Origin: Candidatus Saccharibacteria bacterium 49-20
GTDB lineage: Bacteria > Patescibacteriota > Saccharimonadia > Saccharimonadales > Saccharimonadaceae
Length of the DNA stretch: 64,000 nucleotides
Reading direction: 5' to 3'
NCBI GenBank assembly: GCA_001897295.1
Contig: MKSN01000001.1
Span: 186,001 to 250,000, forward strand
The position numbers were made by a program, and so were the translations under genes. Every line of letters starts with the position of its first letter. Positions within the stretch are counted from its first letter, which is position 1. Below the pieces are notes generated by a model. The model ran no database searches. It saw only the letters and a list, made by a program, of their open reading frames with translations, and was not told the origin of the DNA. Below, one piece after another: positions 1-64,000 of this stretch.

Positions 1-568
1 AGAAAATCAGATGAAGTGTGGCAACAAGTGTGAGGACGAGCGCGATAATGAGCGTCCAGCCCATGCCGAGGAATCCAATTGCAAGACCACTAAATACCGA
101 CGTCACCAAGAAGCCAACACCCGCAACGCTCCCTACGAGTCCGTTGGCGTTGGCGTGCTTCTCTTTAGGTACGAGGATGGTGACAGTTGTTGAGAGTGCG
201 ATGTTGCGCATATTTTCAACCACCGACCCCACAAGTACGACGCTGGCAAAGATCCAGAATACTGGGTTAGTCAGGTCTGCGATACTATTTGCGCCGAATG
301 CAAAGTATACGATTGCGGCGATAAAGTACGTCGCGAGTGTGAACACGGCCGAGGCAAGCATAATGTTCTTTTTGCGGTGTTGGTCAACGAGCGTCCCAAA
401 GAATAAGCTCGAAATTGCCACGAATAGCATATAGACACCACCTACGACCGCAGTGGCGAGCACAGAGCGGGTTTCGAGATAGGCCCAGAAGGTGAGTGCG
501 AACCACAAAAAACTAGTGGTGACGTTGGCGATGAGGGTGTTTACGAGTACCTGAATAAAGTGCTTCAT
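1..568 (-). CDS. MFS-type transporter, N-terminal part (runs off the window edge)
   Basis: The minus strand is open from an ATG at 568 to the window edge, giving about 189 residues without a stop. The product starts MKHFIQVLVNT and shows about five to six hydrophobic segments. A short basic loop between the second and third segments (GTLVDQHRKKNIM) resembles the G-x(3)-D-(R/K)-x-G-R-(R/K) loop of major facilitator transporters. The call is major facilitator superfamily permease; the substrate cannot be told because the C-terminal half is outside the window. An alternative ATG lies three codons upstream at 577. Confidence 0.7.
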   Translation of the reverse strand, partial: MKHFIQVLVNTLIANVTTSFLWFALTFWAYLETRSVLATAVVGGVYMLFVAISSLFFGTLVDQHRKKNIMLASAVFTLATYFIAAIVYFAFGANSIADLTNPVFWIFASVVLVGSVVENMRNIALSTTVTILVPKEKHANANGLVGSVAGVGFLVTSVFSGLAIGFLGMGWTLIIALVLTLVATLHLIF

Positions 569-637
569 AATATGCATTTATAGTATCATTTTGCGGTAAC
601 GAACCCAATCGCTCTCTGGTATAATGGTTCAACAGAT

Positions 638-711
638 GGCGCCTTGGCCGAGAAGTTAGGCAACGGTCTGCAAAACCGTGTAGACGGGAGCGTTACCCGT
701 AGGTGCCTCCA
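638..711 (+). tRNA. tRNA-Cys (anticodon GCA)
   Basis: A cloverleaf folds here: the acceptor arms GGCGCCT and AGGTGCC pair over seven bases with one G-T wobble. The anticodon loop CTGCAAA carries GCA, the discriminator is T, and CCA is encoded. A TATAAT box at 620-625 lies about 12 nt upstream and is the probable promoter. Confidence 0.95.
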
Positions 712-733
712 TTATATTCCTCTTTCTAGAGGA

Positions 734-1321
734 TTATTTTTTTATGAAATCTACTAGCTCGGGGAAGGTCGGAGTATTGATATGGCCACGGTCTTCAAAT
801 GCAGTGACGCCCGCGTTCGGGAGAATGGAATGATACTTTGCGAGTTCGCTAAAAGGCACAACGAAGTCGTCTTCACTTTGGAAAAGGTGAAATGCGTCCG
901 CGGCACGTGTAAGATTTGACATGTCCGTAGGTAATTTAAAAGAAGCGAGGCTCTCGGCGGTCTCGTCGTCGTACGGCGCGGCAATTAAAGCGACTTTACT
1001 AAAGTGAAGCTCTTTGTGTTCGTTGAGGTATTTTGCAAGGAAAATACCACCAAGTGAATGACCGACAAGCGTCGTATCTTTTCGCAGGAATGGGATGATC
1101 TTTGAGAAATAGAGCGCCCATTCCTCGTATTTCGCATTGGCACTGTTTGGCATTGAGGGCAGGAGTACCTCATAGTCCGTGAGTGTTTCGCCAAGCCAAT
1201 TATTCCAGCGCTGCCTATAAAGCAGGCGTGTATAGTCGAGTTCTTGTTGGGTCAGATTTGCAAGAAAATCTGCATCTGAGTCGAATGTCGAACCACCGTG
1301 AATGATGCATACCTGTTTCAT
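734..1321 (-). CDS. Small alpha/beta serine hydrolase (RBBP9/YdeN-like)
   Basis: A 195-residue single-domain alpha/beta hydrolase. The nucleophile elbow GHSLGG lies near residue 90, an N-terminal IIHGG segment could form the oxyanion hole, and a C-terminal GHINTP segment could supply the catalytic histidine. The size and the HGG start fit the RBBP9/YdeN family of small serine hydrolases, whose substrates are mostly unknown. On the minus strand a TAGAAT box (1328-1333 on the plus strand) ends 6 nt before the ATG, so the mRNA is probably leaderless. It is flanked by two tRNA genes on the other strand. Confidence 0.75.
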   Translation of the reverse strand: MKQVCIIHGGSTFDSDADFLANLTQQELDYTRLLYRQRWNNWLGETLTDYEVLLPSMPNSANAKYEEWALYFSKIIPFLRKDTTLVGHSLGGIFLAKYLNEHKELHFSKVALIAAPYDDETAESLASFKLPTDMSNLTRAADAFHLFQSEDDFVVPFSELAKYHSILPNAGVTAFEDRGHINTPTFPELVDFIKK

Positions 1322-1375
1322 ACCCTTATTCTACCAAGGCTTTGCTATAATGTACTGAGTATTTCCCATACATAT

Positions 1376-1462
1376 GCGCGGATGGTGGAATTGGTAGACA
1401 CGAGAGACTTAAAATCTCTTGGCTTCACGGCCGTGCGGGTTCAAGTCCCGCTCTGCGCACCA
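1376..1462 (+). tRNA. tRNA-Leu (anticodon TAA)
   Basis: The acceptor arms GCGCGGA and TCTGCGC pair. The anticodon stem AGAGA/TCTCT encloses CTTAAAA with anticodon TAA, and a long variable arm is present, as expected of a class II tRNA. CCA is encoded. A TATAAT box at 1346-1351 is the likely promoter. Confidence 0.95.
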
Positions 1463-1472
1463 GAACTTATGA

Positions 1473-1500
1473 ACCCTCGGTTTTTTACCGAGGGTTTGTT
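1473..1500 (+). terminator. Intrinsic terminator after tRNA-Leu
   Basis: A perfect 9-bp hairpin (ACCCTCGGT, loop TTTTT, ACCGAGGGT) is followed by TTGTT. It ends the tRNA-Leu transcript and separates it from lemA. Confidence 0.85.
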
Positions 1501-1534
1501 ATACTAAAAGTATTAGAAATAAGGAGTGAAATAC

Positions 1535-2098
1535 ATGATTGCAGTTTGGATAATTATTGGTGTCGTAGTACTTATTGGTATTTTCCTATGGGTGACATAC
1601 AACAGCCTCGTCACACTTCGCGTACGCGTTGAAGAAGCGTGGAGCGACATTAATGTGCAACTTAAGCGTCGTCTTGACCTTATTCCAAACCTTGTGGAAA
1701 CAGTAAAGGGCTATGCAAAGCACGAATCTGGTGTGTTTGAAGCGGTTACCGAAGCACGCGCAAATGTGATTAACGCAAACGGTGTAAAGGAAACTGCTGC
1801 AGCAGAAAACCAATTCGAAGGTGCCCTCAAGAGCCTCTTCGCGGTTGCTGAAGCGTACCCAGACCTTAAGGCGAACCAAAACTTCGTCGAGCTTCAACGC
1901 GAACTTGTTGACACCGAAGACAAGATCCAAGGCTCACGCCGCTTCTACAACTCTGGCGTTACAAGCCTTAACACGAAGATTCAAACATTCCCAGCAAACA
2001 TTGTTGCCGGTATGTTCGGATTTAAGAATCGTGACTTCTTTGAAGTTGATGCTGCAGAACAAGCTGCTGCTAACAAGCCAGTCGACGTAAAGTTCTAG
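1535..2098 (+). CDS. lemA: LemA family protein
   Basis: 187 residues: an N-terminal membrane anchor (about residues 1-22), then the helical LemA domain with the family motif [16 protein letters not shown] and [14 protein letters not shown], and [16 protein letters not shown] further on. The ATG at 1535 is chosen because AAGGAG at 1521-1526 sits 8 nt upstream; a GTG at 1526 would overlap that site. It lies 17 nt upstream of htpX. LemA and HtpX are often adjacent in bacteria, which suggests a joint envelope quality-control role, but the biochemical activity of LemA is not settled. Confidence 0.93.
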
Positions 2099-2115
2099 TA
2101 AAGGCGCAGTAGTTC

Positions 2116-2971
2116 ATGTACAAAGCGATTGCTGCCAACAAGCGCAACACCGTCCTCATTATGGCGGTGTTTGTTGGCATTATTACGGCAATTGGCTGGA
2201 TCGTCAGCCAATTCTACGGGGACACGTCAATTACCCTTTGGGTACTTGGTGGTGCGCTCATTTACGCACTCATTCAGTACTACGCCGCGGGTTCGCTCGC
2301 GGTTGCAATGACGGGTGCGCAGCAAATTCAAAAAAGCGATAACCCTCGTTTGTACCGCACGGTTGAGAACCTTTCGATTACCCTTGGTATGCCAATGCCA
2401 AAGGTGTATATGATTAATGACTCTGCGCCAAACGCATTCGCGACGGGGCGAAATCCTCAGCACGCAATTGTTGCGGCAACGACCGGTCTTCTTGATATCA
2501 TGGACGACCGAGAGCTGAACGCGGTCATGGCGCACGAAATGGGGCACGTACAAAACTATGACATTCGTGTTAGTATGATTGCGTTTGGGCTTGTGAGCGC
2601 GATTGGTATTTTGTCTGACATCGTCATTCGCATGTTGTTCTTCGGTGGTGATCGCCGTAACTCAAACCCAATCGTATTGATTATTGGGGTTATCATCCTG
2701 ATCCTTGCGCCTATCGTTGCAGCGATTGTGCAAATGGCGATTAGTAGGCAGCGTGAATATTTGGCTGACGCAACGGGCGCAATGACGACCCGTGACTCTG
2801 CGGGTATGGCGAGTGCCCTTACGAAGCTTCTTCATTATGGAAAGCCGATGCAAAAGCAAAACTCTTCAACCGCACAGCTCTTTATTAGTAACCCGCTCAA
2901 GCCAGGTTTCTTTGCAAAGCTTTTTAGTTCACACCCACCACTAGAAGAACGTATCCAGAGGCTGACTCAAA

Positions 2972-2988
<17 letters not shown>
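2116..2988 (+). CDS. htpX: HtpX-type membrane zinc metalloprotease (M48)
   Basis: 290 residues. Two N-terminal membrane segments are followed by the M48 catalytic HEMGH at residues 140-144 and two more hydrophobic segments. A REYLADATGA segment near residue 211 supplies the third metal ligand. HtpX degrades damaged membrane proteins. It follows lemA closely, so the two are probably co-transcribed. Its last 17 bases overlap the start of the next gene in another frame, indicating tight coupling. Confidence 0.95.
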
Positions 2989-6034
<3,046 letters not shown>

Positions 6035-6035
<1 letters not shown>

Positions 6036-6391
6036 TAGTCGAATTCCGAAAGCGCACCAGAAAAGTACTTATCGGAATTGCGGGCGGGCTTGTGGTTTTG
6101 ATCGGTCTTATTTTGGTGCCATACCCTGGACCGGGCTGGTTGATTGTATTTGCCGGGCTCGCCATCCTTGCAACTGAGTTTGCGTTTGCGGCAAAAGTAC
6201 TTGAGTTTGCGAAAGGAAAGTACGACGTCTGGACGCAGTGGCTTAAAAAGCAGAATATAGTTGTGAAAATTCTTGTACTTGCCGCAACCACACTGGTGGT
6301 GCTCCTGACGCTTTGGCTTTTGAACGCTTTTGGCGTTATCGTATCGGTGCTCGGGCTACCTTACGAGTTCCTGACATCACCACTGTTTTAA
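6035..6391 (+). CDS. PGPGW-family small membrane protein, apparently with an ATA start
   Basis: The core PYPGPGWLIVFAGLAILATEF is the signature of the PGPGW/TIGR02611 family of short transmembrane proteins of unknown function. The first in-frame conventional start is a GTG at 6092, inside the first membrane helix. The frame remains open upstream and encodes VEFRKRTRKVLIGIAGG, the basic lead-in usual for this family. An AGGAG site at 6023-6027 stands 7 nt before an ATA at 6035 that overlaps the ligA stop codon. I therefore place the start at ATA. A second membrane segment lies near the C-terminus. The family call is firm, the start is not. Confidence 0.72.
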
Positions 6392-6400
6392 GGCAATAAA

Positions 6401-6427
6401 AATAACCTCCACTAGGGAGGTTATTTT
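6401..6427. terminator. Bidirectional terminator between the PGPGW gene and the RRM gene
   Basis: AATAACCTCC, loop ACTAG, GGAGGTTATT form a 10-bp hairpin with T-rich flanks on both strands. It lies between two convergent genes and can end both transcripts. Confidence 0.85.
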
Positions 6428-6440
6428 GTAAGAGTGGAAG

Positions 6441-6764
6441 CTACCAGCTACGTTGGCGGAATGAACCACCACCGTTGTTGTTACCGCCACCGTTGAAGTC
6501 GCGACGAGGTCGGTCTTCCTTTGGACGAGCAAGGTTTACGTTGATTGCACGACCGTCAAGCTCTTTACCGTTAAGCTCATCAATAGCTTTTTGGTTGCTT
6601 GCTTCGTCTGCGAATTCAACAAAACCGAAGCCCTTTGAGCGGCCAGTTTCGCGGTCAGTCACTACACGTGCGCTAGTTACTTCGCCGATAGTTTCAAAGA
6701 ATGCTTTGAGGCTGTCGTCGGTAGTAGCGTATGCGAGGCTTCCGATGAAAAGGTTTTGTGACAT
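6441..6764 (-). CDS. Glycine-rich RRM RNA-binding protein
   Basis: 107 residues with one RNA recognition motif: RNP2 LFIGSL near the N-terminus and RNP1 KGFGFVEF near residue 45-52. A short Arg/Gly/Asn-rich tail follows (RRDFNGGGNNNGGG). This is the architecture of the small Rbp proteins of cyanobacteria and other bacteria, many of them cold-inducible, which bind single-stranded RNA. The gene has an unusually long untranslated leader on the minus strand, described separately. Confidence 0.93.
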   Translation of the reverse strand: MSQNLFIGSLAYATTDDSLKAFFETIGEVTSARVVTDRETGRSKGFGFVEFADEASNQKAIDELNGKELDGRAINVNLARPKEDRPRRDFNGGGNNNGGGSFRQRSW

Positions 6765-6910
6765 AGATATTCTCTCTGTTCTGTTTAGTTGCTGTCAGAT
6801 CGACCTGCTGGCAAGCGCTTCGGCGAACGAGAGTGTATCTCTGGTGAAGAGATGCGCTTCACGGCTTTGGGCACGAGTGCGTTTCTGAACAAGCTTATCT
6901 AATCATAATT
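6765..6910 (-). promoter_or_regulatory. Long structured 5' leader of the RRM gene
   Basis: Upstream of the RRM start codon, in minus-strand direction, about 140 nt lie between a likely -10 (TATGAT near 6900-6905) and the ATG. The leader contains a perfect 6-bp hairpin (GTGAAG, 7-nt loop, CTTCAC). The site before the ATG is a weak purine run (AGAGAG). Long folded leaders are typical of cold-regulated RNA-binding protein genes; regulation here is inference. Confidence 0.45.
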
Positions 6911-6997
6911 ACGAAAAAAAAGCTATAGAGCTTGAATTTTAGCTTAAAATATGCCAAAGTGCTTGCGTTTTTATCCAGCACGTTTCATACTGTACTT

Positions 6998-7110
6998 ATG
7001 CTGATGCGCATGGGGTGACCCGTGCTAAAAACAAACAATTCCGAAAAGCAAGCCGCCCCGGGTGGGCGCGCAGCAGCGAAAAGTACTCCTCGTTTTGAGG
7101 AGTTCTTTTT
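6998..7110 (+). ncRNA. Candidate structured RNA of unknown class
   Basis: About 110 nt of intergenic sequence have a weak promoter (TTGCGT 6963-6968, 17 nt, CATACT 6986-6991) and a strong terminator (7085-7110). A closing helix pairs GCTGATGC (7000-7007) with GCAGCAGC-type sequence (7070-7077) with one mismatch. It encloses a hairpin GCATGGG/CCCGTGC capped by a GTGA (GNRA-type) tetraloop at 7008-7025, an A-rich joining strand, and a GC hairpin CGCCC/GGGCG at 7054-7068. No open reading frame with a ribosome site is seen. It lacks the GGAAGCAGC core of SRP RNA, and I recognise no known family. It could be a small RNA or a riboswitch-like unit ahead of chaB. Confidence 0.55.
7085..7110 (+). terminator. 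Intrinsic terminator of the candidate RNA
   Basis: ACTCCTC, loop GTTTT, GAGGAGT is followed by TTCTTTTT. It lies upstream of a separate chaB promoter (TATAAT 7118-7123), so the RNA and chaB are distinct units or are linked by attenuation. Confidence 0.9.
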
Positions 7111-7151
7111 ATGGGCGTATAATAAGAAGGTATCTAAGTAAGGAGGAATAT

Positions 7152-7385
7152 ATGCCATATAGTTCTACCGAAGACTTGCCTGATAACGTGAAGTCCGTAT
7201 TGCCAGATCACGCTCAGGATATCTATAAAGAGGCTTTTAATAGCGCCTACGACGAATATAAACACAAGGCCGATCGACGGGGCGATGAGTCGCAGGAAGA
7301 GGTCGCACACAAGGTTGCGTGGGCTGCGGTAAAAAAGAAGTACGAAAAGGGTGATGACGACAGGTGGCACCCAGCACACCGTTAG
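7152..7385 (+). CDS. chaB: ChaB family protein
   Basis: 77 residues matching the ChaB family along its whole length: MPYSSTEDLP, VLPDHAQDIYKEAFNSA, ETAHKVAWAAVK-like EVAHKVAWAAVK, then a charged GDDDRWH end. ChaB was named for an effect on the ChaA cation antiporter in E. coli, but its molecular role is not firmly known. An AAGGAGG site lies just upstream and a TATAAT box at 7118-7123. It converges on trpS with no spacer between the stop codons. Confidence 0.93.
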   Translation: MPYSSTEDLPDNVKSVLPDHAQDIYKEAFNSAYDEYKHKADRRGDESQEEVAHKVAWAAVKKKYEKGDDDRWHPAHR

Positions 7386-8414
7386 TTAAGGGCGTAGGCC
7401 TACAACGCGCTGTGCGCGGAGTAGTGTTTCATTAGCGACATTCGCCATTGCAGATTCTGACACCTCAAGCTTTGCAACGAGCGCTTCGTCGGTGATTGCG
7501 TTGAGTTTCGCTTGGAAATCGGTAAGGAACTTCACTACTTCTTCAGCAACGGCTTTTTTGAAGTCGCCATAGGCGGTTTTACCAACCCATTCTTCGTTGA
7601 CGTCATCCTGTGCTCGGCCCGAAAGAATCGCAAGCATTTGAAGTAGGTTAGTAATACCTGGTTGTGTCTCCCAGTCAAAGTTAATGACGCCTAGACTGTC
7701 GGTTGTTGCGGAAAGGATTTTCTTACGTGCAGCTTCTGGTTCGTCAACGAGAAGAATTTTTGACTTTACGTCACTTGAGCTTTTGCTCATCTTCTTGGTC
7801 GGGTCGGTAAGGCTGCGAATGCGAAGGCCGTTGTCGCGGTTGATAAATTTCATTTGATTCGCGGTATTGTCTGGAACGGTAAAAATGTCACCAAATTTGT
7901 TGTTGAAGCGTGTTGCGATGTCGCGAGTGATTTCGAGGTGCTGGAATTGATCTTCGCCTACGGGTACGTATTTCGCGTTGTAAAGAAGAATGTCCGCAGC
8001 CATAAGGACCGGGTAGTCGAAAAGCCCAACTGTAACGCTTTCGCTGTGTTCTGAGGATTTCTCCTTGAATTGGGTCATGCGCCCCATTTCACCCATGTAA
8101 GTGAAGTTGTTAAGAATCCACGCAAGTTCGCTGTGGGCTGGGATGAAGCTTTGACGGTACACGAATGTGCTTGGGTCGTCTAGGTTGAGCCCGGCTGCAA
8201 TAAAGTACTTCACGTTGTTAAGTGTGTTGCGGTAGAGCGCGGTGTGGTCAATCGGAGTATTGAAACTGTGAAGGTCGGGTACGAACATATTAATTTGATA
8301 CTCGCCGCTGAATTTTTTCTGCATGTCGATAATTGGCAAGAAAGCGCCAAGATAGTTGGCGATAGTCGGTTCTTCGTTTGAGCGAATTCCAGTCAAGATA
8401 ACGGGTTTAGTCAT
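7386..8414 (-). CDS. trpS: Tryptophanyl-tRNA synthetase
   Basis: 342 residues. This is a class I synthetase with PTIANYLGA (HIGH-equivalent region) near residue 15 and KKMSKSSSD near residue 195. GEDQFQHLEITRDIA is the family segment in the Rossmann fold. It charges tRNA-Trp. The start at 8414 (MTKPVILTG) is chosen over upstream codons because a TATACT box ends 6 nt before it, which makes the transcript leaderless. It diverges from the pilin gene. Confidence 0.95.
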   Translation of the reverse strand: MTKPVILTGIRSNEEPTIANYLGAFLPIIDMQKKFSGEYQINMFVPDLHSFNTPIDHTALYRNTLNNVKYFIAAGLNLDDPSTFVYRQSFIPAHSELAWILNNFTYMGEMGRMTQFKEKSSEHSESVTVGLFDYPVLMAADILLYNAKYVPVGEDQFQHLEITRDIATRFNNKFGDIFTVPDNTANQMKFINRDNGLRIRSLTDPTKKMSKSSSDVKSKILLVDEPEAARKKILSATTDSLGVINFDWETQPGITNLLQMLAILSGRAQDDVNEEWVGKTAYGDFKKAVAEEVVKFLTDFQAKLNAITDEALVAKLEVSESAMANVANETLLRAQRVVGLRP

Positions 8415-8474
8415 GCTGCCAGTATACCCTAAATATCGCAAATCTTGTATGGAGCGCGTATACTGCAAGCAGGA

Positions 8475-9434
8475 ATGGGCAAACATTTTAAACAATCAGG
8501 CTTTACGGTCGTTGAACTACTCATTGTAGTTGTGGTGATTGCGGTGCTTGCTGCAATTGTGACGGTTGCCTATATTGGGATCGCAAATCGCGCCAGCGAC
8601 TCGACTGCCAAGTCGAATATCGAGACAGCGTATAAAAAGCTTGAAACAACAAAAATTAGCACTGAAAAGTACCCGCTCAAAATTGAAAGTGCGGGTATTG
8701 CGACGACAGGTGATATTCGCACTGAGTATAGTTCTGACGGTGCGACCTTTTGCATCACCACCAGTTCGGTGCGTGCAAAAACTGATTATTTTGAAACAAA
8801 TGGGAGTGGTAACTATGCATCCGGGAAATGTCCAAATCACCTAGGCTATCAGGGTGGCGCAGGGACATATAGCACTTCTTCTATATTTGGAGCGAGCGCA
8901 CCAACTGGAACATATCAGGTATATAACGACGGTGGTGGAAACCTTTGGGTAGGTGACCGTTTTTACACCATGCGCGATGCGGGTGTGCGTATTGTGGGCG
9001 CGCGGGTATGGGAGCCAGCGAGCGCGAGTGCAGCATTTTTGAGTAGCCCTATTCAGGTACAGGCCTATACGCAGGACTGGCAAGGTGCAAACCTCGGCGG
9101 ATGGGGAAGTTTGGGGTCACCTGCATTAACTGCAACCTATAGCGGGCCGCGTGTGGCGGGTGCGTGGACATACATATGGTTCACTGGTTCAACCAATATT
9201 TACAAGTCGAGCGCTGCGGCTGGGGCGAAAGATAACGCAACAATCGCGGTGCGCTATGACGGAAATAACTATGTTGCCGCAAACCCTGCGATGGACGGGA
9301 ATCACACTGAATCAAATCAGCTATCGCAAATGTACTTGTCTGAGGACGGCGACGTGGGGCGGGCGGTGAGTAATGTATACAGCGGTACGGGTGCGTATTA
9401 TTACGGTATCGATATCCTTGTGACTGCTTTATAA
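8475..9434 (+). CDS. Type IV pilin-like protein with a large C-terminal adhesin-like domain
   Basis: 319 residues. The N-terminus is a class III prepilin signal: a basic start, cleavage after glycine in QSG/FTVVELL, glutamate at mature position 5, then a continuous hydrophobic helix. After a helical stem, residues 140-319 form a domain rich in Gly, Trp, Tyr and Ser that looks like a beta-sandwich, resembling DUF4082-type domains. PilB is encoded at the far end of the window. A TATACT box at about 8459-8464 lies just upstream, and AGGA directly abuts the ATG. It is probably a minor or tip pilin; the ligand is unknown. Confidence 0.82.
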   Translation: MGKHFKQSGFTVVELLIVVVVIAVLAAIVTVAYIGIANRASDSTAKSNIETAYKKLETTKISTEKYPLKIESAGIATTGDIRTEYSSDGATFCITTSSVRAKTDYFETNGSGNYASGKCPNHLGYQGGAGTYSTSSIFGASAPTGTYQVYNDGGGNLWVGDRFYTMRDAGVRIVGARVWEPASASAAFLSSPIQVQAYTQDWQGANLGGWGSLGSPALTATYSGPRVAGAWTYIWFTGSTNIYKSSAAAGAKDNATIAVRYDGNNYVAANPAMDGNHTESNQLSQMYLSEDGDVGRAVSNVYSGTGAYYYGIDILVTAL

Positions 9435-9442
9435 TAGACCTA

Positions 9443-10726
9443 ATGTTTAAATCGTTTATCCAAGCAAAACTCGAGCGCGCAGTAAAGAAATATTTCAAAA
9501 AACACCCAGAAGTGAAGCTGGTTGCGGTAACGGGAAGCGTCGGTAAGACGAGCACTAAAGTTGCTATCGGCACTGTACTGAACGAGAAGTTTCGCGTTCG
9601 CCTACATGAGGGTAATCACAATTCAGAACTGAGCGCCCCGCTTGCGATACTGGGTGTTGAGTTTCCAGACGATATTCGTAGCCTTGGCCAATGGCTTGCG
9701 GTATTTAAGGCCGTAAACACGCGCATTAAGCAGCCAACTGACGTTGATGTAATCGTCCAAGAGCTTGGCACTGATGCAATCGGGCAAATCCCTCATTTTG
9801 GTACGTATTTAACGCCAGATATTAGCGTAGTGACCTCTGTCGCACCAGAGCATATGGAATTCTTTAAAACGCTTGATGCGGTTGCAGCGGAAGAGCTTGC
9901 AGCGGCAAACTTTAGTAAATGGGCACTGATTAATCGTGATGACATTCCGGGTGTCTATGCGGCCGATATCACAAACCCCAACCTTAATACCTACGGAACG
10001 ACTGACGCGGCCGAATACCGCTTTGATAGCTCAGACTATACGTTTGCAGATGGATTTTCTGGTGTCTTCATTGGTCCTGAATATCAAGATCCGGTCCCAG
10101 CGACACTTCACTTGATTGGTGAGCATAGTACGCGCGCGGCGGTAGCGGCCGGTGCGGTTGCGGCCAAGCTCGGTATGAGCGCGCAGGAAGTTGCAAGCGG
10201 ACTTGGGAAAGTGCGCGCAGTGAAGGGGCGAATGAATATACTTCGTGGTCTGAATGAATCGGTTATTGTGGATGACTCGTATAATTCTAGCCCGCTTGCG
10301 GTTGCGTCGGCGCTTCGTGCACTGTATCAAATGAACGTACCGCAGCGTATTGCAGTGCTTGGAAGTATGAATGAACTTGGTGATATGTCGCAGGCCGAAC
10401 ATGCTGCGGTTGGTAAACTATGCGACCCGATTGCGCTTTCCTATGTAGTGACGGTGGGCGAGGACGCGGCGAAGTATCTTGCGCCCGTTGCGCAGACGAA
10501 TGGATGTAAAGTAGTGAGCTTTAAGAGTCCACTTGAAGCGGGTGCTTTTGTGCATAAATATCTCGAACGAGGCGCGGCAGTACTCTTCAAGGGTTCGCAG
10601 GGTGGAATTTACTTGGAAGAGGCGATTAAGATTGTCCTGCACTCGACTGAAGAAGAGGAGCAACTCGTGCGGCAGTCGCCTGAATGGATGAAGAAGAAGC
10701 AGGCATTTTTGTCGAGTATCACATAA
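9443..10726 (+). CDS. murF: MurF-like Mur ligase lacking the usual N-terminal domain
   Basis: 427 residues. The ATP-binding loop TGSVGKTST lies at about residues 31-39, then GNHNSELSAPLAIL, and later DDSYNSSPLAVASAL and VLGSMNELGDMS, which are MurF-type motifs. MurF joins D-Ala-D-Ala to UDP-MurNAc-tripeptide. Family members normally have about 80-100 residues before the P-loop for UDP-MurNAc binding; here there are only about 30, so that domain is reduced or missing. A TATAAT box ends 7 nt before the ATG (leaderless). Another Mur ligase family member is possible. Confidence 0.78.
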   Translation: MFKSFIQAKLERAVKKYFKKHPEVKLVAVTGSVGKTSTKVAIGTVLNEKFRVRLHEGNHNSELSAPLAILGVEFPDDIRSLGQWLAVFKAVNTRIKQPTDVDVIVQELGTDAIGQIPHFGTYLTPDISVVTSVAPEHMEFFKTLDAVAAEELAAANFSKWALINRDDIPGVYAADITNPNLNTYGTTDAAEYRFDSSDYTFADGFSGVFIGPEYQDPVPATLHLIGEHSTRAAVAAGAVAAKLGMSAQEVASGLGKVRAVKGRMNILRGLNESVIVDDSYNSSPLAVASALRALYQMNVPQRIAVLGSMNELGDMSQAEHAAVGKLCDPIALSYVVTVGEDAAKYLAPVAQTNGCKVVSFKSPLEAGAFVHKYLERGAAVLFKGSQGGIYLEEAIKIVLHSTEEEEQLVRQSPEWMKKKQAFLSSIT

Positions 10727-10771
10727 AGCTTATGGTATGCTTAAACTAGATTATTTAAGCGAGAATTCATT

Positions 10772-12148
10772 ATGCTAGATGAGCAAAAAGAAGGCCTGAC
10801 ACCGGAGACGCCCGATGTAGTTCCAGAAACTAACGAGACCGAGGCCCCTGGCCTTACTCTCTCTGACGCACCCGCTGAGGCCACGTCACAACCAGCAGTT
10901 GAGCAACCCGACGTTGAGCCAGTTGAAACTCCTAGTGCGATTGAGCCGGTGAGCGAGCCAGTGGTGACACCCGGTGAAGCAGCGCCAACTCCCGCGCAGG
11001 AAACGACAGTTCCGACTGGTGTGATTGGATCGGGTCCAACGCCTACCGAGCCAATGGTGGTAAGTACGCTTCCCCCTAAGAAGAAGCTTTCAAAAGGTGC
11101 GCTCGTAGGTATTATTTTTGCCGGCGCACTAGTGTTGCTTGGGGGTGGTACGGCGCTTGCGTATAACTTCTGGTATCAAAACCCAGATAAGGTAGTAAGC
11201 GATGCGATCGTAAACGCCATTACCGCAAAAACCGTCAGTGCAACGGGAACTGCTGAAATTAAGGCGAAAGACTACACACTGAAGATTGATGTTTCAGGCC
11301 GCAACAGCCTTGAGGCAAACTCGACATTTGCAGCAAAAGTAAGCGTAAAGGGTGACGGGTTTGACTACACGATTGACGCCGAGGCGTTGTATGGTGCCGA
11401 GGGTGATATATACCTCAAACTTAACGATGCTGAAAAACTCGCGAAATCATTCGAGGAGCAATCTGATGGCCAAGTAAGCTTCGATGTATTTGAAAGTGTC
11501 ATTAAGAAAATTGATAGCAAGTGGGTGAAAATCAGCGCCGATGATATAGGTGACTTTAGCGATGATCTAAAAGAAGCTCAGCAATGTAGCGCCGATATTT
11601 CAAAGAAGCTCGATTCAGATACTGCATTCCGCAAGCAAGTGATGGACGAAACACAAGACCTTTATAAGGAGCATCCGTTTATCGTTGTGGGCGACAAGCT
11701 CGGATCGCGCACCATTAACGGGCAAGGAAGCCTTGGCTACACGCTGACCGGTGACTCGAAAGAGGCGGATGCCTTCTTCACGGGCTTTGGCGACACAGTG
11801 CTGGGCAAGGAATTTAAAAAGTGTAACGAAGATGTGAAGTTCGAGGATATTATCAGCGACGACTTCGATAAAGAAAATAGCAGCACGAAGACCGAGGCTC
11901 AAATTTGGGTGAGTCGTTTCGGTCACTCGATCACCGAGTTCAACATGACTGCCGAAGACGATGATGCGAGCGGCTCGTTTGTGATTAACCCTGTATTTAA
12001 TAAGAATGAGGCTGTGGAAGTGCCGACTGACTTCATTCCGTTCTCTGAGTTAAAGGCGGATATCGAGAAGGCATATGAAGATGCGTATAGCTCGTACTAT
12101 AGCGACTATACCTACGAATCTGACGCGACTGCAACTGAATTTAACTAG
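10772..12148 (+). CDS. Membrane-anchored extracellular protein, unknown
   Basis: 458 residues in three parts. Residues 1-105 are disordered, rich in Pro, Glu, Thr and Val. A membrane helix covers about residues 107-130 (GALVGIIFAGALVLLGGGTALAY). An exterior domain of about 320 residues follows, with many short beta-like segments and two cysteines (QQCSAD, KKCNED) that could form a disulfide. The C-terminal tail is rich in Tyr, Ser and Asp. The layout suggests a cytoplasmic acidic tail and a surface domain similar in style to LolA/LppX-like lipid-binding folds, but I do not recognise the family. Confidence 0.78.
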   Translation: MLDEQKEGLTPETPDVVPETNETEAPGLTLSDAPAEATSQPAVEQPDVEPVETPSAIEPVSEPVVTPGEAAPTPAQETTVPTGVIGSGPTPTEPMVVSTLPPKKKLSKGALVGIIFAGALVLLGGGTALAYNFWYQNPDKVVSDAIVNAITAKTVSATGTAEIKAKDYTLKIDVSGRNSLEANSTFAAKVSVKGDGFDYTIDAEALYGAEGDIYLKLNDAEKLAKSFEEQSDGQVSFDVFESVIKKIDSKWVKISADDIGDFSDDLKEAQQCSADISKKLDSDTAFRKQVMDETQDLYKEHPFIVVGDKLGSRTINGQGSLGYTLTGDSKEADAFFTGFGDTVLGKEFKKCNEDVKFEDIISDDFDKENSSTKTEAQIWVSRFGHSITEFNMTAEDDDASGSFVINPVFNKNEAVEVPTDFIPFSELKADIEKAYEDAYSSYYSDYTYESDATATEFN

Positions 12149-12176
12149 GTATTGTACGGATTAGCTCGCCCCCTTG

Positions 12177-12264
12177 TGGTATCTCGCGTAAACGCGACAT
12201 TGCACTGCGTCGGCTCGGAAATGAATATAAATACTCATTTCGCTCACCTCCTTGTGCTATACTT
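12177..12264 (+). promoter_or_regulatory. Copy A of a duplicated structured element, upstream of leuS
   Basis: This 88-bp stretch recurs at 32129-32216 on the other strand, upstream of the aquaporin gene. On the strand opposite leuS it starts AAGTATAGCACAAGGAGG, identical in both copies, and ends GCGAGATACCA, also identical. GTGCAATGTCGC is shared in the middle. Two hairpins differ in sequence but stay paired: a 10-bp stem at 12219-12242 and TCGCG/CGCGA at 12183-12196. The leuS-proximal edge contains the extended -10 TGCTATACT (TATACT 12258-12263). It may be an upstream regulatory element or a structured transcript; see the findings. Confidence 0.75.
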
Positions 12265-12272
12265 ACTCTGTT

Positions 12273-14699
12273 ATGAGGCGATATAATCCGGCAGAAATTG
12301 AACCCAAATGGCAAAAAATTTGGGAAGAGCAGCAAGCATTTGCTGCGATTGATAATGATCCTAAACCAAAGACCTATGTGTCTCCAATGTTTCCGTACCC
12401 AAGTGGCGCGGGTATGCACACAGGGCACGCCTTCGAGCACTCGATCGTTGACGCGATTGCACGCTTTTATCGTCAGCACGGTCACAATGTGCTCAACCCA
12501 ATGGGATGGGATGCATTCGGGCTTCCAACTGAAAACTACGCAATTAAAACTGGAACCTCGCCCGTAGAGGCGACTGAAACATTTATCGCAAACTTCAAGC
12601 GCCAGATTAAGCGCATTGGCTCGAGCATTGACTGGGCCCGTGAAATTAACACCAGCGATCCTGAATATTACAAATGGACACAGTGGATTTTCACTGAATT
12701 CTATAAGCGTGGGCTCGCATATCAAAAGGAAGCCCTCCAGTGGTGGTGTCCTGTCGACAAGACCGTCCTTGCGAACGAGCAAGTAGAGGGTGGCCACTGT
12801 TGGCGCTGTGGTTCGTTGGTTGAGAAGAAATCAATGAAGCAGTGGTTCTTTAAGATTACCGACTATGCAGATGCACTGCTTGATGAAATTGAAGATCTTG
12901 ATTGGCCACAAAAAATTAAGACCGCGCAAACGAACTGGATTGGGCGTTCTGTAGGTGCCGAGATTCAATTCAAGGTGACTGATTCTGAGGATGTAATTAC
13001 TGTATTCTCAACTCGTCCTGACACTATTTTTGGTGCAACCTTTGTGGTGCTTGCGCCCGAAAACACACTTTCTATGAAGCTTGCAACGGGTGACTTTAAA
13101 GAAGCGACTGAGGCATACATTAAGGACGCGGTGAAGAAATCTGAAATCGAACGCACTAATGACACGAAAGAGAAGACGGGTGTCTTCACAGGTTCTTATG
13201 CCGTAAACCCACTGACAGGTGAAAACGTACCTGTTTGGGTGGCGGATTATGTTCTTGGTGGGTATGGCACTGGCGCAGTAATGGCCGTACCCGCGCACGA
13301 CGAACGAGACTTTGCGTTTGCCGAGAAGTACAACCTACCAATTGTTGAAGTAGTTGAAAAGCCCGAGGGAGCCGAAGAGCAAGTCTTCCATGGTGAAGGT
13401 GTACTTGTGAATTCTGGTGAGTTCGATGGCCTTGCAGCGAGTGACGCCCGCGAAAAGATTGTTGAGTGGCTTGAAAGCGAAAGGCTTGGTGCGGCAAAAA
13501 CTACCTACAAAATGCGCGACTGGCTGATTAGCCGCCAGCGCTATTGGGGTGCGCCAATTCCGATTATTCACTGTGATGAACACGGTGCAGTTGCGGTCCC
13601 TGAAGACCAGCTTCCTGTCGTGCTTCCTGAAGTTGAAGACTTTGCACCGAAGGGCGATGGCCAATCTACTTTGGCGCACGCAACCGAATGGGTAAATACA
13701 ACCTGTCCTGAGTGTGGCAAACCTGCAAAGCGCGAGACCGACACAATGGACGGCTATGCATGTTCAAGCTGGTACTTGCTTCGCTATGCAGATCCAAACA
13801 ATAGCGGTGCCGTCTGGGATCCTGCAAAGGTGAACTACTGGAGTCCAACCGACTTTTACGTTGGTGGAGACCACGCGGTGGCGCACTTGCTCTACGTTCG
13901 TTTCTGGTCACACGTCTTTAACGACATGGGCTTGGTTGATTTTAAAGAACCGGTCAAGAAATTGGTCTATCACGGCTACATTAACGCCGAAGACGGCACG
14001 AAGATGAGTAAGAGTAAGGGTAACGTGATTGACCCACTCGATATTATCGACCAAGGGTATGGCGCCGATGCATTGCGCACCTACCTTCTGTTTATGGGTC
14101 CAATCGAGCTCGACGCAAGCTGGGATTCGCACGGTATCGCCGGTATTTACCGCTTCCTGAACCGTGTCTGGGTATTGGTGCAGCAATACGATGCTGCTAA
14201 AAAAGAATTTACCGGCAACGATGACGCGATTCGCGTCGCACAGCACAAGACCGTGCGCAAAGTAACTGATGATATTCGTCGGCTTAGTTTCAACACTGCG
14301 ATTGCGGGCCTTATGGAATTCGTAAACGACTTATATAAGTTTAAGATTGATGGGTACTCGAAAGAAGTTTGGGCTGAAGCCCTAGGTGCGCTCGTGCAGA
14401 TGATCGAACCATTTGCGCCACACATAGCAAACGAACTTTGGGAGCAACTCGGTCACGAAGGGCTCGTGCAAAATGCGACATGGCCAGTATGGGACGAAGC
14501 GTTGACTGTTGAAGACGTGATTACTATCGCGGTTCAGGTGAACGGCAAGCTTCGCGGTGAAATTCAGGTTGGAAAAGATACCGACCCTGAAGAAATCAAG
14601 GCGAAGGCTTTGGCGCACGAAAATGTTGCGCGCTTCGTGACGGGTGAGCCGAAGAAGGTGATTTATGTACCTGGCCGACTTGTAAGCGTGGTTGTCTAA
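12273..14699 (+). CDS. leuS: Leucyl-tRNA synthetase
   Basis: 808 residues. This is a class I synthetase with YPSGAGMHTGH (HIGH motif) near residue 40-50, a CP1 editing domain (TIFGATFVVLAPE, GTGAVMAVPAHDERD), DWLISRQRYWG, KMSKSKGN near residue 580, and an anticodon-binding C-terminus. Cysteine pairs in the WWCPVDK/CWRC and TCPEC segments remain, so zinc sites are not lost everywhere in this genome. The ATG at 12273 is 9 nt after TATACT and has no ribosome site. It is preceded by the duplicated element. Confidence 0.97.
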   Translation: MRRYNPAEIEPKWQKIWEEQQAFAAIDNDPKPKTYVSPMFPYPSGAGMHTGHAFEHSIVDAIARFYRQHGHNVLNPMGWDAFGLPTENYAIKTGTSPVEATETFIANFKRQIKRIGSSIDWAREINTSDPEYYKWTQWIFTEFYKRGLAYQKEALQWWCPVDKTVLANEQVEGGHCWRCGSLVEKKSMKQWFFKITDYADALLDEIEDLDWPQKIKTAQTNWIGRSVGAEIQFKVTDSEDVITVFSTRPDTIFGATFVVLAPENTLSMKLATGDFKEATEAYIKDAVKKSEIERTNDTKEKTGVFTGSYAVNPLTGENVPVWVADYVLGGYGTGAVMAVPAHDERDFAFAEKYNLPIVEVVEKPEGAEEQVFHGEGVLVNSGEFDGLAASDAREKIVEWLESERLGAAKTTYKMRDWLISRQRYWGAPIPIIHCDEHGAVAVPEDQLPVVLPEVEDFAPKGDGQSTLAHATEWVNTTCPECGKPAKRETDTMDGYACSSWYLLRYADPNNSGAVWDPAKVNYWSPTDFYVGGDHAVAHLLYVRFWSHVFNDMGLVDFKEPVKKLVYHGYINAEDGTKMSKSKGNVIDPLDIIDQGYGADALRTYLLFMGPIELDASWDSHGIAGIYRFLNRVWVLVQQYDAAKKEFTGNDDAIRVAQHKTVRKVTDDIRRLSFNTAIAGLMEFVNDLYKFKIDGYSKEVWAEALGALVQMIEPFAPHIANELWEQLGHEGLVQNATWPVWDEALTVEDVITIAVQVNGKLRGEIQVGKDTDPEEIKAKALAHENVARFVTGEPKKVIYVPGRLVSVVV

Positions 14700-14722
14700 A
14701 ATAGCTACAAGACTAATAGTAA

Positions 14723-14750
14723 AAAATAGCCGCTCGTGCGGCTATTTTGA
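14723..14750. terminator. Bidirectional terminator between leuS and the LysM gene
   Basis: AAAATAGCCGC, loop TCGT, GCGGCTATTTT form an 11-bp hairpin with A and T tracts on either side. It overlaps the stop codon of the convergent LysM gene. Confidence 0.9.
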
Positions 14751-15200
14751 TATGTCGATTGGCACGGTAATTGTCATTCCGGGCTGTAGAATATCGATAT
14801 CGGCAACGCCTGCATTTGCAGGGTCCGCCTTAAGGTGAGCAATAACGTCTCGAGTGTCCGCAAGCTCATGCCCTGGAATTGACTCGGCTACTCCATACCA
14901 ATCGCCGCCTTGTTCGACAGTGATTGTTGTGGTTTCATGGTTGTATTCAGGCCCATTCAGGCGATCTGCTATCTCCGGTCCACCGATAATAGCCATAGCC
15001 GCAAGAGACGCGGCGCCAGTTGTTAAAAGTCCAAATTTAACTTTTTCACCAGTATTAAGGTCATCCCAATGGTCTTTTAGAGTTGGCTTGGGTGCGTCAC
15101 TAAGTTGTACGGGCGCATCGACTTGTCGCTCGGGTCGGCTTGCTTGCTTACCTACAAATGGGTTATCTGCACTCGGGTTGAATTCGTCTTCTATTGGCAT
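14742..15200 (-). CDS. Membrane protein with a C-terminal LysM-like domain
   Basis: 152 residues. A hydrophilic, proline-rich N-terminal part (1-62) is followed by a hydrophobic segment (about 65-85, FGLLTTGAASLAAMAIIGG). A C-terminal LysM-like domain covers about 98-150: TTITVEQGGDWYGVAESIPG through DILQPGMTITVPID. LysM domains bind peptidoglycan or related glycans, so the protein probably links the membrane to the cell wall. An upstream A/T-rich region contains TATAG-type -10 sequences. The call rests on the domain's start and end motifs. Confidence 0.75.
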   Translation of the reverse strand: MPIEDEFNPSADNPFVGKQASRPERQVDAPVQLSDAPKPTLKDHWDDLNTGEKVKFGLLTTGAASLAAMAIIGGPEIADRLNGPEYNHETTTITVEQGGDWYGVAESIPGHELADTRDVIAHLKADPANAGVADIDILQPGMTITVPIDISK

Positions 15201-15356
15201 ATTTTTGTGTTTTTTACTTATTTTCTATACGATACCATACTTTCATGAGTAAGCACAATCATCATCTTCTGTGGTCACCCCCTTGAGTAACTCTAGTAAA
15301 AATAGTATAATGAGTCCTAAGATTTAATATAACCCCTAGGAAAAGGAGCACTTTGA

Positions 15357-15506
15357 ATGGCACAACCAAAGAAGCAGAGTAGCCCACGAAAGACTGGACT
15401 ACGCCGCAGCCACTTGCGCTTGACGCTTGCTCGCCGTGTGAACGCGAAGTCACCAGTGAAGGCTAAGACAACCCGCAAAGAAACCGGTAAGGCGCTTGCT
15501 AAGTAA
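15357..15506 (+). CDS. rpmF: Ribosomal protein L32, short cysteine-free form
   Basis: 49 residues. The N-terminal half is L32-like: MAQPKKQSSPRKTGLRRSHL followed by RLTLARRVNAK, matching the MAVPKRK...RRSHHKL pattern. The zinc-ribbon half with its CxxC pairs is missing and replaced by a basic tail (KAKTTRKETGKALAK). An AAAAGGAG site ends 8 nt before the ATG, and a TATAAT box lies at 15306-15311. It belongs to the large ribosomal subunit. It is followed by nusB, so ribosome and transcription genes are grouped here. Confidence 0.85.
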   Translation: MAQPKKQSSPRKTGLRRSHLRLTLARRVNAKSPVKAKTTRKETGKALAK

Positions 15507-15562
15507 GCAGGCGTTTTTCACATTTATAAAGCTACATTAATAACAAAGAGAACTAACGCATT

Positions 15563-16024
15563 ATGGCATCTAATCGTCATCTCGGCCGCATCGTCGCACT
15601 TCAATCACTTTACGAATATGAATTCCGTAAGGAGTCTAATGACGATTCCGTCGATGTAAAAGAGATTTTGTCTCGCAATCTTGAGCGATACGAAACTGCG
15701 ATTGATGATACACAGTTCGTAGAATCTCTTGTCAACGGTGTTCTTAAGGAACAAAAGGCCATTGACGAAAAGATTCAGCCAATTGCGCCCGACTGGCCAA
15801 TTGAGCAAATCGCTCGTGTCGACCGAAACATTCTTCGTATCGGTGTATTTGAGCTTTTACACCAAGCTGACGTCGTTCCTCCAAAGGTAGCGATTAACGA
15901 AGCGGTTGAGCTAGCCAAAGCGTTTGGTTCGGATAACTCGAGTAAGTTTGTGAACGGAGTACTCGGTACTGCGTATCGCACCCTTATAGAGGGAGCCGAG
16001 AATGGCGACACCACAGTTCGATAA
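15563..16024 (+). CDS. nusB: Transcription antitermination factor NusB
   Basis: 153 residues, all helical, with the NusB patterns RIVALQSLYEYEF at the N-terminus, RVDRNILRIGVFELL in the centre and PPKVAINEAVELAKAFGSDNSSKFVNGVLG near the C-terminus. NusB binds boxA RNA with S10 and supports rRNA antitermination. The first ten residues are shortened compared with many homologues. Its end overlaps the Nudix gene by 23 bp. Confidence 0.94.
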   Translation: MASNRHLGRIVALQSLYEYEFRKESNDDSVDVKEILSRNLERYETAIDDTQFVESLVNGVLKEQKAIDEKIQPIAPDWPIEQIARVDRNILRIGVFELLHQADVVPPKVAINEAVELAKAFGSDNSSKFVNGVLGTAYRTLIEGAENGDTTVR

Positions 16025-16499
16025 GTTTAAGAAATACTTTTCGCGCAAGAAACCATCTATTCAGGAAATTGTTCGTGAGCCGACCGCCGGTGGGATTGTT
16101 TTTCGTCATGCGAAAAGTGGTCAGGGCATTGAAATTCTCTTGATTCAAGACGCCAAGGATCGCTGGACGATTCCGAAGGGTCACATTGAAGAAGGCGAGA
16201 CTGCACAGCAGACCGCGCGTCGTGAAATTGGTGAAGAGGCTGGGCTTAAAGAGGTTGATATCCTTGGATGGCTTGGAAAAATCCACTTCCGTTACCGCCG
16301 CGTTGATAAGCTCGTCCTTATGACCACTCAGATCTATCTTGTGCGTGCGAAGGGTGACACCGACGCAATCAAGAAAGAAGAGTGGATGAACGGCATTAAG
16401 TGGTTTAGCTTCCACGACGCTCTGGACGCAATTGAGTATGAAGATATCGGTAAATTAATGCTTCTTGCTATGAAGCGCATTCGTCAGGAGAACTTGTAA
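16002..16499 (+). CDS. Nudix hydrolase
   Basis: 165 residues. The Nudix box is complete: GHIEEGETAQQTARREIGEEAGL. The N-terminal PTAGGIVFRHAKSGQGIEILLIQ and IPKGHIE segments are like those of MutT and diadenosine polyphosphate hydrolases. Without the specificity residues known, it is a pyrophosphohydrolase of nucleoside diphosphate-linked compounds, perhaps Ap4A or an oxidised nucleotide. It overlaps both neighbours (nusB, rnc), so the three are translationally coupled. Confidence 0.9.
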   Translation: MATPQFDKFKKYFSRKKPSIQEIVREPTAGGIVFRHAKSGQGIEILLIQDAKDRWTIPKGHIEEGETAQQTARREIGEEAGLKEVDILGWLGKIHFRYRRVDKLVLMTTQIYLVRAKGDTDAIKKEEWMNGIKWFSFHDALDAIEYEDIGKLMLLAMKRIRQENL

Positions 16500-17203
16500 T
16501 GAGTGGGATGCAAACGGCTCCGTACCAACAATTTGCCCGTGAGAACCTAGGGTTTGAATTTGAGAATATCGATCTTCTAGTGACCGCATTGACACACCGT
16601 AGTTACGTGAATGAACACCGAAAGAGTGTCTCGGAGCATAACGAACGTCTTGAGTTCCTTGGTGACGCGGTACTTGAGCTTGTGGTGACGGACTTTTTGT
16701 TCCGAAACTACAGCGAAGCCGAAGGTATTCTTACGAGCTGGCGTGCGTCACTTGTACGCACCGAAAGTATTGGCGAAGCTGGCCAAAAGCTTGGCTATGA
16801 ACCATTGGTTCGCATGAGCCGAGGTGAAAAGCAGGGAAGCGAACGTGCTCGTCTTCAGATCCTGGCAAACGCTTTTGAAGCACTTATTGGGGCGATCTAC
16901 CTCGAGCGTGGTTACGATGACGCCGCAGTCTTTATTACCAAGCACATCACTAGTAAGCTCGACGGCATCCTTAAGGAAGGCTCATGGCGCGACCCTAAGT
17001 CGCACCTTCAAGAGGTGATGCAAAAGGTTGATGGGGTCACCCCTCGTTACGTAGTGATCGAAGAAGTTGGCCCTGACCACGACAAGGTCTTTACGCTCGG
17101 TGTGTATGCCGGTGACCGTCTTGTAAGCAAGGGGATTGGCCCGAGCAAGCAAGCTGCGCAGCAAGAAGCTGCCAAGGCGGCACTGAAAACCTATTTAAGA
17201 TAG
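16499..17203 (+). CDS. rnc: Ribonuclease III
   Basis: 234 residues. The endonuclease signature HNERLEFLGDAVLEL lies at about residues 44-58, and the second acidic cluster is LGALIGAIYLE-like EALIGAIYLERG near residue 125. A double-stranded RNA-binding domain follows (about 160-230, DPKSHLQEVMQ to SKQAAQQEAAKAAL). It processes rRNA and structured mRNA. The ATG overlaps the stop codon of the Nudix gene. The end overlaps the convergent PQ-loop gene by 9 bp. Confidence 0.96.
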   Translation: MSGMQTAPYQQFARENLGFEFENIDLLVTALTHRSYVNEHRKSVSEHNERLEFLGDAVLELVVTDFLFRNYSEAEGILTSWRASLVRTESIGEAGQKLGYEPLVRMSRGEKQGSERARLQILANAFEALIGAIYLERGYDDAAVFITKHITSKLDGILKEGSWRDPKSHLQEVMQKVDGVTPRYVVIEEVGPDHDKVFTLGVYAGDRLVSKGIGPSKQAAQQEAAKAALKTYLR

Positions 17204-17521
17204 CCAGCTTCCACCAGGGAAAACGAATACCGCAATCATCATAGGCGTTTGTACGACAAGCCACAGAATGTTCGCCCAAATGATTGGCGGAAGTTTATAC
17301 TTCAATCCATAAAGAAGCAGAATGACGCTCGCGATATTGTAGGCCGTCCACATAAAAAAGGATACGCTTGCGACGTCACCAGTTGAATAGACGAGCCATA
17401 TCTGGGGGAGCGTCGCAAAAGGCTGTACGATTCCTACAAGAAGCGCGAGGGTATCTATTGGGCCATACTTTTTTGTAGAAAGCTTCTTTATGTTTCTTTT
17501 GTGGTGAATTGGGTGTCTCAT
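17195..17521 (-). CDS. PQ-loop / SemiSWEET-like membrane protein
   Basis: 108 residues with three hydrophobic segments after a basic N-terminal tail. The first contains GIVQPFATLPQIWLVYSTGDVASVSFFMW, which carries the proline-glutamine PQ motif and the following turn of the SWEET/SemiSWEET and PQ-loop family. Three helices of this size form half a transporter, so it probably works as a dimer. The family moves sugars in characterised cases; the substrate here is unknown. Confidence 0.82.
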   Translation of the reverse strand: MRHPIHHKRNIKKLSTKKYGPIDTLALLVGIVQPFATLPQIWLVYSTGDVASVSFFMWTAYNIASVILLLYGLKYKLPPIIWANILWLVVQTPMMIAVFVFPGGSWLS

Positions 17522-17598
17522 TTTGTTTCAGTATACCTAGGCATAGTGCATGTGTATATGATAATGGTGCATATTGCGATAATTTGCGCCACCGCAGG

Positions 17599-17627
17599 TT
17601 GACTTACAGAGATAAAACGTGTAAAAT
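17599..17627 (+). promoter_or_regulatory. Promoter of rpsP
   Basis: TTGACT (17599-17604) and TAAAAT (17622-17627) are separated by exactly 17 nt. The start would be near 17634, giving a leader of about 57 nt and a ribosome site AAAGGAAAAG before the ATG. Confidence 0.75.
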
Positions 17628-17690
17628 AACCAGAGAATTCAAATCAATCTATTAAGAATAGACTAAAGAGTTAAAGGAAAAGTTTAAGAT

Positions 17691-18071
17691 ATGCTCGCAA
17701 TTCGTTTGCAACGCGTTGGACGCGCCGGTTACCCAACCTACCGTCTCGCCGTACAAGAGTCACAACGCCACCCATCAAGCGGTCGTGTTGTTGCTTATGT
17801 AGGAAGCTACAACCCACACACTAAAGACAGCAACGTACAAGTTGAGGCTGCACAAAAGTACCTCGACAACGGTGCGCAACCAACACCTCGTGTTGCAAAG
17901 CTTCTTAAGGAAGCTGGCGTAAAGCTCCCTAAGTGGGTGAAAGAAGCTGCTGGCGACAAGCAAAAAGCTATCCGCAACGCTGAAAAGCTTCGCAAGAACC
18001 AGCCAAAGGAAGAAGTAGTTGAAGAAGCTCCGGCAGAAGAAGCTGAAGCACCTGCTGAAAGCGCTGAATAG
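17691..18071 (+). CDS. rpsP: Ribosomal protein S16
   Basis: 126 residues. The S16 core covers residues 1-85: MLAIRLQRVGRAGYPTYRLAV, RVVAYVGSYNPH and a helix ending AKLLKEAGV. An alanine/glutamate-rich tail follows (about 95-126), an acidic extension not needed in the minimal protein. It stabilises the small ribosomal subunit. It opens the rpsP-khpA-trmD region, where rimM, which often sits between rpsP and trmD in other bacteria, is absent. Confidence 0.97.
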   Translation: MLAIRLQRVGRAGYPTYRLAVQESQRHPSSGRVVAYVGSYNPHTKDSNVQVEAAQKYLDNGAQPTPRVAKLLKEAGVKLPKWVKEAAGDKQKAIRNAEKLRKNQPKEEVVEEAPAEEAEAPAESAE

Positions 18072-18085
18072 TCTATCTATCTAGA

Positions 18086-18117
18086 AAACACTCCCAATTA
18101 TCTCGGGAGTGTTTTTG
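18086..18117 (+). terminator. Terminator after rpsP
   Basis: AAACACTCCC, a loop of about nine bases, GGGAGTGTTTTTG. This uncouples rpsP from khpA. Confidence 0.88.
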
Positions 18118-18208
18118 TTTTGCGCAAAATGATTATGCTTATGGTCGGGCGGCAACCGTGCTACAATGAGGTTACGATAGTTTGTATAGAGAGACCGAGG
18201 AGGGGAAC

Positions 18209-18610
18209 ATGTCGACCATAGACCAGCAGTTCATAGAATATATCGTAAAATCAGTCGTGGGAAATCCAGACGACGTTGTAGTAGAACGTGTCATTGACGA
18301 GAAGGGTGTGCTTTTGACCCTGACTGTGAATCCAGATGACCTTGGCCGCGTGATTGGTAAGCGCGGTGTAACCGCACAAAGCCTTCGCACGCTACTTCGT
18401 GCACTTGGTACTAAAAACGACGCACGCTACAACCTAAAGATTGTAAATAACGATGGCCAAACCGGCGCAACCCTCAGTAGTGAAGACGCTCACATTTCCA
18501 CAGCTGACGCACCTGTGGAAACCGTAACAGATGAAGCTGTGGACAACAGTTCAGAGTATACAAAAAAGACTCGCCAAGAGCTTGCAGACCTCGACGATCT
18601 TGATATATAA
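18209..18610 (+). CDS. khpA: KH-domain RNA-binding protein KhpA with acidic C-terminal extension
   Basis: 133 residues. A single KH domain covers about 1-80 with the RNA-binding loop GRVIGKRG (GxxG) near residue 53. KhpA proteins are normally about 75-85 residues; here roughly 50 extra residues, acidic and rich in Ser, Thr and Asp, follow. A strong GAGGAGGGG site stands before the ATG at 18209. KhpA binds RNA, often with KhpB, and affects cell division and elongation in Firmicutes. Its position after rpsP is the usual one. Confidence 0.92.
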   Translation: MSTIDQQFIEYIVKSVVGNPDDVVVERVIDEKGVLLTLTVNPDDLGRVIGKRGVTAQSLRTLLRALGTKNDARYNLKIVNNDGQTGATLSSEDAHISTADAPVETVTDEAVDNSSEYTKKTRQELADLDDLDI

Positions 18611-18616
18611 TCACAA

Positions 18617-18728
18617 GCAGTTCAGAACACACTTTGAACTGCGAGAACAGCTCATGCGAGCGACAAAAATCACATTTTGTTGAGAGCTTATGTGTATAAG
18701 AGACACCCCGTTCAGGGTGTCTCTTTGT
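18617..18728 (+). ncRNA. Candidate small RNA between khpA and trmD
   Basis: A promoter TTGCAG (18582-18587), 18 nt, TATAAT (18606-18611) overlaps the khpA stop codon. About 6 nt downstream begins a chain of hairpins: GCAGTTCA/TGAACTGC (18617-18642), AGCTC/GAGC-type (about 18649-18660), ACAAAA/TTTTGT (about 18663-18680), and a terminator hairpin AGAGACACCC/GGGTGTCTCT (18699-18725) followed by TTTGTTT. No reading frame of note is present. The family is unknown; it could also be a folded 3' end of the khpA mRNA. Confidence 0.55.
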
Positions 18729-18730
18729 TT
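18699..18730 (+). terminator. Terminator of the candidate RNA
   Basis: AAGAGACACCC, short loop, GGGTGTCTCTT then TGTTT. It ends khpA and the candidate RNA. Confidence 0.85.
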
Positions 18731-18749
18731 CTAGGAATTTTTTGGGTAT

Positions 18750-18840
18750 GAAGAAGCCCGCCGAGAGGCCTTTTTAAGACTTCTTCAAGGCGGGCGATTT
18801 GTGGCGGGTGCCGTTTGGCGCAATATTGCGCCGTGGGGCA
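18750..18840. repeat. Interleaved inverted repeats and a 16-bp palindrome
   Basis: GAAGAAG (18750-18756) pairs with CTTCTTC (18780-18786), and GCCCGCC (18756-18762) pairs with GGCGGGC (18789-18795), so the two stems are interleaved and exclude each other or form a pseudoknot. Further on, GGCGCAATATTGCGCC (18817-18832) is a perfect palindrome, flanked by TGCC and GGCA that extend it across a 4-nt symmetric internal loop. In minus-strand direction all of this lies just downstream of the 70-aa gene and may be its 3' untranslated region and terminator. Confidence 0.6.
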
Positions 18841-18873
18841 TCTTGCCTACTTTGCTGTGTGGACCCCAAGGCA

Positions 18874-19086
18874 TTAACCCGGCAGGACTCCGGCCGCACT
18901 CAGCACTGCAAGTACGCCGCTCGCCAGCACCGACAGAAAAGCCGGAAGGACGAGGGCGCAGGCGAGTCCTAGGGGGATCTTCGAATCGAAGATGTTCAGC
19001 GGCGTGATTGCCGTGATGTTGGGCTCCTCCTGGCTCACCTGTTGAGCTACTGCGATGTTGCGCGGTGCAACGAGGGTGCTATCCAT
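18874..19086 (-). CDS. Small single-span membrane protein, unknown
   Basis: 70 residues. A hydrophilic N-terminal part (1-35) is followed by a strongly hydrophobic stretch of about 30 residues to the C-terminus (LGLACALVLPAFLSVLASGV then LAVLSAAGV). On the minus strand a GGAG site stands 5 nt before the ATG, and an extended -10 TGCTATAAT (19113-19121 on the plus strand) lies 26 nt upstream, so expression is well supported. It stands in reverse between khpA and trmD, where rimM is often found. The G+C content looks higher than in the flanking genes. No family is recognised; it could be a toxin-like, holin-like or surface peptide. Confidence 0.65.
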   Translation of the reverse strand: MDSTLVAPRNIAVAQQVSQEEPNITAITPLNIFDSKIPLGLACALVLPAFLSVLASGVLAVLSAAGVLPG

Positions 19087-19161
19087 AATTTCTCCAATCG
19101 ACGGATGTTAATATTATAGCATATATTTACAAAAATATCAATATCTAGTACACTAGTACAG

Positions 19162-19818
19162 ATGAAGAAAATCCAAGTTGTGACGCTGTTTCCTGAAATG
19201 TTTGAGGGCGTCCTGAATAGCTCAATGATGTGGAAGGCCCAAAAAGAGGGTGCTGTTGAGTTTGGATTGATTAACCTACGCGGCTACGGCATTGGTCCGC
19301 GCAAGCAAGTCGACGACACGCCATATGGTGGCGGTGATGGCATGCTTTTGAAGCCAGAGCCATTGTTTGCAGCGGTTGAAGCCGCGAAGGCGAACGACCC
19401 AACCGCGAAAGTGCTCCTTATGACCCCACGAGGGCAGCGCTGGAAGCAGGCAACTGCCCAAAGCTACGCGGACGCAGATCACGGCTACATTTTTATCTGT
19501 GGGCGCTATGAGGGCTACGACGAACGAATCGTGAGCCTTGTTGACGAGCAGGTGAGTGTGGGCGACTATGTGCTGACTGGTGGTGAGCTTCCTGCGATGA
19601 CAATTATCGATAGCATTGTTCGTCTGATTCCTGGTGTGCTTGGCGGTGAGTCGAGTGCTGAAATCGAAAGCTTTTCTGACGGTGAAACCCTCGAGTTCCC
19701 GCAGTACACAAAACCAGCTGAATTCCGCGACATGAAAGTGCCTGACGTACTTATTAGCGGCAACCATGCGCTTATTGCGAAGTGGCGCCAGGATAACTCA
19801 TTTAAAGCCGATTTGTAG
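19162..19818 (+). CDS. trmD: tRNA (guanine-37-N1)-methyltransferase
   Basis: 218 residues. TrmD motifs are all present: VVTLFPEMFEGV at the start, YGGGDGMLLKPEPLF, ICGRYEGYDERI and VGDYVLTGGELPAM. It belongs to the SPOUT fold with a deep trefoil knot that binds SAM, and methylates G37 of tRNAs to prevent frameshifting. TACACT ends 7 nt before the ATG, so this gene has its own leaderless promoter. rplS, its usual neighbour, is about 44 kb away at the end of the window. Confidence 0.97.
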   Translation: MKKIQVVTLFPEMFEGVLNSSMMWKAQKEGAVEFGLINLRGYGIGPRKQVDDTPYGGGDGMLLKPEPLFAAVEAAKANDPTAKVLLMTPRGQRWKQATAQSYADADHGYIFICGRYEGYDERIVSLVDEQVSVGDYVLTGGELPAMTIIDSIVRLIPGVLGGESSAEIESFSDGETLEFPQYTKPAEFRDMKVPDVLISGNHALIAKWRQDNSFKADL

Positions 19819-19868
19819 TCGGCTTTTTAAAACCACGAAAAAACCCGCCGAAGCGGGTAATCTCGTGT
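19803..19868 (+). terminator. Terminator of trmD and a second nested hairpin
   Basis: AAAGCCGA, loop, TCGGCTTTTT overlaps the trmD stop codon. It is followed by a nested hairpin in which CACGA (19835) pairs with TCGTG and encloses ACCCGC/GCGGGT. The remaining sequence to 20055 is A/T-rich with no gene seen. Confidence 0.8.
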
Positions 19869-20068
19869 TGTGGTGGATATCGTATAGCGTTAGCTACAAC
19901 AAGTAAAAAAATCTTTTTTGGAATTTTTTTGGAGTTTGTTTGTTTTTGTAACTTTCGCTTGTTCATTACTGTACTGAAACGGGAATAAAAGCGCAAGCAT
20001 TTTTTACAAAATTGTTAAAAATGACAACAGTTTGCAAAAAGCATAAGCACGGACGTATACTACGAGGC

Positions 20069-20548
20069 ATGAGTATTCTTGTAAAAGCGACTCCCGCACC
20101 CGCTGCGCGCACTAAGGAAACCCGTCAAATGTCGTATTTATACGCAGGGCTTTTGGTCGTTTTGGCGGTCACACAATTGTTTACTTTCGATGAATTTATC
20201 GAGCTCGTACCAGCCTTTAACCTTCCATTCGGACGGGGATTCACCTATGCGCTCGCGCCGTTGATTGTGGCCACTGAAGTATTCGCAATTCCATTCTTGC
20301 TTCGCATGAAACTAAGCGTGGCATTCCGCTGGCTCAGCATGCTGTGTGGCTGGTTTGTTGCTGCTATCTGGACGTTTATCAGCCTTTGGATTGTGCTGAC
20401 AAACCCCGCGATCGAGACTGTTGGTTACTTTGGAACACTCGTGACGTTGGTGCCTGGCTGGTGGGCGGTATGTGTGGGCTTCGCACTCTGTATTCTTACC
20501 ACTTGGACGAGCTGGGGCTTGTGGCCGGGTGCGCGAACTAAGAAATAG
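20069..20548 (+). CDS. Four-helix membrane protein, DoxX/MauE-like
   Basis: 159 residues with four hydrophobic segments after a short basic start (MSILVKATPAPAARTKETRQ). The arrangement and the FTFDEFIELV segment after the first helix resemble DoxX/MauE-type four-helix proteins linked to redox or quinone chemistry, but the resemblance is weak. The ATG at 20069 is chosen because TATACT ends 7 nt upstream; an earlier in-frame start would lie upstream of that promoter. Confidence 0.6.
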   Translation: MSILVKATPAPAARTKETRQMSYLYAGLLVVLAVTQLFTFDEFIELVPAFNLPFGRGFTYALAPLIVATEVFAIPFLLRMKLSVAFRWLSMLCGWFVAAIWTFISLWIVLTNPAIETVGYFGTLVTLVPGWWAVCVGFALCILTTWTSWGLWPGARTKK

Positions 20549-20601
20549 TTGAGAAATACCTTCAGCAGGGGTATGATAAAGCTACTAACAGGAGGTTTGC
20601 G

Positions 20602-21138
20602 ATGGAACTTTTAGTAAAACTTGAGCGTACCATTTTAGGATGGTTGAAGGATGTGCCGCACTTGCCAATTGGCGCTCGAAAATGGTTGGGCGAAAATGTG
20701 TGGTGGATTGTCGTTATTGGCGCGGTTCTTACGGGTCTCTCGGCGCTTGTGCTTCTCAGTGCACTATTTACCAATCTTTCAACACTTGGTAGCCCAATCA
20801 TTTCATACTACGCCTCTGCAACTTTTGTAGGCTGGCTCGTGGTGACAACCGCAGTGTCACTTGCGTTTGCGGTTCTCGAAGCACTGCTCATGGCGTTCGC
20901 CGTGACGCCACTTAAAGAGAGGCAAAAGAAGGGCTGGGTGCTCTTGTTTGTGGTCTGGCTCCTTGGTATCGTCTCTGTCGTCGTAAGTGCAATCCTTACG
21001 CTTAACCCCCTAAGCTTCCTTGGAAACATTATCTTCGGTGCCGTATGGGTCGCAATCAGTGGCTACTTCCTCTTCGAAGTTCACGGACAATTTGCCCATG
21101 TTGAGCGCTCAAAAGGCGTAAAAGGCAAGAAAGCCTAA
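20602..21138 (+). CDS. Membrane protein of unknown function
   Basis: 178 residues with four hydrophobic segments, an N-terminal amphipathic stretch (MELLVKLERTILGWLKDVPH) and a charged C-terminal tail. An AGGAGG site lies before the ATG and a TATGAT box about 25 nt upstream. No catalytic motif is evident. It stands between another membrane protein gene and tRNA-Gln. Confidence 0.7.
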   Translation: MELLVKLERTILGWLKDVPHLPIGARKWLGENVWWIVVIGAVLTGLSALVLLSALFTNLSTLGSPIISYYASATFVGWLVVTTAVSLAFAVLEALLMAFAVTPLKERQKKGWVLLFVVWLLGIVSVVVSAILTLNPLSFLGNIIFGAVWVAISGYFLFEVHGQFAHVERSKGVKGKKA

Positions 21139-21153
21139 CTGGCCGTATAAGGC

Positions 21154-21182
21154 TTGAGCATTGACCCCTATTACTGTATAAT
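21154..21182 (+). promoter_or_regulatory. Promoter of tRNA-Gln
   Basis: TTGAGC (21154-21159), 17 nt, TATAAT (21177-21182). The tRNA begins 15 nt further on. Confidence 0.8.
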
Positions 21183-21197
21183 ATGTCGGTACGCTAA

Positions 21198-21272
21198 TAG
21201 GGTGTCGCCAAGTGGTAAGGCACCAGGTTTTGGTCCTGGCATTCGGGGGTTCGAATCCCTCCACCCTAGCCA
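21198..21272 (+). tRNA. tRNA-Gln (anticodon TTG)
   Basis: The acceptor arms TAGGGTG and CACCCTA pair, starting with the U1-A72 pair typical of bacterial tRNA-Gln. The anticodon loop TTTTGGT holds TTG, the discriminator is G, and CCA is encoded. The GatCAB genes at 51.8-55.4 kb suggest it is charged with glutamate and then amidated. Confidence 0.95.
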
Positions 21273-21281
21273 CGAAATTAT

Positions 21282-21310
21282 AAAATACTCCTGAAAGGGA
21301 GTATTTTTTG
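21282..21310 (+). terminator. Terminator after tRNA-Gln
   Basis: AAAATACTCC, loop, GGGAGTATTTTTT. It lies 9 nt after the CCA end. Confidence 0.88.
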
Positions 21311-21323
21311 TTAGGATAATTCT

Positions 21324-21836
21324 ATGGAAAGTGCTAATGTCTGGATTTTAATCGTTATCGTTCTGGCGCTTGCTGTTGTGTGGTTAAAAATCACAAGTGG
21401 CTCCGAAAGACGAAAAGTATTTAAAGATAACACCTATCAATACACTGCGAAAGAATCGCTCATGTCACGCACGGAGCAGGAATTTTTTATAAAACTTGAT
21501 AGGGCTGTAGGCGAGCGATATTTTGTTTTTCCTCAGGTGCACCTATCTGCACTCTTGGATCACAGAATTAAGGGGCAGGAGTGGCGATACGCGTTCCGAC
21601 ACATTAGCGGAAAGTCTGTTGACTACGTCTTATGTGATAAGCTCACCCTTAAGCCCACTTACGCAATTGAGTTGGATGATTTTACGCATGAAAGAAATGA
21701 CCGAATCAAGCGCGATGCGGAGGTTGAAAGGATTTTTCTCAGTGCTCGCTTGCCCTTGGTTCGATTTGCTGATAAGAATGTGACGGAGGTACAAATCATT
21801 CAAACACTGGCAGAAGTCCGAAAGACATTAGCTTAA
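21324..21836 (+). CDS. DUF2726 protein with N-terminal membrane anchor
   Basis: 170 residues. One membrane helix (about 6-24) precedes a domain starting at LMSRTEQEFFIKLDRAV and continuing FPQVHLSALL, VDYVLCDK, AIELDDFTHER and LVRFA. This is the DUF2726 pattern, a fold related to PD-(D/E)xK nucleases; the D-x(n)-E-L-D spacing of VDYV...AIELDD fits the active site. The substrate is unknown. The membrane anchor places the domain on the inner face. Confidence 0.8.
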   Translation: MESANVWILIVIVLALAVVWLKITSGSERRKVFKDNTYQYTAKESLMSRTEQEFFIKLDRAVGERYFVFPQVHLSALLDHRIKGQEWRYAFRHISGKSVDYVLCDKLTLKPTYAIELDDFTHERNDRIKRDAEVERIFLSARLPLVRFADKNVTEVQIIQTLAEVRKTLA

Positions 21837-21910
21837 TTCGATAGAATCTTTGATCCTCGGATTGTGTTTATGATTCAATCACACGTTCCTATCTGTTACA
21901 ATGTTCCTTC

Positions 21911-22507
21911 ATGAGAACAACCGAAATTATTGGCCTTGCAGGAACTAACGGTTCCGGTAAGGATACGCTTGGCGATTTGCGCCACGAGCTTCAGGGTTCG
22001 CGTAAGGTGAGTCTTAGCGATATTTTACGCACTGAAGCAACTCGCCGCGATCAAACCCACGAACGAGAGAATCTCCGTGCAATTAGTACTGAGTGGGGAC
22101 GTCAAATGGGCGCAGGTGCCTTATCACTTATGACACTCCGCGAGCACTGGGAGACAAACGGTATCGAATACGGACTTTCTATTGTAAGTGTTCGCCGTCC
22201 GGATGAGGCGCGTGCAATTCAGGAACAAGGCGGCACCGTGATTTGGATTGATGCGCCGCGCGAAGTACGATACCAGCGTGTTCAGGCTGGGGCGCGTGAT
22301 CGCATTGACGACCAAGTGACATACGAGCAATTTTTAGCTCAAGAATATATAGAGATGTACCCAGAGACCGACGACCCGTTTGCGGTTAATATGGCCGGTG
22401 TGCGTGATATTTCTGACATACACCTTGTGAATAATTTTGGTTCAAAAGACGAATATGAAGACTTCCTCGTAAAGAACTTCAAACTCCCTGAGCTTAGGCG
22501 CAAATAG
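21911..22507 (+). CDS. P-loop kinase-like protein (dephospho-CoA kinase or nucleotide kinase type)
   Basis: 198 residues. Walker A GTNGSGKDT is at residues 12-20, then DILRTEATRR, a VSVRRPDEARAI segment and VIWIDAPREVRYQRV, which is the lid-side motif of dephospho-CoA kinases and deoxynucleotide kinases. The order fits a small-molecule kinase rather than an AAA+ ATPase. The exact substrate is not clear. TACAAT ends 8 nt before the ATG. It is followed by Nudix and HIT genes, suggesting a nucleotide-metabolism group. Confidence 0.72.
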   Translation: MRTTEIIGLAGTNGSGKDTLGDLRHELQGSRKVSLSDILRTEATRRDQTHERENLRAISTEWGRQMGAGALSLMTLREHWETNGIEYGLSIVSVRRPDEARAIQEQGGTVIWIDAPREVRYQRVQAGARDRIDDQVTYEQFLAQEYIEMYPETDDPFAVNMAGVRDISDIHLVNNFGSKDEYEDFLVKNFKLPELRRK

Positions 22508-22534
22508 AATAAATAACTATGCTATAGTCGATTC

Positions 22535-22966
22535 ATGAACGTGAGCCTTGAATCAGTCGCAAAAACCCTTCTTATTAACGAGAAAAACGAAGTCCTCGTG
22601 CTGACGATTGGCGAATATAAAGCGCACCCGGAAAAATCATTTACCCCCGACCTGCCGGGTGGTCGTGTTGATCCTGGCGAGACATCACTTGTTGCTGCTC
22701 GACGTGAAATGAATGAAGAGGCTGGGATTGAACTTGCCGAGGGCCAATTTACCCTGGCATACACGAAGACGGAATTCTATCCTAAAGAGCATAAGTCTGT
22801 AAGCAAGTTTTTATATATTGCACGAATCGATACAACTCCCGAAGTGACAGTGAGCTGGGAGCATGCATCGTATGAATGGATGCCAGTCGAGAATCTGAAA
22901 AGTCTTCAGCTCAGGTCTTTTTATAGGGAAGCGGTAGACTATTGCTTTGAGACGGGTCTTGTTTAA
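22535..22966 (+). CDS. Nudix hydrolase
   Basis: 143 residues with the complete Nudix box GGRVDPGETSLVAARREMNEEAGI near residues 45-68. The preceding LVLTIGEYKAHPEKSFTPDLPGG segment is of the ADP-sugar/NDP type. TATAGT ends 6 nt before the ATG (leaderless). Its stop codon overlaps the ATG of the HIT-family gene, so the two are coupled. Confidence 0.88.
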   Translation: MNVSLESVAKTLLINEKNEVLVLTIGEYKAHPEKSFTPDLPGGRVDPGETSLVAARREMNEEAGIELAEGQFTLAYTKTEFYPKEHKSVSKFLYIARIDTTPEVTVSWEHASYEWMPVENLKSLQLRSFYREAVDYCFETGLV

Positions 22967-23400
22967 TGGGTCGTAACCTTCAAGAAAACCCATTCTATGG
23001 TGTATTGAAAGAATATGAACACTGGGTGGTGTTGTTTCGTGAGAAGCAGGTCACGATCGGTAGTGTGATTATTATGTCCAAGGAGCTCGAAAAACAGAGT
23101 CTTGGCGCGGTAAGCGCTGAAGCTTGGGCGGAGTTTCCGATTGTTTCGGCAGACGTTGAGCGGTGGCTCACGAATGCATTTGGGGCGGAGAAATTTAATT
23201 ACCTCGCACTAATGATGTATGACCCGGAAGTGCACTTCCATGTCATTCCGCGCTATTCAAAGTCGGTTGTATTTGAGGAACAAGAATTTATCGATCCAGA
23301 CTGGCCAGAGGCCACGAAGCGCATAGGCCTTCAGCTTGATAAGACAATGCTTAGCGCTATCGAGCAGCGATTGCGAGAAGAAGTGAGTAAAGATGCCTAA
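22966..23400 (+). CDS. HIT-family protein with an altered histidine triad
   Basis: 144 residues. The motif EVHFHVIPRY aligns with the HIT consensus H-x-H-x-H-x-x-P-R, with the first histidine replaced by glutamate and the central, nucleophilic histidine kept. The upstream WVVLFREKQVTIGSVIIMSK segment is typical of the fold. HIT proteins hydrolyse or transfer nucleotides. It is translationally coupled to the preceding Nudix gene. Confidence 0.78.
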   Translation: MGRNLQENPFYGVLKEYEHWVVLFREKQVTIGSVIIMSKELEKQSLGAVSAEAWAEFPIVSADVERWLTNAFGAEKFNYLALMMYDPEVHFHVIPRYSKSVVFEEQEFIDPDWPEATKRIGLQLDKTMLSAIEQRLREEVSKDA

Positions 23401-23617
23401 GCAAAAAGAATCTCGTAGCTGGGCGACGACGCTTATCGCAGGCCTTGTGTGTCTTGCTGCGATTGGTATCGGCATTGCTATGGTCGCGACGCCCGACTAT
23501 GGGTGGGTAGCTTCGTTGGCATTTTTCTTCTTTGCGATTATTGCGGGAATTATTTCTATTCAAGGCAAGCGCCAAACCCTTCGCGAGCTGATTCACTCGG
23601 CGATGTTCTTGCCGTAG
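23393..23617 (+). CDS. Small two-span membrane protein, unknown
   Basis: 74 residues: a basic start (MPKQKESRSW), two hydrophobic helices (about 12-32 and 38-58) with a short loop, and a C-terminal amphipathic tail. It overlaps the HIT-family gene by 8 bp and so belongs to the same transcript. No family is recognised. Confidence 0.65.
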   Translation: MPKQKESRSWATTLIAGLVCLAAIGIGIAMVATPDYGWVASLAFFFFAIIAGIISIQGKRQTLRELIHSAMFLP

Positions 23618-23681
23618 CCGTGCGAAAAACCCAAGAAACAACGAAAAAAGCTTTTACCCTCGGGTGCATAGATAGTTTTGG

Positions 23682-23721
23682 AGAGGTCATGAAGCTTTGT
23701 TAAAATAGCTTTATGACCTCT
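23682..23721. repeat. Near-perfect inverted repeat around the -10 box and start codon of the next gene
   Basis: AGAGGTCATGAAGCT (23682-23696) and AGCTTTATGACCTCT (23707-23721) pair over 14 of 15 positions with a 10-nt spacer. The spacer holds TAAAAT (23701-23706), the -10 box, and the right arm includes the ATG at 23713. It could be an operator at the promoter or, on read-through RNA, a hairpin hiding the start codon. Confidence 0.7.
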
Positions 23722-24204
23722 TCGTTGACTCCAAATACAGACACTATTTCACCAAAGCCAGTTATCGTCGTTGCTCTTTTGTGGGTCGCCCTTGTTGTGG
23801 CGGTCCATTTCTTTATGCTGCAAGTCATCTACCCAAACGCCGGTGGGTGGGTTGATATTTACATTCCTGCGAAGTCTGGTGGGCGCGGCTACTTTACCGA
23901 TGCAGGTGAATTTCAAACAATAAGCTACATTGCGATTGGGGTCGCTGTTGCGTTGGCTGCGGCCACCTTGTTTGCGGTATCAAGAGGGAAGCGCCTGCAA
24001 ATCGAAGTGATGCTGGCGAGCTTTTTCCTCACTGCCGCGGGGCTATACGGGGCGACGATTTTAGGCAACGGCTTCCATGAGTGGCTTGGGGGCGCGTGGT
24101 CTGCAGCTGGCATTGCTATGCCACTTTTAATCGCACTCGCCGGACAGATTTATTTGTTTAAAACAATGAAATCCGTACTAACCACTGGAGTGCGAAAAGG
24201 CTAG
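23713..24204 (+). CDS. Four-span membrane protein, unknown
   Basis: 163 residues with four hydrophobic segments and an extracytoplasmic loop containing YIPAKSGGRGYFTDAGEF. TAAAAT ends 6 nt before the ATG, so the gene is probably leaderless. It is followed after one base by the alpha/beta hydrolase gene. No enzyme motif is seen. Confidence 0.7.
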   Translation: MTSSLTPNTDTISPKPVIVVALLWVALVVAVHFFMLQVIYPNAGGWVDIYIPAKSGGRGYFTDAGEFQTISYIAIGVAVALAAATLFAVSRGKRLQIEVMLASFFLTAAGLYGATILGNGFHEWLGGAWSAAGIAMPLLIALAGQIYLFKTMKSVLTTGVRKG

Positions 24205-24205
24205 T

Positions 24206-25039
24206 ATGGTTAATCTGCGACGAGCCGCCTCGGATTTCGTCCACCATTACTTGCGTGTGCCGTATACGCTGCACACCAAGCAGTATCAAAATCCAAAAAA
24301 GCCACGGGCGACCTTTGTATTTGTACATGGCATCGGCAACACGCTGCACTCGTGGGATGAGGTGATTGCCCTGATGCCCAAAGACGTGCGCATTATCGCC
24401 GTCGACCTACTAGGGTTTGGAAAATCACCAAAGCCGACATGGGCAATGTACGATGCCAAAACGCAGGCCAGGTCACTTGGCATTACGCTCCTTGGGCGAC
24501 GGATTGCACAGCAGCCTATTATCGTAGGACACTCATTGGGTGCGCTGGTTTCGGTTGACGTAGCAAAGCGCTACTCGCTACTGCCGAGCCGCCTGGTGCT
24601 TTGTAGCCCACCCTTTTATAGCCCGGAAGTGGCGGGTAAGGGTTTGAAGTCGAGCGATGACATGCTGCGCGAGATTTATCGGGTTGCGCGTAAATACCCA
24701 AACAGGCTTGAAAAATACGCGCCACTCGCCGTAAAGCTGGGCCTTGCGAACAAGACGCTGAGTATTACCCAGGACAACGTGCCATCGTATTTAGCTGCAC
24801 TAGAAGCGAGTATTATCAACCAGACTTCGCTTGAAGACGTAGCGCGACTTAAGATTCCAATAGATATTTTTTACGGTGCGTTTGACCCAGTTGTAATTAA
24901 GAAGCATATTACGAAGCTTGCGAAAGAAAACGACAATATAACCGCGACACGCTTGATGGCTGGGCACGAGATTGTGGGCGGGTACGTGAAGAGTTTGGCG
25001 AAGTATTTGGGCGAGGCGGCGGATCTCAAGGAGAGGTAG
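24206..25039 (+). CDS. Alpha/beta hydrolase
   Basis: 277 residues. Segments in order: FVFVHGIGNTLHSWD (oxyanion hole), VDLLGFGKSPKP, the nucleophile elbow GHSLGA near residue 113, IDIFYGAFDPVV (acid) and AGHEIVGG (histidine). This is a complete serine hydrolase of the esterase/lipase type with a cap region around residues 140-190. The substrate is unknown. It ends 14 bp into the convergent histidine kinase gene. Confidence 0.87.
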   Translation: MVNLRRAASDFVHHYLRVPYTLHTKQYQNPKKPRATFVFVHGIGNTLHSWDEVIALMPKDVRIIAVDLLGFGKSPKPTWAMYDAKTQARSLGITLLGRRIAQQPIIVGHSLGALVSVDVAKRYSLLPSRLVLCSPPFYSPEVAGKGLKSSDDMLREIYRVARKYPNRLEKYAPLAVKLGLANKTLSITQDNVPSYLAALEASIINQTSLEDVARLKIPIDIFYGAFDPVVIKKHITKLAKENDNITATRLMAGHEIVGGYVKSLAKYLGEAADLKER

Positions 25040-26360
25040 TCGCCTTAATGGTGATTTGAAAAGTTGCGCCGCTGGCTGTAGGGATATATGTAAGCGTTCC
25101 TTTGAAGTGAGACTCGATTAAGTGCTTTGCGATATAGAGCCCAACACCTAGACCTGTCGGCTTCGTGCTTTCAAGCGGCTGGAATAGCTTATCTTGAGCG
25201 GATCCACTAATGCCGGGGCCGTTATCTGTAACGGTGACGAGAATTGATTTAGCTACTTTAGAGATAGAAATTTTAATTTCAGGGTTTGTCTCGAGTCCGC
25301 ATGCTTCGAATGAGTTGTTGAGTAATACGGTGACGCATTGCGCAAGATTGAGTGGTTCGCCCCTTGTCTGTAACTTAGTTCGTGCGCTAGGAAAATCTTT
25401 CGCAATCACGATTCCTTTTTGCTCAAATTTATGGCTAAGATCGTTCAATACCTCTTCTACAACTTGGGCTACATTGAAAGAACTGACGTGATCGACGGGG
25501 GAGTTGAGTTGACGCCTTGCTCTACGAACCATTCTATTGATATATTCCATACCCTCTTCAGCATTTGCTATTGCCTGGGAGTGCTTATGCTGTGTTTTGA
25601 GGTCATGAATATCGAGGTTGAGTACACTGAGGTGATTGGATAATTCGTGTAATGTTGCGGCGGTCGACTGGCCAATCACTGCAAATCGATAGAGTTGTTG
25701 AATTTGCTGGAGCTGAGTTTGGCGTAACTTCGAAGACTCTTCGCTGAGCTCGGACGCGAGCGTGTTACGCTGCTTCAGTAGACGCTGCTCTGCAAGTGTT
25801 GCTCTGGTGAGAAGCTTGCGATACTGAGAAGCGGTCATCCACGAGATCAGTGCGAATATTGAGAAGATCGTAGAATATGCCACTACGTCCAATAAACTTG
25901 AAGCGACTTCGGGTACATAAATAATCGGTTTGATTAATTGAAGGCTATGAATGATGTAGGTTGCAATAAGGATTGAGATCGTAAGTACTGCGACGGGTAG
26001 TATATAGCGCGGTGTCATGAGGATGCCGGGGAGAAGGATGACGAAGCAGGCGGCGAGTATGCCTGCTGACGAACTTAACCCCCAGAATAAAAAGACGACT
26101 CCAGCGAGAATTTCGTAGAGGATAATCAGGAGCCAGTTGGCGAGCGATGCGTGGCCATTTCTGAGAACATAGTAGATGAAGGTGATATACATTACGACTA
26201 TGCAGGCGATCCAGAACCGAGATCTGAGTGCATGTCCTTGCTGAATGTCGTAGATAGCAAGCAGGGCGGTGAGCGCAACTGCAACGCAGAGTGAGCCAAC
26301 CGCGATATTTCTCGTTACTGCTGCGGGTCCTGAAAGGTTGTGCGGTCTATGCTTTTTCAT
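25026..26360 (-). CDS. Membrane sensor histidine kinase
   Basis: 444 residues. About six hydrophobic segments occupy residues 18-185 without a large periplasmic domain, followed by a coiled-coil linker. A phospho-acceptor region ATLHELSNHLSVLNLDIHDL lies near residue 235-255, and the ATPase domain has TVLLNNSFEACGL (N box), VTDNGPGIS (G1) and GLGVGLYIAKHLIESH (G2). It probably senses a membrane or small-molecule signal. It starts 2 bp after the response regulator stop codon, so the pair is one operon. Confidence 0.92.
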   Translation of the reverse strand: MKKHRPHNLSGPAAVTRNIAVGSLCVAVALTALLAIYDIQQGHALRSRFWIACIVVMYITFIYYVLRNGHASLANWLLIILYEILAGVVFLFWGLSSSAGILAACFVILLPGILMTPRYILPVAVLTISILIATYIIHSLQLIKPIIYVPEVASSLLDVVAYSTIFSIFALISWMTASQYRKLLTRATLAEQRLLKQRNTLASELSEESSKLRQTQLQQIQQLYRFAVIGQSTAATLHELSNHLSVLNLDIHDLKTQHKHSQAIANAEEGMEYINRMVRRARRQLNSPVDHVSSFNVAQVVEEVLNDLSHKFEQKGIVIAKDFPSARTKLQTRGEPLNLAQCVTVLLNNSFEACGLETNPEIKISISKVAKSILVTVTDNGPGISGSAQDKLFQPLESTKPTGLGVGLYIAKHLIESHFKGTLTYIPTASGATFQITIKATTSP

Positions 26361-26362
26361 GG

Positions 26363-27058
26363 CTAAGCTGGTTGAGTGCGTTGCGAGCTCGGAAGTTCAA
26401 TCATGTACCCGACACCGTAGGAGGTTTTAATAAGAGGGTAGCTGAACGGCCTATCGATTTTATCTCTGAGTTGTTTGATGTGCACATCAACGGATCCACT
26501 CCAAGTGTTGCTGGTAATTGGCCAGGCATGATTCACTATCATCTCCCTGGATAATACTCGGCCGGAATTTGTGAGTAGGTACTCCAGAATGTCGAACTCT
26601 TTCCTGCGTAGTTTTATGGGGCTACCGTCCCTACTCACTTCGCGACTCGCGGGATTAAGTACGAGGTCCCCAATAGCAAGAAGCGGCTGGCTTTCGCTTC
26701 GCTCCCGTCGTCGACCGAGTGCATTAATTCTGGCCTTTAACTCTGCAATGTCAAATGGCTTTGTGACATAATCATCTGCGCCTGCGTCGAGGAGTTCGAC
26801 GCGACTCGTTGTAGTGTCAACCCCAGTCAATACGAGTATCGGGAGTCTATTAGTGATTTCGCGGATTTGCTTGCAGACCTCAAGTCCTGGAATATCCGGC
26901 AATCCTAGGTCTAAGAGTGCGAGATCGTAATCGCCGTTTGCGATTTTTTCAAGTCCTTCGTCACCTGAATTTGCGACTTCAGTGATATATGATTTTTGCA
27001 GTTGTTGCTTTATTCGCGCCGATAGACGAGGGTTGTCTTCTATAACTAAAATTTTCAT
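26363..27058 (-). CDS. OmpR-family response regulator
   Basis: 231 residues. The receiver domain has ILVIEDN at the start, the phospho-acceptor aspartate in LALLDLGLPDIPG (about residue 51), the threonine in VLTGVD and the lysine in VTKPF. A winged-helix DNA-binding domain follows (about 130-225, LRRKEFDILEYLL, VDVHIKQLRDKI, IKTSYGVGYMI). It is transcribed first in the two-component operon. Its targets are unknown. Confidence 0.96.
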   Translation of the reverse strand: MKILVIEDNPRLSARIKQQLQKSYITEVANSGDEGLEKIANGDYDLALLDLGLPDIPGLEVCKQIREITNRLPILVLTGVDTTTSRVELLDAGADDYVTKPFDIAELKARINALGRRRERSESQPLLAIGDLVLNPASREVSRDGSPIKLRRKEFDILEYLLTNSGRVLSREMIVNHAWPITSNTWSGSVDVHIKQLRDKIDRPFSYPLIKTSYGVGYMIELPSSQRTQPA

Positions 27059-27201
27059 GCCGCCCCATTCGTATTAATAATGTATATTAATTTACTCAGC
27101 ATTTATTAATTAATTATTAAATATATACACATAATTATCAAAATGAACAGGTTTATTATTTATGTTAAAAATCTATCCACAGGCGTATACTAAAACCATA
27201 T
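27059..27201. promoter_or_regulatory. A/T-rich divergent promoter region
   Basis: This 143-bp gap between the response regulator and the PAP2 gene is the most A/T-rich stretch noticed in the window, with repeated TTAATTAATTATTAA-like sequence. TATACT near 27186-27191 serves the PAP2 gene. A site for the regulator itself is plausible but no clear direct repeat was found. Confidence 0.4.
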
Positions 27202-27723
27202 ATGCACGTCGAAATATTTATTCGCGTTATAGCTGACGCTGCCGTCATTCCAGTCGTTCTCATTGGTGCTTGGGCTCTGCTATTCAAGGTGCCAAAAGGC
27301 AAGCGTTTCGAGGCATACAGTCGTATTCTTATGGCGGGACTTACTTCGTACATGCTCGCAAAGTTTATCGGTACGATTTACCAGCCCGAAACACTTCGAC
27401 CATTCGAAATTATGGGTGTCGACCCAGGTGCGTTCTACTTGAATAACCCGGGATTCCCATCGGATCACGCACTATTCGTGACTGCCATTACACTGGCTGT
27501 ATGGTTCGAGACTCGTATGAAAAAGCTGACCATACTTATGGCTGGGTTGGTGGTGCTCATTTGTATTGGTCGCGTCCTTGCACTCGTGCACACGCCGTTC
27601 GATGTTATCGGGGGTGTGTTAATTGCGCTTGTCGGTGCTTTATGGTACAGTAACGTACCAAGAAGGCAGGAGGAACACGGGAATGGCAAAAGTAGTACAA
27701 AGCCAGCAACAAGTCATCGTTGA
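27202..27723 (+). CDS. PAP2-family membrane phosphatase
   Basis: 173 residues with five to six hydrophobic helices. The PAP2 signatures are ETLRPFE (motif 1, reduced), FPSDHA (motif 2 with the catalytic-site histidine) and GRVLALVHTPFDVIGG (motif 3). Such enzymes dephosphorylate undecaprenyl pyrophosphate or phosphatidic acid. A charged tail of about 25 residues closes the protein; that region overlaps the next gene by 41 bp. The -10 lies about 10 nt before the ATG. Confidence 0.85.
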   Translation: MHVEIFIRVIADAAVIPVVLIGAWALLFKVPKGKRFEAYSRILMAGLTSYMLAKFIGTIYQPETLRPFEIMGVDPGAFYLNNPGFPSDHALFVTAITLAVWFETRMKKLTILMAGLVVLICIGRVLALVHTPFDVIGGVLIALVGALWYSNVPRRQEEHGNGKSSTKPATSHR

Positions 27724-28168
27724 ACCGTGGTGGGCTAAAGGTCAAATTATCTATATTGGTCTCGGAATGGGACTACTCTGGTGGGTACTTACCGCCATTT
27801 TGCGACAATACGTCGTTGAACCAATTGCATGTCGAGATCTTTCAGCGGCTGCGTCATGTATCAACGCGGTAGGTATTAGCGGCAGCATTGCCGCAGTGCT
27901 CGTTGCGGTTGCGGGTACCTGGGCACTTATTCGTTACTTACAGCCACGTCCAATTATTATTTCTGTCGCAACGCTTATATTGCTTTGGGATCTTTCGTCG
28001 CTTGTGAACGGAATGACTTGGTGGGCGACGCTGCTTGCGGCACTATTCTTTTACACCGCAAGTTATGGGCTTTTCTCAATGGTGGCAAGGATTCGGTGGA
28101 TGGCCTGGGCTTTGACGCTAGCTGCGGTTATTGTTGTCGGCATTCGACTACTTCTCGTGCTCTACTAG
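27683..28168 (+). CDS. Polytopic membrane protein, unknown
   Basis: 161 residues with about five hydrophobic segments and a short hydrophilic N-terminus (MAKVVQSQQQVIVEPWWAKG). AGGAGG at 27668-27673 lies 9 nt before the ATG at 27683, which decides the start over the longer in-frame options. It overlaps the PAP2 gene by 41 bp, so the two are coupled and may act together in envelope lipid metabolism. Confidence 0.72.
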   Translation: MAKVVQSQQQVIVEPWWAKGQIIYIGLGMGLLWWVLTAILRQYVVEPIACRDLSAAASCINAVGISGSIAAVLVAVAGTWALIRYLQPRPIIISVATLILLWDLSSLVNGMTWWATLLAALFFYTASYGLFSMVARIRWMAWALTLAAVIVVGIRLLLVLY

Positions 28169-28209
28169 TCAGCGCCTATGATGCATAAGCAATATGATAT
28201 TGTGAGATC

Positions 28210-28788
28210 ATGAACAAATTGAAAATCCTAATTCCAGTTGGAATCCTCGTGTTAATTATCGGCGCGGGAGTTACCTATATGGTCACCTCGAAAGCCGCTC
28301 CTAAAGAAGAGTCTAAAACTGCTACATTTGAATTTAATTCCGCCGAAGCCCCTGGTTGGTTTGCGGGTGCAAACATTTACCCAGACGCTGCGATCAAAAC
28401 ACCACAAACAACGGTCTCTCGGGTGATTGCGCAGGGTACGGCTGAAAAGCCAGAAGGCAGTTGTTTTGTGCAATATTCGTATTGGGCAAGTAACTCAAAA
28501 GATGTAAACCAAGCGCTAAAGGCGAGTGAAGACTCTGGCAATAAAAACCTTACTCTTGTCCCTGCGGGTGTTGTCCAGAGTTCCATGAAGGTCTCATCGA
28601 AAGACGTAAAGTATCAATTGCATCAGTACAATCTTGTGGGCATGCCCGGCGAGCAAATGTCGCGCGGTCAGCAACTTGCATACTTCAAGGCGGGTACGGG
28701 GTACATAGAAATTCGTGGCTACTGCCTTTCGGTTGAAGAGCTTTCTATCACCGCACCGGTATTTTCTGCGGTAAGCCTTAAAGAATAG
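28210..28788 (+). CDS. Membrane-anchored or secreted protein, unknown
   Basis: 192 residues: a signal anchor (residues 5-26, ILIPVGILVLIIGAGVTYMV) and an outer domain with the segments EAPGWFAGANIYPDA, SCFVQYSYWAS and GYIEIRGYCLS. Two cysteines (CFVQ, YCLS) could form a disulfide. No lipobox is present. The function is unknown. Confidence 0.7.
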   Translation: MNKLKILIPVGILVLIIGAGVTYMVTSKAAPKEESKTATFEFNSAEAPGWFAGANIYPDAAIKTPQTTVSRVIAQGTAEKPEGSCFVQYSYWASNSKDVNQALKASEDSGNKNLTLVPAGVVQSSMKVSSKDVKYQLHQYNLVGMPGEQMSRGQQLAYFKAGTGYIEIRGYCLSVEELSITAPVFSAVSLKE

Positions 28789-28812
28789 TAGTAAATACGC
28801 TAGAATAGAGCT

Positions 28813-29889
28813 ATGGAAATGGTGGTCATAATTATTCTATTGCTGCTGGCAATCGGCGGCATGGGCGCAGCGTTATTTGTGATTACGCAGCGTCTTCGTG
28901 ATTTGAAACAAACTGGTGGTGTCGAACTTCTTAAGGCCGACGTGACGGAGCTTAACCGCACGATTGCGCAGCTGCAAACAAACTTGGGTGACAAACTCGA
29001 GCGTAACTCGCTTAATATGCAGACTTCAATGCAGAAGCAGCTTTCTGAGAGCATGAAGCTTGTCGGTGACGTATCGCAGCGCCTTACGAAGCTCGATGAA
29101 ACGAACCGTCGCGTGGTTGATGTGGCGGACGAACTGAAGACGCTCCAGAATGTTCTGCAGAACCCGAAGCAGCGTGGTGTCTTTGGCGAATACTATCTCG
29201 AATCTGTACTTTCAAACATCTTGCCAGTTAAGAACTTCAAGATGCAGTATGGCTTTAAGGACGGCGTGATTGCCGACGCGGTAGTCTTCCTCGACAAGGG
29301 GCAAATTCTTCCCGTTGACAGTAAGTTTAGCCTCGAAAACTATAACCGCATGGTGGCATCTGCAACCAAGGCCGAACGCGAAGACTGGCTTAAAAAAGTT
29401 CGTAATGACCTAAAGGGTCGTATTGATGAGACGAGCAAGTACATTCGCCCAGCCGAGGGCACGATGGACTTTGCCTTTATGTTCATTCCAAGCGAGTCGC
29501 TGTACTACGACCTGCTTATTGGTGACGTCGGAACTGGCTCGAGCGCCCGTGATCTTATTGAATACGCCTTCCGCGAAAAGAAGGTTGTGATCGTCAGTCC
29601 AACAAGCTTCATGGCCTATCTACAAACCGTCTTACAGGGTCTTCGTAGTCTTCAAATTGAAGAGCAGGCGAAAGATATTCAAGTGCAAGTTGGCAAGCTC
29701 GGGCGCCACATCGCATCATTTGATAGCTACATGGAAAAGCTCGGCAAGTCCCTTGGCACGACCGTAGGGCACTACAACAATGCACATAAAGAACTCGCCA
29801 AAGTCGATACTGATGTCACGAAGATTGCTGGGGGCAATAAAAGCATTGAGCCACTTCTGATTGATAAGCCACGGCAGGACGAAGACTGA
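28813..29889 (+). CDS. rmuC: RmuC family protein
   Basis: 358 residues. A membrane helix (2-22) and a coiled coil (about 30-120) precede the RmuC domain: RGVFGEYYLESVLSNILP, DAVVFLDKGQILPVDSKFSLENY, FMFIPSESLYYDLL and VIVSPTSFMAYLQTVLQGLR. RmuC limits genome rearrangement at inverted repeats and its core has a PD-(D/E)xK-like nuclease fold. TAGAAT ends 6 nt before the ATG (leaderless). Confidence 0.94.
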   Translation: MEMVVIIILLLLAIGGMGAALFVITQRLRDLKQTGGVELLKADVTELNRTIAQLQTNLGDKLERNSLNMQTSMQKQLSESMKLVGDVSQRLTKLDETNRRVVDVADELKTLQNVLQNPKQRGVFGEYYLESVLSNILPVKNFKMQYGFKDGVIADAVVFLDKGQILPVDSKFSLENYNRMVASATKAEREDWLKKVRNDLKGRIDETSKYIRPAEGTMDFAFMFIPSESLYYDLLIGDVGTGSSARDLIEYAFREKKVVIVSPTSFMAYLQTVLQGLRSLQIEEQAKDIQVQVGKLGRHIASFDSYMEKLGKSLGTTVGHYNNAHKELAKVDTDVTKIAGGNKSIEPLLIDKPRQDED

Positions 29890-29891
29890 TT

Positions 29892-30548
29892 ATGACAAAT
29901 CCTGAATTCCACCACGATCAGGATACTCGCATGCCAATTCCTCAAGATATTCATCTCGATGCCTTTTTAAAAATTCTTGTTGATGCAAAGCTCCCACTCG
30001 ATACGTACGGTGAGGGCCCTGCAAAAACCGTCCATCACTTATTCAAAGAAGTTCAAGAGGGCGAGTCGATGATGTCGGTTGATGCGAAGGGTAATGTAAC
30101 CCGTGAGGTGAATGTGCTTTGGGTGGATGTCTTCTGTTCGCTATCTAATGGAGATTTATATCGCCTGACAGAAGATCGCCAGGTATTTAAGGATGGTCGC
30201 AAGGATAACGTGAAGCGCCGAACGCTCAGCACCTCATTGGGAGAGAAGCTTAAGCCAGGTGAGGATCCGGCAGAAGCCGTGGAGCGTGCTATAGCCGAAG
30301 AGCTAGGTATTGAGGACGGGCTTGAAACGGTGCATTTTGTAGGCACTGAAGACGCAGAACATACGCCCGATACCTACCCAGGGCTGAAATCTTTTTATCA
30401 TAATTTTAAATATGCAGCAGTTATTTCGGAAACCGCCTTTAACCCCGAGGGGTATATTGAAGATCAGTCAGATAAAACGAATTATTATGTGTGGGAAAAG
30501 ATTGCGGAAGGTGTTGTATCAGGAAATTCTCAGTTTAGCGCGGAATAA
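29892..30548 (+). CDS. Nudix-like protein with a degenerate box
   Basis: 218 residues. GEKLKPGEDPAEAVERAIAEELGI resembles the Nudix box with the RE pair changed to RA while the EE pair is kept, so activity is uncertain. The N-terminal part (1-75) is not typical of the family. It follows rmuC by 2 bp and is probably co-transcribed. I call it a Nudix-fold protein without assigning a substrate. Confidence 0.6.
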   Translation: MTNPEFHHDQDTRMPIPQDIHLDAFLKILVDAKLPLDTYGEGPAKTVHHLFKEVQEGESMMSVDAKGNVTREVNVLWVDVFCSLSNGDLYRLTEDRQVFKDGRKDNVKRRTLSTSLGEKLKPGEDPAEAVERAIAEELGIEDGLETVHFVGTEDAEHTPDTYPGLKSFYHNFKYAAVISETAFNPEGYIEDQSDKTNYYVWEKIAEGVVSGNSQFSAE

Positions 30549-30599
30549 TATTAGTAAGAGCTTAAAAACTCTAGGATAGCACTAAACGAGAGGAGAGAT

Positions 30600-30824
30600 A
30601 TGGATACAACGACAGTAATCACGTTGCTGACAATAAATCTTATAGTACTATCGGTAGCCATTATCGCGATTATCGTCGCGGCAATCATACTCGTAGTAAA
30701 GATGAATAAGATTGCAAGCAATATCCAAGAGACGACAAAGCATGTCGCAAGCGCAACCGAATGGTTGTCACCGGTAAAAGTATTTACTGAAATATTTAAT
30801 GCATTTCGATCAGTCAAGAAGTAA
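30600..30824 (+). CDS. DUF948-like single-span membrane protein
   Basis: 74 residues: a helix (about 8-34) and an amphipathic helical tail (MNKIASNIQETTKHVASATE) that resembles the DUF948 pattern. AGGAG precedes the ATG. It is followed by a YtxH-like gene after 12 nt; the same pair occurs again at 56.4 kb. A role in envelope structure or stress is inferred. Confidence 0.65.
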   Translation: MDTTTVITLLTINLIVLSVAIIAIIVAAIILVVKMNKIASNIQETTKHVASATEWLSPVKVFTEIFNAFRSVKK

Positions 30825-30836
30825 TAAGGAGGGTAT

Positions 30837-31181
30837 ATGGGTAAAGTATTAACAGTTGCAGCACTTACAGTAGGCGCATTTGTCGCCGGAATCTTACTCG
30901 CTCCTAAGAGTGGTAAGGAGACGCGCGAGGAAATTAAGCACAAGATGGATGAGTACCGTGGCAAGGCTGGCGCGGGATACGAAGAAGTTAAGAAGGGCGC
31001 AGTAGTTGTGAAAGACGAACTTGTCGATAGTGCTGAGAACCTTAGGGATATCGCCAAGGATGCCACTAGCGGCGTGAAGCGCACTGCAAACCGCGTAAAA
31101 GAAGAAGTTACCACTCGCGGTAAGGTGATTCAGGGTGAGGTCCAGCAGACCGCTGCTGACACTCGTCGCGCAGCACGCTAG
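30837..31181 (+). CDS. YtxH-like membrane-anchored protein
   Basis: 114 residues. The N-terminus GAFVAGILLAPKSGKETREEI is the YtxH domain signature: a membrane helix followed by LAPxSGxExR. A long charged helical tail follows, with repeated Lys, Glu and Asp. AAGGAGG lies before the ATG. Its paralogue is at 56637-56960. YtxH proteins are general stress proteins of unknown mechanism. Confidence 0.85.
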   Translation: MGKVLTVAALTVGAFVAGILLAPKSGKETREEIKHKMDEYRGKAGAGYEEVKKGAVVVKDELVDSAENLRDIAKDATSGVKRTANRVKEEVTTRGKVIQGEVQQTAADTRRAAR

Positions 31182-31197
31182 AAATAGCTCGGCAATA

Positions 31198-31230
31198 AAA
31201 AATCCCGCTCTCGTACGAGCGGGATTTTAA
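31198..31230. terminator. Bidirectional terminator between the YtxH and aquaporin genes
   Basis: AAAATCCCGCTC, loop TCGTAC, GAGCGGGATTTT is a 12-bp hairpin with A and T tracts and serves both convergent transcripts. Confidence 0.9.
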
Positions 31231-31245
31231 TGTGTTCGTTAAGAA

Positions 31246-32097
31246 CTAAGCGACGCGGTTCTTGCCACGAAGAAGGTCGTGTACCAAGAAACCAATCACA
31301 CCACCGATGATTGCACCAAGGCCGTACACGAGGAACGCCCATACACCACCAACGTAAGCTTGGAGTGAAAGTGCAACAGCAGGGTTGATGATGCTGGTTG
31401 CAGATACGTAGCCAGTAATGGTCACACCGATCATAAGAGCGATGAAGATACCGAGACCAACTGAGAATGCTGCGCTGAGGTTGTCCTTTGCGCGAGTTGC
31501 TGCAGCAACACCGAAACCGAGGATCGCAGTACCAAGAACTTCAGCGAAGAAGACGTACCATTCCTTACCAGTAAGGGTTGCAATATCAACAGCCTTGAAG
31601 AGGCTTGCTGCGGTTTGGCCGTAGGCCTGTTGTTCAGCGGTTGGCTGAGTCGCACCACCAAGGAACGCGCTGAGTACGAAGTACGCAACTGCTGCACCGA
31701 GGAATTGTACGAAGATGTAGCCGATAGCACGGAGCCATCCGATACGGCGAGTAGCCCATGCACCAATTGTGATAGCTGGGTTAACATGCGCACCTGAAAT
31801 CGCGCCCACGAGTAGTACGATACCCACGAGACCGAAGAGTACGAAGATTGGCTGACCCTGACCGGCGATCACAACTGCTGCAAGCAGGAAGGTACCGAGG
31901 AACTCAGCACCGAGTGCGCGCCAGAGAGAGCCTGACAACAATGAACTTTCAATGTGTTGGCCAAGAGTTTGCTTCTTTGCAGGAGCAGGGACGGTCTTGA
32001 CAGTCGTTTTAGTCGCTGCAGTAGATACAACCTTAGTCGTTGTAGTCTTCTTTGCAGGAGCTTTCTTTTTAGTAGTAGAGGCCTTCTTTGTAGCCAT
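31246..32097 (-). CDS. Aquaporin-family channel with a lysine-rich N-terminal tail
   Basis: 283 residues. The first about 45 residues are Lys, Ala, Thr and Pro only in style (MATKKASTTKKKAPAKKTTT), like histone H1 tails. The channel follows with six helices and the two NPA loops HVNPAITIG and IINPAVALS. The start at 32097 is chosen for its AAGGAGG site. The region upstream holds the extended -10 TGCTATACT and copy B of the duplicated element. It passes water or small polyols; selectivity is not deduced. Confidence 0.93.
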   Translation of the reverse strand: MATKKASTTKKKAPAKKTTTTKVVSTAATKTTVKTVPAPAKKQTLGQHIESSLLSGSLWRALGAEFLGTFLLAAVVIAGQGQPIFVLFGLVGIVLLVGAISGAHVNPAITIGAWATRRIGWLRAIGYIFVQFLGAAVAYFVLSAFLGGATQPTAEQQAYGQTAASLFKAVDIATLTGKEWYVFFAEVLGTAILGFGVAAATRAKDNLSAAFSVGLGIFIALMIGVTITGYVSATSIINPAVALSLQAYVGGVWAFLVYGLGAIIGGVIGFLVHDLLRGKNRVA

Positions 32098-32128
32098 TAT
32101 GTTTCCCTCCTTATAGTCAACATGCCTC

Positions 32129-32216
32129 AAGTATAGCACAAGGAGGCGAGCGAAAAGCATAGTGTCTATGCTTTTCAGAGGTGACGCGGTGCAATGTCGC
32201 CGTAGGCGAGATACCA
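32129..32216 (-). promoter_or_regulatory. Copy B of the duplicated structured element, upstream of the aquaporin gene
   Basis: The same 88-bp element as at 12177-12264, in the same relation to its gene: its aquaporin-proximal edge contains the extended -10 TGCTATACT. Hairpin 1 is GAAAAGCATAG/CTATGCTTTTC (11 bp, 32152-32176) and hairpin 2 TCGCC/GGCGA (32197-32209). In both stems the bases differ from copy A but pairing is kept. Its CCTCCTT could pair with the AAGGAGG site of the aquaporin gene if transcribed through. The divergent gene at 32248 has its own TGCTATACT at 32233-32241. Confidence 0.75.
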
Positions 32217-32247
32217 TAAGTATAAAGAGGGGTGCTATACTACAAGT

Positions 32248-32481
32248 ATGAGTTTATACATGAAGCAGAACGAAACCCAGTCAGAGCTCCAAAAGCGCAT
32301 TGCTGCCGAGCTTCAAGATAAGGCAAAAAAGAAAGCCTTTGAAACCGATCGACCTGATGGCGTGGATGACGCTGCGTTCATCAAAGACACCAAGCAAACC
32401 ACTAGTTTGGCGTGGGCTTGGATTCTTATCGTTGTTGCCATTGTGGGCATCGCAATTTGGCTTATTATTGCCACAATGTAA
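32248..32481 (+). CDS. Small tail-anchored membrane protein, unknown
   Basis: 77 residues. A charged helical N-terminal region (1-50) is followed by a C-terminal membrane helix (about 54-76, WAWILIVVAIVGIAIWLIIA). TATACT ends 6 nt before the ATG, so it is leaderless. It diverges from the aquaporin gene across copy B of the duplicated element. No family is recognised. Confidence 0.7.
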   Translation: MSLYMKQNETQSELQKRIAAELQDKAKKKAFETDRPDGVDDAAFIKDTKQTTSLAWAWILIVVAIVGIAIWLIIATM

Positions 32482-32544
32482 TCTGTACTTAAAGGGATTT
32501 TCCTCTCGCGTACACGCTAGTTCTAGCGTATAATGAAGATAATT

Positions 32545-33561
32545 ATGTCTACATATGATGTTGAGGGTGTGAAGCAGTCCTTGCTTGAGAAGGTCGCGGG
32601 GAGCGACTCTCCTCGCGATGTCTTAAAAGCCCCAGAAATTCGAGAACTATATGGCGTCATCGGTTCGCTTCCGGCCGAGGAACGTGGCGCATTTGGTAAG
32701 CAAGTCAATGAAGTAAAGCTTGCGGTTGAAGCGGCTATTGAAGCTCGCGAAAATGAGCTTGAATCTGCTGACGTGGTTGCAATTGACGTGACTGCGCCTT
32801 GGGATGTAAATAGCGCGCAACCTGCGCTACTTCCAACCGAGCAGGGTACGCAGCACCCACTTACGACCGAGCTTGAGAACGTGGTCGATATCTTTACCCG
32901 TATGGGATTTGAAGCGGTTGAATCTCGTCAAATCGACGACGATCATCATATGTTTGGCGCACTTAACTTCCCGGAGGACCACCCAGCACGTGACGGCTAC
33001 GACACGTTCCGTACCGAAGAGGGCTTTATTCCACCGGCGCATACCTCAACCATGCAACACCGCATTCTCAAAGACGGTAAGGCAAAGCTTGAAGCGGGCG
33101 GCCAAATCGCAGCTATTAGTTATGGCCGCGTATTCCGCAATGAAGACGTCGACGCAACCCACGAACATACGTTCTACCAATGTGAAGGTGTCTTTGTAAG
33201 TGAAGACGCAACGCTTGGTCAGATGCTCGGGACACTTCGTAGTTTCTTCGAAACATACTACGGCCAAGAGCTTCGCGTGAAGACGCAGCCAGCCTACTTC
33301 CCGTTCGTCGAGCCAGGCCTTGAGTTCGCAATTGAAAAACCGGCAGCAATTGGCGGTAAGCCAGGCGAATGGCTTGAAATGCTCGGCTGTGGCATGATTC
33401 ACCCGAACGTACTTAAAGATGCGGGCATCGACCCAACCAAGTACCGCGGCTTCGCATGGGGTGGTGGAGTTGAGCGTCTCGTGATGTTGAAGTACGGCAT
33501 CGAAGACCTTCGTCACTTCGAATCAGGTAAACTCGCATTCTTAAGGAAATTCGCATCATGA
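32545..33561 (+). CDS. pheS: Phenylalanyl-tRNA synthetase alpha subunit
   Basis: 338 residues. An N-terminal coiled coil (about 1-85) precedes the class II core: HPLTTELENVVDIFTRMGFE, HTSTMQHR, GRVFRNEDVDATHEHTFYQ (motif 2) and GFAWGGGVERLVMLKYGI (motif 3). An earlier in-frame ATG at 32533 overlaps the -10 box TATAAT, so the start at 32545 (MSTYDVEG) is preferred. It overlaps pheT by 4 bp. Confidence 0.96.
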   Translation: MSTYDVEGVKQSLLEKVAGSDSPRDVLKAPEIRELYGVIGSLPAEERGAFGKQVNEVKLAVEAAIEARENELESADVVAIDVTAPWDVNSAQPALLPTEQGTQHPLTTELENVVDIFTRMGFEAVESRQIDDDHHMFGALNFPEDHPARDGYDTFRTEEGFIPPAHTSTMQHRILKDGKAKLEAGGQIAAISYGRVFRNEDVDATHEHTFYQCEGVFVSEDATLGQMLGTLRSFFETYYGQELRVKTQPAYFPFVEPGLEFAIEKPAAIGGKPGEWLEMLGCGMIHPNVLKDAGIDPTKYRGFAWGGGVERLVMLKYGIEDLRHFESGKLAFLRKFAS

Positions 33562-36035
33562 TTATTTCAGTAAATTGGTTGAAGAAATTCACAACTATCA
33601 ACGGCACTGTCGAAGAGCTCGCAGCGCTCATCGGTGCTCGTTTGGTTGAAATTGAGAGCGTTGAAAACCTCGGCGAGAAGTACAAAGACGTGATTGTTGC
33701 GAAGGTCGTTGAGTGCGGTCCACTTGAAGGTTCCGACCACCTTAACGTCACGAAAATTGATGACGGTGGCGTATGGGCAGATGTTGAGCGCGACGAAAAT
33801 GGTTTCGTGCAAGTTGTCTGCGGTGCGCCAAACGTACGCGCCGGACTTTTGGTTGCATGGCTGCCTCCACGTAGCGTCGTACCTGAAACTTTTGGTGAAG
33901 CTGAGCCATTCGTGCTTGGTGCGAAGCCACTTCGTGGTGTCATGAGCAATGGTATGCTCGCCAGTGCACGCGAACTCGACCTTTACGACGACCACTCGGG
34001 AATCTTAGAGCTCGATAAAGAAGCGGCTCCTGGCTCGTCATTCGCAGAACTTTACGAACTCAACGATTACTTGCTTGATATTGAAAACAAATCACTCACG
34101 CACCGTCCAGACGCCTTTGGTGTGCTTGGCTTCGCGCGTGAAGTTGCGGGTATTCAAGGGCTTCCTTTTGAAACTCCGCAGTGGCTTAATGTGCTTGAAG
34201 CGGACGTCGCGAATGATGGTTCTGCGCAGGCTCCTGCAATTCACATTGAAGACGCGGGCCTTTCTGATCGTTTCCAGGCAATCGTCCTGAGCGGCGTTGA
34301 TGAAACTGCTAAGTCGCCTATTCAACTACAAACTTACTTGGCGCGCAGTGGTGTGCGCCCAATTAACGCATCAGTAGACGTTTCAAACTACCTCATGCTC
34401 CTTACGGGTCAGCCATCACACACCTATGACTACGACAAGCTTAAGGCGGTCGCAGGGGATGACTTTACGATTCGTGTCCGTAGCGCTCGTGAAGGCGAAA
34501 AGCTTGTGCTGCTCGATGGCAAGGAAGTTTCTCTCGATGTTGCCGACATTGTGATTGCCGCAGGCGAAACTGCAGTGGGACTTGCGGGTATTATGGGTGG
34601 TCAAAGCACACTTGTTGACGATTCAACTAAGAGCGTACTGCTTGAAGTTGCCACCTTCGACCTCTACCACATGCGCTCAAGTCAAATGCGTCATGGTATT
34701 TTCTCTGAAGCAGTAACTCGCTTTACGAAAGGTATTCCTGCGCCGCTCAGTACCCCAGTATTAGTCGAAGCGGTCCATATGCTCGAAGCGCAAACTGGTG
34801 CGCACGTCACCAGCGCCGCAGTCCAAGATTACCCGGGTGTGCGTGAGCCAATTACTGTTCACGTCAGCGAGCCGCAAGTAAACGGCGTGCTCGGTACGCA
34901 ATTTGCCTCAGAAGACATTGCGATGCTTCTTGAAAATGTTGGCTTCCAAGTAAGTTTCGACGGCCTTGAGGCGACGGTCACTGTGCCGTATTGGCGCCAA
35001 GACATTCACATCTCTGAAGATGTGATTGAAGAGGTTGGTCGCTTGGCCGGGTTCGACACAATCAACCTGACGCTTCCTCGTCGTGATTTCGTGGCGGTTC
35101 GTCCAAATACCTTCGACGAACTTCGCACTGTGGTGCGAAAGAGCTTGGTACGCGCAGGCGCAAACGAAGTGCTTACGTACAGCTTCGTGCACGGCGATAC
35201 GCTTAAAAAGGCTGGCCAAGATCCACAAAATTCGTACCGAATCATTAATAGCATTAGCCCCGAACTTCAGTACTACCGTCAAACGCTTACTCCAAGCTTG
35301 CTTTCAAATATCTTTGCTAACGTAAAGGCAGGCTATGGGTCATTTGCGCTGTTTGAAGCAAACAAGGTGCACGAAAAGAACGATGGCCTTAACGACGAGC
35401 AGGTTCCTGTTGAAAGTGACCGCATTGCATTTGTAGTAACCGACTCGAAGAAAAAGGGTGCAGCGTATTACGATGCAAAGCGATCACTTGAATATGTGCT
35501 CTCTGTACTGGGCGTCGAAGTTGAGTACAAGGCACTTGCCGGCGAAGCACCTATTTCTGTGCCTTTCGAGCAGAAGCGCGCTGCCGTTGTGAACGACCGC
35601 CGTACGGGTGCAACACTCGGTGTGATTGGTGAATATAAGAAGTCGGTGCAAAAAGCATTCAAACTTCCTGAATATACTGCTGGGTTCGAGATTGACCCAC
35701 GCACGCTGCTTGATAGTGTGAATGCCGTAGGGCTTCAATATCGTCCACTGAGCCGCTACCCAGGCACCGAGCGTGACGTCTGTTTCCAGGTTTCTCGTGA
35801 TGTTGCGTATGATGCGATTGTTGCGCCAGCCGAGCAAGTACTTGCAGAGACGGGCCTCATCACTCGCGTGAGCCCACTCGACCTGTATCAGCCAGAGGAA
35901 GGTGACACGAAGAACATTACGGTGCGTATTGCACTTACTTCATACGAAAAGACAATGACAAATGAAGAAGTAGCGGCCGTGATCGATAGGGTAATTGAAA
36001 AAGTTGTAGAAGCGACCGAAGGGAAGGTGATTTAG
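33558..36035 (+). CDS. pheT: Phenylalanyl-tRNA synthetase beta subunit
   Basis: 825 residues, normal length. The N-terminal EMAP-type tRNA-binding domain covers about 38-150 (VVAKVVECGPLEGSDHLNVTKID). The B3/B4 editing domain and the B5 domain follow, then the class II-like core and the C-terminal anticodon-binding (FDX-ACB) domain (LSRYPGTERDVCFQVSRDV). With PheS it forms the alpha2beta2 enzyme. Confidence 0.96.
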   Translation: MIISVNWLKKFTTINGTVEELAALIGARLVEIESVENLGEKYKDVIVAKVVECGPLEGSDHLNVTKIDDGGVWADVERDENGFVQVVCGAPNVRAGLLVAWLPPRSVVPETFGEAEPFVLGAKPLRGVMSNGMLASARELDLYDDHSGILELDKEAAPGSSFAELYELNDYLLDIENKSLTHRPDAFGVLGFAREVAGIQGLPFETPQWLNVLEADVANDGSAQAPAIHIEDAGLSDRFQAIVLSGVDETAKSPIQLQTYLARSGVRPINASVDVSNYLMLLTGQPSHTYDYDKLKAVAGDDFTIRVRSAREGEKLVLLDGKEVSLDVADIVIAAGETAVGLAGIMGGQSTLVDDSTKSVLLEVATFDLYHMRSSQMRHGIFSEAVTRFTKGIPAPLSTPVLVEAVHMLEAQTGAHVTSAAVQDYPGVREPITVHVSEPQVNGVLGTQFASEDIAMLLENVGFQVSFDGLEATVTVPYWRQDIHISEDVIEEVGRLAGFDTINLTLPRRDFVAVRPNTFDELRTVVRKSLVRAGANEVLTYSFVHGDTLKKAGQDPQNSYRIINSISPELQYYRQTLTPSLLSNIFANVKAGYGSFALFEANKVHEKNDGLNDEQVPVESDRIAFVVTDSKKKGAAYYDAKRSLEYVLSVLGVEVEYKALAGEAPISVPFEQKRAAVVNDRRTGATLGVIGEYKKSVQKAFKLPEYTAGFEIDPRTLLDSVNAVGLQYRPLSRYPGTERDVCFQVSRDVAYDAIVAPAEQVLAETGLITRVSPLDLYQPEEGDTKNITVRIALTSYEKTMTNEEVAAVIDRVIEKVVEATEGKVI

Positions 36036-36036
36036 T

Positions 36037-36702
36037 ATGGCAACAACAAAGACACAACGAATAGGTATTTGGATTATCGCCGTGTTTATGGCGGTAGGTA
36101 CGATTGGATCGTTTGCGATTATCGTGCTCGCAAATTCAAATAGCCAAGCCGATACAGCTCGCTATAACGAGCTGTACGCGCAGTATCAAAAAGAGCAAAC
36201 TGCCTACACCGAAAAGACTGACGCGCAGGCGAAAGAACTTTCTGACAAGTACTACGCCACGTTTAGCCAGTACGCTTCGCGCCCATCAACTTTTGATAAG
36301 AACGGTGTAAGTGAGCTCAAGACTGAAGACCTCGTGGTAGGCACGGGCGAAGACCTCACTAAAGAATCAACCTTCACCGCATACTACATTGGTTGGACTC
36401 CAGACGGAAATATCTTCGACCAATCAATCAGCGACGGCGCTCTGAAGGCTCCATTTACCGCGGCACCTGGTCAAGTTATCCAGGGATGGACAAAGGGTGT
36501 GGCTGGTATGAAAGTTGGCGGTGTGCGTGAACTCACGATTCCTTCAGACCTCGCGTATGGAGAAACCGGATCTGGAGATTCAATCCCTGCAAATACTCCG
36601 TTGAAGTTCGTGATCATGACTATCCCAACTCCGACAGCTATTGAGCAACCAATGCCGTCAGAAGAACTTACTACGTTGTACTCGAGGCTTTATGGAAACT
36701 AA
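36037..36702 (+). CDS. Membrane-anchored FKBP-type peptidyl-prolyl isomerase
   Basis: 221 residues: an N-terminal signal anchor (about 9-32), a coiled-coil stretch (38-75), and an FKBP domain (about 100-200) with FTAYYIGWTPDGNIFDQS, PGQVIQGWTKGVAGMKVGGVRELTIPSDLAYG. It should assist folding of exported proteins. It starts one base after pheT's stop codon and overlaps trxB by 11 bp. Confidence 0.9.
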   Translation: MATTKTQRIGIWIIAVFMAVGTIGSFAIIVLANSNSQADTARYNELYAQYQKEQTAYTEKTDAQAKELSDKYYATFSQYASRPSTFDKNGVSELKTEDLVVGTGEDLTKESTFTAYYIGWTPDGNIFDQSISDGALKAPFTAAPGQVIQGWTKGVAGMKVGGVRELTIPSDLAYGETGSGDSIPANTPLKFVIMTIPTPTAIEQPMPSEELTTLYSRLYGN

Positions 36703-37633
36703 TACTATTCGCGATGTTGTGATGATTGGTGCGGGTCCAAGCGCGCTTGCAGCTGCAATTTATACGACCCGTGAAGATATCGACACGGTGGTCTATGAAA
36801 AGGCGACTATTGGCGGTATGGCGGCGATTACCGATAAGGTAGATAACTACCCAGGGTTCCCTGATGGCGTAGAGGGCATGAAGCTTGCCGGCGAGCTTGA
36901 AAAGCAGGCACAACGGTTTGGTGCCAACATCGATTTTGGTGAAGCGTCTGCAATTCGCGTTGAGGGTAAGTACAAGATTATTACCATTGACGGCCAAGAT
37001 GTAAAAGCCAGGGCTGTGCTTATTGCGACCGGTAGTGACTACAAGAAAATCGGTGTGCCGGGCGAGGCTGAATCATACGGTCGTGGCGTACACTACTGTG
37101 CGACTTGTGACGGTGCGTTCTATCGTGACCGCACACTTGTTGTGGTTGGTGGGGGTAATTCTGCGCTTCAGGAAACCATTTTCCTTACTCGCTACGCAAG
37201 TCACATCGACCTTTTGGTGCGCAGCACTATTAAGGCGAGTGACGTCTTGCAACAAGACTTGCAAAAGTACGTTGATGAAGGTAAGGTAACCATTCACCTC
37301 GACACCACAACTGAAGAAATTGTACTCGCAGACGATGGTCGCGTCACGGGCGTGAAGATGATTGAAAAGGGTGAGGCGAAAGATCTTACTGTTGATGGCG
37401 TCTTTGTATTTGTGGGACTGCTTCCTAATACCCATTTCCTTGAAGGGAGTGGTGTAGAGCTTGATGAGGTGGGGCTCGTGAAGACCAACGCGCACCTTGA
37501 AACATCTGTTGAAGGTGTATTTGCCAGTGGCGACGTACGAAGCGGTGCAACGATGCAAATTGCCAGCGCGGTTGGTGAGGGTGCATCGGCGGCACTCGCG
37601 ATTCGCGAATATCTCGACGATTTTGACCGATAA
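36692..37633 (+). CDS. trxB: Thioredoxin reductase-like FAD enzyme
   Basis: 313 residues. The FAD-binding motif is GAGPSALAAAIYTTRE (with Ser-Ala in place of the common Ala-Gly), the redox-active CATC is in HYCATCDGAFY, the NAD(P)H-binding motif is VVGGGNSALQE, and GVFASGDVR closes the FAD domain. It reduces thioredoxin. The start at 36692 (METNTIRD) is chosen over an in-frame start inside the FKBP gene. Confidence 0.93.
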   Translation: METNTIRDVVMIGAGPSALAAAIYTTREDIDTVVYEKATIGGMAAITDKVDNYPGFPDGVEGMKLAGELEKQAQRFGANIDFGEASAIRVEGKYKIITIDGQDVKARAVLIATGSDYKKIGVPGEAESYGRGVHYCATCDGAFYRDRTLVVVGGGNSALQETIFLTRYASHIDLLVRSTIKASDVLQQDLQKYVDEGKVTIHLDTTTEEIVLADDGRVTGVKMIEKGEAKDLTVDGVFVFVGLLPNTHFLEGSGVELDEVGLVKTNAHLETSVEGVFASGDVRSGATMQIASAVGEGASAALAIREYLDDFDR

Positions 37634-37634
37634 G

Positions 37635-37658
37635 AAAAACGCCCTTCGGGGCGTTTTT
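37635..37658. terminator. Terminator between trxB and the PLD gene
   Basis: AAAAACGCCC, loop TTCG, GGGCGTTTTT is a 10-bp hairpin with a stable tetraloop and serves both convergent genes. Confidence 0.92.
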
Positions 37659-38633
37659 CTATTTCACTTCTTTTTCAATGAAGGTTTCGAGCTGTGAGAT
37701 GATTTTCGGATCTCGCGTTTCAAGTGCAATTTCACGAGTACCAAGAAGCACTCCGGTGTAGGCAAAGTTGTGTGAACCAGTGATAGCTGCCTTTGAGCCG
37801 TCCTCAAAGGTAAAGATGATGCACTTCGCGTGAAGATAGCGAGCCTTCTTGTATTCGGTCACAAGTCCACTTGTAAATTGACCAATACGAATCACAATGC
37901 GGTTGAGGCCTTCGGCCTGGAGTGGACGGTTATAGTAAAGGGTAGTCTTCTTTTTCTTAAGCACGCGAGATAGTTTACCGGTTGGACAGTACTGCGAGAC
38001 GAAAGTAATATGCGTTGCTTTTTCCGCGAGTTCAATGGCACGCCGATAAATGACGGATTGTCCAATGATGCCGCCGTCAATCAGGACGGTCATGTCACCA
38101 TGCTCGTAGGCGACACTCGGATAGTTAGTAGACCTTGCTTCGGCTTTTTGGACGCGCTTTTGCTCTTCGACTATGCGGTCGGCAAGTTTTGCATCGGTAT
38201 GACTAAACATGTAGTCGATATTTTGAATACCTTCCTCGTAAAGATTGACGCCACCAAAAGTGAATACGGTGTCGTCGGCGACACACCACTTGCTGTGGGT
38301 GCGGCCATGATAAAGCGTGATACGACCTTTGCCGAGCCAGTGGAATTTTACACCTGCGCGTTTAAGGCTGCGTACCATGCGGTTGGCGCTTCGCGCACCG
38401 TGGCTGTAATAGCGAAATGGCAAGAATCCGCCGCCTACTTCACCAAAGGTAAAGATGTCACCTGCAATGACCACTTCGACGCCGCGCTTGGCCGCTTCTT
38501 CGGCTGCAGCGATGAGCGGATGGGTCGCTTCGTGATCGGCAATAACCATCGACATCAAGTAGACGCGCGTCTTTGCTTTCGAAACTGCCTCGGCCGCTTC
38601 GCGTACATATTGGGTTGGAGAAATTAGTTTCAC
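37659..38633 (-). CDS. Phospholipase D / cardiolipin synthase-like protein
   Basis: 324 residues with two HKD-type motifs: HSKWCVADDTVFTFGGVNL near residue 113 and LHAKCIIFTFEDGSKAAITGSHNF near residue 270. No N-terminal membrane helices are seen, unlike typical cardiolipin synthases. PLD-family enzymes transfer phosphatidyl groups or cut phosphodiesters; a phospholipid or a nucleic acid substrate is possible. Confidence 0.87.
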   Translation of the reverse strand: MKLISPTQYVREAAEAVSKAKTRVYLMSMVIADHEATHPLIAAAEEAAKRGVEVVIAGDIFTFGEVGGGFLPFRYYSHGARSANRMVRSLKRAGVKFHWLGKGRITLYHGRTHSKWCVADDTVFTFGGVNLYEEGIQNIDYMFSHTDAKLADRIVEEQKRVQKAEARSTNYPSVAYEHGDMTVLIDGGIIGQSVIYRRAIELAEKATHITFVSQYCPTGKLSRVLKKKKTTLYYNRPLQAEGLNRIVIRIGQFTSGLVTEYKKARYLHAKCIIFTFEDGSKAAITGSHNFAYTGVLLGTREIALETRDPKIISQLETFIEKEVK

Positions 38634-38702
38634 TAGGGGATATTATATACGCAAGGGGCGAAAACTGCTAAAATAACACCAGTAGAAACAAAGGAGAAAA
38701 GC

Positions 38703-39233
38703 GTGGCAGACTTTAACAAAATTCTCGGTCCTGGCGATATTGATGGCGGCGTAATTAACGTAGTTGTTGAGATTCCAACCGGTAGTTCACACAAAATTGA
38801 ATGGAACCGCGAGCTCGCAGTATTCCAACTCGACCGTGTCGAACCTGCAATTTTTGCAAAACCAACTAACTACGGATTCATTCCGCAAACCCTCGACGAA
38901 GACGGCGACGAACTTGATGCGCTCATCATTACCGACGCGCCGCTTACGACGGGTATCTTCCTTGAGGCAAACGTCATTGGTGTAATGAAGTTTGAAGACG
39001 ACGGTGAAATCGATGACAAGGTGATTGTAGTACCTGCGGATGACCGCAACACGGGCAATGCAATCAAGAGCCTTGAAGATCTTCCGAAGCAATTGCTTGC
39101 GCAAATTGAACACCACTTTACTCACTACAAGGACCTCAAAAAGCCGGGTAGCACCATTGTAAAGGGATTTGGCGACGCCGAAGAAGCGAAGGTAATCATT
39201 CACGAATCTGTAGAGCGCTGGAACAGCAAGTAG
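38703..39233 (+). CDS. ppa: Inorganic pyrophosphatase
   Basis: 176 residues with the family I active site: YGFIPQTLDEDGDELDALI (metal-binding aspartates), then DDKVIVVPADDR and HHFTHYKDLKKPG. The start is a GTG at 38703 with AAGGAG 7-8 nt upstream. TAAAAT near 38670 is the likely -10. It drives biosynthesis by removing pyrophosphate. Confidence 0.95.
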   Translation: MADFNKILGPGDIDGGVINVVVEIPTGSSHKIEWNRELAVFQLDRVEPAIFAKPTNYGFIPQTLDEDGDELDALIITDAPLTTGIFLEANVIGVMKFEDDGEIDDKVIVVPADDRNTGNAIKSLEDLPKQLLAQIEHHFTHYKDLKKPGSTIVKGFGDAEEAKVIIHESVERWNSK

Positions 39234-39242
39234 TCTCAAATA

Positions 39243-39277
39243 TAAAAAGAGTTCGCGTCAATGAGCGAACTCTTTTT
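39243..39277. terminator. Bidirectional terminator between ppa and relA
   Basis: AAAAAGAGTTCGC, loop GTCAATGA, GCGAACTCTTTTT is a 13-bp hairpin symmetrical for both convergent genes. Confidence 0.93.
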
Positions 39278-39282
39278 ATTTG

Positions 39283-40842
39283 CTATGAAGCTGGTTCTTC
39301 GGCCTTACTACCGCGCTTGCGGCGTGTCTTCTCGCGGATAATCCCTGCAGCATGGCTAATGCTTTCAATTGCACCAACCTTACGAAGTTGCGCACGAAGC
39401 TTGGCGCGCGCGTGCGTGGTGATAACGAGCTCTTGCCAGGTGGCCTTTGGCGCGGCGGTTTTACGAGTGATCACTTCAACGACGTCGCCGTTTTGAAGCG
39501 GCTTATCAAATGGGTGAATAGACCCGTTTACACGGAAACCGTAACTGTGCTTGCCTATATCGCTGTGTACGAGGTATGAAAAGTCGAGCGGAAACGCACC
39601 TTCTGGAAGGTTATAAATGTCACCTTTTGGCGAGTAGACGAAGATACGGTCGCCAAATAGGTCAATCGAAAGTTGCGATTCGGGGATTTCTTCGCCACTA
39701 CGAAGTTTGGTCGCAATTTCTTGTAGCTGCGTAATCCACTGCATGTGGCTTGGAAGCACCGCACTCTTTTTGCCCTTCGTATAATCTTTTGAGCTTTTTT
39801 GCTCGTGGTAGTGGAAGCTCGCTGCAAGTCCACGCTCGGCGTATTCGTGCATTTCGTAAGTGCGAATTTGGAATTCAACGATTTGCTTCGCAGGTGTAAG
39901 AACCGTCGTGTGAAGGCTTTGATAGCCGTTTGGTTTTGGTACGGCGATGTAATCTTTGATACGTGCCACCATTGGTTGGTAGAGCGCATGAAGGATGCCA
40001 AGTACACGGTAACAATCTTCTTTTGTCTCAACAATGACGCGAAGCGCCATTAAGTCGTAGATATCATCAATGTTGCCATCTACTTTGAGGAGCTTTTTAT
40101 GAAGACTGTAGATACTTTTTACGCGACCATTAATTTCGTGTGGAACACCTTGGGCGGTGAGTGCGCGGTCCACTTCTTCGCGGACAATACCGAGCTTACG
40201 AGTACTTTTACCAAGGCGCTTGCGCATCGTGTTTTGAAGGTGTTTAAATTCTGCCGGATCAAGGTAGCTAAAGGCCAGCTCTTCAATTTCCATACGCACG
40301 CGACCCATACCAAGCCGGTCTGCCATTGGTGCGAATACTTCAAGACTTTCGCGGGCAATTTTAGTCTGCTTTTCGCGGGGCATGTGCTGCAACGTTTGAA
40401 GATTGTGAAGGCGGTCGGCGAGCTTAATGATAATCACACGGACATCTTGGCCAATCGCGATAAGGAGTTTTGAGAGGTTGTCCTTGGTTTGCGGAAGGTA
40501 CTCGGCAAGGTCTTGCATGCCGGCGCGCGCCTGCGAAACTTTCGTAACGCCATCTACCAGAAAGGCAACATCTTTACCAAACTTCGATTCAAGCTCTTCA
40601 AGGGTCATGTCGGTATCTTCAACCGTATCGTGGAGTACGCCAGCAATCACACTGTCGATGTCCATGCCCCAGTCAATGAGGGTTGTCGCTACTGCGAGGG
40701 GGTGAATAATATACGGTTCGCCGCTCTTTCGCTTTTGACCCTTGTGAAACTTAGTCGCCATGTCGATGGCGTGTTCAAGCTCGAGGACTTCGTTTTCCTC
40801 ATAAAATGGTCGGGCGTGGTCGAGTAGTTCACCTTTAGTCAT
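39283..40842 (-). CDS. RelA/SpoT-family (p)ppGpp synthetase/hydrolase
   Basis: 519 residues. HD hydrolase domain: HPLAVATTLI and VLHDTVEDTDMT. Synthetase domain: LMALRVIVETKEDCYRVLGILH and AVPKPNGYQSLHTTV. A TGS domain follows (DRIFVYSPKGDIYNLPEGAFPLDFSY). The usual C-terminal zinc-finger and ACT domains are absent, leaving a short basic tail. It makes and degrades (p)ppGpp. The ATG at 40842 is 6 nt after a minus-strand TATACT, so it is leaderless; a more distal start is less likely. Confidence 0.92.
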   Translation of the reverse strand: MTKGELLDHARPFYEENEVLELEHAIDMATKFHKGQKRKSGEPYIIHPLAVATTLIDWGMDIDSVIAGVLHDTVEDTDMTLEELESKFGKDVAFLVDGVTKVSQARAGMQDLAEYLPQTKDNLSKLLIAIGQDVRVIIIKLADRLHNLQTLQHMPREKQTKIARESLEVFAPMADRLGMGRVRMEIEELAFSYLDPAEFKHLQNTMRKRLGKSTRKLGIVREEVDRALTAQGVPHEINGRVKSIYSLHKKLLKVDGNIDDIYDLMALRVIVETKEDCYRVLGILHALYQPMVARIKDYIAVPKPNGYQSLHTTVLTPAKQIVEFQIRTYEMHEYAERGLAASFHYHEQKSSKDYTKGKKSAVLPSHMQWITQLQEIATKLRSGEEIPESQLSIDLFGDRIFVYSPKGDIYNLPEGAFPLDFSYLVHSDIGKHSYGFRVNGSIHPFDKPLQNGDVVEVITRKTAAPKATWQELVITTHARAKLRAQLRKVGAIESISHAAGIIREKTRRKRGSKAEEPAS

Positions 40843-40860
40843 GTACCTAGTATACAAAGA

Positions 40861-40889
40861 TTGCGTCATACTGGGTAGACGGTTATAAT
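40861..40889 (+). promoter_or_regulatory. Promoter of gapA
   Basis: TTGCGT (40861-40866), 17 nt, TATAAT (40884-40889). It gives a leader of about 40 nt with AAAAGGGG before the ATG. Confidence 0.75.
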
Positions 40890-40937
40890 AACGTCAGATA
40901 AGCAAAAGCTTTATTTATAAAAGGGGTAGGTTTTTCT

Positions 40938-41960
40938 ATGGCAAAGACAAAGATTGGTATTAACGGGTTCGGCCGTATTGGTCGTAATGCATTTAAGCTC
41001 GCATTCGACCGCAGCGACCTCGAAGTTGTCGCAGTCAACGACCTTACAGATACAAAGACACTCGCGTATCTTTTGAAGCATGACAGCAACTACGGTACTT
41101 ACAAGTACGAAGTTTCTTACGACGATACCGGTATTATCGTGAACGGCCAACACGTAAAAGTAACTGCGGAAAAAGATCCTGCGGCGCTTCCATGGGGTGA
41201 CCTTGGTGTAGAGCTCGTCATCGAATCAACTGGTCGCTTTACCGACAAGGAATCTGCTGAACTTCACATTGCCGCTGGTGCAAAGCGCGTGGTCATTAGT
41301 GGCCCGACTAAGAGTGATGGCGTTGACACTATTGTGCTCGGCGCAAACGAAGACAAGGTTGAAGGCGCAAGCCACGTGATTAGTAACGCAAGTTGTACTA
41401 CCAACTCACTCGGTGCGGTTATGGCCGTACTTGACGCTGAATTTGGTGTTGAGAAGTCGCTCCTTACTACTGTGCACAGCTACACTGCAAGCCAGGCTCT
41501 TCAGGATGCTCCTGCAAAGGATCTTCGTGAAGGCCGTAACGCTGCCGAGAACATCGTCCCTACGACAACCGGTGCGGCAATTGCAGTAACCAAGACCTTG
41601 CCACAACTCGAAGGTAAGTTTGACGGGCTTAGCATCCGCGTTCCCACTCCAGTGGTTTCACTTTCAGACGTGACTGCACTGCTTGAACGCGATGTCACTG
41701 TTGAAGAAATTAATGCAGCATTCAAGAAGGCTGCAACTGAGCCATACTACCAAGGTATCCTTGGTGTGAGCGAAGAGCCACTCGTAAGCCGTGACTACAT
41801 CGGTAACAGTCACTCTGGCGTGGTCGACCTTCTTCTCACAAAGGTAGTGGGCGGTAACCTCGTGAAAGTTATGGTATGGTACGACAACGAATGGGGTTAC
41901 TCAAACCGTCTCGTTGAACTCGTCGCTGATATTGCTAAGACCTTGCACGCCAAGGCGTAA
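40938..41960 (+). CDS. gapA: Glyceraldehyde-3-phosphate dehydrogenase
   Basis: 340 residues. NAD-binding GINGFGRIGRNAFK at the start, the catalytic cysteine in SNASCTTNSLGAVM (about residue 153), the HSYT segment, and WYDNEWGYSNR near the C-terminus. It oxidises glyceraldehyde-3-phosphate and stands at the head of the carbon cluster. Confidence 0.97.
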   Translation: MAKTKIGINGFGRIGRNAFKLAFDRSDLEVVAVNDLTDTKTLAYLLKHDSNYGTYKYEVSYDDTGIIVNGQHVKVTAEKDPAALPWGDLGVELVIESTGRFTDKESAELHIAAGAKRVVISGPTKSDGVDTIVLGANEDKVEGASHVISNASCTTNSLGAVMAVLDAEFGVEKSLLTTVHSYTASQALQDAPAKDLREGRNAAENIVPTTTGAAIAVTKTLPQLEGKFDGLSIRVPTPVVSLSDVTALLERDVTVEEINAAFKKAATEPYYQGILGVSEEPLVSRDYIGNSHSGVVDLLLTKVVGGNLVKVMVWYDNEWGYSNRLVELVADIAKTLHAKA

Positions 41961-41981
41961 ACCGCTTATACTTGAGGCAAT

Positions 41982-42434
41982 ATGAAGATTTATTTGGGTG
42001 CGGACCATCAGGGATTTCATTTAAAGGAAGAGGTATTTGCATACCTTTCTAAGCATGGCTACGAAGTCGAAGATGTCGGCGATACTGTGCTTGACCCTTC
42101 GGATGACTTCCCGGTCTTCGCTCAGCGAGTCGCACTTCAAGTACTTGGAAGCGATGATAAGGACCCTCGCGGTATTCTTATTTGTGGGGGCGGCCAGGGC
42201 GTCGCGATGGCTGCAAACCGCTTTAGGGGTATTCGCGCCAGTGTTATCTGGGACGCCTTTGAAGCCAAGATGACTCGCTACGACAACGACAGTAACGTGC
42301 TTTGTTTGCCCGCCCGAATCGTGGGCGATGACGACGCGAAGTGGGAAGGTATTTTAGAGACTTGGCTTAATACTGCCTTCGCTGACGCGGTTCGCTTTAG
42401 GCGGCGCAACGCAGAATTGGATGAGTTAGGATAA
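41982..42434 (+). CDS. rpiB: Ribose-5-phosphate isomerase B (RpiB/LacAB family)
   Basis: 150 residues. The N-terminal MKIYLGADHQGFHLKEEV and the active-site segment ILICGGGQGVAMAANRFRGIRAS match RpiB, with the catalytic cysteine near residue 68. It interconverts ribose-5-phosphate and ribulose-5-phosphate. TATACT at 41967-41972 gives it its own start, 9 nt before the ATG. It overlaps the next gene by 1 bp. Confidence 0.9.
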   Translation: MKIYLGADHQGFHLKEEVFAYLSKHGYEVEDVGDTVLDPSDDFPVFAQRVALQVLGSDDKDPRGILICGGGQGVAMAANRFRGIRASVIWDAFEAKMTRYDNDSNVLCLPARIVGDDDAKWEGILETWLNTAFADAVRFRRRNAELDELG

Positions 42435-43078
42435 TGAGTCAAATTGTCCCTACAGTAATGGTCGAGACGATCGACCAACTGCGCGAATCAACCGCCAAGC
42501 TACAGACTTTTGCACGCCGCGTACATATTGATATTAGTGATGGCGAGTTTGCGCCAACCTTCCTGCTTAATGAGCAGCAGCTTTTCTGGCCGCAAGGCTG
42601 GGAAGTTGATGTGCATGCCATGGTGGCTCGCCCCTCCGAGCATATTGCACAGCTCATTCAACTGAAGCCGAGCATGGTGATTTTCCATAGTGAAACCCAA
42701 GAAGACCTCGTGCCTCACTTTGCCGCATTGAAACAAGCGGGCATTAAGGCGGGTGTTGCGCTTCTTAAGACGACTGTTCCTGCGACGATCCAGCCCGCGA
42801 TTCAAGCCGCTGACCACGTGATGATTTTCTCGGGTGATCTGGGTAAGTTTGGCGGTACGGCGAGCATGATGCAGCTTGAGAAAATTCGCTTAATTAAGAA
42901 AATCAAACCCGATGTTGAAATTGGTTGGGATGGCGGCGTGAAAATTGACAATGCCTACACGATTTCAAAGGGCGGTGTTGATGTGTTGAACGTGGGTGGT
43001 GAAATTGCAAATTCACCAACTCCCGCAGAAACGTATAACGAATTGGTTAAAGAAATTAATAAGCACGGAGTGATCTAA
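42434..43078 (+). CDS. rpe: Ribulose-phosphate 3-epimerase family protein
   Basis: 214 residues, TIM barrel. The metal and substrate motifs include VHIDISDGEFAPTF, VDVHAMVARPSEHI and IGWDGGVKIDNAYTISKGGVDVLNVGG. These correspond to Rpe motifs, though with some divergence in the first strand (PTVMVE). It converts ribulose-5-phosphate to xylulose-5-phosphate. Confidence 0.87.
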   Translation: MSQIVPTVMVETIDQLRESTAKLQTFARRVHIDISDGEFAPTFLLNEQQLFWPQGWEVDVHAMVARPSEHIAQLIQLKPSMVIFHSETQEDLVPHFAALKQAGIKAGVALLKTTVPATIQPAIQAADHVMIFSGDLGKFGGTASMMQLEKIRLIKKIKPDVEIGWDGGVKIDNAYTISKGGVDVLNVGGEIANSPTPAETYNELVKEINKHGVI

Positions 43079-43079
43079 G

Positions 43080-43943
43080 GTGGGGAAGTTAACAGTTACA
43101 CAACTTAAACAGAAAGCGAATGATATCCGCCGCGATATTATTACGATGCTTGAAGCGGCTGGAAGTGGCCACAGCGCAGGCCCGCTTGGTCTCGCCGATA
43201 TCTTCGCAGCACTTTACTTCGACGTTATGAATATTCGTCCCGAAGAACCAGAATGGGCTGATCGCGATGTATTCTTCCTTAGTAACGGACACTGCGTGCC
43301 GGTGCAATACGCCACAATGGCAGAAGCTGGCTACTTCGATAAAGAAGAGCTCAAGACGCTTCGCAAGTTTGGTAGCCGTTTGCAGGGTCACCCTGAACGC
43401 GAAAAACTTCCCGGTCTTGAAAACACTAGTGGTCCACTAGGTAGTGGCTTGTCGCAAGCATCTGGGTATGCGTACAGCCTTCAGTATCTTGATGAAAATC
43501 CGCACCGTTTTGTGTACGTGATTATGGGTGACGGAGAACTTGACGAGGGCAATATTTGGGAAGCAGCAATGTTCGCGGGCAAGAACAAGCTCTCGCAGCT
43601 CATTGCATTTGTTGACCGTAACAACATTCAAATCGATGGAACTACCGAAGACGTCATGCCACTCGAAGACCTTAAGGGCAAGTGGGAGTCATTTGGTTGG
43701 CATGTGCTTGAAATTGATGGTCACAATATTGAAAGTATTATCGACGCAACAAGCCAAGCGCGCGCAATTACAAACCGCCCGACGGTGATTATTGCGCACA
43801 CCATTCCAGGTAAGGGTGTCGACTTTATGGAATATAACTACAAATGGCACGGCATTCCGCCGAACGCCGAACAGGCAAAGGAAGCGCTCGAAGATCTTCG
43901 TACGCTTGGTGGCAAAATTACTCACGAGGGGGCTGGTGTATGA
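43080..43943 (+). CDS. Transketolase, N-terminal (thiamine-binding) subunit
   Basis: 287 residues. SGHSAGPLGLADIFAALYF, the thiamine pyrophosphate-binding GDGELDEGNIWEAAMFAG and FVDRNNIQIDG are all characteristic. The start is a GTG just after the rpe stop codon. It ends in an ATGA overlap with the C-terminal subunit gene. Split transketolases are common in archaea and many reduced bacteria. Confidence 0.94.
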   Translation: MGKLTVTQLKQKANDIRRDIITMLEAAGSGHSAGPLGLADIFAALYFDVMNIRPEEPEWADRDVFFLSNGHCVPVQYATMAEAGYFDKEELKTLRKFGSRLQGHPEREKLPGLENTSGPLGSGLSQASGYAYSLQYLDENPHRFVYVIMGDGELDEGNIWEAAMFAGKNKLSQLIAFVDRNNIQIDGTTEDVMPLEDLKGKWESFGWHVLEIDGHNIESIIDATSQARAITNRPTVIIAHTIPGKGVDFMEYNYKWHGIPPNAEQAKEALEDLRTLGGKITHEGAGV

Positions 43944-44932
43944 CATATCCTTTAAATCCATTGGTATATAGCAAAGAGGTTGAAGTAGAGCCGATTCGTG
44001 CGGGATTTGGCCGTGGCCTCAAGATTGCAGGCGAGCACAACGAGAACGTTGTCGCGCTTTGTGCGGACTTGACTGAAAGTACTCAGATGCACTTATTTAA
44101 AGAAGCATTTCCAAAGCGCTTCATCGAAATTGGTATTGCCGAGCAAAATCTTGTAACCGTTGCGAGTGGACTTGCGCGTGCGGGCAAGATTCCATTTACG
44201 AGTAGTTACGCGGCATTTAGTCCGGGCCGAAACTGGGAGCAGATTCGCACCACCGCAACTCTTAACAACCAACCAGTCAAGGTTGTGGGTTCACACGCGG
44301 GTGTGAGTGTGGGGCCTGATGGCGCAACGCACCAGATGCTTGAAGATATTGCAATTATGCGCGTGCTTCCAAATATGGTGGTGATCGCACCTGGCGACAG
44401 CCTTGAGGCTGAAAAAGCCACTTTAGCACTCGCTGAAAACGGCAAGCCAAGCTACCTTCGTCTTGCGCGCGAGAAGACACCAATCTTTAGCACGAAAGAA
44501 TCTCCATTTGAAATTGGAAAGGCGTATGTACTAAAAGAAGGTGAGGACGTCACACTTCTTGGCACCGGCACAATGACCTACCACCTGCTGAACGCCGCAA
44601 AGCTCCTTGAAGAAAAGGGTGTGAACGCTGAAGTAGTTCACGTACCTACTATTAAACCGCTCGACGAAAAGACGATCCTTGCGAGTGCACGCAAGACTGG
44701 CCGCGTGGTAACTGCCGAAGAAGCACAAGCGGCTGGTGGGTTTGGAAGCGCGGTGACTGAGTTCCTTAGTACCGTACTGCCAATGCCAGTAAAGCGTATT
44801 GGTATTGAAGATCGTTTTGGCGAATCTGGCGCTCCAAATGAGCTTATGGAATACTTCGGTCTCACGGGTGAAAAACTTGTGCCGCAAATCGAAGCGTTCA
44901 TCGAAGAAATGCCTCGCTACCACCAAGCATAA
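43940..44932 (+). CDS. Transketolase, C-terminal subunit
   Basis: 330 residues, covering the pyrimidine-binding and C-terminal domains: RFIEIGIAEQNLVTVASGLARAG, PFTSSYAAFSPGRNWEQIR, LRLAREKTP and VVTAEEAQAAGGFGSAV. The ATG overlaps the stop codon of the N-terminal subunit. Together they move two-carbon units between sugar phosphates. Confidence 0.94.
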   Translation: MTYPLNPLVYSKEVEVEPIRAGFGRGLKIAGEHNENVVALCADLTESTQMHLFKEAFPKRFIEIGIAEQNLVTVASGLARAGKIPFTSSYAAFSPGRNWEQIRTTATLNNQPVKVVGSHAGVSVGPDGATHQMLEDIAIMRVLPNMVVIAPGDSLEAEKATLALAENGKPSYLRLAREKTPIFSTKESPFEIGKAYVLKEGEDVTLLGTGTMTYHLLNAAKLLEEKGVNAEVVHVPTIKPLDEKTILASARKTGRVVTAEEAQAAGGFGSAVTEFLSTVLPMPVKRIGIEDRFGESGAPNELMEYFGLTGEKLVPQIEAFIEEMPRYHQA

Positions 44933-44933
44933 G

Positions 44934-44942
44934 TGCTATACT
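44934..44942 (+). promoter_or_regulatory. Extended -10 promoter of fba
   Basis: TGCTATACT, followed by a leader of about 35 nt with AGGGGG at 44969-44974, 8 nt before the ATG. Unlike many genes here, fba has a leader and a ribosome site. Confidence 0.7.
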
Positions 44943-44982
44943 ACAGGCAAGAGTAATAACTATCTTTTAGGGGGCTAGTTTA

Positions 44983-45894
44983 ATGGGTTTAACAATAGCA
45001 GAAATTCGCGATAATACACTTCGCGCTCGTCATTTAATGCAGCGCAGCCGCCAGCAAGGTTTTGCGGTCGGTGCGTTTAATATCGACAACCAAGAAACAC
45101 TCATCGCAATTGCGCGTGCCGCACAAAAGCTTAACGCACCGGTACTCGTAGAGGTAAGCCAGGGCGAAGTAGAGGCAATCGGCCTTGATAACCTTCGCGA
45201 TATGGTCGACAACTACAAAAAAGAATACGGCGTTGAAATGTACATCAACCTTGATCACAGCCCAACGGTCGAAGCATGTAAGCAAGCGATTGACGCAGGC
45301 TATGAATTTATTCACATCGACATCTCACAAGCAAACCACGATGCGAGTGAAGAGGAAATTGTCGCCAAAACTAAAGAGGTCGTTGAATACGCGAAGTTTA
45401 CGGGTGCGCTCGTAGAAAGTGAACCACACTACTTTGGTGGAAGTAGTAACGTCCACACTGAAGAAATCAATTACGAAGAGATTAAGAAGACGTTCTCTAC
45501 CCCTGAAAGTGCGAAGGCCTTTGTCGAAGCGACTGGTATTGATACCTTTGCAGCGGCAATTGGCAACCTTCACGGCAAGTACCCAGTGCCGAAAGAACTC
45601 GACCTTGAGCTTCTCGGTCGTATTCGCGAAGCGATTCCATGCCAGATCAGCCTGCACGGTGGTTCAGGTACCCCACTGCACTTCTTTGAAGACGCAGCAA
45701 AGATTGGTGTGAGCAAGATTAACATCAACAGCGATATGCGCTACGCATTCCGCACCGTCATGGAAGAGGAGCTTAAGGCGCACCCAGATGAATTTGCGGT
45801 TGTGAAGCTTATGGACAAGGTGAAAGATGCCGTACAAGCGGTAGTCGAAGAAAAAATCCAAGCCTTCGGAAGTGCTGGGAAAGCAGTCGTCTGA
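44983..45894 (+). CDS. fba: Class II fructose-bisphosphate aldolase family protein
   Basis: 303 residues, TIM barrel with the zinc-dependent class II features: NLDHSPTVEACKQAIDAG near residue 86, EPHYFGGSSNVH, AAAIGNLHGKYP, SLHGGSGTP and KININSDMRYAF. It cleaves fructose-1,6-bisphosphate and, in several organisms, sedoheptulose-1,7-bisphosphate. Three bases separate it from the first PfkB gene. Confidence 0.92.
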   Translation: MGLTIAEIRDNTLRARHLMQRSRQQGFAVGAFNIDNQETLIAIARAAQKLNAPVLVEVSQGEVEAIGLDNLRDMVDNYKKEYGVEMYINLDHSPTVEACKQAIDAGYEFIHIDISQANHDASEEEIVAKTKEVVEYAKFTGALVESEPHYFGGSSNVHTEEINYEEIKKTFSTPESAKAFVEATGIDTFAAAIGNLHGKYPVPKELDLELLGRIREAIPCQISLHGGSGTPLHFFEDAAKIGVSKININSDMRYAFRTVMEEELKAHPDEFAVVKLMDKVKDAVQAVVEEKIQAFGSAGKAVV

Positions 45895-45897
45895 AGC

Positions 45898-46866
45898 ATG
45901 GCAAAGTTGCCGACCATTGTCACAATCGGAAAAGCTACGCAGGATGTATTCTTGCGTAGCTCCGATGCGTTTACCGAGTTTACCCATAAGGGTGTAAAAT
46001 ACGAGCAGCTTCCTGTGGGTCAAAAGCTCGACCTCGATGAGGTGATTTTCTCGACAGGTGGAAATGTTACGAATGCCGCAGTTACCTTTGCGCGACAAGG
46101 CCTTCACAGTAAGTACTCGTGGTGCATTGGCGATGACGCACCTAGTGAAACGATTCTTCAGAGTCTCGACCGCGAAGGTGTTGATACGACGCATGTGTTC
46201 CAAGGTGAACATTTCAAGCCAAGCTACTCTGTAATCCTGATGCTCGAGGGTGGTGAGCGGACAATCTTGAACTACAGGGGTACGATGCCAACCGCAAAAG
46301 ACCACGAACTTGATATCTCAGTGATCGAAGAAGGTGATTGGATTTACATCTCTTCTCTTGGCAATATGGAACTCCTTGAACGGGTTATTGACCGTGCGGC
46401 CAAGCATGGTGTAAAGGTCATGCTCAACCCTGCGAGCATCGAGCTTGAAGAAACTGAGAAGCTTAAAGGGCTTCTTGAAGATGTCGACGTGCTTGCAGTT
46501 AATAAAGAAGAAGCACAAATGATTGTGCATGGTGAAACCAGCGAAGAGCTCGTACGCCACCTCACCCATTTCGTTCCAGTCGCTATTGTAAGTGACGGGC
46601 CAAAGGGCGTAGTGGCGACAGACAGCAAAACTATTGTCGAAGCCGGAATGTATGAAGATGTACCTGTCATTGACCGTACCGGTGCGGGCGACGCGTTTGG
46701 ATCGGGCTTCCTGAGCGCCTACGCGCAGGGTAAATCGCTTCAAGAAGCGATTGTCTTTGCAAGCGCCAACTCGACTTCAGTCGTACAATATGTCGGTGCG
46801 AAAGAGGGGATTCTTCATCAAGGCGTGCAGTTGCACGACATGCCTTTGACGGAGAAAGATTTCTAG
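45898..46866 (+). CDS. PfkB-family sugar kinase (first of two)
   Basis: 322 residues, ribokinase fold. The N-terminal VTIGKATQDVFLRS, STGGNVTNAAVTFARQG and the catalytic DRTGAGDAFGSGFLSAY are all present, with VNKEEAQMI as the usual N-K/R-E-E motif. It phosphorylates a sugar or sugar phosphate. In this operon, sedoheptulose-7-phosphate or fructose-6-phosphate are plausible acceptors; this is inferred from context. Confidence 0.9.
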   Translation: MAKLPTIVTIGKATQDVFLRSSDAFTEFTHKGVKYEQLPVGQKLDLDEVIFSTGGNVTNAAVTFARQGLHSKYSWCIGDDAPSETILQSLDREGVDTTHVFQGEHFKPSYSVILMLEGGERTILNYRGTMPTAKDHELDISVIEEGDWIYISSLGNMELLERVIDRAAKHGVKVMLNPASIELEETEKLKGLLEDVDVLAVNKEEAQMIVHGETSEELVRHLTHFVPVAIVSDGPKGVVATDSKTIVEAGMYEDVPVIDRTGAGDAFGSGFLSAYAQGKSLQEAIVFASANSTSVVQYVGAKEGILHQGVQLHDMPLTEKDF

Positions 46867-46867
46867 T

Positions 46868-47389
46868 ATGGCGCACGCGCTCCAGCAACTTTTGATGCGA
46901 GAAGATTCACTCTTTTCGCGCGCATTAGAGAAGCTGGAGCGCATCGTCGATAACGACGGTGTTGATACGCGGCTTATTGCTGATATTACTCACAAAGCAC
47001 ACGATATCACTCGAAGCCTGCGTCTTGATCCCGCAAATAGTACGGGCGCAGAAATCTATGCGGCCCTGCGAGGTCATATCGGTGCTGATGACCGTATCGA
47101 GGCGCTTCTTGCGACTGACTACGTGCTTTTCTCGTACGATGGTGACATAGTCTCGTTTAACCTTATTGACCTTCTTGAAGACGCGCATAACAAGCGTTCA
47201 TTCGATAATCGTTCGCTCGAACACGCGCAGCGTGCATTGATGGGCGAGATTATACACCGCTATACGTCACACGCCAGAACCCATGACCCCACGGTGAGAG
47301 GATTGCTGCAAGAGGTCGAGCTGCTCACCGAGAATCCAGTAAAGAATACGAAGCTACCCCCATTAACAAAAGTACAGAAACGAAAGTAG
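46868..47389 (+). CDS. All-helical protein of unknown function in the sugar kinase operon
   Basis: 173 residues without a signal peptide or membrane helix, largely predicted helical, rich in Asp, Arg, His and Leu, with HKAHDITRSLRLDP and DRIEALLATDYVLFSYDGD segments. It stands one base after the first PfkB gene and 9 nt before the second, so it is almost certainly in their transcript. I recognise no family. It could be a regulatory or scaffolding partner of the kinases. Confidence 0.7.
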   Translation: MAHALQQLLMREDSLFSRALEKLERIVDNDGVDTRLIADITHKAHDITRSLRLDPANSTGAEIYAALRGHIGADDRIEALLATDYVLFSYDGDIVSFNLIDLLEDAHNKRSFDNRSLEHAQRALMGEIIHRYTSHARTHDPTVRGLLQEVELLTENPVKNTKLPPLTKVQKRK

Positions 47390-47398
47390 GAGAAAGAA

Positions 47399-48400
47399 AT
47401 GTCACAACCATACATCCTTGCCATCGGAGATATTTTCACGGATGCATTTATTAAACTCAACGAAGATGTTGCGCGTGTTGAGACTGATGAAAATGGCGAA
47501 AAGCGCATTAGCCTTCCTTTGGGATCGAAACCACCTTATGATGGTGTCGACATTGTACAGGGTGTGGGCCCTGCGCCAAACGCGGCTGTTGCAACTGCGC
47601 GCCTTGGTGTTGCGACAAGCCTTATTTCTTTCCTTGGTGATGACCAGGTAGGTAAGGACGCAGTCGCCTATATTGCGGGTGAAGGTATTGCGACCGATCA
47701 GCTTTCCGTGCAAGAAGGCATGAAGACAAGCTATTACTACGTCCTTCGCTACGGAGCAGAGCGTACTATCTTGGTGAAGAACGAAGCCTTTGAATATAAA
47801 TGGGTCGACCCAGCCGAAGAACCTGAGTGGATTTACCTCGCGCTTATTAGTAATGACTCTTGGGAATTCCATGAAGGGCTTGCAGCGTACCTTGAGGCGC
47901 ACCCGAATGTGAAGCTTGCGTTCCAGCCAGGCACCTTCCACTTCAAGTGGGGAGTAGAGAAACTTGCGACGCTCTATCGCCGCACGCACATTATCGTGTT
48001 GAACCGCGAAGAAGCAGTCGACATTACCGGCGCTTCTTATGATTCGATTCATAACCTCGCCTACGCATTGCACGACCTTGGGCCACAAAAGGTTGTGATT
48101 ACCGATGGTCCAAACGGATCATACGCATCATACGACTTTAAACTCGTGACGATTCCTAACTATCCTGACCCAGCCCCTCCAGTAGATCGTACAGGTGCGG
48201 GTGACGCATTCGCATCAACCATTGTGGCCGCGTTGGCACTTGGTGAATCTATGGACACTGCACTGACATGGGCGCCAATTAATAGCGCAAGCGTGGTGCA
48301 AAAGCTTGGTGCACAGGCAGGACTTCTTCGCCGAGAAGAAGTTGATAAGTTCTTGGCTGACGCCCCGGACTGGTACAAATTGACTGATTTTGAAGGGTAA
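47399..48400 (+). CDS. PfkB-family sugar kinase (second)
   Basis: 333 residues. AIGDIFTDAFIKL at the N-terminus, VQGVGPAPNAAVATARLGVATSLISFLGDDQVG, VLNREEAVDITG and VDRTGAGDAFASTIVAAL are PfkB motifs. It is clearly different from the first kinase, suggesting another substrate (for example ribose or a nucleoside versus a sugar phosphate). AGGAG lies before the ATG. Confidence 0.9.
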   Translation: MSQPYILAIGDIFTDAFIKLNEDVARVETDENGEKRISLPLGSKPPYDGVDIVQGVGPAPNAAVATARLGVATSLISFLGDDQVGKDAVAYIAGEGIATDQLSVQEGMKTSYYYVLRYGAERTILVKNEAFEYKWVDPAEEPEWIYLALISNDSWEFHEGLAAYLEAHPNVKLAFQPGTFHFKWGVEKLATLYRRTHIIVLNREEAVDITGASYDSIHNLAYALHDLGPQKVVITDGPNGSYASYDFKLVTIPNYPDPAPPVDRTGAGDAFASTIVAALALGESMDTALTWAPINSASVVQKLGAQAGLLRREEVDKFLADAPDWYKLTDFEG

Positions 48401-48402
48401 GC

Positions 48403-49173
48403 ATGGCTGACATAAACATTCCTGTCGATTCATTAAAAAATGAAGACCAAAAGAACCATCTGCTGGTTCGCCAAAAGTTGATTGATGCCGCCGAAGGGCG
48501 ACTCGTCACGGTTGTTGAAGAGTTTGAAAAAGCTTTTGACATCCTCGGTAAGTACGGCCAAACCGTCACGGTATTTGGTACCGCACGACTTCCTTTGGAG
48601 CACCCTGTGTGTCGTCAGGCCTATGCGGCTGGCTGGGCACTCGCCAAGAAGGGGTACGCGATTGTCACCGGTGGTGGCGGCGGCGTCATGGAAGCTGCGA
48701 ACAAGGGCGCGAAAGAAGCTGGCGGGGTATCGATTGGGTTCAATATCCACCTTCCAATGGAGCAGAGCCTCAATAATTTTACGACCGAAAGTTATCGCTT
48801 TGAGCACTTCTTTGGTCGTAAGGTCGCTATGACACTCGACGCGAGCGCCTATGTGTATGCAGGTGGCGGCTTCGGCACATTCGATGAATTGTTCGAAGTA
48901 GTCACGCTCATGCAAACAGGTATCATTCCGCAGGTGCCAATCATTCTTCTAGGAAAGGACTTTTGGACGCCACTCGACCAATTTATTCGTGATACGCTTT
49001 CTGACCAGTATCACACTATTGATCCAGAGGATCGTAGCCTGTACACAATCACCGATGATATTCAGCAGGCAGTTGAGATTATTGAGGCAAGTACACTGGA
49101 GCGTGCACGTGAAGAAATGTTCAACCGAGCTTACAAGCTCAAGGACCGCTGGATTGCTGAAGGCAAGCGCTAA
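48403..49173 (+). CDS. LOG-family phosphoribohydrolase-like protein (TIGR00730)
   Basis: 256 residues. TVFGTARLPLEHPVC, VTGGGGGVMEAANKGAKEAGG and AGGGFGTFDELFEVVTLMQTG correspond to the family motifs GGGxGxMExxxxG and PGGxGTxxE, with Ala replacing Pro in the latter. LOG enzymes release a free base and ribose-5-phosphate from nucleoside 5'-monophosphates. Its place at the end of a pentose-phosphate operon fits a role in ribose salvage. Confidence 0.87.
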   Translation: MADINIPVDSLKNEDQKNHLLVRQKLIDAAEGRLVTVVEEFEKAFDILGKYGQTVTVFGTARLPLEHPVCRQAYAAGWALAKKGYAIVTGGGGGVMEAANKGAKEAGGVSIGFNIHLPMEQSLNNFTTESYRFEHFFGRKVAMTLDASAYVYAGGGFGTFDELFEVVTLMQTGIIPQVPIILLGKDFWTPLDQFIRDTLSDQYHTIDPEDRSLYTITDDIQQAVEIIEASTLERAREEMFNRAYKLKDRWIAEGKR

Positions 49174-49235
49174 AAGCATTCTTTACAACAAGGCCGTAAC
49201 TGGCTATGCTTAGTAGTAATTAACTGCGAGGGGAT

Positions 49236-49829
49236 ATGGGAAAATATACGGGTAAGCGCACGCTTGTGACCACTTTGTCGGTACTGGCTGTTTTGTTGCT
49301 AGCGATTGGCGGTGTTGCACTCACGCGACTTGGTGCAAAGCAAGACCCGTACGTGCAGCCCGAAACCTCGAAGTCACAGTCAAGCCAGACGACGCAGACG
49401 CCCGACGAGTCGTCTTCGAATGACAGCACCGGCGCAAACAATGCGCAGTCCGAGTATCAGGCCACAATTGACCCTGCAACGGTAAGTACAGTTGATATCA
49501 CGCCAATGAGTATTACGGTATCGTACGTTAAGGGGGTGGGTGCATTTGAATACGAGGTGCTTCGCGCGCAGAACGGTACACGATATGTAGAGTTTCGCAG
49601 CAGCGGCCTTGTAGGGACGAAGTGTACAAACGATATGGGTACTTTTGCATCGATCATTGCAAACCCATCCGATGCAGAAAGTGCGACACTCTCTAAAACC
49701 ACTACGGTAGACGGGGTGAAGTATGGACTTTCTCTTGCGGACGCGACATGCACAAGTGATGGCGCAGCGCTCCAGAAGTACCAACAATCCTTTAGCGATG
49801 CCTTCACTCTACTTAAGAAACTAGGGTAG
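49236..49829 (+). CDS. Anchored extracytoplasmic protein, unknown
   Basis: 197 residues: a membrane anchor (about 9-30), a Ser/Thr/Gln/Asp-rich linker (40-75) and a domain with two cysteines (GTKCTND, DATCTSD). It resembles the protein at 28210 in plan but not clearly in sequence. GAGGGG precedes the ATG. The function is unknown. Confidence 0.7.
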   Translation: MGKYTGKRTLVTTLSVLAVLLLAIGGVALTRLGAKQDPYVQPETSKSQSSQTTQTPDESSSNDSTGANNAQSEYQATIDPATVSTVDITPMSITVSYVKGVGAFEYEVLRAQNGTRYVEFRSSGLVGTKCTNDMGTFASIIANPSDAESATLSKTTTVDGVKYGLSLADATCTSDGAALQKYQQSFSDAFTLLKKLG

Positions 49830-49844
49830 CGTATAATGGAAGGG

Positions 49845-51815
49845 ATGGAGCAACGTTTTGTCCTTAACTCGAAGTATAAGCCTACCGGTGATCAGCCGCA
49901 GGCAATTGCTGAGTTGGTCGCTGGACTCGAGAAGGGCGAGCGTGAGCAGACACTGCTTGGTGTCACCGGTTCTGGTAAGACATTTACCATGGCAAACATT
50001 ATTGCCGATCGCCAAGTGCCGACCTTGGTGCTTGCGCACAACAAGACGCTCGCCGCTCAACTATACAGCGAGTTTAAGGCGTTTTTCCCAGATAACGAGG
50101 TGCACTATTTCGTCAGTTACTTCGATTACTATCAGCCGGAAGCTTACATCGCCAGTAGCGATACCTACATTGAAAAAGACAGTAAAATTAACGACGAGAT
50201 TGATCGTCTTCGCCACGCAGCGACAACCGCGTTACTTACACGCCGGGACACGATTATTGTCGCCAGCGTCAGCTGTATCTACGGCATCGGTTCTCCAGAT
50301 GACTACTCGGAAATGTCGATTAAAGTCACGCAAGGTGAGCGTCGTCAGCAAGATAAATTTGTACGCCAACTGACTGATATTCAGTATCAGCGCAATGATA
50401 TTGATTTTCACCGCGGAACCTTCCGTGTAAAGGGTGATATTGTCGATGTCTTCCCGGCGGGTAGTGATGTTGCGTATCGCATCGAATTCTTCGGCGATGA
50501 AGTTGAGCGTTTGACGCGCATTGATCCGCTTACTGGTGAGATTCTTGGCGAACCCTCGTATGTTGACATTTTCCCAAGTAGCCACTACGTGACGCCGAAG
50601 CAAAAGGTTGAGCGTGCAATCGTATTGATTAAAGAAGAATATAACGAGCGCATGGAGTTCTTTGAAAAGCACGATAAGCTTCTAGAAGCTCAGCGCCTCG
50701 CGCAGCGCACTAAGTACGACCTTGAAATGCTCGAGGAGACCGGCTTCGTAAAGGGTATCGAGAACTACAGCCGATATCTCACCAACCGTGAGCCAGGTGA
50801 GCAACCAGCGACACTTCTTGACTACTTCCCAGATGACTTCTTGTTGTTTGTCGACGAAAGCCACATGACCTTGCCACAGGTGCGTGGTATGTATAACGGT
50901 GACCGTGCTCGAAAAGAGGTCTTGGTTGAATATGGATTCCGTCTTCCGAGCGCGCTCGACAACCGACCGTTAACATTTGATGAGTTTAATCGCCACCTTC
51001 ACCAAGCGGTGTACGTCTCGGCGACACCTTCTGAATATGAACTTTCGCACAGTCCGGAGCCCGCGCAGCAAATTATTCGCCCGACCGGATTGATTGATCC
51101 AGAAATCGTGATTCGCCCAACCGAAGGCCAAATTGATGACTTGATTGCCGAAATCCGTGAGCGAGTTGAAAAGAGCCAGCGCGTGCTAGTGACGACACTT
51201 ACTAAGCGTATGGCTGAGGACCTGACGACTTATTTGCAAGAGCTCGATATAAAGACGGCATATATTCACAGTGAGGTTGACACGCTTGAGCGTAGCGACA
51301 TTCTTCGTGACCTTCGTGCAGGCGTGTATGACGTACTCGTAGGTATTAACTTGCTTCGTGAAGGGCTCGACCTTCCAGAGGTGAGTCTGGTTGCAATTAT
51401 TGACGCCGACAAGGAAGGATTCCTACGTAGCGCGAGTGCGCTGATTCAGATTATCGGTCGTGCTGCACGTCACGTTGAAGGTAAGGTGCTGATGTATGCC
51501 GATGGTATTACACGTTCGATGCAGCAAGCAATTGATGAAACGAATCGTCGTCGTGGTATTCAAGAGGCATACAACGAGAAGCACAACATCACCCCAACAA
51601 GCGTCGCAAAAGCGATCGACGAGGGTCTTCGCGCCATCATTCCAAAGAAGGAAGATGACAGGCCAAAACTCGACCTCAAGAAGATTCCAAAAGACGAATA
51701 TAAGAGTCTGGTGAAAGAGCTTTCTGCACAGATGGACCTTGCAAGTGCAAACCTTGAGTTTGAAAAGGCTGCCGAACTTCGCGACCTGATTGCTGAAATC
51801 AAGCAGAAAATGTAA
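49845..51815 (+). CDS. uvrB: Excinuclease ABC subunit B
   Basis: 656 residues, normal length. Walker [14 protein letters not shown] near residue 36-44, the beta-hairpin [39 protein letters not shown], helicase motifs [19 protein letters not shown] and QIIGRAARH, and a C-terminal UVR domain. An upstream in-frame ATG at 49836 overlaps the -10 box TATAAT (49832-49837), so the start at 49845 with a 7-nt gap is preferred (leaderless). It works with UvrA and UvrC in excision repair. Confidence 0.97.
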
Positions 51816-51826
51816 AATAAGGGAAT

Positions 51827-52117
51827 ATGACAGATATCTCCACCTCCGACGTGCAGCATCTTGCACAGCTAAGTAGTTTGCAGCTAGATGATCATGAAGT
51901 AGAAGCGCTTCGTGTTGACCTTGGCAATATTCTTGGATACATTGATCAACTTTCTGAATTGAATACTGAAGGCGTCGAGCCAACCTATCAGGTGACTGAC
52001 CTGCAAAACGTATGGCGCGATGATGTCATCGATAATTATGACCTGGGCCGCGACGAGCTCCTTGCGCTTGCCCCCGACGCCGATAGTAACCAGATTAAAG
52101 TACCGAAAGTGTTATAG
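51827..52117 (+). CDS. gatC: Aspartyl/glutamyl-tRNA amidotransferase subunit C
   Basis: 96 residues with DVQHLAQLSSLQLDDHEVEALRVDLGNILGYIDQLSELNTEGVEPTYQ in parts matching GatC's helix pair, and a C-terminal VPKVL. It stabilises GatA and GatB. TAAAAT, overlapping the uvrB stop codon, ends 8 nt before the ATG. Three bases separate it from gatA. Confidence 0.93.
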   Translation: MTDISTSDVQHLAQLSSLQLDDHEVEALRVDLGNILGYIDQLSELNTEGVEPTYQVTDLQNVWRDDVIDNYDLGRDELLALAPDADSNQIKVPKVL

Positions 52118-52120
52118 AGC

Positions 52121-53485
52121 ATGGTAAAGATTTCCGATTTTCTTAATTTGTCTGCACGTGAAAACGTAGAGCGCGCACTTGCGAAAGCGCGTGAACACGA
52201 AGCCTTTCATGCGCTTCTTTCGCTTTCTGAGGACCGTGCGCTTGAACGCGCAGCCAAGGTTGATGCGGGCGAGATTACCGGCCGCCTTGCGGGTGTGCCA
52301 TTTATTGCAAAGGATAACTTTTTAACACTTGGCGATACGACAACCGCGGCAAGTAAATTTCTTGAAAACTTCAAGGCGCCGCTTCAAGCAACAGCCATTG
52401 AAAAGCTTGAGGCTGAAGGCGCTATTTGTATCGGCAAGGCAAACCTCGACGCCTATGCGCATGGTGGAAGTACTGAAAACTCAGCGTTCGGTCCAACCAA
52501 AAATGCACATGACCAAGCGCGCGTCGCGGGTGGAAGTAGCGGTGGATCTGCGGTAGTTGTTGCACTTGATATTGTGCCATTTGCACTCGGAAGCGACACG
52601 GGTGGATCAATCCGCCAGCCGGCGAGCTTTAACGGAGTGGTTGGCGTGAAGCCAACTTACGGTACAGTGAGTCGGTATGGAGTTGTTGCAATGGCGAGCA
52701 GTACCGATACTATCGGGGTGCTCTCTGCTGATGTTGAAGATGCTGAACTTGTGATGGATATTTTGAGCGGCCAAGACCGAAAAGACATGACAACTTTGCC
52801 TGATTTCTTTGTACCTACGTTGATTGAATCACCAAAGCGTATTGGTGTGATTAAAGAATTCATGACTGAGGACGTTGATGCTGATGTGCGCGCTCGCGTG
52901 ACTGAATACATTGAAGCGATGAAGACGAAAGGCCACACGGTCGAAGAAGTCAGTCTTCCTATGGTGAAATACGCACTCGGTATTTACTACATCGTAGTGC
53001 CTGCGGAGATTAGTAGTAACTTGGGCCGCTACGACGGCATTCGCTACGGTGCACGCGCCGAGGCCTCATCACTCGGTGAAGTGTATGGCCTTTCACGCGA
53101 CCAGGGGTTCATGCCTGAAAACAAGCGCCGTATTATGATTGGAAGCTACGTCCTTTCGAGCGGGTTCTTTGACGCCTACTATCTACAGGCGCAAAAAGCA
53201 CGAACACTTCTTATTAACGAGTTTAATAAAATCTTTGAGTCGTTTGACGTGATTGTTGGTCCTGTTGCGCCAACACCAGCCTTTAAGCTTGGTGAAAACA
53301 CCGAAGACCCAGTGAAGATGTACCTTGCGGATATCATGACGGTTCCTGCGAGCCTTGCGGGTCTTCCTGCGGTTTCTGTGCCTGCGGGTGTGACTAACGA
53401 AGGCCTTCCTGTCGGTGTGCAGCTTATTGGTCCACGCAAGTCTGATGCGCTGCTTTTGGCGCTTGCGAAAGAGGGTGAGAAGTAA
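52121..53485 (+). CDS. gatA: Aspartyl/glutamyl-tRNA amidotransferase subunit A
   Basis: 454 residues, amidase signature family. The catalytic lysine is in GVPFIAKDNF, and GGSSGGSAVVVAL and GSDTGGSIRQPASFNGVVGVKPTYG carry the Ser-cisSer-Lys triad. It releases ammonia from glutamine for the transamidation of Glu-tRNA-Gln. Its C-terminus is slightly short compared with many homologues. Confidence 0.96.
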   Translation: MVKISDFLNLSARENVERALAKAREHEAFHALLSLSEDRALERAAKVDAGEITGRLAGVPFIAKDNFLTLGDTTTAASKFLENFKAPLQATAIEKLEAEGAICIGKANLDAYAHGGSTENSAFGPTKNAHDQARVAGGSSGGSAVVVALDIVPFALGSDTGGSIRQPASFNGVVGVKPTYGTVSRYGVVAMASSTDTIGVLSADVEDAELVMDILSGQDRKDMTTLPDFFVPTLIESPKRIGVIKEFMTEDVDADVRARVTEYIEAMKTKGHTVEEVSLPMVKYALGIYYIVVPAEISSNLGRYDGIRYGARAEASSLGEVYGLSRDQGFMPENKRRIMIGSYVLSSGFFDAYYLQAQKARTLLINEFNKIFESFDVIVGPVAPTPAFKLGENTEDPVKMYLADIMTVPASLAGLPAVSVPAGVTNEGLPVGVQLIGPRKSDALLLALAKEGEK

Positions 53486-53488
53486 GTT

Positions 53489-53914
53489 ATGGATCAGACG
53501 CTTTCGATTATTTTCTTCTTCTCTGCAATTCTTATTTTCGGTGGACTGCTGTTTGCGATTATCTCGATCACAAAAAACAGCCCGCGTACGCTCGACCAAG
53601 ATAAGTATCGTAGCCGATGGATGGCAATTGAGTCACGTCTTAAGCGCGACGAAGAAAATAGCTACACGGTATGTATCCTCGAGGCCGATAAGCTTCTCGA
53701 CCAGTCACTTCGCGACCGTGGCCTGTCAGGCAAGACGATGGCAGAGCGCATGAAACAATGCCAAGGAAAGTGGACGAACGGCAACGGTGTGTGGGCTGCA
53801 CATAAGCTCCGCAACCGTATTGCACACGAAACGGATGTAAAAGTTGATTATGACCGCGCAAGGCAAGCACTAATTGCGTACAAGCAAGGTCTTAAAGACA
53901 TGGGAGCAATTTAA
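53489..53914 (+). CDS. Membrane-anchored HEPN-like protein between gatA and gatB
   Basis: 141 residues: one membrane helix (about 6-27) and a helical cytoplasmic domain (about 40-141). HKLRNRIAHETD near residue 115 matches the R-N-x(3)-H pattern of HEPN-fold ribonucleases and nucleotide-binding proteins. It follows gatA by 3 bp and its stop codon overlaps the gatB ATG by 1 bp. Either it is a tolerated passenger or it acts with tRNA or the amidotransferase. The HEPN call is from the motif and helix content only. Confidence 0.65.
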   Translation: MDQTLSIIFFFSAILIFGGLLFAIISITKNSPRTLDQDKYRSRWMAIESRLKRDEENSYTVCILEADKLLDQSLRDRGLSGKTMAERMKQCQGKWTNGNGVWAAHKLRNRIAHETDVKVDYDRARQALIAYKQGLKDMGAI

Positions 53915-55425
53915 TGATCGCACAAGAAATCCTCGACACCTACGAAATGACGATTGGCATTGAATGTCACGTACAGCTCGCAACTGCGACGAAGCTTTTC
54001 AGTGGCGCTGATAACGATGCGCGCGACAAAGATCCGAATATCGCTACGAGCCCAATCGACTTCGGGCTTCCTGGTATGCTCCCTGTACTTAACCGCGAGG
54101 CGGTGACTCTAGCGGTTAAAGCCGGTAAGGCGCTTAACTCTGATATTGCCGAAGTGAGTCGCTTCGACCGTAAACACTACTTTTACCCAGATCTTCCAAA
54201 GGGTTACCAGATTAGCCAGATGTATCAGCCGATCATTCTTAAAGGCTACGTCGACGCGCCACTCGAAAGCGGCGAAACTGTGCGCGTTCGCATCCACCAT
54301 GCGCACATCGAAGAGGACGCAGGGAAGCTTACGCACCATGGTACACACAGTCTTGTGGACCTGAACCGTGCGGGCACTCCACTTATTGAAATCGTTTCAG
54401 AACCAGATATTCACTCTGCGGCTGGTGCAAAGGCCTACGCAACTGAGCTTCACCGCCTTATGACCTACGCAGGTGTGACACTCGGAAACTTGTATCACGG
54501 AAATATGCGTTTTGACGTGAATATTTCCGTAGCTAAAAAGGGTGCGGCGGAACTCGGTACCCGCGCCGAAGTGAAGAACCTCAACTCGTTCAGGAGTGTT
54601 GAGCGTGCAGCACAGTATGAGTTCGAGCGTCAGATTGAAATCCTTGAAAAGGGTGAAAAGGTTGTCCAAGAAACCCGTGGTTGGGACGACGCATCTGGTC
54701 GCACGAGTTCTCAGCGCAGCAAAGAGGATGCGCAGGATTACCGCTATATGCCAGATCCTGACATTCCACCAATTGTACTAACTCGCGAGGAAATCCAGGC
54801 GATTCAAGAGACCGTTCCAGAACTTCCTTCGTATTACCGCGAAAACTGGAGTGTGCTCGGGCTTGATAGTAGCGTAATTAACACCGCCCTCAATACACAC
54901 GCAGTTGCGACACTCCTTGGTGATATCTACCCACTGCGTGCAAATAAAGATGCGGTTCTTGCTGAATTTGAAGTAGATGAAGCTGGCTATGAAGAGCTCG
55001 TGAAGAAGATTTTTAACTGGTTCGTATCTATTCCTGAAGAAGAGATCGATACCGATAAGCTAAGTAGTGGGCTCGTAGGCCCTCGACGCCTTTTAGGACT
55101 TGCGAAGCTGGTTGCCTCGAACAAGCTCAGCTCCACTACAGGTAAGCAGGTGTTTGTCGAGTTCTTTAACGAAGCCTACGATGGCAAGTCGGCACTCGAG
55201 ATTGCTGAGGTGAAGAATCTTATCCAAGAGAGTGATGAAGGTGCAATTGACGCGATCGTCGATGAAGTACTTGCCGATCCTGCAAGTGCAAAATCCGTCG
55301 AAGACATTAAGGCCGGTCAAGAGAAAGCAATCGGCTTCTTGGTTGGTCAAGTGATGAAAAAATCTCAGGGTAAAGCAAACCCTGCGATGGCGCAGCAAGC
55401 AATTCGAAAAAAATTAGGAGTGTAG
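53914..55425 (+). CDS. gatB: Aspartyl/glutamyl-tRNA amidotransferase subunit B
   Basis: 503 residues, normal length. MTIGIECHVQLATATKLFS, PIDFGLPGMLPVLN, RKHYFYPDLPKGYQISQMYQPI and LVDLNRAGTPLIEIVSEPD are the GatB kinase-domain motifs; the helical tail domain binds tRNA. GatCAB converts misacylated Glu-tRNA-Gln to Gln-tRNA-Gln. No glutaminyl-tRNA synthetase is in the window. Confidence 0.97.
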   Translation: MIAQEILDTYEMTIGIECHVQLATATKLFSGADNDARDKDPNIATSPIDFGLPGMLPVLNREAVTLAVKAGKALNSDIAEVSRFDRKHYFYPDLPKGYQISQMYQPIILKGYVDAPLESGETVRVRIHHAHIEEDAGKLTHHGTHSLVDLNRAGTPLIEIVSEPDIHSAAGAKAYATELHRLMTYAGVTLGNLYHGNMRFDVNISVAKKGAAELGTRAEVKNLNSFRSVERAAQYEFERQIEILEKGEKVVQETRGWDDASGRTSSQRSKEDAQDYRYMPDPDIPPIVLTREEIQAIQETVPELPSYYRENWSVLGLDSSVINTALNTHAVATLLGDIYPLRANKDAVLAEFEVDEAGYEELVKKIFNWFVSIPEEEIDTDKLSSGLVGPRRLLGLAKLVASNKLSSTTGKQVFVEFFNEAYDGKSALEIAEVKNLIQESDEGAIDAIVDEVLADPASAKSVEDIKAGQEKAIGFLVGQVMKKSQGKANPAMAQQAIRKKLGV

Positions 55426-55426
55426 T

Positions 55427-56305
55427 ATGAAACAGCCTACGAAGGCTATTATTTGTGCAGCAGGGCTTGGGACTAGGTTTCTTCCTCAAACGAAGGCGAT
55501 GCCAAAAGAGATGCTCCCACTTATTGATCGCCCTGTCATTCAGGTGATAGTCGAACAGGCAGTTGCGGCGGGTGTGACGGATATTATTATTGTCACGGGA
55601 AGCACGAAGCGTGCGATCGAGGACCACTTTGATAGAAGTGATGAACTTGAGTCTGAACTTCGCGAGAAGGGCAAGCATGACAAAGCAGATGAAATTAAGC
55701 GTATCGCCGAGCTTGCGAACTTTGTTTACGTGCGCCAAAAGGGCTCACCGAAAGGTAACGCGCGCCCAATTTTGAACGCCCAGCGCCTCATTGATGACGA
55801 TGAACCATTCTTTGTCTTCTTCGCGGATGACTTTTTCCGAAGTGAGACAGCATGGCCGCTTCAGCTAAAAAACGCCTACAATGAAACCGGCAAAACGGTC
55901 ATCTCGTTGATTGAAGTTGAGAAGAAAGATGCTGATAAATACGGCATGGCGAGCCTCACTGACCAAAAATCAGACCGCCTTTTCCGTTTGAGTGGCTTAG
56001 TTGAAAAGCCGGGTGCCGAAAACACACCATCAACCTTTGCATCGGTCGGAAGCTACCTGCTGACGCCAGATATCTGGCAATATCTCGAGCAAGAAAAAGT
56101 TGGTAAGGGCGGAGAAATTGGCCTTGCAGACAGCCTTAACGAGCTTGCTGCCGATGGCGAAGTATACGGCTACTTTATCGATGGCGTGTGGCACGATACG
56201 GGCGATCAACTGAAATATATCAAGGCCGTCATTGACCTTGCACTCGAGAGTGAAGAATACGGCGCAGAACTCACCGGTTATCTAAAAGACCGACTTGACA
56301 ATTAA
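55427..56305 (+). CDS. galU: UTP-glucose-1-phosphate uridylyltransferase
   Basis: 292 residues. AAGLGTRFLPQTKAMPKEMLPLIDRPVIQVIVEQAV, KGNARPILNAQRLI, FFADDFF and VEKPGAENTPSTFASVGSYLLTPDIW are GalU motifs. It makes UDP-glucose for envelope glycans. One base separates it from gatB. Confidence 0.94.
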   Translation: MKQPTKAIICAAGLGTRFLPQTKAMPKEMLPLIDRPVIQVIVEQAVAAGVTDIIIVTGSTKRAIEDHFDRSDELESELREKGKHDKADEIKRIAELANFVYVRQKGSPKGNARPILNAQRLIDDDEPFFVFFADDFFRSETAWPLQLKNAYNETGKTVISLIEVEKKDADKYGMASLTDQKSDRLFRLSGLVEKPGAENTPSTFASVGSYLLTPDIWQYLEQEKVGKGGEIGLADSLNELAADGEVYGYFIDGVWHDTGDQLKYIKAVIDLALESEEYGAELTGYLKDRLDN

Positions 56306-56374
56306 CTTGCTCATCTTACAAACTTAGGTGTATACTACAACAAAACATAAACATAACAATTAAAGGAGAAACAT

Positions 56375-56644
56375 ATGGACCAAGCAGCAGAAATTTTGGT
56401 GATTATTGTCTCGAGCGTTCTTTCTGTATTTCTGATTGTCGCGATTATTCTTGGTATCTATCTCATTAAGTTGACTGCTGAAATTCGTCGGCTTGCGAAA
56501 TCTGCAAGCGACACGGTATCGCATATCGATAATGCGGTAGTTGGTGTGAGTCGTTTGACTTCACCGATTTTTATTGCAGAAATGGTCAATCGTTATATTA
56601 AAAAGTTCACATCTAAAACGAAAAAGGGGAAGAAAGATGTCTAA
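56375..56644 (+). CDS. DUF948-like single-span membrane protein (paralogue)
   Basis: 89 residues: a membrane helix (about 8-31) and an amphipathic tail (LAKSASDTVSHIDNAVVGVSRL). AAAGGAG precedes the ATG. Same design as the gene at 30600, again followed directly by a YtxH-like gene. The pair overlaps by 8 bp here. Confidence 0.68.
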   Translation: MDQAAEILVIIVSSVLSVFLIVAIILGIYLIKLTAEIRRLAKSASDTVSHIDNAVVGVSRLTSPIFIAEMVNRYIKKFTSKTKKGKKDV

Positions 56645-56960
56645 GGCGAAAGTAGCGCTTGGCGCAGCATTTGGCGCAGTTGCAGGATTTATTACCGGTG
56701 TATTAGTTGCGCCAAAGAGCGGTAAGGAGACTCGTCAAGATATTCACGACGCCGCACTTCGTTCTAAAGATACAATCGTCGAAAAGGCCGAGGAAGCTAA
56801 GGACTTCGCAGAAGTGAAGGCAAAGCAAGCCAAGGAAAAAGCCGATGAAGTAATCGGTGAAGTGACCGATAAGGCTGTTGAATACAAGAACCGCGCAGAG
56901 CAAGCTGTTGAAGGCGCGAAAAAAGGTTTCGCGAAGAAGCCATCTACGAAAAAGAAGTAG
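56637..56960 (+). CDS. YtxH-like membrane-anchored protein (paralogue)
   Basis: 107 residues: GAAFGAVAGFITGVLVAPKSGKETRQDI is the YtxH signature, followed by a long helical tail rich in Lys, Ala and Glu and ending KKPSTKKK. It is clearly related to the gene at 30837. The tail is more basic and alanine-rich. Confidence 0.87.
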   Translation: MSKAKVALGAAFGAVAGFITGVLVAPKSGKETRQDIHDAALRSKDTIVEKAEEAKDFAEVKAKQAKEKADEVIGEVTDKAVEYKNRAEQAVEGAKKGFAKKPSTKKK

Positions 56961-56969
56961 TCTAGGGCT

Positions 56970-57254
56970 ATGGTGGTTAAAAAGGTAAAGCATAAAGTAG
57001 ACAAAGAGGCCGAGCTTGGCGCTCGCCGTGCTGTTCTTGAGGATCTGTTTTACGATTTTCATAAATCGCGAGCTCAAGTGTACAAGATGAATTTTTTCCG
57101 CGGGCTCTTCTTTGGTCTCGGAAGTGTACTAGGCGCGACGATTATTGTTGCATTTGTCGTCTGGTTGCTTTCGCTTCTTGCTGATATTCCGGGCGGCTTT
57201 GGTGATTTTATTCAATATGTTGTTGATACGGTCAACAAATCTCAATCGCAATAA
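56970..57254 (+). CDS. DUF5665-like small membrane protein
   Basis: 94 residues. NFFRGLFFGLGSVLGATIIVAFVVWLLSLLADIPGGFGDFIQ spans one long membrane segment with a conserved-looking GFGDFI end, which I recall from the DUF5665 family. The N-terminus is charged. It follows the YtxH gene by 9 bp. The function is unknown. Confidence 0.68.
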   Translation: MVVKKVKHKVDKEAELGARRAVLEDLFYDFHKSRAQVYKMNFFRGLFFGLGSVLGATIIVAFVVWLLSLLADIPGGFGDFIQYVVDTVNKSQSQ

Positions 57255-57283
57255 TAAAATAAGCATTAATTACTACAGTCTCT

Positions 57284-57324
57284 AACCCCCATCTTTTGCT
57301 ATACTAAAAGTAGCGATGGGGGTT
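57284..57324. repeat. Inverted repeat around the dnaE -10 box and start codon
   Basis: AACCCCCATC (57284-57293) and GATGGGGGTT (57315-57324) are perfect 10-bp arms with a 21-nt spacer that holds TGCTATACT; GCTA and TAGC inside extend it. The right arm contains the ATG at 57316. The arrangement is like the repeat at 23682-23721. Confidence 0.65.
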
Positions 57325-60300
57325 GAAGTTTTATCTACACCAGCGAAGGGGGCCTCTCTTACGACGTCCCAGTACGTCCACCTGCACAACCACACCCACC
57401 ACAGTCTCCTTGACGGACTCAGTAAGATTCCAAAGCTTATTGAAAAAGTCCAAGAGATGGGTATGGATGCAGTGGCGATTACTGACCACGGCACAATGTC
57501 GGGGGTACTTGATTTTTATAAAGCTGCAAATGCCGTGGGCGTGAAGCCTATTCTTGGTATGGAAGCATATGTTGCGGCGCGCAGTCGCCACGATCGAGAT
57601 CCGCAGAAAGATAAGGCTCGTTACCACCTTACTATCCTTGCGATGAACAATACTGGGTATCAAAACCTCATGAAACTCAGTACTACAGCAAACCTTGAGG
57701 GTATGTACTATAAGCCGCGCATTGATCACGAGCTGCTCGAAAAGTACAACGAAGGGCTTATCATTCTTTCTGGTTGTGCGAGCGGTGAGCTTGGCGAGAA
57801 TCTACGCGCCGATAACTACGAAGAGGCCAAAAGTATCGCTGCCTGGTACAAGAGTATTTTTGGCGACCGCTATTACCTTGAACTTCAAGACCACGGGCAC
57901 CTCGAGTCAAAAACTGCCTGGGATGTGCAGGTAAAGATTAACGGCTATCTTGAAAGGCTCGCTGAAGAGCTTGATATTCAAATGGTGGTCACGAGTGATG
58001 GTCACTACCTTAGCCATGATGACCAGGACACACATGAGATTCTGCTTTGCGTGGGTACCGGTGCATATCTGAGCGACGAGAAGCGCATGTCACTCAAGGA
58101 CTTCGAGCTCCACGTGACTGACCCGAATGAGATTATTGAGCGCTGGGGCAAGACCCATCCGCAAGCCGTGGCGAACACGAAGGTGATTGCTGATCGATGC
58201 AATGTGGAAATCGAACTCGGCAAGATCCTTATTCCGACTTTCCCAACGCCCGAGGGTCATAACGAGAAGACGTATCTTGACTTGTTGACCTACCAAGGGC
58301 TTGCGTGGCGCTACGGCGGTATTTCTCAAGAGGAATCTGAGGCGATTTCAATTGAAGACGCTAAAAAACTACTTTCTGAGGAGGTGCTCGATCGCACTGC
58401 GTATGAGCTCGACGTTATGGATCGTATGGGTTATAACGGGTACTTTCTTATCGTCCAAGACTTCATTAACTGGGGTAAGAATCAGGGGATTATTTTTGGT
58501 CCTGGGCGTGGTAGTGCGGCTGGCTCAATTGTGTCGTATGCAATTCGTATTACCGAGCTTGACCCGCTGAAATACGACCTTCTGTTCGAGCGTTTCTTGA
58601 ACCCTGACCGTATTAGCATGCCCGACGTCGACATCGACATCCAAGACACACGTCGCAACGAGGTGATTCAGTACTGTACCGATAAGTATGGCGCTGAGCG
58701 TGTGGCCAATATCGTTACCTTTGGTACGATGGCGGCTCGTGCGGCCGTGCGTGACGTTGCTCGCGTACTCCAAGTGCCATATGGCGAAAGCGACCGTATT
58801 GCAAAGCTTGTGCCACAGCCAGTGCAGGGTCGCCATATCCCACTTTCTGTCAGTGTGAAAGAAGATGCCGATTTTAAACAAGAGTACGAGTCTAACCCAA
58901 CCGCCAAACAGGTGATCGACTTCGCGATGCGTCTAGAGGGGACAATTCGTAGCCATGGTGTACACGCCGCCGGCGTGGTGATTGCGCCCGATGATATTGT
59001 GAACTTCGTGCCAATTGAAATGTCACAGAAGGGCGTACCCGCAACACAGTTCCCGATGGGTCAGGTTGAAGAACTCGGGCTTCTGAAGATGGACTTCTTG
59101 GGACTTTCTAACCTTAGTATTATCAATAATGCGCTTCGTATTATTAAAAAGGTATACAAAACCGACATCGACCTTAACTCAATTCCTCTTGATGATCAGG
59201 AGACGTACGCACTTTTCCAGCGCGGTGATACGACCGGTGTGTTCCAGCTTGAATCTGCGGGTATGAAACGTTACCTTCGTGAACTGAAGCCGTCGGTGTT
59301 CGATGACATTATTGCGATGGTGGCGTTGTATCGCCCGGGCCCGATGCAGTTTATCGATAGCTTCATTAAGCGTAAGCACGGCGAAGAGCCGATTACCTAC
59401 CTTGATCCAGGGCTCGAGAACTCACTCAAAAACACGTACGGAATTCTTGTTTATCAGGAACAGTTCATGCAGATTTCAAAGGAATGGTGTGGATTTACCG
59501 GGGGTCAGGCGGACACGCTTCGTAAGGCCGTGGGTAAGAAAAATATTGACCTGATGCGTAAGGTGAAGGTTGACTTTGTAGAAGGTGCGATGAAGGTGAG
59601 CGGCGCAAAGCAAAAGGACGCCGAGACTTTTTGGGATCAGCTTGAAGAGTTCGCAAACTACTGTTTTAACAAGTCGCACGCCGCGTGTTACGGACTTATT
59701 GCCTACTGGACGGCATATCTTAAGGCGCATTACCCGGACGCATTCATGGCGGCACTTATGACGAGCGACGCCGACGATACCGAGCGTCTTGCGATTGAAA
59801 TTGCAGAGTGTAAGCACATGGGTATTAAGGTGCTTTCTCCTGACGTGAATGAATCCTATGTTGAGTTCGCAGTTGTGCCAGGTGAGAATGAAATTCGCTT
59901 TGGTATGGCTGCTGTAAAGGGTGTAGGTGTGGGTGTGGTTGAAGAAATATTGCTGGCCCGCGAGGACGGTAAATTTACGAGTGTTGAGGACTTTGCGAAG
60001 CGCGTCTCGACACGAAAGGTCAACAAAAAGGCCTGGGACTCACTCATTAAAACGGGTGCATTTGATGAAATGGCTGATAGGTCCGACCTTCTCTTTAACC
60101 TTGAAACTATTCAAGCGTTTGCGTCAAAGCTTCAAAAAGAAGCCTTGAGTGGTCAAACTGATTTATTCGGAGGAATGGGCGCAGTTGCATCGATCCAGCC
60201 AACCGTCACGATGCAAGCTGCTCCAGTGAAACACACGGATAAAGAGCGCCTTACCTGGGAGCGAGAACTACTAGGACTCTATATTAGTGCCCACCCGCTT

Positions 60301-61047
60301 GATAACTACGACGCATACTTCAGTGAGCAAACTGTACCAGTGAGCGAAATGACCCAAGATATTGATGGCAAGGCGCTTACTATTGGCGGCCTTGTATCTG
60401 CGGTACGTACAATTGTGACGAAGAGTGGCACGAAGATGGCCTTTGTGAAACTTGAAGATAAGACAGGTGAAACTGAAGTGATTATCTTCCCTAACTTGTT
60501 TGAGCAGGTTGGCGGTAAGCTCGCCCAAGACGCGGTGATTCGCGCTTCGGGTAAAGTATCTGCACGCGACCGAGACGGAAACCTTACGAGCGATGTAAAA
60601 CTGATTGCTGATGACATCCAAATTGTTGATGACGATGAACTGCGCACGTATGAATCGACTGGCCGTATTATGACAAAGCCAAAGGCGGGCAAAGTTGTTG
60701 CGGTGCGAAAACCGCGAGGCGGAGGCGGCAACGGCGGAGGCGGCTATAATAAGCCGGCTGCGAGTGGTCCTGGGGTTTCAAGTGCACCGCGTGAACCATC
60801 TGGCCCACCGCCAGCTGCGGAGGTATTAAAGAAGTTATTCGTACATGTGAAGAATCCTGACGATCAAGAATCGTTAGTGAAGATACGAAATGAATGCTCA
60901 CATTTCCCTGGACTCAGTGACATTGTATTGGTGCTCGGTCCCGAGAAGCAGTCAGCGATTAAAATGCCGTTCCGTGTCGATGGAAGCGACGAGCTTATTG
61001 GTAGGCTCGTAAAAATCTTAGGCGAAGACGCCGTTGTTTTGAAATAG
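57316..61047 (+). CDS. dnaE: DNA polymerase III alpha subunit
   Basis: 1243 residues. The PHP domain starts with YVHLHNHTHHSLLDG and has AITDHGTMSG and TSDGHYLSHDD, with its metal-binding histidines mostly intact. GPGRGSAAGSIVSYA and PDVDIDIQDTRRNEVIQYC (palm acidic residues) and DVARVL follow. The fingers, tandem helix-hairpin-helix and OB domains lie after residue 600. A Gly/Asn-rich linker near residue 1135 leads to a short C-terminal domain. TATACT is about 9 nt before the ATG (leaderless). The intact PHP site may provide proofreading. Confidence 0.97.
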   Translation: MGVEVLSTPAKGASLTTSQYVHLHNHTHHSLLDGLSKIPKLIEKVQEMGMDAVAITDHGTMSGVLDFYKAANAVGVKPILGMEAYVAARSRHDRDPQKDKARYHLTILAMNNTGYQNLMKLSTTANLEGMYYKPRIDHELLEKYNEGLIILSGCASGELGENLRADNYEEAKSIAAWYKSIFGDRYYLELQDHGHLESKTAWDVQVKINGYLERLAEELDIQMVVTSDGHYLSHDDQDTHEILLCVGTGAYLSDEKRMSLKDFELHVTDPNEIIERWGKTHPQAVANTKVIADRCNVEIELGKILIPTFPTPEGHNEKTYLDLLTYQGLAWRYGGISQEESEAISIEDAKKLLSEEVLDRTAYELDVMDRMGYNGYFLIVQDFINWGKNQGIIFGPGRGSAAGSIVSYAIRITELDPLKYDLLFERFLNPDRISMPDVDIDIQDTRRNEVIQYCTDKYGAERVANIVTFGTMAARAAVRDVARVLQVPYGESDRIAKLVPQPVQGRHIPLSVSVKEDADFKQEYESNPTAKQVIDFAMRLEGTIRSHGVHAAGVVIAPDDIVNFVPIEMSQKGVPATQFPMGQVEELGLLKMDFLGLSNLSIINNALRIIKKVYKTDIDLNSIPLDDQETYALFQRGDTTGVFQLESAGMKRYLRELKPSVFDDIIAMVALYRPGPMQFIDSFIKRKHGEEPITYLDPGLENSLKNTYGILVYQEQFMQISKEWCGFTGGQADTLRKAVGKKNIDLMRKVKVDFVEGAMKVSGAKQKDAETFWDQLEEFANYCFNKSHAACYGLIAYWTAYLKAHYPDAFMAALMTSDADDTERLAIEIAECKHMGIKVLSPDVNESYVEFAVVPGENEIRFGMAAVKGVGVGVVEEILLAREDGKFTSVEDFAKRVSTRKVNKKAWDSLIKTGAFDEMADRSDLLFNLETIQAFASKLQKEALSGQTDLFGGMGAVASIQPTVTMQAAPVKHTDKERLTWERELLGLYISAHPLDNYDAYFSEQTVPVSEMTQDIDGKALTIGGLVSAVRTIVTKSGTKMAFVKLEDKTGETEVIIFPNLFEQVGGKLAQDAVIRASGKVSARDRDGNLTSDVKLIADDIQIVDDDELRTYESTGRIMTKPKAGKVVAVRKPRGGGGNGGGGYNKPAASGPGVSSAPREPSGPPPAAEVLKKLFVHVKNPDDQESLVKIRNECSHFPGLSDIVLVLGPEKQSAIKMPFRVDGSDELIGRLVKILGEDAVVLK

Positions 61048-61079
61048 CTATCGATTATGGGGTGCGGTATACTAGAAAT

Positions 61080-61574
61080 ATGGCTACATTTTCATTTGAT
61101 ATAGTTTCTGAATACGATAAAGCAGAAATGAATAACGTGTTCGCGCAGGTTGAGAAAGAGATCGGCGGACGCTACGACTTTAAAGGTTCGCCTGCGGCAA
61201 TTGAATGGCTGGGTGATAAGAAGGGCTTTAAGCTCATTGGCGCAAATACCTGGCAGGTAGAAGCTGTGCTTGATATTGTACGTAAAAAACTCGCGTCACG
61301 AAACCAATCTTCTAAAGTGCTCGACTTATCAAAAGAGGTGGTTGAACAGAACCTCAAAGCGAGTCAAGAAATTCCATTTATTGCAGGACTTGATCAAGAT
61401 AAGGCAAAGCAAATCACCAAGCTACTTCGTGATGAAGCGCCTAAAGTGAAGGCGCAAATTCAAGGTGAGGCTGTGCGCGTCACTAGCTCGAGTAAAGATG
61501 AGCTACAGAGTGTCATGCGTCTTCTTGACGGTGCGGACTTGGCATTTCCGCTTCAATATACAAATTATCGCTAG
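61080..61574 (+). CDS. YajQ family nucleotide-binding protein
   Basis: 164 residues, covering the whole family: FSFDIVSEYDKAEMNNVFAQ at the start, YDFKG, LKASQEIPFIAGLDQDKAKQITKLLRD, VKAQIQGEAVRVTSSSKDELQ and FPLQYTNYR at the end. Homologues bind cyclic di-GMP or nucleic acid in some species. TATACT (61068-61073) ends 6 nt before the ATG (leaderless). Confidence 0.94.
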   Translation: MATFSFDIVSEYDKAEMNNVFAQVEKEIGGRYDFKGSPAAIEWLGDKKGFKLIGANTWQVEAVLDIVRKKLASRNQSSKVLDLSKEVVEQNLKASQEIPFIAGLDQDKAKQITKLLRDEAPKVKAQIQGEAVRVTSSSKDELQSVMRLLDGADLAFPLQYTNYR

Positions 61575-62062
61575 TGAGTCGTCAGCGCGTACATTGCGAC
61601 ACCGGCCGCAACGCTGACATTGAATGATTCTTTTTTGCCATGCATTGGAATTTCGAGTACATCATCGCATTGGGCGAGGAGTCCTTCGTTAATACCTTCA
61701 ACTTCTTCGCCAAGGAGAAGCGCGAGCTTTTCGGGCGACTTGTATTGATTCAGCATGACGCTTCGCGGCGACTGTTCGAGTCCAACGATTCTGAATCCAG
61801 CCCGTCGAAGGCCGTCTAGGTCGGGTGATTTTTGATACTCAAAGGGGACGATCCGTTCTGCACCCAGGGCGGTTTTATGAATCTGCTTTTCGAGCTTCTC
61901 GGCGATATGGGGAAGGCGCACGTCGCCTTTGTCTAATAGCGGGTAGGGTGTATAGCCGCTTAAGATAATCTTCGAGATTCCAAACCCGTCCGCAGTGCGA
62001 AAAATCGCACCCACATTATGTGTGGAGCGGATGTTGTGGGCGATTACGATAATCTCGGGCAT
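61571..62062 (-). CDS. SPOUT-family RNA methyltransferase (TrmH/SpoU type)
   Basis: 163 residues. NIRSTHNVGAIFRTADGFGISKIILSG, LALLLGEEVEGIN and EIPMHGKKESFNVSVAAGVAMY are the three SPOUT motifs that form the SAM-binding knot. The small size without an N-terminal extension resembles TrmL-like 2'-O-methyltransferases; the target is tRNA or rRNA. A minus-strand TATACT ends 7 nt before the ATG. It overlaps yajQ by 4 bp at the 3' end. Confidence 0.9.
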   Translation of the reverse strand: MPEIIVIAHNIRSTHNVGAIFRTADGFGISKIILSGYTPYPLLDKGDVRLPHIAEKLEKQIHKTALGAERIVPFEYQKSPDLDGLRRAGFRIVGLEQSPRSVMLNQYKSPEKLALLLGEEVEGINEGLLAQCDDVLEIPMHGKKESFNVSVAAGVAMYALTTH

Positions 62063-62116
62063 AGTAGGTAGTATACCACTATAAAAAGCTTATGTTTTCT
62101 GCTACCATTGAAAGCA

Positions 62117-63739
62117 ATGGATGAAAATAAGGTACAGCAGCAGGCTCGTGAATCGGATGAGCAGAGTACGCAGCGTCGAGCGGCTATTTTGGGCGTGCCT
62201 TATCTTGATATTCGGCCAATCGAGAACACGCTTGAATTGACCGAAGATGTGCTCGATGTCGACTCGATGCACAAAAACCGCATTATTCCCCTTATCGCTG
62301 GTACCGACTCTACTCCTTGGGAGTTTGGTATTACGACTCAGACGCCACAGTCACTGCTACGTGAGCTGGCCGATAAGTACGCGGCCCAGGCGCAGAACGT
62401 CGCCTATTACCTGATTAGCCAGACTGGCTTCAAGGTAATGATGGATCGTTACGACCCACCCGTGCAAGTAACCTATCAAGACATTAAGATTGCGAACGAA
62501 GGTGATAGCGAAACCATCGATCAAGTCAGTCAGACGCTCAATAGTGTTGGAAGCGATGAAGTATTCGACTTTATCGTGAACCAGGCCGACAAACTTGGCG
62601 CAAGTGACATTCACATTGAAAATCAGCGCGATAGCATTCGCATTCGTATGCGTGTTGACGGAGCACTTCACCCTGTTGCAACACTCGATCAAGATAGGTA
62701 CCGAGTGATTCTTGGAACACTCGCGTCTCGTGCGAATCTTTCGACCGCAGCCACTGAGCCGCAATCTGGTCACATGCAAAAAGAAATTGGTGATGGCGAG
62801 TCCCGACACACGTTGAATATGCGTATCGAAATGGTCCCGACTATGTATGGTCAAGATGCGGTGATTCGTCTTTTCAATTATGACGAATCTATGCTAAACA
62901 TCGACCGCCTAAACATCGGCCCCGATGAACGACGCGAAATTGATGAAGTGATTAGCCACCCTCGCGGTATGGTGCTGATGGTAGGTCCAACAGGGTCTGG
63001 TAAGTCGACCACGCTTTACAGCATGATTAATGCGCTCAATACGCTTGATCGTAAAATTATTACCCTCGAAGACCCAATCGAATTTAGCGTGCCAGGTATT
63101 TCACAGGTGCCCGTCGACACCACGGGTGGTGCGAGCTTTGCCGACCACCTTCGTTCGGTGCTGCGTCTTGACCCTGATGTCGTGATGGTGGGTGAGATTC
63201 GCGATGGCGACACCGCGAAGACGGCAATCCAGGCTTCAATCACGGGTCACTTGGTGCTTTCGACGTTTCACGCAACCGACACTGCGGCGGCATTTAGCCG
63301 TATGATTGACCTTATTGGACAGAATCCTATCTTTAGTACTGCGATTCGCCTCGTCATTGCGCAGCGCCTGGTGCGAAAACTCGACGATACGAGTAAAGAG
63401 GCTTATGATCCCGATGAATCAACAAAGCAATGGGTGCGTGAAGTACTCAAGAATCTTCCTGAGCACGTCGAAAAGCCCGACCTTGAGAATTTCCAGCTGT
63501 ATCGACCGGTCGTAACTGAGTCTTCACCATTTGGCTATAGTGGGCGGATGGTTATCATGGAGCAGCTTGTGGTCACAGAAGAAATTCAGAAGTTCCTTCG
63601 CGGTGACGTGAACGATGTGCATGCTGAGGTGATTGCAAAAACTGCCCAGGAGAACGGCATGGTCACACTGCTGCAGCGCGGCGTACTGGCGGCTTTGAAT
63701 GGTGAGACCACAATCGAAGAGATTAACCGCGTTATTTAA
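62117..63739 (+). CDS. pilB: Type IV pilus assembly ATPase PilB, cysteine-free
   Basis: 540 residues. An N-terminal domain (1-150) reduced relative to the MshEN type is followed by the ATPase: GASDIHIENQRDSIRIRMRVDG, Walker A GPTGSGKSTT near residue 292, the Asp box ITLEDPIEF, Walker B VVMVGEIRD and the His box ITGHLVLSTFHATDT. The tetracysteine zinc site near the C-terminus is absent: the place of GCxxC reads VVTESSPFGYSG. I saw no cysteine in the whole protein. The start is at 62117; a TTG at 62108 is less likely. Confidence 0.94.
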   Translation: MDENKVQQQARESDEQSTQRRAAILGVPYLDIRPIENTLELTEDVLDVDSMHKNRIIPLIAGTDSTPWEFGITTQTPQSLLRELADKYAAQAQNVAYYLISQTGFKVMMDRYDPPVQVTYQDIKIANEGDSETIDQVSQTLNSVGSDEVFDFIVNQADKLGASDIHIENQRDSIRIRMRVDGALHPVATLDQDRYRVILGTLASRANLSTAATEPQSGHMQKEIGDGESRHTLNMRIEMVPTMYGQDAVIRLFNYDESMLNIDRLNIGPDERREIDEVISHPRGMVLMVGPTGSGKSTTLYSMINALNTLDRKIITLEDPIEFSVPGISQVPVDTTGGASFADHLRSVLRLDPDVVMVGEIRDGDTAKTAIQASITGHLVLSTFHATDTAAAFSRMIDLIGQNPIFSTAIRLVIAQRLVRKLDDTSKEAYDPDESTKQWVREVLKNLPEHVEKPDLENFQLYRPVVTESSPFGYSGRMVIMEQLVVTEEIQKFLRGDVNDVHAEVIAKTAQENGMVTLLQRGVLAALNGETTIEEINRVI

Positions 63740-63774
63740 AGGGGTAGGGGCTTCCCAAAACATCATAAAACTGC

Positions 63775-63914
63775 TATAATCAACCACTGATTGTATGAAG
63801 TAACGCCATAAAAGGGTTGCGGAAGACGGAGCTGTAGGGATGCAACTACATGGCTGGCTTTCAGTTCTACCCGGCATAACCGTGCTGTAACGGCACAAAA
63901 AGAGGAATAATTTA
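63775..63914 (+). promoter_or_regulatory. Promoter and structured leader of rplS
   Basis: TGCTATAAT with TATAAT at 63775-63780 starts a leader of about 130 nt. It contains GTTGC/GCAAC (63816-63846), TAGGG/CTACC-type and CCGT/ACGG (about 63891) pairs and ends in a GAGGA site before the ATG. The length and folding suggest autogenous control of a ribosomal protein mRNA. Confidence 0.5.
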
Positions 63915-64000
63915 ATGAGTTTTGCACTTATTCAAAAGGTGAACGACGAACAGCGTAAGGCTGCCGTTGTTGACGCAAAGAGCGGTGACACCGTACGTGT
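63915..64000 (+). CDS. rplS: Ribosomal protein L19, N-terminal part (runs off the window edge)
   Basis: 28 complete codons and part of the next: MSFALIQKVNDEQ then AKSGDTVRV. The I-x-x-V-x-x-E-Q opening and the GDTVRV strand are typical of L19. L19 lies at the subunit interface. The rest is outside the window, so the call depends on this short stretch. It is away from trmD, its common partner, which is at 19.2 kb. Confidence 0.78.
   Translation, partial: MSFALIQKVNDEQRKAAVVDAKSGDTVR

Follow-up and report, generated by a model that had tools for sequence, protein, structure and literature searches.

A Saccharibacterial family of tiny non-coding DNA hairpins, apparently undescribed so far and probably mobile, inserted at pre-existing control sites

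The window analyzed here, a stretch of 64,000 nucleotides, carries two 88-bp repeats, one upstream of leuS and one upstream of an aquaporin-type gene. We consider it probable, with roughly three chances in four, that each of them is a mobile DNA element of some 75–80 bp, non-autonomous and inserted at a short target site. In the window, this target would be the extended -10 of a promoter that was already present, and a copy of the target would have been left on the far side of the element. Comparison of related genomes revealed a family of such elements, which have a paired structure, were inserted at pre-existing sites, are dispersed within genomes and come with target copies. These elements are apparently a so far undescribed Saccharibacterial family of tiny non-coding mobile DNA hairpins, as a literature search limited to open-access papers found no description of them.

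Both copies were found at 12177–12264 (read on the minus strand) and 32129–32216 (plus strand), where the first-pass annotation had placed them, and the sequence blocks that it quoted are common to the two. A whole-genome search with one copy recovered the other at 81% identity (E = 5e-17) and, at 641 kb, a third one. Six copies of the genus were used to build a covariance model, which detected four strong copies (92–102 bits) in the complete genome of the organism (904,897 bp) and a fifth, weaker copy at 664.5 kb that precedes a tRNA gene; within the window, the two 88-bp copies were the only high-scoring sequences. The -10 TGCTATACT indeed forms the conserved edge in the leuS copy and in the aquaporin copy. 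The features of both loci, with the basis of each assignment, are as follows.

12174–12183, plus strand: leuS copy, degraded far-side target copy TTGTGGTATC (compare TTGTGCTATA at 12252–12261); sequence and empty sites of sister species
12184–12197, plus strand: leuS copy, hairpin b (TCGCG/CGCGA); six-copy pairing test
12200–12205, plus strand: leuS copy, left strand of the P1 stem, TTGCAC; P1 covariation in 110 elements
12206–12218, plus strand: leuS copy, 5′ core TGCGTCGGCTCGG; family conservation
12219–12240, plus strand: leuS copy, variable hairpin H2; six-copy pairing test
12241–12253, plus strand: leuS copy, 3′ core CGCTCACCTCCTT; family conservation
12254–12263, plus strand: leuS copy, right strand of P1, GTGCTA, overlapping the pre-existing extended -10 TGCTATACT; bare -10 in sister species
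12273–14699, plus strand: leuS, leucyl-tRNA synthetase; Pfam PF13603 and PF00133
31246–32097, minus strand: aquaporin-type gene (major intrinsic protein, MIP); Pfam PF00230
32130–32139, minus strand: aquaporin copy, extended -10 TGCTATACT and right strand of P1, GTGCTA; sequence, and the same layout as at leuS
32140–32152, minus strand: aquaporin copy, 3′ core CGCTCGCCTCCTT; shared blocks and family conservation
32153–32175, minus strand: aquaporin copy, variable hairpin H2 (AAAAGCATAG/CTATGCTTTT); six-copy pairing test
32176–32188, minus strand: aquaporin copy, 5′ core CGCGTCACCTCTG; shared blocks and family conservation
32189–32194, minus strand: aquaporin copy, left strand of P1, TTGCAC; P1 covariation
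32197–32209, minus strand: aquaporin copy, hairpin b (TCGCC/GGCGA); six-copy pairing test
32210–32221, minus strand: aquaporin copy, degraded far-side target copy ACTTATGGTATC; sequence, and analogy with leuS and ftsE

The ends of the elements are uncertain by a few bases. In the leuS copy, the left strand of P1 can pair with 12254–12259 or, partly, with the far-side target copy. Upstream of this copy lies a 458-aa frame without Pfam match (10772–12148), and the element starts about 25–29 bp past its stop.

Along the direction of the gene, the order is the degraded target copy, hairpin b, the left strand of P1, the 5′ core TGCGTCGNCTCGG, H2, the 3′ core CRCTCGYCTCCTN and, overlapping the extended -10 TGYTATAMT, the right strand of P1; the 3′ side of the family reads CNCTCNNNTC(C/G)TN. 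The conserved core closes the variable H2 (mostly 22–27 nt overall, range 18–32), and is itself closed by P1, a locus-specific stem of 6 bp. It had been claimed that the hairpins differ in sequence and yet remain paired. This held in the six copies of the genus, in which 88.8% of the cells were paired vs 78.5% after shuffling, and 9 pairs had changed on both sides; none of 500 shuffles and no slid version attained this. Pairs 1–6 of P1, examined in 110 non-redundant elements, were Watson-Crick in 79–91% of the cases, vs 30–43% with shuffled partners, and comprised several kinds of pairs. Covariation was also found within a 3-bp helix formed by the two core strands, at its middle pair (62% vs 27%). 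The core pair was G-C in 98 and C-G in 11 of these elements, but it entered the detection score just as H2 entered the detection rule, and neither is independent evidence in this set; the evidence for H2 pairing is the six-copy test. The first pair of the stem is A-T in about 95% of the copies, and most of them carry CGTC or CCTC within the 5′ core, away from the foot of the stem, a motif that the search pattern favored. On the G-rich strand, the TC/TC mismatches that face each other read GA/GA, and could form tandem G.A pairs.

Empty sites bear on the origin of the -10. At leuS, the element is present in the genome studied here, and a bare -10 occupies the same place in the 14 sister loci that could be read, such as TCTGCTATACTATCTCTGTTATG in genome G007. 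At ftsE, this genome and G013 carry it, and the sites of 14 others are bare, of the type TTATGCTATACT. Of 30 homologues of a third, small gene without assigned function, 28 show a bare -10 and 2 contain the element, further filled copies being found beyond these homologues in G001, G002 and G013. Since sister species display a bare -10 at all three genes, the -10 preceded the element, and the idea that the element had brought it was abandoned on this comparison. The third gene (G000:C1:640871–641299, homologues L256–L285) encodes MQPEN.../MEPK... proteins without Pfam match; it is a recurrent insertion site, and its promoter TTATGCTATAATTACAGATATG is strongly conserved across the family. More generally, all 36 copies scored as promoter class abut an extended -10, an ATG follows 3–45 nt further on in 33 of them, and none of the 36 has a -35 at the usual distance with a match above 3 of 6. 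The direct repeats of this class are imperfect, and a longest-common-substring test of target duplication is weak here because all -10 boxes are alike; the empty sites were used instead. The downstream genes would have kept their extended -10 and lost their native upstream promoter DNA. The copies inherited at ftsE and at the third gene have changed in sequence and kept their hairpin pairing across related species, which could also mean that a function was retained. The window copies have diverged, and need not be active.

Promoters are one kind of target among several. At the start of a 16S gene, the element is flanked on both sides by ATCAAACTCTCC, and at a heat-shock operator by GTCAAGAGTGC; we take these sites, from their sequences, to be of rRNA and CIRCE type. 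In three loci (L040, L054, L061), the element interrupts a 5S rRNA-like sequence, L054 and L061 having also a separate uninterrupted 5S-like stretch nearby, and in L040 a run of 5-base TTCTG repeats (CTGTT phase) lies beside the interrupted sequence (minus strand, about 1305–1385). The 5′ ends of tRNA genes also served as sites (L031, L019, L294). Of 38 elements tested in gut lineages, 33 follow the 3′ end of a tRNA, and their orientation is always the same. At least 10 nt of the 3′ end of that very tRNA recur on the far side of 28 of these 33, a rate which fell to 0.1% with tRNAs of another isotype as a control. Counted from CCA, this copy measured 16–20 nt (n = 27) and exactly 18 nt in 18 cases; the 18-nt border coincides with the edge of the T-stem region and also with the length of a retroviral primer-binding site. 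Gut loci such as L142, L146, L169, L206, L213 and L218 contain post-tRNA units, for many isotypes, in which a terminator-like hairpin and the element are joined by 18 nt copied from the 3′ end of the tRNA that precedes them. Direct repeats thus accompany the element at the 16S start, the operator, 5S and tRNA ends.

The element was detected in 124 of 295 genomes of the family Saccharimonadaceae and in 34 of its 61 genera (E ≤ 0.01), with up to 11 matches per genome among the matches listed. Tandem arrays are present, and the multi-copy loci seen are head to tail. Matches at E ≤ 1e-4 were obtained in 9 of 380 genomes across the phylum, four of which do not belong to the family; of three of these four (L293 being left aside), L290 and L294 look genuine and L295 does not. 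An exact pattern searched in 84,980 species genomes matched almost only in Saccharibacteria. Matches labelled otherwise at L150, L176, L177 and L198, as well as those at L186 and L220, were discarded as chance-like occurrences in other sequence, and the match at L222, labelled Nomurabacteria, looks genuine. Viral contigs gave no exact match to this pattern. Neither a lack of further copies nor a loss of pairing in the hairpin arms, the two outcomes named beforehand as speaking against the annotation, was observed: more copies were found, and their pairing was kept. Copies located at unrelated loci of the same genome, G090 or G057, agree at 74–78 of 79–80 positions, with flanks at noise level. 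The first-pass annotation had proposed, as one of two options, a small mobile element bearing a promoter. Its mobility is supported by the empty sites, the dispersed near-identical copies and the target copies; a promoter of its own is not supported, the -10 being already at the target.

We searched the same 295 genomes for Y1 transposases, reverse transcriptases and tyrosine recombinases, and none of the three accounts for the distribution of the element. It occurs in 24 of 50 Y1-positive genomes vs 124 of 295 overall (P = 0.35). The association with reverse transcriptase is weak (Fisher P = 0.06), and the enzyme was detected in 2 of the 15 genomes rich in the element. The genome studied here encodes one reverse transcriptase, no Y1 (PF01797) and one tyrosine recombinase, presumably the housekeeping Xer. 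G066 and G114, two near-complete genomes rich in the element, each encode a single tyrosine recombinase and neither Y1 nor reverse transcriptase, and in some incomplete element-rich genomes no tyrosine recombinase was found. Two copies lying 1.3 kb apart in G057 (contig C4) were considered as ends of an autonomous transposon and rejected, as the frame between them resembles a housekeeping gene (tilS-like, from its SGGVDS motif) rather than a transposase. We suppose that the element would be recognized by a recombinase when one of its DNA strands is folded by itself, perhaps the G-rich strand with tandem G.A pairs around the covarying 3-bp helix, and that this recombinase might be the Xer-type enzyme of the host or be supplied in trans. 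A broader proposal appears rather unlikely to us: a distinct class of mobile elements without recognizable transposase of their own, addressed to the promoter -10, the tRNA T-arm, rRNA ends and CIRCE as control sites, using folded-DNA arms matched to each locus or, for the tRNA class, tRNA-primed copying that leaves an 18-nt copy resembling a primer site.

The compensatory changes in two hairpins and the strong family-wide covariation would also be expected of a cis-regulatory or small structured RNA common to leuS and the aquaporin gene, the other option of the first-pass annotation. Selection on an RNA strand should produce more G.U than A.C in the reading of that strand. The counts of G.T vs A.C, taken on the C-rich strand, were 18 vs 24 in P1 pairs 1–6, 12 vs 16 in hairpin b, 4 vs 15 in the middle helix and 46 vs 33 in H2, for which the detector admitted G.T; pair 7 of P1, located within the -10 box, is an exception (32 vs 12). 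There is no consistent excess overall, and the middle helix leans toward the G-rich strand. Because wobble pairs favor neither strand consistently, the pairing pattern favors hairpins that would form at the DNA level rather than in RNA. Moreover, the promoter-class element lies upstream of the -10 and is thus absent from the transcript of the gene, it stands in either relation to tRNA and rRNA genes among many unrelated kinds of sites, and it is absent from sister species. Covariance-model matches to Rfam 15 in the window and six family loci were limited to tRNA and tmRNA. We therefore hold the RNA explanation to be highly improbable: within these tests, the family consists of short hairpin elements whose choice of targets is unusual, and is not an RNA regulator. 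The suggested pairing of CCTCCTT with AAGGAGG in the aquaporin copy is unsupported, because CCTCCTT sits upstream of the -10 and outside an mRNA begun there.

A formerly mobile DNA module that has become regulatory, for instance a hairpin or cruciform tuning the opening of the -10 with supercoiling, would agree with the constant position at extended -10s close to an ATG, with the poor -35 matches and with the pairing kept in same-gene copies of related species. The target genes, however, share no function, presence is patchy, and template switching between inverted repeats can also maintain pairing, so that we regard this module as improbable. An attC-like cassette site read as folded single-stranded DNA by a tyrosine recombinase, with arrays built by repeated insertion at the same site, is also unlikely in our opinion. 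The imperfect hairpin, its variable apical part, the unpaired core positions, the tandem arrays with a common repeat and the tRNA ends as targets speak for it; against it stand short units without open reading frames, a single tyrosine recombinase, presumably of Xer type, in the own and element-rich genomes (none found in some incomplete ones), and the lack of a conserved GTT/AAC arm box in the aligned set, by inspection. Finally, the tRNA class could have spread via a tRNA-primed RNA copy, the far-side repeat being the primer-binding site. The repeat does start at the complement of CCA (TGG) and has its sharp 18-nt length, but this border is also the T-stem edge, the promoter class has no such sequence, and reverse transcriptase is weakly associated; we judge this route very unlikely. 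Insertion of a mobile DNA hairpin remains our preferred reading for both window copies.

Although the genomes of Saccharibacteria are very small, members of this family have entered promoter cores as well as tRNA ends and rRNA genes in a large number of lineages. Natural insertions which can be compared with their empty sites offer material on how a recombinase could read structure instead of sequence. Also, the element can be tested as a source of promoter variation in bacteria in which manipulation is difficult, and the sharp 18-nt tRNA copy is an unusual mechanistic clue.

Several known systems resemble this family in part. The rtT repeats after E. coli tyrT follow a tRNA gene, each with part of the tRNA 3′ end, whereas our element follows many isotypes in many species and is bound to one structured core. 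It shares with integron attC sites an imperfect hairpin and arrays, but has neither their GTT/AAC boxes nor cassettes, and no extra integrase was found. Like the GTAG REPs of the REP/RAYT system (REPtron), thought to be moved by a Y1 HUH enzyme, it is a folded-DNA repeat; it lacks the GTAG foot, and Y1 is neither associated with it nor present in its own genome. Correia elements and other promoter-bearing MITEs are likewise short non-autonomous elements just upstream of genes, but Correia elements bring their own promoters (PMC10969869), whereas here the -10 pre-existed and the outermost ends do not look like simple terminal inverted repeats. DDE-type MITEs would have such repeats at their outermost ends together with a target duplication; our element has target copies, and its ends are asymmetric owing to hairpin b. 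No DDE transposon was noticed in the loci examined. Among published groups, the CGTC-tagged REPs come nearest, a superfamily which includes Neisseria dRS3 and Rickettsia RPE-4/6. These carry a CGTC, TGTC or CCTC tag at one end of a hairpin with a stem of 8–9 bp, a loop of 4–5 and A-T as first and second pairs, followed by a short unpaired tail, mostly CCA; they form predominantly head-to-head dimers, have no dedicated transposase, and some families lie inside other palindromes (PMC3733652). Our element is similarly short, palindromic and dispersed, with no associated transposase, and its CGTC or CCTC motif and the A-T at the base of its stem may correspond to theirs. However, this motif lies 7–8 bases from the stem, its stems are often longer than 8–9 bp, it lacks the CCA tail, a second covarying stem closes its core, and its copies are single or head to tail at defined control sites; no short CGTC-type forms of 16–43 nt were present in the family loci examined. 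Because stem placement, tail and array form differ, we did not assign it to the CGTC-tagged REPs, but it may work in a similar way.
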